A stretch of 37,666 nucleotides of DNA. Source: Candidatus Omnitrophota bacterium. GTDB lineage: Bacteria; Omnitrophota; Gorgyraeia; Gygaellales; Profunditerraquicolaceae. Under the pieces are notes generated by a model. It had not been told where the DNA came from, ran no database searches, and saw only the letters and a list, made by a program, of their open reading frames with translations. Of this stretch, positions 1 through 37,666 are shown piece after piece. Positions within the stretch are counted from its first letter, which is position 1. Every line of letters begins with the position of its first letter. The DNA lies in the NCBI GenBank assembly GCA_016214325.1, contig JACROS010000027.1, positions 1,157 to 38,822 on the forward strand, given 5' to 3'. The translations under genes were made by a program, and so were the position numbers.

Positions 1-1602
1 CTATCATTTTTAATGGTAGCCTCATTTATTTTTTTGTCTGCTATTTTAGTGTCAGATTTTGCATTAGCCAAAGATAATCCTAATAAGGATTATGGAGACG
101 CCATTGTTGGTGCTTCTATTGCTGATGCGCGGACACTTGTGCCAATTCTTGCCTCTGATGGTGCATCAAGTGAAATTTGCGGGATGATTTTTAATGGGTT
201 AGTTAAATATGACAAAGATATTAATCTCGTTGGGGATTTAGCAGAGAGTTGGGAAATTACTAATGACGGCTTAGTGATTGTTTTTCATTTAAGAAAGAAT
301 GTACGTTGGCATGATGGTTTTCCTTTTACTGCCAGGGATGTTGAGTTTACTTTTCAGAAATTAATTGACCCAAATGTAAAAACTCCATATTCAGGTGATT
401 TTGAGAGGGTAAAATCACTGGAGGTAGTTGATGATTATACCTTAAAAGTTACTTATAAAGAACCTTTTGTTCCGGCATTAAGCAGCTGGGGGATGGCGAT
501 TATCCCTAAACATTTATTAGAAAAAGAGGATCTTAATACTACTAAATTTTCCCGTTATCCTATTGGTACTGGGCCATATAAGTTTAAGTCTTGGAAAACT
601 CAGGAAAAAATTGAACTAGAGGCTAATCCTGATTATTTTGAACATAAGCCTTTTATTGGACGTTATATTTCAAGAGTAATTCCTGATGAGTCAACAATTT
701 TTCTAGAATTGCAAACACAAGGAGTGGATTCTTCGGGAATTTCGCCATTACAATATACTCGTCAGACTGACACTCCATTTTTCAAGAAACATTACCGCAA
801 ATTTCGCCTGCCAAGTTTTTCTTATTTGTATCTTGGGTATAATTTAAGAGATGCTAAATTTAGCGATAAGCGGGTGCGTCAGGCATTAAATTATGCAGTG
901 GATAAGGATGAGATTATTAAGATTGTACTTCTTGGTTTGGGTAAAGTTGCTACTGGCCCATACTTGCCTGGTACATTTGCTTATAATGAATCGGTTCTAC
1001 CTGCTTCGTTTAATCCGGATAGGGCCAGAGAACTGTTAAAAGAGGCGGGTTGGATTGATTTAAATAACGACGGATGGCTTGAAAAAGACGGGAAGAGATT
1101 TGAATTTACGATTCTTACTAATCAGGGCAATGAAGAACGGCTGAAGGTAGCTCAAATTATTCAGCGCCGGCTTAAAGAAGTTGGAATAAAAGTAAATGTA
1201 AGAGTGGTAGAGTGGAGCGTGTTTTTAACTGAATTTATTGAAAAAAGAAAGTTTGAAACAGTGCTTTTAGGTTGGTCGTTGCCGAGGGAGCCGGATAATT
1301 ATGATATTTGGCATTCGTCTAAGACTGGTGAGGGACAGTTTAATTTTGTAGGATACAAAAATGCAGAAATAGATGATTTGTTAACGCAGGGAAGGCGAAC
1401 ATTTGATCAAGAAAAGAGAAAAGTTTTTTATCAAAAAGCGCATGAAATTCTCTACGATGATCAGCCTTATATGTTTATTTATGTTCCGGACGGGCTTTCA
1501 ATTTTACATAATCGTTTTGAGGGGATTGTTCCTGCTCCAATCGGCATAGGCTATAATTTTATTGACTGGTGGGTTCCAAAGGCAAAACAAAAATATAAAT
1601 GA
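1..1602 (+). CDS. ABC transporter substrate-binding protein, peptide/oligopeptide (SBP_bac_5 family); 5' end probably outside the window
   Basis: ORF 13..1602, frame open back to base 1; signal-like N-terminus; GTGPYKFKSWK, VRQALNYAVDK and similar family-5 SBP motifs; followed by two permeases and two ATPases. Confidence 0.93.
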   Translation, partial: LSFLMVASFIFLSAILVSDFALAKDNPNKDYGDAIVGASIADARTLVPILASDGASSEICGMIFNGLVKYDKDINLVGDLAESWEITNDGLVIVFHLRKNVRWHDGFPFTARDVEFTFQKLIDPNVKTPYSGDFERVKSLEVVDDYTLKVTYKEPFVPALSSWGMAIIPKHLLEKEDLNTTKFSRYPIGTGPYKFKSWKTQEKIELEANPDYFEHKPFIGRYISRVIPDESTIFLELQTQGVDSSGISPLQYTRQTDTPFFKKHYRKFRLPSFSYLYLGYNLRDAKFSDKRVRQALNYAVDKDEIIKIVLLGLGKVATGPYLPGTFAYNESVLPASFNPDRARELLKEAGWIDLNNDGWLEKDGKRFEFTILTNQGNEERLKVAQIIQRRLKEVGIKVNVRVVEWSVFLTEFIEKRKFETVLLGWSLPREPDNYDIWHSSKTGEGQFNFVGYKNAEIDDLLTQGRRTFDQEKRKVFYQKAHEILYDDQPYMFIYVPDGLSILHNRFEGIVPAPIGIGYNFIDWWVPKAKQKYK

Positions 1603-2573
1603 TAACTTATATATTTCGTAGATTGTTTGGTTTGCTGCCGATGTTATTCGGGATTACCTTAATTAGCTTTATGGTGATTAAACTTGCGCCTGGAAAGCCG
1701 GTAATGTTGCAATATTCGCTTAATCCAAAGATTTCGCTGGATGAAATTAAGCGCCTTGAGAAAATTGAGGGATTTGATAAACCGCTTTATGTGCAATATT
1801 TTAATTGGCTGGGTAATCTTTCGCGTTTTAACTTTGGGAGGTCTATTTCAGATGGTAGATTTGTTATGGATAAAATTGTTGAGCGCTTACCTGTGACATT
1901 ATCCATAAATATACTTTCATTATTTCTGATTTTTCTGATTGCAGTTCCCTGGGGTATCAGGTCAGCATTAAAACAGGGTTCAACTTTTGACAGGGTTTCT
2001 ACCTTGGTAATGTTTTTATTATTTGCTGCTCCAACATTCTGGTTGGCGCTTCTTTTGATGCAGCTTTTTTGTATACAATTTGGATGGCTGCCTATATCTG
2101 GGATAACTTCGCTTGATTTTGAACATTTTAATTGGTGGCAAAAAGTATTTGATATAGGAAGGCATTTGTTTTTGCCTGTATTAGTTTCCGGATTGGCTGG
2201 ATTTGCTGGTATTTGCCGGTATATGCGCTCAAATATGATTGAAGCTTTACAGCAGCCGTATATTTATACTGCGCGGGCAAAAGGATTATCTGAGAATAAG
2301 ATAATTTATAAGCATGCTTTGCGTAATGCGCTTCTTCCGATTGTTACAATTTTAGGCTTATCTTTGCCCGGTCTTTTGGGCGGTAGTATTATTTTTGAGT
2401 CAATTTTTGCAATTCCTGGGATCGGCAGGCTTTTTTATGAGGCTGCTATGATGAGAGATATTAATTTAATTATGGCAGAGATTATTTTAGTTGCGGTATT
2501 AACAATGCTTGGTAATTTAATTGCTGATGTTTTGTATGCTTATGTTGACCCGAGGATACGTTATAAAAAATAA
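1599..2573 (+). CDS. dppB: Peptide ABC transporter permease, DppB/OppB type
   Basis: ITYIFRRLFGLLPMLFGITLISF start and YTARAKGLSENKIIYKHALRNALLPIVT EAA-loop motif; overlaps upstream stop. Confidence 0.93.
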   Translation: MITYIFRRLFGLLPMLFGITLISFMVIKLAPGKPVMLQYSLNPKISLDEIKRLEKIEGFDKPLYVQYFNWLGNLSRFNFGRSISDGRFVMDKIVERLPVTLSINILSLFLIFLIAVPWGIRSALKQGSTFDRVSTLVMFLLFAAPTFWLALLLMQLFCIQFGWLPISGITSLDFEHFNWWQKVFDIGRHLFLPVLVSGLAGFAGICRYMRSNMIEALQQPYIYTARAKGLSENKIIYKHALRNALLPIVTILGLSLPGLLGGSIIFESIFAIPGIGRLFYEAAMMRDINLIMAEIILVAVLTMLGNLIADVLYAYVDPRIRYKK

Positions 2574-2582
2574 AATTATAAA

Positions 2583-3377
2583 ATGCAGAATAAATCATTA
2601 AATATTGGAATTCTAATTATTGGTTTCTTAACTATTATTGCTATTTTAGCTCCGCTTGTCAGCCCGTTTGACCCTTCAGTTATTGACCAGGATAGTTTGT
2701 TAATGCCTCCGTCTTTAAAGCATTTTTTAGGAACAGATACTTTAGGCAGGGACCTTTTTAGCCGTATTGTTTTTGGAGCAAGAATATCTTTAGGGATTGG
2801 TTTGGTGGCAGTGGGGATTGCTACTCTTGTTGGGCTTATATTAGGTGCGGCTGCCGGGTTTTACGGCGGCAGGATAGACGGGTTAATAATGCGCTTTGTA
2901 GATATCATGCTTTGTTTTCCTACTTTTTATTTAATTTTGGCTGTAGCGGCTATTTTGGGGCCGTCTATATTTAACATTATGATTATTGTTGGGCTCACTA
3001 GCTGGATGGGAGTGGCGCGCCTTGTGCGCGGCGAGATCCTTTCATTAAAAGAGAGAGAATTTATTCAGGCTGAAAAATCTATTGGTGCATCAAATTTGCG
3101 AATTATTATTCGCCATTTGATTCCAAATGCTATTGGGCCGGTTTTAGTGAGTGCAACTCTTGGAATCGGAGGAGCAATTCTTCTTGAATCGGGATTAAGT
3201 TTCTTGGGTTTAGGCGTTCAGCCGCCTACTCCGAGTTGGGGTAATATTTTAATTGAGTCAAAATCCACTCTGGGTGTAGCTTGGTGGATTACTGTTTTTC
3301 CTGGCCTTGCAATACTAACCACTATTTTAGGATTTAACCTGATTGCCGAGGGCCTAAAAAAGAAATTAGGCGGTTGA
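2583..3377 (+). CDS. dppC: Peptide ABC transporter permease, DppC/OppC type
   Basis: HFLGTDTLGRDLFSRIVFGARISL motif; operon position. Confidence 0.93.
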   Translation: MQNKSLNIGILIIGFLTIIAILAPLVSPFDPSVIDQDSLLMPPSLKHFLGTDTLGRDLFSRIVFGARISLGIGLVAVGIATLVGLILGAAAGFYGGRIDGLIMRFVDIMLCFPTFYLILAVAAILGPSIFNIMIIVGLTSWMGVARLVRGEILSLKEREFIQAEKSIGASNLRIIIRHLIPNAIGPVLVSATLGIGGAILLESGLSFLGLGVQPPTPSWGNILIESKSTLGVAWWITVFPGLAILTTILGFNLIAEGLKKKLGG

Positions 3378-3379
3378 TT

Positions 3380-4174
3380 ATGGAAAATTTATTGGAAGTT
3401 AAAAACTTAAAAGTTGAATTTTTCTCAAATAAAAGCCTGGTGCCTGTTATTGATGGGGCCACTTTTTTTATTAAAAAAGATGAAATTCTGGTTTTAGCAG
3501 GAGAATCTGGTTCGGGAAAGACTTTAACTGCTTTATCTATTACCAAGATTTTGCCTAATAGTGCAATTATTACTGCAGGAAGTGCTAAGTTTATGGGAGT
3601 TGATTTGTTGACAATGGATGAGAAAGCTTTAACTGATATTAGAGGCAGGGAAATTGCCTATATTTTTCAAGAGCCAACCAGTTATTTAAATCCTGTTTTT
3701 ACTGTTGGTATTCAAATTACAGAAGTAATAATGCTTCATCAAAATAAGAATAAATTAGATGCATTTAATGAGGCAAAAGAGTTGTTAAGTCTTGTCAAAA
3801 TAAAAGATCCCCAGAGGGTTTTATCTAGTTATCCACACCAGCTCTCCGGGGGGATGAATCAGCGGGTTTTTTTGGCAATGGCTTTGGCATGTAAGCCGAA
3901 GCTCTTAATAGCTGACGAGCCAACAACTGCTTTAGATGTAACTATTGAAGCGCAAATATTACAGTTGTTACTAGACCTTAAGAAAACAATGGGTTTTTCC
4001 TTGTTGTTTATTACACATAATTTGTCGATTGCTAAAAAAATTGCTGACCGTATTTGTGTAATGTGTAAAGGAAAGATTGTTGAAGAGGGCAGTGTGGATA
4101 AAATTTTTGATGCGCCGGAGCATTTTCATACGCGTGAGCTGATAAATGCTTACGAGAAAATAGGAAAGCTATAA
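3380..4174 (+). CDS. dppD: Peptide ABC transporter ATP-binding protein, DppD/OppD type
   Basis: Walker A GESGSGKT, signature LSGGMNQR, Walker B LLIADEPT; ATG at 3380 preferred over the TTG at 3374. Confidence 0.92.
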   Translation: MENLLEVKNLKVEFFSNKSLVPVIDGATFFIKKDEILVLAGESGSGKTLTALSITKILPNSAIITAGSAKFMGVDLLTMDEKALTDIRGREIAYIFQEPTSYLNPVFTVGIQITEVIMLHQNKNKLDAFNEAKELLSLVKIKDPQRVLSSYPHQLSGGMNQRVFLAMALACKPKLLIADEPTTALDVTIEAQILQLLLDLKKTMGFSLLFITHNLSIAKKIADRICVMCKGKIVEEGSVDKIFDAPEHFHTRELINAYEKIGKL

Positions 4175-4179
4175 TTAAT

Positions 4180-4265
4180 GTCATTGCGAGGAGTCCTCCC
4201 TAGGAGGATGACGAAGCAATCTCGTTTTTTAGATTGCTTCGCTCCCTGCGGTCGCTCGCAATGAC
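4180..4265. repeat. Composite palindromic intergenic repeat (MITE/REP-like)
   Basis: Perfect outer arms gtcattgcgag (4180-4190)/ctcgcaatgac (4255-4265), inner arms cgaagcaatct/agattgcttcg, nested hairpin tcctcc-cta-ggagga. Confidence 0.85.
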
Positions 4266-4279
4266 GGAGTTAAAATAAG

Positions 4280-5032
4280 ATGATTTTAGAAATTAAAAAT
4301 TTAACTAAAACTTTTGTCATTGAGCGCGGGGTATTTAAAGCTGAAGCAGGTTTGGTAAAAGCGCTCGACGGTGTCAGTTTTAGCGTAAATGAATTTGATA
4401 CTTTGGGGATTGTCGGTGAATCTGGTTCTGGTAAGACGACTCTTGCAAAGATAATTATTAATCTTATTCCAGCAACAAGCGGAGAAGTTGTGTTTGATAA
4501 CGAGTTAATTAAGAATATCAGAAAAGATGTACAGATAGTTTTTCAGAATCCGTATAATAGCCTTAATCCGAAAATGCGTATTGCTGAGATACTTTCTGAG
4601 CCGCTGTTAATTCATCATATTGTGCCGCGGCCATTTGTTAAAGAAAGAGCATTAGAGCTTTTGCGGTTGGTAGGTCTTGATGAAAATGTTTTAGGCCGGT
4701 ATCCGATTGAGTTTTCAGGCGGCCAGAGGCAGAGAATTTGTATTGCTCGTGCTTTGGCAAGCCAGCCAAAGTTTATAATATTAGACGAGCCGATTTCTTC
4801 TTTAGATGTAACTATCCAGGCGCAAATGCTGGATTTGTTTTTGGAGCTTAAGCAAAGGTTGAGGCTAACTTATATTTTTGTCAGTCACAACTTGGCAGTT
4901 GTTAGGCATATTGCTGATTCTGTGCTTGTGATGGAGAATGGGAAAGTAGTTGAAACAGGGAGCCGGGAAGAGATTTTTTATTCACCGAAGCATCCTTATA
5001 CCAAGGCTTTATTAGATGCGGCAAGAAGCTAG
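4280..5032 (+). CDS. dppF: Peptide ABC transporter ATP-binding protein, DppF/OppF type
   Basis: GESGSGKTT, QNPYNSLNPKMRI, FSGGQRQRICIARAL, LDEPISSLD. Confidence 0.93.
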   Translation: MILEIKNLTKTFVIERGVFKAEAGLVKALDGVSFSVNEFDTLGIVGESGSGKTTLAKIIINLIPATSGEVVFDNELIKNIRKDVQIVFQNPYNSLNPKMRIAEILSEPLLIHHIVPRPFVKERALELLRLVGLDENVLGRYPIEFSGGQRQRICIARALASQPKFIILDEPISSLDVTIQAQMLDLFLELKQRLRLTYIFVSHNLAVVRHIADSVLVMENGKVVETGSREEIFYSPKHPYTKALLDAARS

Positions 5033-5084
5033 ATTGGTTGTATTTTGCTTGCGTTTTAAAGAGGAATATATATAATATAGTTCT

Positions 5085-5477
5085 ATGGAAAACTTTCAAC
5101 CATTTTTATTAAGTTTTATTCCAATTTTTGTTGCTGTGGATGCAATTGGAAATATCCCTTTGTTTGTGTCACTTGTTCAGGGTACGACAAAGGCGCAAAA
5201 ATTGGGAGTTTTTCCTTTGGGCACTCCACTTATTACAGGGCCTGCTGTATTGACCACTACTTTAATGATGCTGGATAATTATGGCCTTGTTGCTACGTTT
5301 GTTTCTTTACTTTTAAATATGTTTATTGTTTGGGTAACTTTAGTTAAGGCGGATAATATTATGAAAATTCTTGGCGAGGGAGGCACGCGTGCTTTTGCCA
5401 AGATTATGTATATACTTCTTGCAGCTATTAGTATTATGATGATCCGCCGTGGAATTTTAGGAGTGTTGATAAAATGA
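5085..5477 (+). CDS. MarC family membrane protein, internally shortened
   Basis: N-terminal FIPIFVAVDAIGNIPLFVSL and C-terminal FPLGTPLITGPAVLTT...LGEGGTRAFAKIMYILLAAISIMMIRRGI are MarC-like, but the middle transmembrane segments are absent. Confidence 0.75.
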   Translation: MENFQPFLLSFIPIFVAVDAIGNIPLFVSLVQGTTKAQKLGVFPLGTPLITGPAVLTTTLMMLDNYGLVATFVSLLLNMFIVWVTLVKADNIMKILGEGGTRAFAKIMYILLAAISIMMIRRGILGVLIK

Positions 5478-6700
5478 TGAAGAAGGTGCTTACTTTTATT
5501 ATGGCTGGAGGTAAAGGGGAGAGGTTATTTCCTTTAACTAAGGATCGCACAAAGCCGGCAGTGCCATTTGGCGGAATTTATCGAATTATTGATTTTACTT
5601 TGAGCAATTGTATTAATTCAGGCTTACGTCGTATTTATGTATTGACTCAGTATAAGTCAGCGTCTTTACAAAGACATATTCGTTTGGGATGGAATTTTCT
5701 ACCTTCAGAGTTGGAACAGTTTATTGAGTTATTGCCTGCGCAGCAAAGAATTGGCGATACCTGGTATTTGGGTACAGCTGATGCAATTTACCAGAATTTT
5801 TATGCTGTTGAAATGGATAAGTCTGATGAAGTCTTAATTTTAGCTGGCGACCACGTTTATAAAATGAATTATTACGCCATGATAGACTATCATCGTGCCG
5901 TTGATGCGGATTTAACTGTGGGGGTAGTGGAAGTTTGTAAGGAGCGTTCCAGCCAACTGGGTGTTGTTGAGGTGGATAGCAATGGAACTGTTATTGGTTT
6001 TCAAGAAAAGCCAAAACACCCAAAGACAATTCCAGCTCACCCGGATAAAATTTACGCTTCTATGGGGATCTATGTTTTTAAACACGAGGTTCTTGAACAG
6101 GAATTAATGGAAGATGCAAAAAGAGCTGGTTCAAACCATGATTTTGGCAAAGATATAATTCCCGGCATGATTAAGAAAGGTGCAAAGATTGCCGCCTATA
6201 ATTTTATTGATGAAAATAAAAAAGAGGCGCAATACTGGCGTGATATCGGAGAAATTGATGCTTATTTTGAGGCAAATATGGATTTAACTAAGGCTGATCC
6301 AATTTTTAATTTGTATGACCGGGCTTGGCCAATAAGAACTTTTCAGGAACAATTTCCTCCGGTAAAAACGATTCATGCTGGAGAAGAAATGGCTGGAAGA
6401 GTGGGGCTTGCGCTTGATTCTATAGTTTCTCATGGATGCGTTATAAGCGGCGGTAGAATTCAGCGTTCTGTGCTTTCTCCTAATGTGAGGATTAATAGCT
6501 ATTCTGAAGTTTATGATTCAATTTTGATGGAAGGTGTTAATGTCGGCAGGTATGCCAAAATTAAAAGGGCAATTATTGATAAGGATGTAGATATTCCTCA
6601 AGGAATGGTTATTGGTTATGATATTAGTGAGGATAAAAAGCGTTTTTATGTGACGGATTCTGGTATTGTAGTAGTGGCAAAGGGGACAGAGATTAAATGA
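5474..6700 (+). CDS. glgC: Glucose-1-phosphate adenylyltransferase
   Basis: MAGGKGERLFPLTKDRTKPAVPFGG, YRIIDFTLSNCINSG, GTADAIYQN, LILAGDHVYKMNY. Confidence 0.95.
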   Translation: MMKKVLTFIMAGGKGERLFPLTKDRTKPAVPFGGIYRIIDFTLSNCINSGLRRIYVLTQYKSASLQRHIRLGWNFLPSELEQFIELLPAQQRIGDTWYLGTADAIYQNFYAVEMDKSDEVLILAGDHVYKMNYYAMIDYHRAVDADLTVGVVEVCKERSSQLGVVEVDSNGTVIGFQEKPKHPKTIPAHPDKIYASMGIYVFKHEVLEQELMEDAKRAGSNHDFGKDIIPGMIKKGAKIAAYNFIDENKKEAQYWRDIGEIDAYFEANMDLTKADPIFNLYDRAWPIRTFQEQFPPVKTIHAGEEMAGRVGLALDSIVSHGCVISGGRIQRSVLSPNVRINSYSEVYDSILMEGVNVGRYAKIKRAIIDKDVDIPQGMVIGYDISEDKKRFYVTDSGIVVVAKGTEIK

Positions 6701-7146
6701 TTAGAAAAGCTCAGATAAAAGATATAAAAGCAATTCAAGCGTTGATTAATGGTTTTGCCAAGAAAGATTTAATGCTGCCGCGTTCTCTAAATGAGTTGTA
6801 TGAAAACGTGCGTGATTTCTGGGTTATTGAAGAAAAAAATAATATTTTAGGTTGTGTTGCTTTGCATATTTCCTGGGATGATTTGGCTGAAGTTAAGTGC
6901 TTGGCGGTTGCAAAGAGCTATCAGAATAAAGGCTTAGGCAGAAAACTTGTAGAGGCTTGTCTTGATGAAGCAAGGCAAATGGGTGCTAAGAAGATTTTTG
7001 TATTAACTTACAAACCGGAATTTTTTAAATCCCTTGGTTTTAAGAAAACCACTCACAACAGCCTACCTCATAAAGTCTGGGCAGAGTGTATTAATTGCTG
7101 TAAATTCCCAGATTGTCAGGAAATTGCTTTGTTAAAAAGCTTGTGA
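6697..7146 (+). CDS. argA: GNAT N-acetyltransferase, short ArgA-like (N-acetylglutamate synthase type)
   Basis: NKGLGRKLVEACLDEA acetyl-CoA motif and C-terminal HKVWAECINCCKFPDCQEIAL typical of short NAGS proteins. Confidence 0.75.
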   Translation: MIRKAQIKDIKAIQALINGFAKKDLMLPRSLNELYENVRDFWVIEEKNNILGCVALHISWDDLAEVKCLAVAKSYQNKGLGRKLVEACLDEARQMGAKKIFVLTYKPEFFKSLGFKKTTHNSLPHKVWAECINCCKFPDCQEIALLKSL

Positions 7147-7162
7147 AAAAGAATATTTATGT

Positions 7163-7168
7163 TATAAT
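7163..7168 (+). promoter_or_regulatory. Probable -10 element upstream of acyl-CoA dehydrogenase
   Basis: TATAAT with weak TTGTGA 16 bp upstream; GGAGGAG Shine-Dalgarno before ATG at 7233. Confidence 0.45.
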
Positions 7169-7232
7169 TCTTAATTTGAAATTTACATTTAGGAATAATA
7201 ATCTTTAAGCGAAAACAATCGGAGGAGTAAAA

Positions 7233-8384
7233 ATGGATTATTTGTTGACTGAAGAGCAAAAAATGGTTAGAGATTTAGCTAAGAAAATCGCCGATGAAAA
7301 AATTCGTCCGGTAGCTGCTAAATATGACCAGACTGAAGAATATCCTTGGGAGGTAATTAAAGTTATTGCTGAAGCAGGCCTTTTTGGTTTATTTATTCCT
7401 GAAGCATATGGAGGTATGGGTGTAAATGTGCTTAACCTTTGTCTTGCAACTGAAGAATTATCTCGTGCTTGCGGCGGTATTGCTGTTTGCTATGCTGCTT
7501 CAGCTTTAGGTACATTTCCAATTGTTTTATTTGGCAATGAGGAACAAAAGAAGAAGTATCTTCCTGACTTAGCAAGCGGTAAAAAAGTGGCTGCTTTTGC
7601 TGTTACTGAACCCGAGGCTGGGTCTGATGCTTCTGCAATTAAAACTACAGCAAAAAAAGAAGGCGACCATTATGTGTTAAACGGTTTAAAGCATTTCATT
7701 ACCAATGGTGGTGATGCAGAGACCTATGTGGTAATTGCCATGACTGATAAGACAAAAGGAGCTCGTGGAGCTTCTGCATTTATAGTTGAAAAAGGTACTA
7801 AGGGCTTTAGCTTTGGGAAAAAAGAGGATAAGTTTGGTATTCGTGCTTCTTCTACTAGAGAGTTGATTTTTACTGATTGTAAGATTCCTAAAGAAAATTT
7901 GCTTTCTAAAGAAGGCATGGGTTTTATTGTGACTATGCGTACCTTTGATATGTCGCGTCCGGGTGTGGCTGCTCAAGCTTTGGGGATTGCCCAGGGAGCA
8001 ATGGATCATGCGGTAAAATATGCCAAAGAAAGACATCAGTTTGAGAAACAGATTTCTAGTTTTCAGGGCATTCAGTGGATGATTGCTGATATGGCCACAG
8101 AAATTGAAGCTGCAAGAGCGCTTATTTATGCAACTGCTCGTATGGTTGATGCTGGGATCACTGGAGTTTCTAAAGAATCGGCGATGGCTAAAATGTATGC
8201 TTCAGACGTGGCTATGAAGGTAAGTATTGATGCCTTGCAGATTTTTGGCGGATATGGCTATATGAAAGATTATCCGATAGAAAAATACGTGCGTGATGCC
8301 AAGATTACCCAGATTTACGAGGGAACTAATCAGATTCAGCGTAACATCATTGGTTTGCAGGTGATTAAAGAGATGGGGAAATAA
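7233..8384 (+). CDS. Acyl-CoA dehydrogenase
   Basis: Full-length ACAD: AFAVTEPEAGSDASAIKTTA, QIFGGYGYMKDYPIEKYVRDAKITQIYEGTNQIQRNII. Confidence 0.95.
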   Translation: MDYLLTEEQKMVRDLAKKIADEKIRPVAAKYDQTEEYPWEVIKVIAEAGLFGLFIPEAYGGMGVNVLNLCLATEELSRACGGIAVCYAASALGTFPIVLFGNEEQKKKYLPDLASGKKVAAFAVTEPEAGSDASAIKTTAKKEGDHYVLNGLKHFITNGGDAETYVVIAMTDKTKGARGASAFIVEKGTKGFSFGKKEDKFGIRASSTRELIFTDCKIPKENLLSKEGMGFIVTMRTFDMSRPGVAAQALGIAQGAMDHAVKYAKERHQFEKQISSFQGIQWMIADMATEIEAARALIYATARMVDAGITGVSKESAMAKMYASDVAMKVSIDALQIFGGYGYMKDYPIEKYVRDAKITQIYEGTNQIQRNIIGLQVIKEMGK

Positions 8385-8413
8385 GCTGTTAACTCTGCAA
8401 AAGGGGTAAAACA

Positions 8414-8770
8414 ATGGAAGACAGACGTCAATTTATGAGGTTAAGTGTTTTGGCGGATGTTGTTTATAACAGGCACAATTCTTCGCAAGAAGAAAAGCTT
8501 GCTATAACCAGGAATGTCAGTAAAGGTGGAATTTGTTTTATTGCCTATGAGAAGCTTGATAATGGTGAGTTGCTTGATTTGAAGGTATTTTTACCGGAAC
8601 AGAGTGTTCCGATTGAAGCTGTGGGTAAAGTATGTTGGGTAAGAGAATTCTTAATAACTGGAAATGAGAAATATTGTAGGTATGATGCAGGTGTTGAGTT
8701 TATAAATATTAATGATGAAGATATGCAGAAAATTGAGAAGTTTGAATTTAGCCCAATTATAAAAAAATGA
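8414..8770 (+). CDS. PilZ domain protein with canonical c-di-GMP-binding motifs
   Basis: RQFMR (RxxxR) plus NVSKGG ([D/N]xSxxG) and PilZ-like beta-barrel sequence. Confidence 0.82.
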   Translation: MEDRRQFMRLSVLADVVYNRHNSSQEEKLAITRNVSKGGICFIAYEKLDNGELLDLKVFLPEQSVPIEAVGKVCWVREFLITGNEKYCRYDAGVEFININDEDMQKIEKFEFSPIIKK

Positions 8771-9546
8771 ATATTATAGTTTGTATAAAACAAGTCCCTG
8801 AAACAACAGATGTGAGGATAAATCCTGAAACAAATACTTTGATTCGCGAGGGGGTTAAGTCAATAATTAATCCTTTTGATATGTATGCTATTGAAGAAGG
8901 TATCAGGCTCAAAGAGCGCTTTGGCGGCAAGGTAACAGTTGTTACCATGGGCCCTCCTCAGGCTGATGCTGCATTACGCGAGGCAATTGCTTTGGGGGTT
9001 GATGAAGGCGTGTTGGTGTGTGACCGCGCATTTGCTGGCAGTGATACTTGGGCCACTAGTTATACTTTAGCTGGAGCCATAAAGAAAATTGGTAACTTTG
9101 ATTTAATTATTTGTGGTAAGCAGGCTTCAGATGGCGATACTGCTCAGGTCGGCCCGGGGATAGCAACTCACTTAGATATCCCCCAGGTAACTTATGTTAA
9201 AAAGGTAGAAGATGCAAAGGAAAAATTATTAAAACTTGAGCGTATGCTAGAAGAGGGGTATGAGGTAATTGAATTGCCTTTACCGGGATTAATTACTGTA
9301 GTTAAAGAAATTAATGAGCCTCGCTTGCCGTCTTTAAAAGGAATGATGCGTTCAAAACAGGCAGTGATTGCACAGTGGGGGCAAAAAGATTTGAATCTTG
9401 ATCCGCAGCAAATTGGATTATGCGGATCTCCAACGCAGGTAGTAAAGATTTTTACTCCTCCACAGAGAACCGGCGGACAGATGTTGGCAGGAGAAATACC
9501 AGAAGTAGTTAACAAATTAGCAGAATTATTAAGAAGTGAACTTTAA
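8767..9546 (+). CDS. etfB: Electron transfer flavoprotein subunit beta
   Basis: MNIIVCIKQVPETTDVRINPETNTL, LIICGKQASDGDTAQVGPGIA, LPSLKGMMRSK. Confidence 0.95.
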   Translation: MNIIVCIKQVPETTDVRINPETNTLIREGVKSIINPFDMYAIEEGIRLKERFGGKVTVVTMGPPQADAALREAIALGVDEGVLVCDRAFAGSDTWATSYTLAGAIKKIGNFDLIICGKQASDGDTAQVGPGIATHLDIPQVTYVKKVEDAKEKLLKLERMLEEGYEVIELPLPGLITVVKEINEPRLPSLKGMMRSKQAVIAQWGQKDLNLDPQQIGLCGSPTQVVKIFTPPQRTGGQMLAGEIPEVVNKLAELLRSEL

Positions 9547-9586
9547 CCCAATAACTCAATAACCCAAGTAACTCAAGTAACCGACT

Positions 9587-10789
9587 ATGCCTATCCAAAT
9601 TATTGTAGAGAAATGTACTGGTTGTTCATTGTGTATTAAAGCTTGTCCTTTTGATGCTATAAGAATTATAGATAAAAAAGCTTTGATAGATTTAAATAAA
9701 TGTACAATTTGCGGTGCTTGTGCATCTGCTTGTAAATTTAAGGCGGTGTTAATTGAAAAAACTCCGCTTAAATGCGAGCTTCCGGATATTAAGGGTTACA
9801 AAGGCATATGGGTGTTTATTGAACAGAAGAATGGTAAAATTCAATCGGTTTCTTATGAGCTTTTAGGCAAAGCACAGGAATTAGCAAAGAAGCTTAAATG
9901 CGAGGTGAGTGGTGTTTTAATCGGGTTTAATTTAGATGATCAACTTGATGAGCTTATCTGGCGCGGAGCGGATAATGTTTATTTGGTGCAGGCACCAGAA
10001 ATTGCCAATTTTAATGATGAGCCATATACAAATATTCTGGTCGAGTTAATTAAGAAACATAAACCTGAAATTTTGCTTTGCGGAGCAACTGCAATTGGGA
10101 GATCTTTGATTTCGAGAGTGGCAATAAAACTAAAGGCAGGCTTAACTGCAGATTGCACTGGCCTTGATATTGATCCAGAGAAAAATATTCTTTTGCAAAC
10201 CCGCCCTGCTTTTGGCGGAAATATTATGGCTACAATTATTTCTCCTAATTACCGCCCGCAGATGGCTACAGTTAGGCACAAGGTAATGCAGCCAATGGAG
10301 CCAGATAAGAAGAGAAAAGGCAAGATTATTAAGGAATCTTTTAGCGCTGATGTTTATGCCTCGCGTACAAAACTTTTAGATATTGTTGAAGAAATTGAAA
10401 CCTTGGTGAATATTTCTGAAGCGGATATTATTGTTTCTGGCGGCCGTGGTATGGGTGCGCCAGAGAATTTTAAGCTATTAGAGGAACTTGCCCATGTTTT
10501 AGGCGGCGCTGTTGGTGCATCGCGCGCTGCAGTAGATTCCAACTGGATGCCGTATTCGCATCAGGTGGGGCAAACCGGCCGGACAGTAGCCCCTAAGATC
10601 TATATTGCCTGTGGAATTTCTGGTCAAATTCAGCATTTAGTAGGTATGCAATCTTCAAAAATTATCATTGCCATTAACAAAGACCCCGAAGCGCCCATCT
10701 TTAAAGTCGCCACTTATGGCATTGTTGGCGATGTCTTGCAGATTATTCCTGCCCTTACCAAGAAATTTAAGGAAGTGCTTAACAAATAA
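9587..10789 (+). CDS. etfA: Electron transfer flavoprotein subunit alpha with N-terminal 2x[4Fe-4S] ferredoxin domain
   Basis: CTGCSLCIKACP...CTICGACASACK; C-terminal GGRGMGAPENFKLLEELA, VGQTGRTVAPKIYIACGISGQIQHLVGM. Confidence 0.95.
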   Translation: MPIQIIVEKCTGCSLCIKACPFDAIRIIDKKALIDLNKCTICGACASACKFKAVLIEKTPLKCELPDIKGYKGIWVFIEQKNGKIQSVSYELLGKAQELAKKLKCEVSGVLIGFNLDDQLDELIWRGADNVYLVQAPEIANFNDEPYTNILVELIKKHKPEILLCGATAIGRSLISRVAIKLKAGLTADCTGLDIDPEKNILLQTRPAFGGNIMATIISPNYRPQMATVRHKVMQPMEPDKKRKGKIIKESFSADVYASRTKLLDIVEEIETLVNISEADIIVSGGRGMGAPENFKLLEELAHVLGGAVGASRAAVDSNWMPYSHQVGQTGRTVAPKIYIACGISGQIQHLVGMQSSKIIIAINKDPEAPIFKVATYGIVGDVLQIIPALTKKFKEVLNK

Positions 10790-10828
10790 GAATATATTTC
10801 TAACAAAGCTGTTTTTTATTAACATTTC

Positions 10829-10856
10829 TTGACATTTTTTTTGTTTAAATTATAAT
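10829..10856 (+). promoter_or_regulatory. Sigma70-type promoter for smc
   Basis: TTGACA (10829-10834), 16-bp spacer, TATAAT (10851-10856). Confidence 0.75.
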
Positions 10857-10876
10857 CAATTCAAGAGGAGAAATAG

Positions 10877-13800
10877 ATGTATTTTAAAAGACTGGAATTA
10901 GTTGGATTTAAATCATTTTTCGATAAAACTACACTTCATTTTGAGCCTGGGATCACTGCTGTCGTCGGGCCAAATGGATGTGGAAAGTGTTTGAAGGGTG
11001 ATAGCCAGGTTTGGTTATCAGATGGAAAGAAAATAGAGATAAAGTCGCTGATTGATTTAGCCGTTAAGAATGCTACAAGAATTGATAAAATTGATGACGG
11101 TGAGATTATTTATGCAGATAAATTAAACATTAGCGTGCTTTCTCTTAACCCAGAAAGCATGAAAGTTGAATCAAGGCCAGTCTACGCCTTTGTTAAACGA
11201 ACTGCCCCTGATTATCTGCTGGAGATTAAAACTAAAAGCGGCCGTGAAATAGTTACTACTGGCTACCATCCGTTTTTTACTTTAAAACAAGCAACAATTA
11301 CTGCTTTAAAAGCTGAGCAATTAGAACCTGGAATCAGGATTTCCTTGCCTCGCGCGATAGGAATTAACAAGCCTAATAACACTTTAGATCAATTAGAAAT
11401 TTTAAAAAGATTTTCTCAAAAAGATAATTTGTTTATTCCTTATACTCAGGAATTATCAGAATTCATTTCTTTAGTAGGTGATAAACTGAAGATACAAAAT
11501 AGTAGCTTTCGGGAAATCCAGTCTAAAGAAATTATCGTAAGAAGTGTTATTTCATCTAAGCAGTCAGTAAATGTTTTTAACTTTGTTAATTTATTGAAGG
11601 AAAATAATATTAGTATTTTGCCGGAATTTGTGCAGGAGTTAAAGTCGCGCAGTTCTGGAACTATTAATTTGCCTCTTAGAATGAATAACGGAATAGCGCG
11701 GTTTCTGGGTTATTTAATTTCTGAAGGTAGAACAAATAAAACAAATCAAGTTTGGTTTACTAATGAAGAAGATGCAGTGGTTAAGGACTATCAAGATAAG
11801 GCAAAGGCAAGTTTTGGAGTAGAGGCCAAGGTTTTTAATTATAAAAAGAATGCGAAAGACGTCTTAATATTTTCTAGTGCTTTAGTTAAATATTTGGAAA
11901 AAGCTTTTGATTTTAAGGTTGATGGTATTTCAAAAGATAAAAAAGTTCCTTCGCAATTGTTTTACGCAGAGGAACAGGTAGTAGCTGAATTTTTATCTGG
12001 GCTTTTTGAAGGAGATGGCTATTTGTCCTTGGATAGGCCAGGAAGTGGAGACTATTTTGAATATTCAACTGCTTCAAAAGAATTAGCCCAAGGAATTAGT
12101 AGTTTGCTTTTGCGTTTAGGAGTATTTTCAATCATTAGAGAAAAGAAAAAAGCAGCTACTAACACAGTGGAAAAAAAGAAAAGAACTTATTACTCTGTAT
12201 TTATTTATGGTTTGAGCAATATTAAAAGATTGTGCAAGAATCTTCGTTTTGTAGGCAAGAAAGCGGAGAAATTGAATGGGCTAAAAACACTCAATTATAA
12301 AGAGAACCCAAATCAGGATTTAATTCCAGAAATAAATTCAAACATTAAAGATTTAGTTAAACTCTCTGGAATCAAGGTCAAACGTTTTAAAAAGATTTCT
12401 CCTAAATTAATCAGTTATTATGAAAATAGGTGTTTGCCGAGTCGACAGGGTTTACAGGAAGTTTTAAGCGTTATTTCCGAGCATGGAAACATTACAGGTT
12501 TAGCAAGGTCGATCTATGAGTGCTTAAAAACTATCGCACATTCTGATATTTATTGGGATGAAGTTGTGAGTATAAAAAAGATTTATTCAGAAAAATGGGT
12601 CTACGATTTATCAGTTTTGGGTAATCATAATTTTATTGCACAAGATATGATAGTGCATAATAGTAATATCTTTGATAGCATCCGTTGGGTTTTAGGAGAG
12701 CAGTCGGCAAAATCTCTGCGCGGCTCTGATATGCAGGATGTTATTTTTAACGGCACAGATAATAAAGATGCCTTAGGTATGGCCGAAGTTACCTTAGCTT
12801 TTGATAATAGGAACAGGTTTTTTGCTTTTGATCATGATGAAGTTGCAATCACTCGCCGGCTTTTTCGTTCAGGAGAAAGCGAGTATCTTCTTAATAAAAA
12901 TACTGTTCGCCTAAAAGATATTTCTGATCTTTTGCTTGGCACAGGCGTGGGTGCAGAAAGTTATTCTATTGTTGCCCAGGGAAAAATTGATTTGGTGCTT
13001 AGTTCAAAGCCAGAAGAGCGCCGGATGGTTTTTGATGAGGCAAGCGGAATCACTAAATATAAAGCTCAAAAAAGAGAAACTGCGCGCAAGCTTGAAGAAA
13101 CAGAGCAAAATCTTTTGCGAGTAAATGATATTATTGCCGAAGTTAAGCGTCAAATAGGAAGCCTTGAACGTCAGGCAAATAAGGCGCGAAAGTACAAAGA
13201 GGCTTTTGAAGAATTAAAGATCAAGGAAATAAACTTTGCTATTGTTCAGAAAAAAGAGCTGATTCGGCAAAAAGACGAACTTATAAATAAGCTAAAAGAG
13301 ATGGAGATTAAAGAAACAGAGCTGCTGGATTTGATTCGTAAGCAGGAAGAAACTATTGCCGCGAGCCAATCTGAATTAAGGATTCTTGAAGACAAGATGA
13401 TGGAGGTCAAGAACCAGGTTTTAAATTTAGACAATTCGATTGTTCGTAACAATGAACATATTAGTTTTAATAAAGAAAGAATTATAGAGTTGGATTTAAA
13501 TAGGAGTTTTCTTGAGTCTCAGATTGAAGAAGTGCGCGGTAAAATTATCGCCGACGAGCAAAACCTTAATAATATTCGTCAGGAATATGAAGGCTTGAGA
13601 AAGAATATAGAAGAAAAATCTCAGGTTTTAAGCCAAAGGGAATCAGAAATTAATAACATTGCCTCTGCCATTAAAACTTCCTTAGATAATATTGCCGATA
13701 CTAAGCGCCAGATTATGGAGCTTGCCTCAAAAATTTCCAATACAAAAAATCAGATTGCTGATTTTACCAATAAGCATCATGTTTATGTTGCGCGCAAGAA

Positions 13801-14191
13801 AAGACTTGAAACAGAAAAAGCAAAGGTTTACGAAGAAAAAGTTGTTACAGAGACAAGTTTAACTAATATTACGCAGGAAGTTGAAAATCTTAAGAATGCT
13901 GTAAATGAAGTTAATGAGAAAATAAATTCATTAAAGAACCAATTACAGCAAGAGAATTCGTTTTTATCCAATGTAAATGTTGATATTGACAATTTGGAAA
14001 AACAACGTCTTTCTCTTGAGTCGCATAAAGAGTTTTTGTTGAGGTTAAAAACTAAGTATGAGGATATTAGTGAGTCAATGAATGCTGTAATTTATTTGGA
14101 TAAACCTCCGCAGGAGAACATGAGCGGATTGGTTATAAAAAGATTCGGCGCGTCTTGGGATAAGCGGTTTAAAAATTTCTGGGGAGGCTAA
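10877..14191 (+). CDS. smc: Chromosome segregation SMC ATPase, N-terminal part, interrupted by an intein; frame breaks near 14141
   Basis: [36 protein letters not shown] and (after intein) [32 protein letters not shown]; coiled coil follows; ends prematurely at 14191. Confidence 0.9.
10988..12661 (+). other. Intein (558 aa) with LAGLIDADG homing endonuclease domain, in the SMC P-loop
   Basis: Starts Cys ([13 protein letters not shown]), block B-like [12 protein letters not shown] motifs FLGYLISEG and [13 protein letters not shown], ends [21 protein letters not shown] followed by Ser; removing it restores [21 protein letters not shown]. Confidence 0.95.
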
Positions 14192-15764
14192 ACCGATAGA
14201 GCTAGATACGCAGAAAATTGACGATAAAATTGCAAAGATTCAGGAAATATTAGAGGCAAACAAAAACCAAAAGCAGGTTAAAGAAATGCAAATTGGAGAG
14301 TTAAATAATGCGCTTAATTTGCATCTTCAGGATTTGCGTAACCAGGAATTGGCCCTTGCAAATAAGGAATCATCCCGCACAACTATTGCAGAACAATTTG
14401 GAAAGATTAATCAAGAAGAAGATATTATTGTTATTGAACTTAATGATGTGCAAAGGGAGATTTCTGTAATTGAAGGCAACGTGGTTTCTTGTGAAAGTGT
14501 TCTTAATGAATTAAGTAACCAGCAGAAAAAATGCGAAGATTCAATTCAACAAGATGAATGCAGCATTTCTTTAAATAGCAAATTAAGAGAAGATGTTTTA
14601 GTGGTTATTACTCAGACAAAAACAGAGCTGGATGGTTTAAACAGCCGCCTTGTTACAGATGAAGAAACATTAAAGATACTTGAGGATACTTATCGTCGTG
14701 AGAAAGAAAGCCTTGAAAATATAGACAGGCAGATTAAGGATGCGGTTTCTAAAAAAGATTTAATGGAACAGGAAATTCGTGAGTGCGAGGAAAATGTTTT
14801 AAAGTTTAACCAACAGGTTCTAGAGCAGAATAATTGTTTAAAAGAGTTTGATGTAAAATACCGCGAGATTTCACTCGGCTCAAGTGATGCAGTTAAGCAG
14901 ATTGAGTTTGATAGAAAAACTTTGGATGAACTTAAGAATAGTTTGTATGAACTGCAGATGCAGGATAAAGACATTGATTATAAATATACTACCTTAAAAG
15001 ACCGCTTAGTTCAGGCTTATAAAACAGACCTAGATTCATGTGCTGATTTGGAATCAAATATTGACGTGGCTGTACTTTCTGGTGAAATCACCTCTTTAAA
15101 ACAAAAACTCGATGCTTATGGAAATGTAAATTTAGTGGCTATTGAGGAGTATGATGAATTAAAACAACGCTATGATTTTTTAATTCAGCAAATGAATGAT
15201 TTAACCACCTCAAAAGAAGCTCTGCATCAGGCAATTTTAAAGATTAACCGCACTACAAAACAGATGTTTGTGGAAACTTTTGAGAAAGTAAAAGAAGAGT
15301 TCAGGAATTATTTTCGTATGCTTTTTAATGGTGGAGATGCGCAGTTGTTTCTTACTGATGAAAGTGATCCGCTAGAATCCGGTATTGAGATTATTTGCCG
15401 GCCTCCGGGGAAGAAGTTGCAAAATGTGTTGCTTTTGTCCGGTGGTGAGAAGTCCATGTCTGCAATTGCGTTAATTTTTGCGATTTTTAAAGTAAAGCCT
15501 TCGCCATTTTGTATTTTAGATGAAATTGATGCTGCTCTTGATGAGGCAAATGTGGATCGCTTCAGTCGCATGCTTCAACAATTTGCCAAGCTTAGCCAGT
15601 TTATTGTAATTACCCATAACAAGCGCACAATTGCTAATGCTAATGTAATGTATGGAATCACAATGGAACAATCTGGAGTTTCAAAGATTGTTTCTGTTAA
15701 ATTTGCAGAAACTAAAGAAAATAAAGAAGCCCAGCCGCAGCAACCCGCCGCTTCACAAAACTAA
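14142..15764 (+). CDS. smc: SMC ATPase, C-terminal part, in a +1 frame relative to the N-terminal ORF
   Basis: Frame-0 translation [30 protein letters not shown]... continues into ORF 14286..15764 with [20 protein letters not shown] and [19 protein letters not shown]. Confidence 0.88.
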
Positions 15765-16928
15765 TTAACAACAAGTATTATTTTTACCTTTATTTTTTGC
15801 TTGATATAAGGATTTGTCAGAAGCTTTAATTAGCTCTGAAGGTGTAGATCCGTCCTGGGGGAAAGTAGAGATACCCATACTTACAGTTAGTTTTTTCTGG
15901 GGGAGAATTTCTTCGTGAATAAAGGGATGTTTTTCAATATCCTTTCTTAACCGTTCTGCAATTGCAAATGCTTCATCCTTATCAGTTTGAGGAAGAATGA
16001 TTGTTAGCTCCTCGCCGCCATAACGGCAGACATGGTCCATGTTTCTGGATAAATTTCTTAAGATGCTGGCTAATTCTTTTAAAATTGTGTCACCTGATTG
16101 ATGCCCTAAGGTGTCGTTGTAAACTTTAAAGTCATCTATGTCTAACATAATTAAACTTAGAGGCTGTGTTGTGGCGCGTGATTTTTCGACTTCAACTTGC
16201 AGCAAATACTGAAAGTATCCGTGATTCCAGAGTTCGGTTAAGTAGTTAGAGTGGGCGCGGATAACAGTTTTTTCAAAAAGCTGTGAATTTTCAATGGCAA
16301 GCCCAGCTTGGTTTGCAAGCATAGTTAGCATGCGGGTATCATCTTTTGTAATTGTTTTCTTGGTGATAAAATTGTCAGCTAGAATTAGTCCGTTAACCCT
16401 GTCTTTTGCTTTTAAAGGAACGACTACTAGCTCGTCTGTTTTTAAGATTTGAATAATAGGATCATGAGAATAATTTGCTATGGTTTCTTTGGTTAAGTGT
16501 AGAGGCATTCCGTCTAGGACTCCTAAAGCCAGTAAACCGCCGTTTCTTTCTCTAAGAGGAAGTTTCATGTGCCTGATTTGGCGGTTAAATCCGGTTTCGG
16601 TGGCATAGTTTGAGACCTTGTGTGCATTGATCAGGTCGTCAAGGTTCATTTTTTCCTGTTCAATTTGCTTCCAAATGCGGTTAGCTTCTTCGCCAGTATC
16701 AGGAGCAATCGCCATTTTTCCTTCGATCAGGCCATCTTTTTCATTAACAAGAAATAAGAGCGCGCGGTTAAAACCAAGTCCAGTGTGGGCAGTAACTCCG
16801 GTGAGAATAATATAGAGAATTTCATCAAGTTTTAGCGTGGTGCGCATAGCGTTAGAGATTTCATAAAGAATCCCTAATTCAATCTTAGTGCGCTCTAGCT
16901 CTTTTTTAAGCTTAAATACTTCTTCCAT
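15765..16928 (-). CDS. Diguanylate cyclase with GAF-like sensor domain and GGDEF domain
   Basis: GGEEL active site in CRYGGEELTIILPQ, RNMD (RxxD I-site) five residues upstream; GAF-like N-terminal half; likely start MEEVFKLKKEL. Confidence 0.88.
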   Translation of the reverse strand: MEEVFKLKKELERTKIELGILYEISNAMRTTLKLDEILYIILTGVTAHTGLGFNRALLFLVNEKDGLIEGKMAIAPDTGEEANRIWKQIEQEKMNLDDLINAHKVSNYATETGFNRQIRHMKLPLRERNGGLLALGVLDGMPLHLTKETIANYSHDPIIQILKTDELVVVPLKAKDRVNGLILADNFITKKTITKDDTRMLTMLANQAGLAIENSQLFEKTVIRAHSNYLTELWNHGYFQYLLQVEVEKSRATTQPLSLIMLDIDDFKVYNDTLGHQSGDTILKELASILRNLSRNMDHVCRYGGEELTIILPQTDKDEAFAIAERLRKDIEKHPFIHEEILPQKKLTVSMGISTFPQDGSTPSELIKASDKSLYQAKNKGKNNTCC

Positions 16929-17055
16929 ATTGCGTAGAATATAACATATTTTATGCCAAGTGTCAATCATTGCAATTATTTATGTTAGATTTTCCTGTTT
17001 TATGTGTCTATTAGAGTTGAGAGCAAGAAAGGAGGTATAAGAGAGATTTATTTGT

Positions 17056-17084
17056 TTGACAGAAGAATGTAGCTGGGCTATAAT
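17056..17084 (+). promoter_or_regulatory. Consensus sigma70 promoter for recA
   Basis: TTGACA (17056-17061), 17-bp spacer, TATAAT (17079-17084). Confidence 0.85.
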
Positions 17085-17122
17085 TATTAACCTTATAACA
17101 CTAATTAGACTGGAGGGTTTAA

Positions 17123-18145
17123 ATGGTAGTTGAAAAGAAAAAAGAAGAATCAAAAGATTTTGCTGAACGTCACAAAGCGTTGGAATTGGCCCTTTCGCAG
17201 ATAGAAAAACAGTTTGGAAAAGGCTCAATCATGAAGCTAGGTGGAGATGTTAAGGTTCATGTTGATACTATCTCTACCGGGGCGCTTACTTTAGATATAG
17301 CTCTTGGTGTCGGGGGTTTACCAAGGGGCAGGGTGATTGAGATTTTTGGGCCGGAAGCAAGCGGAAAAACTACTTTAACTTTGACTGCAATAAGAGAAAA
17401 TCAAAAAAAAGGCGGAGTAGCTGCGTTTATTGACGCCGAACATGCTTTTGATTCAACTTATGCCAAAGTAGTGGGTGTAAACTTGGATGATTTGTTGATT
17501 TCTCAGCCAGATACCGGCGAGCAGGCATTAGAGATTGCTGAAACCCTTGTGCGTTCTAATGCTGTTGATTTAGTAGTTATTGATTCTGTGGCTGCTTTGA
17601 CTCCGCGTGCTGAAATTGAAGGAGAGATGGGCGATTCTCATGTAGGTTTACAAGCAAGGTTGATGTCGCAGGCATTAAGGAAATTAACTGCTGCAATAAG
17701 TAAATCCCGCACGTGTGTTATTTTTATTAATCAGATACGTGAAAAAATTGGGGTTATGTTTGGTTCCCCTGAAACAACTCCTGGCGGGCGAGCGCTTAAG
17801 TTTTATTCTTCAGTAAGGCTTGATGTCAGAAGAATTGCTACTCTTAAAGAAGCAGAAACTGTTATTGGAGGTAGAGTCAGGGTTAGAGTAGTCAAAAATA
17901 AGGTTGCTCCTCCATTTAGAGAGGGTGAGTTTGACATCTTGCACAATGAAGGTATCTCTAAGATGGGCGCTGTGATTGATGCTGGGGTAAATGCAGAGGT
18001 GATTAGCAAAAGCGGAACTTGGCTTTCTTTTGGAAATGAAAAACTCGGGCAAGGCAGAGATGCGGCAATAAAGGCCTTGAAAGAAAAACCTAAGCTAGCT
18101 GAAGAAATAGAAAAAGAAGTAAAGAAGAAAATTAGCTTGAGCTAA
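17123..18145 (+). CDS. recA: Recombinase RecA
   Basis: [61 protein letters not shown]. Confidence 0.98.
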
Positions 18146-18164
18146 GAAGAGGAGGACTAGAGAA

Positions 18165-19691
18165 ATGACAGCAAGAAAAATTTTCTGGGGTTTTGTTCTT
18201 TTGGTAATAGGTTTAGTTTCTGGCATTACTTTGGCAGCAAGATTTGATTGGTTAGCTACAGCGCAAAGCCAGAATGTAAAGCTAGAAGTAAAACCAGAAA
18301 CCATTAACATGGAAGATGCAGTAGTAAATGTGGCAAATACTGCCGGGAAAGCTGTTGTTTCTGTTAGCACTGAGCATGTTGCTAAGGTAAAAAGAGGCGG
18401 CCCGAGAAGTTATCGTTTTAACCGCCCATTCGGCAATCAGCCGCCTTTTGGACAAGATGATCAGTTTAATCGTTTCTTTGATGATTTTTTTGGCCAAATG
18501 CCGGACATGGATTATAAGCAAGTTGGTGTCGGCTCTGGTGTGATTGTCGATGCTGCAGGATATGTTTTAACTAATGAGCATGTGGTTAATTCTGCTGATA
18601 AAATTACAGTGCGATTATCCGACGGACGAGAGTTTGTCGGTGAGGTCAAGGGCAAGGATATGCGTTCTGATTTGGCAATTATTAAAATTGATGCCAAGAA
18701 TTTACCAGTTGCTGTTTTGGGAAATTCTGACAACTTGAAAATTGGCCAATGGGCAGTTGCTATAGGCAATCCTTTTGGTTTTGCAGTTCAAAATCCAGAA
18801 CCAACAGTAACAGCAGGGGTAATTAGTGCTTTACATAGGACACTGGGGGTAGCTTTAGCTCGGGACAGGGATTACAATGATTTGATTCAAACTGATGCGG
18901 CAATTAATCCAGGGAATTCTGGCGGGCCGTTGGTTAATCTTAGGGGTGAAGTAATTGGAATTAATGTGGCAATTTATTCTACAACTGGTGGTTATCAGGG
19001 GGTAGGTTTTGCGATTCCGATAAATAGCGCTAAATCAATTATGAGCCGTTTAATTGCAGGTAAGAAAATTGTTTACGGCTGGTTGGGGGTAACAGTTCAG
19101 AATTTAAATGATGATTTGGCAAAGTACTTTGGACTTGTGGATAAAAATGGAGTGTTGGTAGCCAAGGTTCTAGAAGATGGTCCTGCGCAAAAAGCAGGAA
19201 TGAAAGAAAGCGATGTGATTAAGCAGGTGGATGGTAAAGCAGTAAATAGCGTGAAGGAATTGTTAAATGTAGTTGGAAAGATTGAGTCTGGTAAAGCTAT
19301 AAAAGTAGTAGTAGTCCGCGATAAAAAAGAAATTAGCTTAAATGTAGTGGTTGGAGAGCGGCCGGAGAAGATAGAAGAATCCGAAGATAGTAGTGAATCT
19401 GCTCAGGGCAACTGGAGGGGGTTGGAGGTGCAGGAATTTAATGCTGAAACTGCGCGCCGTTTTAGGCTTGATATAAAAGAAAAAACAGGTGTTTTAGTGG
19501 TTAATGTTGAGTCGGGAAGCCCTGCTGATGATGCTGGAATTACTGCAGGAGAAATAATAGTGGAATTAAATAAGCAGCCGGTTAAGAATTTGGCTGATTA
19601 TGAAAAGATTACCAGTTCTTTTAAAGGCGATTGTTTGGTTAGAACCACGCACGGCTATTTTATAATTAAGGGTGAAGAAAAAAAGCAATAG
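18165..19691 (+). CDS. Periplasmic serine protease of the HtrA/Deg (Do) family, trypsin domain plus two PDZ domains
   Basis: TNEHVVNSADKI (His), DLAIIKID (Asp), GNSGGPLVNLRGEVIGIN (Ser); PDZ repeats. Confidence 0.95.
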   Translation: MTARKIFWGFVLLVIGLVSGITLAARFDWLATAQSQNVKLEVKPETINMEDAVVNVANTAGKAVVSVSTEHVAKVKRGGPRSYRFNRPFGNQPPFGQDDQFNRFFDDFFGQMPDMDYKQVGVGSGVIVDAAGYVLTNEHVVNSADKITVRLSDGREFVGEVKGKDMRSDLAIIKIDAKNLPVAVLGNSDNLKIGQWAVAIGNPFGFAVQNPEPTVTAGVISALHRTLGVALARDRDYNDLIQTDAAINPGNSGGPLVNLRGEVIGINVAIYSTTGGYQGVGFAIPINSAKSIMSRLIAGKKIVYGWLGVTVQNLNDDLAKYFGLVDKNGVLVAKVLEDGPAQKAGMKESDVIKQVDGKAVNSVKELLNVVGKIESGKAIKVVVVRDKKEISLNVVVGERPEKIEESEDSSESAQGNWRGLEVQEFNAETARRFRLDIKEKTGVLVVNVESGSPADDAGITAGEIIVELNKQPVKNLADYEKITSSFKGDCLVRTTHGYFIIKGEEKKQ

Positions 19692-20127
19692 TATTGAGCA
19701 GGCAAGGAATTACGCTTTCTTACTTTTAAAATTCAGATTGCGTAGTGAGAATGAATTATATCAGCGATTAGTAAAAAAAGGTTTTTCTATTGAGGTTGCT
19801 AAAGAAGTTGTAAATTTCCTTAGAGAAAAACGTTTTATTGATGACAAGCTTTTTGCCAAAGCGTGGGTTGATTCACGTATAAAAAAGCCGTTTGGTGTAA
19901 GAAGGATTAAGCAGGAGCTTCTAAGAAAAGGTATGGCTCAGGAAGTTATAGATAAACAGTTAGCGCAAATAAAGGAAAATTATTCTGAAATAGATGTGGT
20001 CAGGCAGATTTCAGAAGAAAGATTTAAAAAATTGAGCGGGGTTACGCCTGAAGCAGCAAAAAGGCGCGTTTATGGTTATTTGCTGAGGCGGGGTTTTTCT
20101 CCCGAGGTTATTCTAGAGGTATTATGA
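19672..20127 (+). CDS. recX: Regulatory protein RecX (GTG start)
   Basis: ARNYAFLLLKFRLRSENELYQRLVKKGFS, FAKAWVDSRIKKPFGVRRIKQEL; recA/alaS neighbourhood. Confidence 0.9.
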   Translation: MKKKSNSIEQARNYAFLLLKFRLRSENELYQRLVKKGFSIEVAKEVVNFLREKRFIDDKLFAKAWVDSRIKKPFGVRRIKQELLRKGMAQEVIDKQLAQIKENYSEIDVVRQISEERFKKLSGVTPEAAKRRVYGYLLRRGFSPEVILEVL

Positions 20128-22568
20128 AAGCTGATATTTTAAGAAAGAAATTCTTAGATTTTTTTAAGAGTAAAAAACATCGTATTGTTGAAAGCGATTC
20201 TTTGGTGCCCAAAGATGACCCTACGGTTTTATTTACACCCGCCGGTATGAATCAGTTTAAGAAAGAGTTTCTAGGTTTTGATTCTGGTTTTAAACGTGCG
20301 GTGACATCTCAGCGTTGTTTGCGCACTGATGATTTGGACAAAGTTGGTAAAACTACCGGGCATCATACTTTCTTTGAAATGCTTGGGAACTTTTCTTTTG
20401 GCGATTATTTTAAGCGCGATGCTATTTTATGGGCCTGGGAGTTTTTAACAGAAGAGTTAAAAATTAGCTCTAATAAGCTCCGGGTTACAGTTTACAAGGA
20501 TGATGATGAGGCTTATGGTATTTGGCTTAACGATGTAAAAGTCCCTAAAGAAAAGATTATTAAGTTAGGTGATAAAGATAATTTTTGGCCATCTGAGGCA
20601 AAAGAAAAAGGGCCAAATGGCCCTTGCGGCCCTTGTTCAGAAATCTTTTATGATTTTGGCAAAGAAACAGGTTGTGGCGAATCGGTGTGTGACCCGTCGT
20701 GTAGTTGCGGCAGATTTGTAGAAATCTGGAATTTGGTTTTTACGCAATTTAACCGAAAAGAAGGCGGAAAACTCGAAGCTCTGCCAAATAAAAATATTGA
20801 CACTGGCATGGGCCTTGAACGTTTGGCTGCTGTGATGCAGGGAGCAGTAAATAATTTTGAAACGGACTTGTTTAAGCCTTTAGTAGATGAGGTAATTTCT
20901 AATGCTAAAGATTTCCTTCCAGAGAATAAAAAGATTGCTTATGCAATTGCTGATCATTTAAGAGCCATTGTTTTTTCTATTTTTGACGGAGTGCTTGCTT
21001 CTAACGAAGGAAGAGGTTATGTGGTTAGAAAACTGATTCGTAAAAGCGCATTGCATCTAAGAAATCTTGGGATTAAACAACCTTTTTTATATAAGCTCGT
21101 TCCTGTTTTGTCTGGGATAATGCAAGATCCTTATCCTGAGCTTATCGAGCGCAAAGAAGATATTTCTGAAGTGATTCTCTCAGAAGAAAAAAGCTTTATT
21201 GCTACGCTTAATTCAAGTGAAAGCTTGTTAAAGGAAAAATTTTCAGCACTTATCAAGAATCAAAATCCAGAGAAGGCTGGTAAACTGGCTTTTCAGTTGT
21301 ATGACACTTATGGTATGCCCTTGGAATTAACTGTTGATTGGATGGAGAAAAACGGAGTTAAATTTTCGCAGCAGGCATTTGATCAGGAGCTTGAAACTCA
21401 AAAAAACCGCTCAAAAACCAAGAGCGCAATGAAAGGCGATGTTTTTGCGGTTAAAGACTTGGATTATGGAGTAAAAGAAACCAAATTTTCAGGATATAAA
21501 AAGTTTTCTCTTGAGTCTCAAATTTTAAAAGTTTACAAAGGAAATAGTGAATTAAAGAAGCTGTCTTGTGGGGATGAGGGCATAATTATATTAAATGAAA
21601 CTCCATTTTATGCTGAATCAGGTGGTCAGGCAGCTGATACAGGAGTCATTAAAAAAGGGAAAAACGTTTTTGAAGTTCTGGATACAAGGAAATCTGGAAA
21701 TGTAATTTTGCATATCGGTAGAGTGAAATCTGGAAGTTTTAAAAAGAAAGATTCAGTGCAGGCTGAAATTAATACTGAACGCAGGCTTTCAATTGCCAGA
21801 AATCATACAGCTACACATTTATTGCAGGCGGCTTTAAGAAAAGTTTTGGGCCAACATGTTCAACAGCAGGGTTCTTTGGTTTCAGAAGAAAGGCTGCGTT
21901 TTGATTTTACCGTAGTTTCAGTCGGAGATCTTTCAAGAGAACTTTGCGGTGGCACTCATTTGGGCCAAACTGGCCAGATTGGGCTTTTTAAAATATTACA
22001 AGAAACTTCAGTTGCCAGTAATGTGCGCCGCATTGAAGCAGTAACCGGGATTTTTGCATATAAGAAAGTTAAGGAAGATGAAGAGATTATTTCTGATGTT
22101 GCAAAATTATTTAATGTCGGACGCGGAAGTATTCTTCAGGAGGCCCAGAAGCGTGCTGTGCGTTTAAAAGAGTTAGAAAAACAATTAAGCGCCCAGAAAT
22201 TAAGTTCGGTGAAGAATTCTCTGGATGATTTAATTAAAGATGCCCAGAATGTAAATGGAAAATCTTTGATAATAAAAGTTTTTGAAGATGTCCATATGGA
22301 ATTATTGCGTAAAAACATAGATTTGTTAAAGGAAAAAACCCAAAATGCAATTATTGCGCTTGCGTCAGTAAATCAGGGGAAAGTGTTGTTGGTTATGGGC
22401 ATAACTACGGATCTTTGTGAAAAAGGGCTTGACGCTGGCAAACTTGTCCGCGATGTTTCTGGTTTAATTGGAGGAAGCGGCGGAGGAAGAAGAGATTTTG
22501 CTCAAGCAGGGGGGACTAAGCCAGAGAATCTAGATCAGGCTTTCCAAAAATTAAGAGAAATACTATGA
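20124..22568 (+). CDS. alaS: Alanyl-tRNA synthetase with an apparent internal deletion in the editing/SAD region
   Basis: FTPAGMNQFKKEFLG, TGHHTFFEMLGNFSFGDYFK, GNPGPCGPCSEIF-like, RNHTATHLLQAALRKVLG, ELCGGTH, C-terminal GGSGGGRRDFAQAGG. Confidence 0.96.
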   Translation: MKADILRKKFLDFFKSKKHRIVESDSLVPKDDPTVLFTPAGMNQFKKEFLGFDSGFKRAVTSQRCLRTDDLDKVGKTTGHHTFFEMLGNFSFGDYFKRDAILWAWEFLTEELKISSNKLRVTVYKDDDEAYGIWLNDVKVPKEKIIKLGDKDNFWPSEAKEKGPNGPCGPCSEIFYDFGKETGCGESVCDPSCSCGRFVEIWNLVFTQFNRKEGGKLEALPNKNIDTGMGLERLAAVMQGAVNNFETDLFKPLVDEVISNAKDFLPENKKIAYAIADHLRAIVFSIFDGVLASNEGRGYVVRKLIRKSALHLRNLGIKQPFLYKLVPVLSGIMQDPYPELIERKEDISEVILSEEKSFIATLNSSESLLKEKFSALIKNQNPEKAGKLAFQLYDTYGMPLELTVDWMEKNGVKFSQQAFDQELETQKNRSKTKSAMKGDVFAVKDLDYGVKETKFSGYKKFSLESQILKVYKGNSELKKLSCGDEGIIILNETPFYAESGGQAADTGVIKKGKNVFEVLDTRKSGNVILHIGRVKSGSFKKKDSVQAEINTERRLSIARNHTATHLLQAALRKVLGQHVQQQGSLVSEERLRFDFTVVSVGDLSRELCGGTHLGQTGQIGLFKILQETSVASNVRRIEAVTGIFAYKKVKEDEEIISDVAKLFNVGRGSILQEAQKRAVRLKELEKQLSAQKLSSVKNSLDDLIKDAQNVNGKSLIIKVFEDVHMELLRKNIDLLKEKTQNAIIALASVNQGKVLLVMGITTDLCEKGLDAGKLVRDVSGLIGGSGGGRRDFAQAGGTKPENLDQAFQKLREIL

Positions 22569-23791
22569 AAATAATCCGTTTTACGAGTAAAAAGCTGGAC
22601 AAAATTTATAACCGCGGCCAAGCAAAAAATAAACGTGTAGAAGAAAAAGTTGCGAAAATTATTGAGGACGTTAGGCTTTTTGGCGACGAGGCTGTTTTGA
22701 AATATACTCGAAAGTTTGATAAAGTAAAAATGACCCAAAGGCAGTTAAAGGTTTCTCAAATAGAAATTAGCGGAGCCTATCAGAATATTAGCCCGAATTT
22801 TGTTTCGACTCTTAAGGTTGTAATTGATAATGTGAATCGTTTTTATCGCAAGACCCTTAAGAAATCTTGGCGGATAAAAGACGCAGATGGGGTTATTTTA
22901 GGAGAAAATTATACCGCACTTGAAAAAGTGGGAGTTTATATTCCTGCAGGAACTGCTCCTTTGGTTTCTACTGTTTATATGACCGTGCTTCCGGCAAAGA
23001 TTGCTGGTGTGAAAAAAATTGTTTTAATCAGCCCGCCGGATAAAAATGGATTTATTAACCCGCATATTTTGGTTGTGGCTGACCTTTTAAAGGTAGATGA
23101 AATTTATCGCGTAGGTGGAGCACAAGGGATAGCTGCTCTTAGCTATGGCACAAAGACAATTCCCAGGGTAGATAAAATAGTCGGCCCGGGCAATGTCTAT
23201 GTTAGTGAAGCTAAGCGGCAAGTTTTCGGGATAGTTGATATTGATATGATTGCCGGGCCCACAGAGCTTGTGATAATTGCAAACAGAAGCGCAGAAGCAA
23301 AATTTATTGTTGCAGATTTACAGGCGCAGGCAGAACATGCAAAAGGTTTGGCTATTCTTGTAACTAATTCAAAGAGCCTGGCAAAGGAAGTAAAATCACG
23401 GCTTGATGGAGCCAATGGTTTTATTGTTTTGACCAAGAATTTAGAGCAGGCAGCAGAAATTGTTAATAAAATTGCGCCTGAACACCTGGAGGTTTTTGTA
23501 AATAACCCGCAGCGTTTGTTAAAGCAAATTAAAAATGCCGGAGCAATATTTTTGGGCCCATACAGCCCTGCGGCAGTGGGTGATTATGTTGCTGGACCCA
23601 GCCATGTGCTTCCAACTGCAGGAACAGCGCGGTTTTTTTCCGGTTTGTCCGTTTATGATTTTCAGAAAAGCAGCCACGTGATTAGCTATTCTAAAAAGGC
23701 GCTTGAGAAAATAAAAGAACCACTTGAGAAAGTTGCTGGAATAGAGGGGTTAAGTAAGCATTTGGAGTCAGTAAAAGCAAGGTTTATCTAG
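22565..23791 (+). CDS. hisD: Histidinol dehydrogenase
   Basis: VGVYIPAGTAPLVSTVYMTVLPAKIAGV, VGGAQGIAALSYGT, KIVGPGNVYV, DLQAQAEH, GDYVAGPSHVLPT. Confidence 0.96.
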   Translation: MKIIRFTSKKLDKIYNRGQAKNKRVEEKVAKIIEDVRLFGDEAVLKYTRKFDKVKMTQRQLKVSQIEISGAYQNISPNFVSTLKVVIDNVNRFYRKTLKKSWRIKDADGVILGENYTALEKVGVYIPAGTAPLVSTVYMTVLPAKIAGVKKIVLISPPDKNGFINPHILVVADLLKVDEIYRVGGAQGIAALSYGTKTIPRVDKIVGPGNVYVSEAKRQVFGIVDIDMIAGPTELVIIANRSAEAKFIVADLQAQAEHAKGLAILVTNSKSLAKEVKSRLDGANGFIVLTKNLEQAAEIVNKIAPEHLEVFVNNPQRLLKQIKNAGAIFLGPYSPAAVGDYVAGPSHVLPTAGTARFFSGLSVYDFQKSSHVISYSKKALEKIKEPLEKVAGIEGLSKHLESVKARFI

Positions 23792-23818
23792 GCCAATAAC
23801 TTAAGGAAGGATAGGATA

Positions 23819-24373
23819 ATGAAAAAAAGATCTGCAGTAATTAAAAGAAATACTAAGGAAACAGAGATTACTGTTAAACTAAATATTGACGGAGCAGGAA
23901 AAACCAAAATCAATACAGGGATTGGAATTGAGATTGCCGCAAAAGGCGATTTAAATATCGATAAACATCATACTAATGAGGATATTGGAATTACGCTGGG
24001 CCAGGCTTTTAAAGAAGCATTAGGGGTCAAGAAAGGCATTAACAGGAATGGAACTGCTTGTTGGCCGATGGAAAAAGTGCTTTCTTGCGTGTCGCTTGAT
24101 ATTTGTGGAAGGCCATTTTATAAGTTTTCTGCAAATGTCGGCGAAGGGACAAAAGATGAAAGCGGTTATTCTTTAAAAGAAGCAGAGCATTTCTTTGAGG
24201 CATTTGCAAATCATTTGGGGATGAACTTGCATATTAAGGTTGAGCCAACGGTTTATGATTTGCACACGACGCTTGAGCCTGTTTTTAAGGCGCTTGGAAA
24301 ATCTTTATCAGAAGCTTGTCAGATTAATCCTCGCAGGAAAGATGTTCCTTCCACAAAGGGCGTGATTGATTAA
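23819..24373 (+). CDS. hisB: Imidazoleglycerol-phosphate dehydratase-like protein, divergent/shortened
   Basis: RNTKETEITVKLNIDGAGKTKINTGIG, KHHTNEDIGITLGQAFKEALG, EHFFEAFANHLGMNLHI, DVPSTKG; lacks the F(L/F)DHML segment. Confidence 0.85.
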   Translation: MKKRSAVIKRNTKETEITVKLNIDGAGKTKINTGIGIEIAAKGDLNIDKHHTNEDIGITLGQAFKEALGVKKGINRNGTACWPMEKVLSCVSLDICGRPFYKFSANVGEGTKDESGYSLKEAEHFFEAFANHLGMNLHIKVEPTVYDLHTTLEPVFKALGKSLSEACQINPRRKDVPSTKGVID

Positions 24374-24374
24374 A

Positions 24375-24983
24375 ATGATTGCAATTATTGACTACGGCAT
24401 GGGTAATATTCATAGTGTGAATAAGGCCCTGCAGGTAAGTGGCGCAAAAACATTAATTACCAATAAAGCTGAGGATATCAAATCTTGCGATAAGGCAGTG
24501 CTTCCGGGCGTAGGGGCTTTTGATGATGCTGTTTTAGAATTAAAGAAGCAGAATTTAATTGAACCGATTCTTGAACATGTAAGAAACGGAAAGCCTTTTT
24601 TAGGTATTTGTTTGGGTATGCAGCTTTTGTTTGATGAAAGCGCTGAGGCCAAAAAAGAAAAAGGCCTAGGTATTTTAAAAGGGAAGGTTAAAAAATTTAA
24701 ACACAGCCACGATTTAAAGGTTCCTCATATGGGATGGAACCAGCTAAAAATTATTGGCGCATGTCCTTTGTTAAGGGATGTTCCTGAGAATTCTTTTGTT
24801 TATTTTTGTCATTCGTATTATCCAGATCCCCTCGATAAAGGAGTTATTGCCGCCTTAACAAACTACGGGCAAGATTTTGCTGCAATAGTCTGGAAAGAAA
24901 AGATTTTTGGAATGCAGTTTCATCCGGAGAAGAGCCAAAGTATCGGTTTAAAAATGATGGAAAACTTTGTTAATCTATGTTGA
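24375..24983 (+). CDS. hisH: Imidazole glycerol phosphate synthase subunit HisH
   Basis: IIDYGMGNIHSV, LPGVGAFDDA, FLGICLGMQLLF, KVPHMGWNQL, FGMQFHPEKSQ. Confidence 0.96.
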   Translation: MIAIIDYGMGNIHSVNKALQVSGAKTLITNKAEDIKSCDKAVLPGVGAFDDAVLELKKQNLIEPILEHVRNGKPFLGICLGMQLLFDESAEAKKEKGLGILKGKVKKFKHSHDLKVPHMGWNQLKIIGACPLLRDVPENSFVYFCHSYYPDPLDKGVIAALTNYGQDFAAIVWKEKIFGMQFHPEKSQSIGLKMMENFVNLC

Positions 24984-25696
24984 TTATTCCTGCAATTGAT
25001 TTAAAAGATGGTTGTGTAGTCCGTTATGTCCAAGGAAGGACGGATAAGAAGGTTTATTCAAAAGATCCTCTAAAGACTGCCAAGCATTGGGCCAGGCAAG
25101 GCGCAGAATTTCTGCATATAGTAGATTTAGACGGCGCGTTTTCTGGAGTACCAAAGAATATTCATTTAGTAAAAGAAATTGCCAAGAGTATTAATATTCC
25201 TGTTGAATTTGGTGGCGGAGTTAGGGATATGGAAACAATTACTTCTTTATTGGATGCTGATGTAAAGAGAGTGATTTTAGGGACTAAGGTAGTTGAAGAT
25301 AAAATATTTCTTGAAAATGTTTTGAAGAAATTTAAAGACAGGATTATTATAGGTGTTGATGCAAAAGAAAACAAAGTAATGATTAAGGGTTGGAAAGATG
25401 CTTCAAACGCAGAAGATCTTACAGCTTTTGCAAATTTATTAAAAGAAAAAGGGTGCAATGAAATTATTTATACGGATACTTTAAAAGACGGCACCTTGAC
25501 TGGGCCAAATATAAAAGGGATCAAGTCGCTTTTAAAAGAAACAGGAATAAAGATAATTGCATCAGGCGGAATTTCTTGCCTTGAGGATTTACGTAAGCTA
25601 AAATTGCTTGAAAAGCAAGGGGTGACCGGGGTAATTGTAGGCAAGGCACTGTATGAAGGAAAATTTACTTTAGCCGAAGCGCTTAAGTTTTCTTAG
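24977..25696 (+). CDS. hisA: Phosphoribosylformimino-5-aminoimidazole carboxamide ribotide isomerase
   Basis: IIPAIDLKDGCVVRYVQG, FLHIVDLDGAFSG, EFGGGVRD, IASGGIS. Confidence 0.95.
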   Translation: MLIIPAIDLKDGCVVRYVQGRTDKKVYSKDPLKTAKHWARQGAEFLHIVDLDGAFSGVPKNIHLVKEIAKSINIPVEFGGGVRDMETITSLLDADVKRVILGTKVVEDKIFLENVLKKFKDRIIIGVDAKENKVMIKGWKDASNAEDLTAFANLLKEKGCNEIIYTDTLKDGTLTGPNIKGIKSLLKETGIKIIASGGISCLEDLRKLKLLEKQGVTGVIVGKALYEGKFTLAEALKFS

Positions 25697-25718
25697 GCGT
25701 TACAAAAAGGGGGTTGGT

Positions 25719-26195
25719 ATGAGTAAAAAGATTTTGTTTTTGTTGGTGGCAGTAGGTTTTTTATTTTCTTTAACTGGATGTGCAACTGCAAGAAAACAAA
25801 AAGAACTTGAAATCCAAGGACTCAAGAACCAGATCTCTGTTTTAGAGGCACAAGTGCAATCAAAAGAAGAAGAAATTAATAGTTTAAGAGATTCCATAAA
25901 TAAAATTGAAGAAGAAAAGAGCGCTTTGTCTGCACAGGTACAGCAAAGTGAAGTAAAACGTTCCACTAGAAAACAATGTGTTAAAGAAGTAAAAAGTCGT
26001 CCAACTGTTAAACAAATTCAAACAGCATTAAAGAATGCTGGTTTTGATCCTGGTGCAATTGACGGAAAATTTGGTAATTCTACTCGTGAAGCGATAATAG
26101 CCTTTCAAAGGTCGCATAATTTGCCTGCAAACGGAAGGGTTAGATCAAAGACATGGGGTTTGTTAAAAGGGTATTTGGACAAAACAATTAAATAA
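25719..26195 (+). CDS. Lipoprotein with coiled coil and C-terminal peptidoglycan-binding (PG_binding_1-like) domain
   Basis: Lipobox LTGC; coiled coil; IQTALKNAGFDPGAIDGKFGNSTREAIIAFQRSHNLPANGRV. Confidence 0.85.
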   Translation: MSKKILFLLVAVGFLFSLTGCATARKQKELEIQGLKNQISVLEAQVQSKEEEINSLRDSINKIEEEKSALSAQVQQSEVKRSTRKQCVKEVKSRPTVKQIQTALKNAGFDPGAIDGKFGNSTREAIIAFQRSHNLPANGRVRSKTWGLLKGYLDKTIK

Positions 26196-26198
26196 CAA

Positions 26199-27062
26199 AT
26201 GTTAACAAAGCGAATTATTCCATGCCTTGATATTAAAGACGGCAGGGTGGTTAAGGGTGTTAAGTTTCTTGGCTTAAAAGATGCAGGGGATCCTGTTGAG
26301 GTAGCCAAGATTTATGATAAAGAAGAAGCTGATGAGCTAGTATTTTTGGATATTACTGCAAGTTTTGAAAAGCGTAAAACCTTAATTGAGCTTGTAGAAC
26401 AGATTGCTAAGAATATCTTTATGCCTTTTACCGTCGGTGGTGGGGTTGGGGATATTGCTGATATTAGAAATATTCTTAATGCTGGGGCTGAGAAGGTTTC
26501 TGTTAATACTCAGGCAGTAAAATTTCCACAGTTAATATCAGAGTCAGCAAGGCGTTTCGGCAGTCAGAGTATTGTAGTAGCAATAGATGCGAAGTTGGTC
26601 ACCAGTCACCAGTCACCGGTCACCGGTAATGGACAAGAGACAGGAGACCCCTCGACTCGGCTCGGGGTAAACAGGAGACCCCTCGACTCGGCTCGGGGTA
26701 AACAGGAGACAGACAAGTGGGAAGTTTATATTAATGGAGGCAGGACTCCCACTGGCCTTGATGCTGTTGACTGGGCAAGAAAAGTAGCAAAGCTAGGTGC
26801 AGGCGAGATACTATTAACTAGCATGGATTACGATGGGACAAAAGACGGTTTTGATATTAAATTAACTAAGGCGATTACTGAGGCAGTGAGTATTCCTGTT
26901 ATTGCTTCAGGCGGAGCAGGAAAACCAGAACATTTTTCTGAGGTTTTTTCCAAAACTTCTGCTGATGCAGGGTTGGCTGCTTCAATTTTTCATTATCAGG
27001 AATATTCGGTAAGACAGGTTAAAGAGTATTTAAGGAGCAAAGAAATCCCAGTGCGTTTATAA
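26199..27062 (+). CDS. hisF: Imidazole glycerol phosphate synthase subunit HisF with repeat-derived loop insertion
   Basis: [76 protein letters not shown]. Confidence 0.95.
26597..26710. repeat. Repeat cluster inside hisF: four RGTCACC heptamers plus two tandem copies of a 31-bp unit
   Basis: ggtcacc-agtcacc-agtcacc-ggtcacc (26597-26624); caggagacccctcgactcggctcggggtaaa at 26641-26671 and 26672-26702, then partial caggagac. Confidence 0.93.
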
Positions 27063-27082
27063 TTGAATCAGGAGAAAGGAAA

Positions 27083-27430
27083 TTGATGAAAAAACAGAAT
27101 GAAAAACAAAAATTAAGCATTAGATCGTTAAAGTTTGATGACAAAGGATTGATCCCTGCAATTATACAGGATTATAAGAACGACGAGGTTTTGATGCTGG
27201 CTTATATGAATAGAGAATCAGTGCGCAGAACTATGAAATTAAAGAAGACGTGTTTCTGGTCTCGTTCACGCAAGGTTTATTGGGTAAAAGGTGAAACTTC
27301 AGGGCATTTTCAGTTTGTAAAATCAATTGCATACGACTGTGATATGGATGCTTTGTTAATTAAGGTTCGTCAGATTGGCGTAGCTTGCCATACTGGAAAT
27401 AGGAGTTGTTTCTACAGGAAATTAAAATAA
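27083..27430 (+). CDS. hisI: Phosphoribosyl-AMP cyclohydrolase
   Basis: [60 protein letters not shown]. Confidence 0.95.
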
Positions 27431-28923
27431 TGGAATATCCATCTTTAAAAGATTTTGCAAAATGTGTTAAGAAAGGCAATGTTATCCCGGTTTATCGAGA
27501 GATAAATGCAGATCTTGATACTCCTGTTTCAGCATTCTTAAAGATTAAGAAGGATAATTTTTCTTTTCTTCTTGAGTCGGTGGAAGGGCAAGAAAAGATT
27601 GCAAGGTTTTCTTTTTTAGGGAGTAATCCTTCTTTGGTTTTTAAGAGTAAAGGTAAATCCATAGAAATTATTTATCCGCATAAGAATCTTACAGAGCGTT
27701 TTATTTCTGACCAGACGCCTCTAAAAGAAATTAAAAAGATAATGCAGGATTTTAAAGTTGTGAATATCCCTGGTTTACCTCGTTTTTATGGTGGGTTAGT
27801 TGGATATCTGAGTTATGATAACGTGCGTTTTTTTGAAACTATTCCTAATAAGAATCCTGATGATTTAAAGCTCCCGGATGCTATTTTTATGCTTACGGAT
27901 ACAATTCTTATTTTTGATCATGTGAATCATACGATAAAAATTGTAAATAATGTAATTTTGCCAAAGAAAAATGGGAAGTTAAGTCTTTTGCAAATAAAGA
28001 AGATTTATGATCAAGCAATAAAACGCCTTGACGCAATTCAGCTTCAGCTTAAAGGCAATCAGCCTATTGGCTCAAAAAATATTTCAAGAAGTTCCTCTTC
28101 GGAGAAGATTGACTCAAATTTTAAGAAAGAGGATTTTAAAACAATTGTCGAAAAAGCGAAAACATACATCAAAAAAGGCGACATTATTCAAGTAGTGCTT
28201 TCGCAGCGTTTCAGGATCAAGACCAATAAAGAACCGTTTGAGATTTACCGCAGTTTGCGTAGCCTTAATCCATCTCCGTATATGTTTTTCTTGAAATTTA
28301 ACGATATAGAGCTCATTGGTTCCTCTCCAGAGATGCTGGTGCGTTGCGAGGAAGGGGTTGTGCAGACTTGTCCGATTGCAGGAACCCGGCCGCGTGGTAA
28401 GAACGAGCTAGAGGACAGGCTGCTTGCAAAAGAACTGCTTAATGATAAAAAAGAAAGAGCAGAACATTTGATGCTTGTTGATTTGGGAAGAAATGATTTA
28501 GGAAGAGTTTGTTTAAAAGGCCAGGTTGAGGTTAGTGATTTTATGCGGGTTGAGAAGTATTCGCATGTAATGCATCTTGTGAGTGAAGTAAGAGGAAAGC
28601 TTGACAGAAAGCATAATGATATCTATGATGTATTGCAGGCTGCGTTTCCCGCAGGCACTGTTTCCGGGAGCCCAAAGATCAGGGCAATGGAAATTATTGA
28701 TGAGCTTGAAAATATCCAGCGCGGCCCATATGCAGGCTGTGTAGGATATTTTAGTTTTTCTCATAATATAGATACTTGTATTACAATTAGGACAATTGTA
28801 GCAAAAAAAGGATTTGCTTACATCCAGGCTGGGGCAGGAATTGTTGCTGACTCGATACCAGAGAAAGAGTATCAGGAGACAGTAAATAAGGCCAAGGCTT
28901 TGGTGGAGGCAATAACAAAATAA
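27430..28923 (+). CDS. trpE: Anthranilate synthase component I
   Basis: GGLVGYLSYDNVRFFE, CPIAGTRPRGK, DLGRNDLGRV, FPAGTVSGSPKIRAMEII; start ATG 27430 preferred over TTG 27406. Confidence 0.93.
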   Translation: MEYPSLKDFAKCVKKGNVIPVYREINADLDTPVSAFLKIKKDNFSFLLESVEGQEKIARFSFLGSNPSLVFKSKGKSIEIIYPHKNLTERFISDQTPLKEIKKIMQDFKVVNIPGLPRFYGGLVGYLSYDNVRFFETIPNKNPDDLKLPDAIFMLTDTILIFDHVNHTIKIVNNVILPKKNGKLSLLQIKKIYDQAIKRLDAIQLQLKGNQPIGSKNISRSSSSEKIDSNFKKEDFKTIVEKAKTYIKKGDIIQVVLSQRFRIKTNKEPFEIYRSLRSLNPSPYMFFLKFNDIELIGSSPEMLVRCEEGVVQTCPIAGTRPRGKNELEDRLLAKELLNDKKERAEHLMLVDLGRNDLGRVCLKGQVEVSDFMRVEKYSHVMHLVSEVRGKLDRKHNDIYDVLQAAFPAGTVSGSPKIRAMEIIDELENIQRGPYAGCVGYFSFSHNIDTCITIRTIVAKKGFAYIQAGAGIVADSIPEKEYQETVNKAKALVEAITK

Positions 28924-28958
28924 CTTATATTAAAACTGAACTGAAAGGAGAAACAAAA

Positions 28959-29195
28959 ATGGCAGTACATGTTCGTTTGAGAAGAATCGGTAAGAACCCA
29001 AAAGGAAAACCTCATTTTAGAGTTTCGGTCTTTGATGAAAGAAAAGGCCGCGACAGTAAAATAATTGAAGAATTAGGTTTTTACAACCCCTTAACCGGTG
29101 AAGCTTCTATTAAAAAAGATAAAATTGAAGCATGGGTAAAAAACGGCGCTCAGCTTTCTGACACTGTGAAAAGTTTGTTAAAGAAAGCAAAATAA
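28959..29195 (+). CDS. rpsP: 30S ribosomal protein S16
   Basis: VRLRRIGKNPKGKPHFRVSVFDERKGRDSKIIEELGFYNP. Confidence 0.96.
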   Translation: MAVHVRLRRIGKNPKGKPHFRVSVFDERKGRDSKIIEELGFYNPLTGEASIKKDKIEAWVKNGAQLSDTVKSLLKKAK

Positions 29196-29231
29196 AATAT
29201 AAATTAACTAAATTAAAAAGGAGTAGATAAA

Positions 29232-29510
29232 ATGCCGCAAGCACAGGCAGTAAATCCGATATTAAACTTGGTGCCATTGGTTTTAATCTTTGTAATCTTT
29301 TATTTCATGCTTATCCGTCCGCAAAAGGCAAAAGAAAGAGAGCATCAGAAAATGCTCGCTAGCCTTGACAAAAATGACGAAGTGATTACCTCTGGCGGTA
29401 TCCACGGCACTGTCATTAACGTTAAAGAAAAATCTGTTGTTATAAGAATAGACGATAATGTAAAAATGGAAGTTGAGAAGAATTGTGTTGCGGTGGTAAA
29501 GAAATCTTAA
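29232..29510 (+). CDS. yajC: Preprotein translocase subunit YajC
   Basis: FVIFYFMLIRPQKAKEREHQKMLASLDKNDEVITSGGIHG; next to secDF. Confidence 0.94.
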   Translation: MPQAQAVNPILNLVPLVLIFVIFYFMLIRPQKAKEREHQKMLASLDKNDEVITSGGIHGTVINVKEKSVVIRIDDNVKMEVEKNCVAVVKKS

Positions 29511-29532
29511 TGCTAGACAGGGAGTAAATATT

Positions 29533-31737
29533 ATGGAGAAGAGAGTAATTTATAAGTCTTTGCTTATTTTAGCTGTTGTGGGGTTATGTGCTTATTTTAC
29601 CTTTCCTTTAAATAAGCGAATTAATCTAGGGCTTGATTTACGCGGCGGGATGCATCTATTGTTAAAAATTGATACTTCCAGCCTAGAGGGACAGGCGAAG
29701 ATTGATGCAACTGACAGAGCTGTAGAGGTAATTAGAAATAGGATTGACCAATTTGGCGTAAGGGAAACTTCTATTGTAAAGCAGGGAGAGGATGAAATAG
29801 TAGTTCAGCTTCCGGGTGTAACTGACAGGCAAAGAGCTATTGATGTTATCGGTAAGACTGCATTATTAGAGTTTAAATTAGTTTCAGATGATGTGGAAAA
29901 ACGAAAGCAGGCTCTTGCCGGGACAGTTCCAGAGGGATTTGAATTAAAATATACTGAAGATGATAGTGAACCGGTGCTTTTAGAAAAACAAGCAGTTTTA
30001 ACAGGGGATTCTTTAACTGATGCTGCGGTGCATTTTAGCCAGACTGAGTTTAATGAACCGGTAGTTGCAATTAAATTTAATGCTGAAGGAGCAAAGAAAT
30101 TTGCTGAAATTACAGCTGCTAATGTAGGAAAAAGATTAGCAATAGTTTTGGATGGCAAGGTTCAGTCAGCTCCACGCATTAAAGAATCTATTCCTTCAGG
30201 TGAGGCAGTAATAACTGGCCGTTTTAGCGTTGAACAGGCGCAGGATTTGTCACTTATACTGCGAGTTGGTGCATTGCCAGCCCCTATGCATATTGAGGAA
30301 GAGCGGACTGTGGGGCCTTTGTTAGGGCAAGATTCAATTAATAAAGGTTTAAAAGCTAGCCTTATAGGATGCGCTTTGGTTTTTGTTTTTATGGCGCTTT
30401 ATTATCTGTTAGCTGGTTTAATCAGCGATTTTGCGTTATCGCTTAACCTTTTGATGATTCTAGGAGGCTTAGGATTACTTCCAATTTTATTTCCAGGAGT
30501 TTCTGCAACATTAACACTGCCGGGTATTGCTGGTATGGCTTTGTCTTTAGGTATGGCAGTAGATGCTAACGTTTTGATAAATGAACGAATCAGGGAAGAA
30601 ATAAAAGCAGGAAAAGCCCTTAGAAGTGCAATTGAGAATGGGTATAGTAGGGCATTTAGCGCTATTTTTGATTCTAATTTAACTACTTTAATAGCTGCGT
30701 TTTTCCTTTTTCAATTTGGCACTGGCCCAATCCGCGGTTTTGCTGTAACTTTGACCATAGGTTTAATTTCAAGTATGTTTACTGCAATCGTAGTAACACG
30801 TACTATATTTGAAGCTTTGCTGGATTTGGGAATTTTAAAGAAGTCCCTTCCGATGCTGCGTCTTATCGGAGAAACTAAACTGGATTTTATCAGTAAGAGA
30901 AGGATTTTCTATTTTATTTCTATTCTTGTTATTGCCATTGGATTGATATCATATTTTAAGAAAGGTAAAGAAGCCTATGGTATTGATTTTGTAGGTGGCC
31001 AGTTACAAGAATACATGTTTAAAAATACGCCGGATATTGATAAGGTGCGCAAGGTCCTAAAAGATATTAATTTAGGGGACGCTTCAATTCAGCAATTTAA
31101 GGATAATCCACGCGCAGTATTAATCAGGACTTCAGAAGATAAGAATCAGGTATTAACTGATAAACTAAAACAAGTATTTCCTGAGCAAGATATTCAGATT
31201 TTGCGTATCGAGCGTGTTGGCCCGGTTGCAGGGTCCCATTTAAAAACAAAGGCGATTCATGCTTTAATTTGGGCGCTATTGGGAATATTGATTTATGTTG
31301 CCTTAAGGTTTAAACATTTTAACTTTGCAATTGCCGGTGTGATTGCGCTTTTGCACGACGTTGTAGTCACTTTGGGATTCTTAGCATTGACTAATAGGCA
31401 AATTGATTTGTTAAGTGTAACTGCTTTCTTGACCATTGCAGGTTATTCTATTAATGATACAATTGTAATTTATGATAGAGTAAGGGAAAATTCGCGGATG
31501 TTAAGAAAGTTAAGCTTGTATGAGTTAATTAATTTAAGTGTTAATCAGATGTTAGGAAGGACAATTCTCACATCCGGGGTTACTTTGCTAGTGGTTCTTT
31601 CGATTTTGTTATTCGGCGGTGAGGTTTTGAGTAATTTTGCATTTGCGCTTTTTGTAGGGTTTATTTCCGGTGTTTACTCAACAGTTTTCATTGCCTCGCC
31701 ATTAGTGCTTGCCTGGAGCCGCAAAGGCTCAAGATAG
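29533..31737 (+). CDS. secDF: Fused preprotein translocase SecD-SecF
   Basis: NLGLDLRGGMHLLLKID (SecD), MAVDANVLINERIREE; SecF part GIDFVGGQ, TIAGYSINDTIVIYDRVREN. Confidence 0.96.
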   Translation: MEKRVIYKSLLILAVVGLCAYFTFPLNKRINLGLDLRGGMHLLLKIDTSSLEGQAKIDATDRAVEVIRNRIDQFGVRETSIVKQGEDEIVVQLPGVTDRQRAIDVIGKTALLEFKLVSDDVEKRKQALAGTVPEGFELKYTEDDSEPVLLEKQAVLTGDSLTDAAVHFSQTEFNEPVVAIKFNAEGAKKFAEITAANVGKRLAIVLDGKVQSAPRIKESIPSGEAVITGRFSVEQAQDLSLILRVGALPAPMHIEEERTVGPLLGQDSINKGLKASLIGCALVFVFMALYYLLAGLISDFALSLNLLMILGGLGLLPILFPGVSATLTLPGIAGMALSLGMAVDANVLINERIREEIKAGKALRSAIENGYSRAFSAIFDSNLTTLIAAFFLFQFGTGPIRGFAVTLTIGLISSMFTAIVVTRTIFEALLDLGILKKSLPMLRLIGETKLDFISKRRIFYFISILVIAIGLISYFKKGKEAYGIDFVGGQLQEYMFKNTPDIDKVRKVLKDINLGDASIQQFKDNPRAVLIRTSEDKNQVLTDKLKQVFPEQDIQILRIERVGPVAGSHLKTKAIHALIWALLGILIYVALRFKHFNFAIAGVIALLHDVVVTLGFLALTNRQIDLLSVTAFLTIAGYSINDTIVIYDRVRENSRMLRKLSLYELINLSVNQMLGRTILTSGVTLLVVLSILLFGGEVLSNFAFALFVGFISGVYSTVFIASPLVLAWSRKGSR

Positions 31738-31750
31738 AAGATATTTTTAT

Positions 31751-31791
31751 GCGGCTCTTGCCTAAAAGATTACTTTTTAGATAAGAGCCGC
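31751..31791 (+). other. Strong stem-loop between secDF and mfd
   Basis: gcggctctt (31751-31759)/aagagccgc (31783-31791) perfect 9-bp stem with inner ctaaaa/ttttag stem; no clear terminal U-run. Confidence 0.7.
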
Positions 31792-31803
31792 AGTTAATTT
31801 ATA

Positions 31804-33702
31804 ATGTTCAAATCCCTAAAAGTTTATCTTGGTTTAGAAATTCAGCTAGATCGCTTTCTTAGTGATTTAATAAATTTTGGATATCGCCATCATGACCGTG
31901 CCGAGTCTGAAGGCGATTTCTCGCGCCGTGGCGGGATTATAGATATTTTCCCCAATTCTTTTGAATTACCCATCCGTATTGAATTAGACAATAACAAGAT
32001 TGCTTCAATTAAAACATTTAATTCTCAGACTGGTGAGGCGCTTTGGGAACATAGAATGGTAATTATTCTGCCGATTAAAAAGGTAGCGGCTAAGCCGGTA
32101 GTTTTTAGCGAGGAGTTTCCTCTGTCTAATTTTGTTGACCTTAAGTCTGGCGATTATGTTGTGCATAATCAATACGGAATTGGGCGTTTTTTAGGTATAG
32201 AAAAGATTAAGATTAAAGATAAGCCGAAAGATCATCTGGTAATTGAGTATGACGAACAGGAAAAGCTTTATGTTCCAGTTGATTCTATGAACCTTGTGCA
32301 GAAGTATATTGCATTTCATACCAGGCGGCCCAAGTTATACAGGTTAGGCAGTAAAGAATGGCAAAGGACAAAAGAGAGGGCAAAAAAGGGCATACAAAAA
32401 TTAGCCTGGGAGCTATTAAGCTTGCAGGCAATGCGCATGAGTTCTGGGGGATTTGCATATTCTAGTGATGTGGATTGGCAAGGAGAGTTTGAGGCAACAT
32501 TTCCTTATAAAGAAACTCCTGACCAGGTTAAGGCTTGTTTTGAGGTAAAGAACGACATGCAGTCGGATAAGCCCATGGATAGATTATTATGTGGAGATGT
32601 TGGTTATGGTAAGACCGAAGTAGCCATGCGTGCTGCTTTTAAAGCGGTAATGGATAATAAGCAGGTGGCTTATTTAGTGCCTACAACTATTTTGGCTGAA
32701 CAGCATTTTAATAATTTTAGGCAAAGGCTCAAGGATTTCCCAGTTAATGTGCAGTTACTTTGTCGTTTTCAAACACAGGCAGAGCAAAGAACAATTGTTA
32801 AATCAGCTGCCCAAGGAGCAGTTGATATATTGATTGGTACACATCGCTTGCTTTCTGATGATGTTGTGTTTAAAGATTTGGGGTTGATGATAATTGACGA
32901 GGAGCAAAGATTTGGGGTTAAGGCAAAGGAAAAATTAAAGAAATTTAGGCTAACAATAGACGTGCTTACTTTAACTGCAACTCCTATACCGCGAACGCTC
33001 TATATGAGTTTGATGGGGGCAAGGGATTTGTCTGTAATTAATACGCCGCCTCAAAATAGATTGCCAATTAAGACCATTGTGGTAGAATATGATGACGATT
33101 TAGTTAAGCAAGCGATTATGCGTGAATTATCAAGAAAAGGGCAGGTTTTCTTTCTGCATAATCGAGTGGAAGATATTGACAAGGTTAAAGATAAATTGAT
33201 GCGGATATTGCCTAGTGGTGTAAGGCTCTCTACTGCTCACGGCCAAATGCACCCAAAAGAACTTGAAAAGGTAATGTCTGAATTTATGCAAGGCTCAATT
33301 GATTGTTTGGTTTGTACCATGATTATTGAGTCAGGCATTGATATTCCAAACGTAAATACAATTATTGTGCATAATGCACATATGTTTGGGCTCTCTGATT
33401 TGCATCAGCTGCGTGGCAGGGTGGGCAGATTTGATCGGCCAGCATATGCATATCTCATGCTTCCAAAGAATTTAGTTTTAGAGCAGGATGCTAGAAGAAG
33501 AATGAATGCCATTAGCGAGAATTCTTTTCTTGGCGCAGGCTTTAACATAGCTATGGAAGATTTAGAGATTAGAGGAGCAGGTAATTTGCTTGGCATTGAG
33601 CAGCACGGATTTATTTCTGCAGTGGGGTTTGATTTGTATTGCCGTCTCTTGAGGGAAGCAATTGGCAACTTTAAGAAAGCAGGTTTACTGAGTCACCGAT
33701 AA
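31804..33702 (+). CDS. mfd: Short Mfd (transcription-repair coupling factor) containing CarD-like RNAP-interaction domain and RecG-like helicase
   Basis: FSRRGGIIDIFP, VDLKSGDYVVHNQYGIGRFLGIEKI, MDRLLCGDVGYGKTEVAMRAAFKAV, IIDEEQRFGVKAKEKLK, LTATPIPRTLYMSLMGARDLSVINTPP, QLRGRVGR. Confidence 0.92.
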   Translation: MFKSLKVYLGLEIQLDRFLSDLINFGYRHHDRAESEGDFSRRGGIIDIFPNSFELPIRIELDNNKIASIKTFNSQTGEALWEHRMVIILPIKKVAAKPVVFSEEFPLSNFVDLKSGDYVVHNQYGIGRFLGIEKIKIKDKPKDHLVIEYDEQEKLYVPVDSMNLVQKYIAFHTRRPKLYRLGSKEWQRTKERAKKGIQKLAWELLSLQAMRMSSGGFAYSSDVDWQGEFEATFPYKETPDQVKACFEVKNDMQSDKPMDRLLCGDVGYGKTEVAMRAAFKAVMDNKQVAYLVPTTILAEQHFNNFRQRLKDFPVNVQLLCRFQTQAEQRTIVKSAAQGAVDILIGTHRLLSDDVVFKDLGLMIIDEEQRFGVKAKEKLKKFRLTIDVLTLTATPIPRTLYMSLMGARDLSVINTPPQNRLPIKTIVVEYDDDLVKQAIMRELSRKGQVFFLHNRVEDIDKVKDKLMRILPSGVRLSTAHGQMHPKELEKVMSEFMQGSIDCLVCTMIIESGIDIPNVNTIIVHNAHMFGLSDLHQLRGRVGRFDRPAYAYLMLPKNLVLEQDARRRMNAISENSFLGAGFNIAMEDLEIRGAGNLLGIEQHGFISAVGFDLYCRLLREAIGNFKKAGLLSHR

Positions 33703-33964
33703 ATAATGGATACATTGGCTGAACTGATTTTGGAGCGAGACAAGGAACAAGGACGCAGACGTAGTCAACGTACTACGTCAAGGACGAGTGACGCAGTCAC
33801 AGCCCAAAATCAGTCAGCCCAAGCTATATACATAGAGGGGGAAGCCCGTCTTTCGGCCGTCTGCGGCGTTGCTCCTTCTTGGCGTAGTGCATTGACTACG
33901 CCTTCGTCGTCGCGCCTTGCATACGGCCTAAAGACGGGCTTCCAATGTGCCCATTATTTATCGG
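33696..33964. repeat. 269-bp nested palindromic element (outer inverted repeat enclosing two large hairpins)
   Basis: Outer arms ccgataaataatggatacattgg (33696-33718) and ccaatgtgcccattatttatcgg (33942-33964), 21/23 complementary; inner element A 33717-33819; inner element B 33841-33942. Confidence 0.9.
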
Positions 33965-33980
33965 AGGCTCAGTATTATAA

Positions 33981-34913
33981 ATGAAAAGAATAATTAAGAA
34001 GTATTTATTAATCTTAGTAGCGGCTCTTCCTATATATAATATTTTAGCTGTAAACGCTCCTCTTTATGCCCAAGATAAAATTATTGCCATTGTTAATGAT
34101 GACTGCATTACACAAAAGGATTTAAATGATTTTAGTAATTTTATGCGTCTGCAATTGTCACAGCAGTATCATGGAGAAGAATTAGAAGAAAAGATTCAGT
34201 CTATGAAATTGGATTTGTTAAACAAATTGATTGAGGATCGCTTAATGCTCCAGGCTGCAAAGAAAAAGAATATTAAGGCTGAAGAATCAAGAATTAAGGG
34301 TAAGTTAAATGAGATTAAGGCGCGTTATCCATCAGAGACGGAGTTTCAGAGGGATTTGGCTAAACAGGGGCTTGTTCCCGGTGATTTAGAGGCTCGGATT
34401 CGGGATCAGCTGTTAATGTTTCTAGTTTTAAATGAAGAGATCCGCAGTAAAATTATTGTCCGTCCTGAGGAAGTAACTAGTTTTTATGAAAAGCATAAGG
34501 CAGAAATCTCTGCCCCTGAGCAAAGAGAAGTAACGGTAATTGCTCTGGATAACAAAGATATGGCTGACGCGGTTTCGTATAATCTTAGAATTGGCCAGAA
34601 AACCGAAGATTTAGCCACTCGCTATCCCATGACTATAAATCAAATTAAGGCTGTAAAGGGGCAAGATTTAAGAAAAGAGATTGAAGAAGTAGTTTTTAAG
34701 ATGGGAATTAATGAAGTTTCTAATCCAGTTAAAATGGATGATAAGTTTTATGTTTTTAAACTGGATAACATTATTGGCGCGCAACAGTTATCTTTGACTG
34801 ATGCCCAAGAAAGAGTAAATCAGGCTATTTTTGACCAGAAGATTAACGAAAAAACCAAAAGTTGGTTAGATGATCTTAAAAAGAACTCCTATATCAAAAT
34901 CCTGCAGGATTAA
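33981..34913 (+). CDS. SurA-like periplasmic chaperone / peptidyl-prolyl isomerase-related protein
   Basis: Signal-like N-terminus, IIAIVNDDCITQKDLNDF, LLNKLIEDRLMLQAAKKKNI SurA_N-type sequence. Confidence 0.8.
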   Translation: MKRIIKKYLLILVAALPIYNILAVNAPLYAQDKIIAIVNDDCITQKDLNDFSNFMRLQLSQQYHGEELEEKIQSMKLDLLNKLIEDRLMLQAAKKKNIKAEESRIKGKLNEIKARYPSETEFQRDLAKQGLVPGDLEARIRDQLLMFLVLNEEIRSKIIVRPEEVTSFYEKHKAEISAPEQREVTVIALDNKDMADAVSYNLRIGQKTEDLATRYPMTINQIKAVKGQDLRKEIEEVVFKMGINEVSNPVKMDDKFYVFKLDNIIGAQQLSLTDAQERVNQAIFDQKINEKTKSWLDDLKKNSYIKILQD

Positions 34914-35853
34914 GGTTGGTATAACCCTGGGGGATCCTTCCGGAATTGGCCCTGCAATTATCCTAAAAGCAACGCAAGAGCTAAAAAATTATGCTGATAT
35001 TGTCGTTATTGGGGATGGGTTTGTTTTAAAAAAAGCAGGCCTGAAATTACGATCTTTGAATTTTAGATTGATAGATTTGCAGAATGTTAGACAAGAAGGT
35101 TTTAAATTTGGGCACATTAAAGCTGAATATGGCCGAGCGGCAATTGAATATCTGGATCAGGCAATGCGCCTACTTAAAGATAAAGAAATTGATTGTTTAG
35201 TTACTTGTCCAATTTCAAAGCAAGCGATTAAGTTGGCTGGTTGTTCTTATTCTGGGCATACTGAGTATTTAATGCAAAAGACAGCTTCTAAAAATGTTTT
35301 AATGATGCTTTTAAACGAAAAATTAAGATTTAGCCTTTTAACAAGGCATATACCTTTAAAAAAAGTATCTTCAGCCTTGACTAAGCAGGAAATGACTGGA
35401 AACATCACTTTGGTTATTCAGGGGCTTAAGAAGTTATTTGGTATTAAACTGCCCAGGTTAGTGGTTTGCGGACTAAATCCTCATGCCTCAGATGCCGGTA
35501 TTATCGGCCAGGAAGAAGAAAAGTTGATTAGGCCAGTTTTACAGGGTTTAAGAAAGCAGTTTAATTTTTCTATTGATGGGCCTATGTCAGCAGACATTGC
35601 TATTCAAAAAGCATATCAGAATAAATATGATTGTGTGATAGCTATGTATCATGATCAGGCGCTAATTCCTTTAAAATTAATAAGTCCTCAGACAGGGGTT
35701 AACTTGACCATTGGACTTCCATTTGTGCGGACTTCGCCACTACATGGAACCGCCTTTGATGTTGCGGGTAACTATAAAAAAGCAGATCCGAGCTCTTTAA
35801 TCGCAGCGATCAAGCTTGCCGTAGAATGTACAAAAAACCAAAAAAAAGATTAG
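34870..35853 (+). CDS. pdxA: 4-hydroxythreonine-4-phosphate dehydrogenase
   Basis: VGITLGDPSGIGPAIILKA, GHTEYL, VCGLNPHASDAGIIGQEE, GPMSADIA, AMYHDQALIPLK; exact start uncertain. Confidence 0.92.
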   Translation: MILKRTPISKSCRIKVGITLGDPSGIGPAIILKATQELKNYADIVVIGDGFVLKKAGLKLRSLNFRLIDLQNVRQEGFKFGHIKAEYGRAAIEYLDQAMRLLKDKEIDCLVTCPISKQAIKLAGCSYSGHTEYLMQKTASKNVLMMLLNEKLRFSLLTRHIPLKKVSSALTKQEMTGNITLVIQGLKKLFGIKLPRLVVCGLNPHASDAGIIGQEEEKLIRPVLQGLRKQFNFSIDGPMSADIAIQKAYQNKYDCVIAMYHDQALIPLKLISPQTGVNLTIGLPFVRTSPLHGTAFDVAGNYKKADPSSLIAAIKLAVECTKNQKKD

Positions 35854-36629
35854 GGCAAAATTTTCTGATTGATAAGAATATTTTGCAGAAAATATCCAGT
35901 GCTTCTAATATTACAAGTCCTGATATTATTGTAGAAATCGGCCCGGGAAACGGTGAATTGACAAGTTTTCTTGTCGCTTTTCCAGAGAAGATTTATGCCA
36001 TTGAAAAAGACAAGGATTTGATTCAAGAATTAAAAAATAAATTTTCCGGATGTAGGAATTTAGAAATTATTAATCAAGATATTTTAAAAGTTAATCTAAA
36101 AGAAATTTTCGATAGGCATGCTAAGAAAATAAAAATAATAGGAAATATTCCTTATAACATAAGCAGCCCTATAATTGAATTTGTAATTAAAAATCGCGAG
36201 TTTATTGATATTGCTTTGTTTACTGTGCAAAAAGAATTTGCTCAAAGATTAACTGCTTTGTCTGGGTCAAAGTTATATGGCTCATTAAGCTGTTTTCTGC
36301 AATATTACGCAAGCGCTGTTGTTGTTTTTCAAATAAGCCGTAGTTGTTTCCGCCCAGCTCCAAAAGTTGACTCAAGTTTTATTAGAGTAGATTTTAAAAA
36401 GGAACTGCCGCTAAATCAGCAGGCTGAAGAAAAATTCTTTGAATTGACCCGTAGTTCTTTTAATCAGAGAAGAAAGACCTTGCGAAATAGTTTATCAAAG
36501 GTGATTTCACAGGATTTACTGGAAGAATTTTTCAAAATCACTAAATTAGACCGGAATATTCGTCCTGAGAAGATGACCATTGAAAACTATTTGTCTTTAA
36601 CCAGGTTAGTAATGTCAAAAAAATATTAA
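35826..36629 (+). CDS. rsmA: 16S rRNA dimethyladenosine transferase
   Basis: KKRLGQNFLIDKNILQKI, IVEIGPGNGELTSFL, IIGNIPYNISSPII, FRPAPKVDSSFIRVDF. Confidence 0.96.
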   Translation: MYKKPKKRLGQNFLIDKNILQKISSASNITSPDIIVEIGPGNGELTSFLVAFPEKIYAIEKDKDLIQELKNKFSGCRNLEIINQDILKVNLKEIFDRHAKKIKIIGNIPYNISSPIIEFVIKNREFIDIALFTVQKEFAQRLTALSGSKLYGSLSCFLQYYASAVVVFQISRSCFRPAPKVDSSFIRVDFKKELPLNQQAEEKFFELTRSSFNQRRKTLRNSLSKVISQDLLEEFFKITKLDRNIRPEKMTIENYLSLTRLVMSKKY

Positions 36630-36637
36630 AAAAAGTC

Positions 36638-36666
36638 TTGACATTGTTAACATCATAATATATACT
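36638..36666 (+). promoter_or_regulatory. Consensus promoter for the tRNA-Thr/rpmG/tRNA-Trp/secE/nusG unit
   Basis: TTGACA (36638-36643), 17-bp spacer, TATACT (36661-36666). Confidence 0.8.
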
Positions 36667-36812
36667 TTTGTTTTACAATTTTCCCATTAATCTGATTTTC
36701 GGGTAAATCCATAAAAACATCAGAAGAGTAGCAAAGAATTTCGGGTGAAATTCTTGGGGGAGAGTTTTTTGTTTTATGAAAAAACAATTATCCGATTGAG
36801 CGAAACCAATTC

Positions 36813-36885
36813 GCTGGAGTAGCTCAGTTGGTAGAGCACGTCCTTGGTAAGGACGGGGTCACGGGTTCAATTCCCGTCTCCAGCT
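36813..36885 (+). tRNA. tRNA-Thr (GGT)
   Basis: Cloverleaf GCTGGAG...TAGCTCAGTTGGTAGAGCA...CGTCC-TTGGTAA-GGACG...GGGTTCAATTCCC...CTCCAGC; CCA not encoded. Confidence 0.95.
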
Positions 36886-36914
36886 TTTAACTAAAAGAAA
36901 TTGAGTGATCAAAG

Positions 36915-37064
36915 ATGCGTGAAACAATCACTTTAGAATGTACGGTTTGTAAAAACAAAAATTACACGACGACTCGTAACAAAAAGAAGCATCAGGACAG
37001 GTTGGAAATAAAGAAATTTTGTAAAACCTGCCGCAAGCACACCCCGCATAAAGAAATAAAATAG
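36915..37064 (+). CDS. rpmG: 50S ribosomal protein L33 (absent from the supplied ORF track, 49 aa)
   Basis: [49 protein letters not shown]; two CxxC motifs. Confidence 0.95.
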
Positions 37065-37067
37065 AAT

Positions 37068-37138
37068 AGGGGCGTCGGTTAATGGCAAACCAACGGTCTC
37101 CAAAACCGTGACTGCAGGTTCAAGTCCTGCCGCTCCTG
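37068..37138 (+). tRNA. tRNA-Trp (CCA)
   Basis: AGGGGCG...GGTTAATGGCAAACC...ACGGT-CTCCAAA-ACCGT...CAGGTTCAAGTCCTG...CGCTCCT. Confidence 0.93.
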
Positions 37139-37175
37139 TATAAATGTATTTAAGACAGGGCGGAAGATTGGAGAG

Positions 37176-37370
37176 ATGGTGAAGATTTTTAGCAAAATTA
37201 TAGGTTTCGTAAAAGAAGTAAAGGCTGAATTAGGTAAAGTAGCCTGGTCCACTAGGCAAGAACTTTTAGGATCAACCGCAGTTGTCATTGTAACTACCTG
37301 TATAATGACGCTGTTTGTTTGGGTAATAGATTTAATTTTATCAAAATTTTTAACCATAATGTTGGGATAA
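37176..37370 (+). CDS. secE: Preprotein translocase subunit SecE
   Basis: FVKEVKAELGKVAWSTRQELLGSTAVVIV and single C-terminal TM; position before nusG. Confidence 0.94.
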   Translation: MVKIFSKIIGFVKEVKAELGKVAWSTRQELLGSTAVVIVTTCIMTLFVWVIDLILSKFLTIMLG

Positions 37371-37666
37371 TGAAAAACTGGTATATCGTTCATACGCAAA
37401 CAGGCTTAGAAGATAAAGTAAAAGTTGCACTTGAGAAAATGATTGCTCCTGAAAATGAAGAAAGCTTCATTTTTCAGGTAATTATTCCTACCGAACAGGT
37501 TTCAGAGGTTCGTTCCGGAAAGAAAAAAATATCACAAAGAAAATTTTTTCCTGGCTATATTTTGGTTGAAATGGATTTAACTGAAGCCAGCTATTTATAT
37601 GTCAAAAACATCCACGGTGTTACTGGTTTTATCGGGCCAGGCAAAAAGCCGATGCCTTTACCAAAA
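37370..37666 (+). CDS. nusG: Transcription termination/antitermination protein NusG, truncated by window end
   Basis: MKNWYIVHTQTGLEDKVKVALEKM...RKFFPGYILVEMDLTEASYLYVKNIHGVTGFIGPGKKPMPLP. Confidence 0.96.
   Translation, partial: MKNWYIVHTQTGLEDKVKVALEKMIAPENEESFIFQVIIPTEQVSEVRSGKKKISQRKFFPGYILVEMDLTEASYLYVKNIHGVTGFIGPGKKPMPLPK

Follow-up and report, generated by a model that had tools for sequence, protein, structure and literature searches.

Does a histidine biosynthesis gene that has lost part of its core and one histidine of its metal-binding motif encode a broken, a repurposed or a differently metallated enzyme? This question is raised by hisB of a draft Candidatus Omnitrophota genome (GCA_016214325.1), within a stretch of 37,666 nucleotides of contig JACROS010000027.1 that was analyzed as a whole and is referred to here as the window. 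An initial annotation had read a missing segment and an altered C-terminal motif as one event affecting the encoded imidazoleglycerol-phosphate dehydratase (IGPD). The enzyme is a herbicide and antimicrobial target, and its mechanism is attributed to a switch of coordination at the second manganese ion (Mn2). The gap and the change of the motif from HH to HT are two unrelated things, and we treat them separately below.

The hisB Gene and Its Genomic Context

Gene order in the window is alaS-hisD-hisB-hisH-hisA-orf-hisF-hisI, which places hisB among other his genes:

22565..23791, + strand: hisD, upstream of hisB (PF00815 / TIGR00069)
23819..24373, + strand: hisB, IGPD, 184 aa as assembled (PF00475 and PDB matches)
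24366..24983, + strand: hisH, downstream of hisB (TIGR01855)
24977..25696, + strand: hisA (TIGR00007)
26199..27062, + strand: hisF, with a 69-bp in-frame repeat insertion (TIGR00735)
27083..27430, + strand: hisI (PF01502 / PRK00051)

By profile, fold and context, the window HisB is a member of the IGPD family, although it lacks the complete Mn2 ligand set and falls short of the NCBIfam HisB equivalog cut-offs (all at least 189 bits; best score 170 bits). It matches PF00475 with E=4.4e-37 and 127.8 bits, against a curated cut-off of 27, and IGPD entries of the PDB with values down to 3.4e-35. A second hisB, which the initial annotation had proposed to look for, was not found in this MAG (84% complete, 106 contigs), where the window gene is the sole HisB match; nearly all Omnitrophota genomes searched likewise yielded a single match each.

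Canonical hisE (PF01503) was not found in this genome, which does hold hisG (contig C27) besides the his genes of the window. Relatives gave weak hisE matches only, in 6 of 30, and a HisE replacement may be in use. The in-frame insertion of hisF (in the region 26600-26725) consists of short tandem, partly palindromic repeats (ACAGGAGACCCCTCGACTCGGCTCGGGGTAA), and similar copies occur elsewhere in the sampled genome.

A 48-bp Gap Private to One Genome

Across positions 23915-23945 the hisB frame reads KINTGIG-IEIAAKGDLNIDKHHTNED. As reference for the gap we used a MAG of the same genus (contig JACQXK010000106, loci L032/L014), hereafter the sibling, whose hisB is 96% identical outside the gap and keeps the missing segment intact. 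DNA and protein alignment with this gene located the junction:

23915..23945, + strand: TGIG|IEIAAK junction, with a 48-bp in-frame gap (16 codons) at 23927/23928

This is the only large difference between the two genes. It removes the sibling's 16-residue segment, or the equivalent 16 residues after TGIGI, and alignment to Arabidopsis thaliana IGPD2, whose numbering is used for active-site residues throughout, showed that H47, a ligand of the first manganese (Mn1), and H55 of the phosphate site go with it. The initial annotation was therefore right that 16 residues, one histidine ligand among them, are missing from the assembled gene. No other Omnitrophota HisB sequence aligned has the gap; L085 is also without this region, but only because its gene begins at the contig end.

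Structure prediction (AlphaFold with clade alignments; the models are monomers, while IGPD metal sites span subunits) gave a mean pLDDT of 90.8 for the sibling HisB, with a confident helix at 36-49 and TM scores of 0.85-0.90 to the best IGPD crystal structures. The window HisB reached a mean of 79.7, falling to about 66-71 for residues 21-50 around the junction. The whole first core helix is absent from this model, and its TM scores to IGPD structures were 0.70-0.86.

We then compared about 75 kb of this MAG, comprising the window and contigs C1 and C17, with the sibling, and counted seven internal coding deletions of 29-204 bp. Besides the hisB gap, the window holds three comparison cases:

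5085..5477, + strand: marC-family gene, 204-bp in-frame deletion after 5196
10877..14191, + strand: smc, 29-bp frame-breaking deletion after 14136
20124..22568, + strand: alaS, 165-bp in-frame deletion after 21910

Within the window alone, three of four deletions are in frame, a point against assembly error. Those on contigs C1 and C17 all break the frame, in genes (named from sequence only) for a CsgG-like lipoprotein (149 bp), a radical-SAM protein (85 bp) and a lysophospholipid-acyltransferase-like protein (140 bp). Overall the frame is kept in 3 of 7, which is the chance rate. A view in which every deletion keeps the frame, and would therefore have been under selection, was ruled out by the smc deletion and the three frame-breaking ones on C1 and C17. 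No comparable frame-breaking deletion was found in the sibling over the same stretches, and no convincing direct repeats or shared microhomology were seen at the deletion junctions. Compared with its sibling counterpart, the single alaS of this genome is missing 55 aa in the region of the editing domain, probably through the same kind of assembly error as hisB.

An apparent 1.67-kb deletion in the sibling smc turned out to be an intein present in the window, and was left out of the count. This intein of about 558 aa (10988-12661) follows GPNGCGK in the P-loop, carries splicing and LAGLIDADG domains and ends ...MIVHN|SN; the sibling smc has none there. The sibling gene (L105/L106) itself appears to be interrupted by an in-frame stop at a point where the frame of the window stays open.

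Deletions in this MAG appear to ignore the reading frame, which makes the hisB gap probably an assembly error of the draft genome. Misassembly had been named beforehand in the initial annotation as the explanation that would undo its reading, and it gains probability here from a gap that is unique to the MAG and stands among other frame-blind deletions. At most, the gap would be a private, recent deletion, and HisB of this lineage keeps the FxDHML helix with its Mn1 ligand. If the gap is an error, the locus illustrates how a misassembled draft genome can make an enzyme look broken.

Two readings would instead take the deletion as real. It could have inactivated the organism's only hisB, with histidine synthesis and other functions decaying, and the single HisB match, the removal of a core helix and an Mn1 ligand, the damage to other nearby genes and the missing canonical hisE all fit such decay. 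We nevertheless consider it quite unlikely: the rest of hisB is under strong purifying selection (Ka/Ks against the sibling 0.028 outside the gap), as are the other his genes (0.02-0.09); frame-blind deletions in smc and in the sole alaS are hard to reconcile with a living lineage; and relatives with an intact HisB likewise yield a weak hisE match or none. Alternatively, the shortened HisB could still work, or serve another role, with its metals arranged in a new way, as the exactly in-frame gap and intact remaining motifs would permit. This is highly improbable, as the gap is unique to one MAG, frame preservation among the seven deletions is at the chance rate, and the window model is unsure around the junction and has no first helix, where the sibling model is confident.

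Active-Site Residues of the Window HisB

In A. thaliana IGPD2, Mn1 is bound by H47, H74, H169 and E173 and Mn2 by H73, E77, H145 and H170; E21 is the acid-base catalyst, and E77 and D108 hydrogen-bond the Mn2-bound water HOH1 and form a proton relay (PMC4509728). Alignment assigned the following equivalents in the window:

23858..23860, + strand: E14, equivalent to E21 (acid-base catalyst), kept
23966..23971, + strand: H50-H51, equivalent to H73 (Mn2 ligand) and H74 (Mn1 ligand), kept
23978..23980, + strand: E54, equivalent to E77 (Mn2 ligand), kept
24071..24073, + strand: E85, equivalent to D108, changed to Glu clade-wide
24230..24232, + strand: H138, equivalent to H145 (Mn2 ligand), kept in the window's genus
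24263..24268, + strand: H149, equivalent to H169 (Mn1 ligand), kept, and T150, equivalent to H170 (Mn2 ligand), lost
24266-24268, + strand: codon of T150 (H170 position)
24275..24277, + strand: E153, equivalent to E173 (Mn1 ligand), kept

Also kept are R99, K177 and K201 of the phosphate site. From the Mn1 set only H47 is missing, through the gap and thus probably as an artefact. The Mn2 set is incomplete, with H73, E77 and H145 present and threonine at 170. The C-terminal motif reads LHTTLEP in window and sibling alike (HTTLE for HHxxE; canonical xHHxxEA), which bears out the replaced histidine of the initial annotation. Two things went beyond that annotation, namely the change of D108 to E and the finding that an entire clade shares HT for HH, whereas the gap occurs in this genome only.

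A Clade-Wide Variant in Omnitrophota

To place the motif, 116 Omnitrophota HisB sequences were aligned, in a non-random sample made up of close relatives, high scorers and, by design, low scorers of the class. H170 is lost in 52 of them, replaced by T in 41, A in 8, S in 2 and K in 1. These variants carry E at 108 in 51 cases and lack H145 in 50, mostly with N or S there, and all 52 keep E21, H47, H73, H74, E77, H169 and E173. In the complete variant members tabulated, R99, K177 and K201 are kept together with E21 and the full Mn1 set. H170-bearing Omnitrophota sequences have D108 in 57/64 and H145 in 42/64. Two sequences, L084 (D108, S170) and L214 (E108, H170), break the pairing of positions 108 and 170. 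Outside the phylum, all ten residues are kept in 93/93 HisB sequences from three other phyla, 90 of which were drawn from samples of those phyla as the top hits of the variant profile.

On the tree, H170 loss has one origin (SH-aLRT 95-96, quick method), with about three changes at position 108 and about twelve at 145. The variant clade includes members from several families within the window's order and from other families of the same class. D108E and the loss of H170 fall together in one event, and with this one origin a statistical test of compensation between them has no power. Every one of the 34 variant loci checked has hisB adjoining hisD in the same orientation, and hisH, usually with hisA, comes next wherever the stretch reaches them.

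A few genomes gave HisB-like matches of unusual form. In one Omnitrophota genome, the only match, L235 (G163, contig C4, 71999-72226), amounts to a C-terminal half and lies within an open frame with a reported length of 24,097 aa. G685, G689, G717, G721 and G745, of the phylum of L037, each have only a weak match, which covers profile positions 66-195 and lies within an open frame 657-979 aa in length.

These comparisons show that the HH-to-HT change is old, real and clade-wide, but that the gap is private to one genome. Both features that the initial annotation joined are present in the assembly, but their distribution separates them. Its proposals of an inactive or a repurposed HisB find no support: the complete variants tabulated retain the catalytic residue E21, the full Mn1 set and R99, K177 and K201 of the phosphate site, and hisB of the window has a Ka/Ks of 0.03 against the sibling. 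A differently metallated enzyme is plausible for the clade-wide HT motif, with its one origin and his operons; the gap, however, is not biological evidence for it.

Possible Remodeling of the Mn2 Site

Taken jointly, we think it likely that the gap is an assembly error and that HTxxE reflects an ancient remodeling of the Mn2 site in a working IGPD. The analysis shows the sequence states, the one origin, the operon context and the fold of the sibling model, and from these we infer activity, metal occupancy and what Glu108 may do. The order of events on the tree suggests that H145 became dispensable in the phylum first, and that H170 was then lost once, in an ancestor shared by a large Omnitrophota clade, at the same time as the change of D108 to E. 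H145 would have drifted away in most clade members and been kept or regained in the window's genus. The intact Mn1 site (H47, H74, H169, E173) would do most of the holding and activation of substrate. Mn2, if bound, would be held by H73, E77 and a directly coordinating Glu108, replacing either the water HOH1 or a lost histidine as ligand; one carbon longer than Asp, Glu108 could reach the metal or the imidazole N3 directly. E77 and Glu108 would still pass the N3 proton to solvent, and E21 would stay the acid-base catalyst. Either a rebuilt Mn2 site, or an Mn2-free site with E77/E108 as base, could support the reaction.

The second of these options amounts to a single-metal enzyme in which Mn2 would be gone and E77/E108 would act as direct base on N3. 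In nearly all members two of the four protein ligands of Mn2 are missing while every Mn1 ligand is kept, and E77 and D108 already form a proton relay in the canonical enzyme. It is doubtful nonetheless, since H73 and E77, both Mn2 ligands, are invariant in 52/52 variants, a carboxylate persists at 108 through the change from D to E, a sign that this position may still hold something, and the window's genus keeps H145. The substitutions might also be neutral drift in a normal two-Mn site for which two protein ligands and waters suffice. H145 does appear dispensable in Omnitrophota because it was lost repeatedly with H170 intact (about 12 tree changes). Drift alone is unlikely, however, to explain an H170 loss that happened once, shows no reversal among 53 rows and goes together with E108, and 93/93 outside sequences keep both residues.

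Returning to the remodeled IGPD, we put at about even the chance that the HisB enzymes of a large natural clade function although their second manganese site is rebuilt or missing, with H170 and usually H145 lost and Glu in place of Asp108 as direct ligand or base. If true, the two-Mn mechanism described for IGPD would not be obligatory. A clade that lacks two of four Mn2 protein ligands, and has hisB in the his operon as its only detected copy, is a natural test of the need for Mn2, and also of metal-site rebuilding by ligand swap.

Comparison With Known IGPDs

Within the literature searched, the HTxxE HisB is a previously undescribed variant of a known enzyme; our search, with partial coverage, found no paper on IGPD with substituted Mn ligands or on Omnitrophota histidine synthesis. 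The variant clade shares with A. thaliana IGPD2 (PDB 4MU0/4MU3/4QNK; PMC4509728) the fold and profile family, E21, H73, E77, R99, K177, K201 and the Mn1 ligands H47/H74/H169/E173. It differs in having T/A/S/K for H170, E for D108, mostly N/S/I/V and others for H145, and, in most members, at least one residue inserted ahead of the HxxxE motif; in the window copy, the 48-bp gap takes away H47 and H55 as well. Canonical Omnitrophota HisB sequences (e.g., L002-L008, L041-L062) come from the same phylum and are full-length IGPDs with the same Mn1 set, but they keep HH at 169/170, and H145 is nevertheless lost in 22/64. Medicago truncatula HISN5 has the same eight metal-ligand positions, described as among the most conserved across kingdoms, and sites shared between subunits; unlike in the variant clade, all eight ligands are present (PMC10978614).
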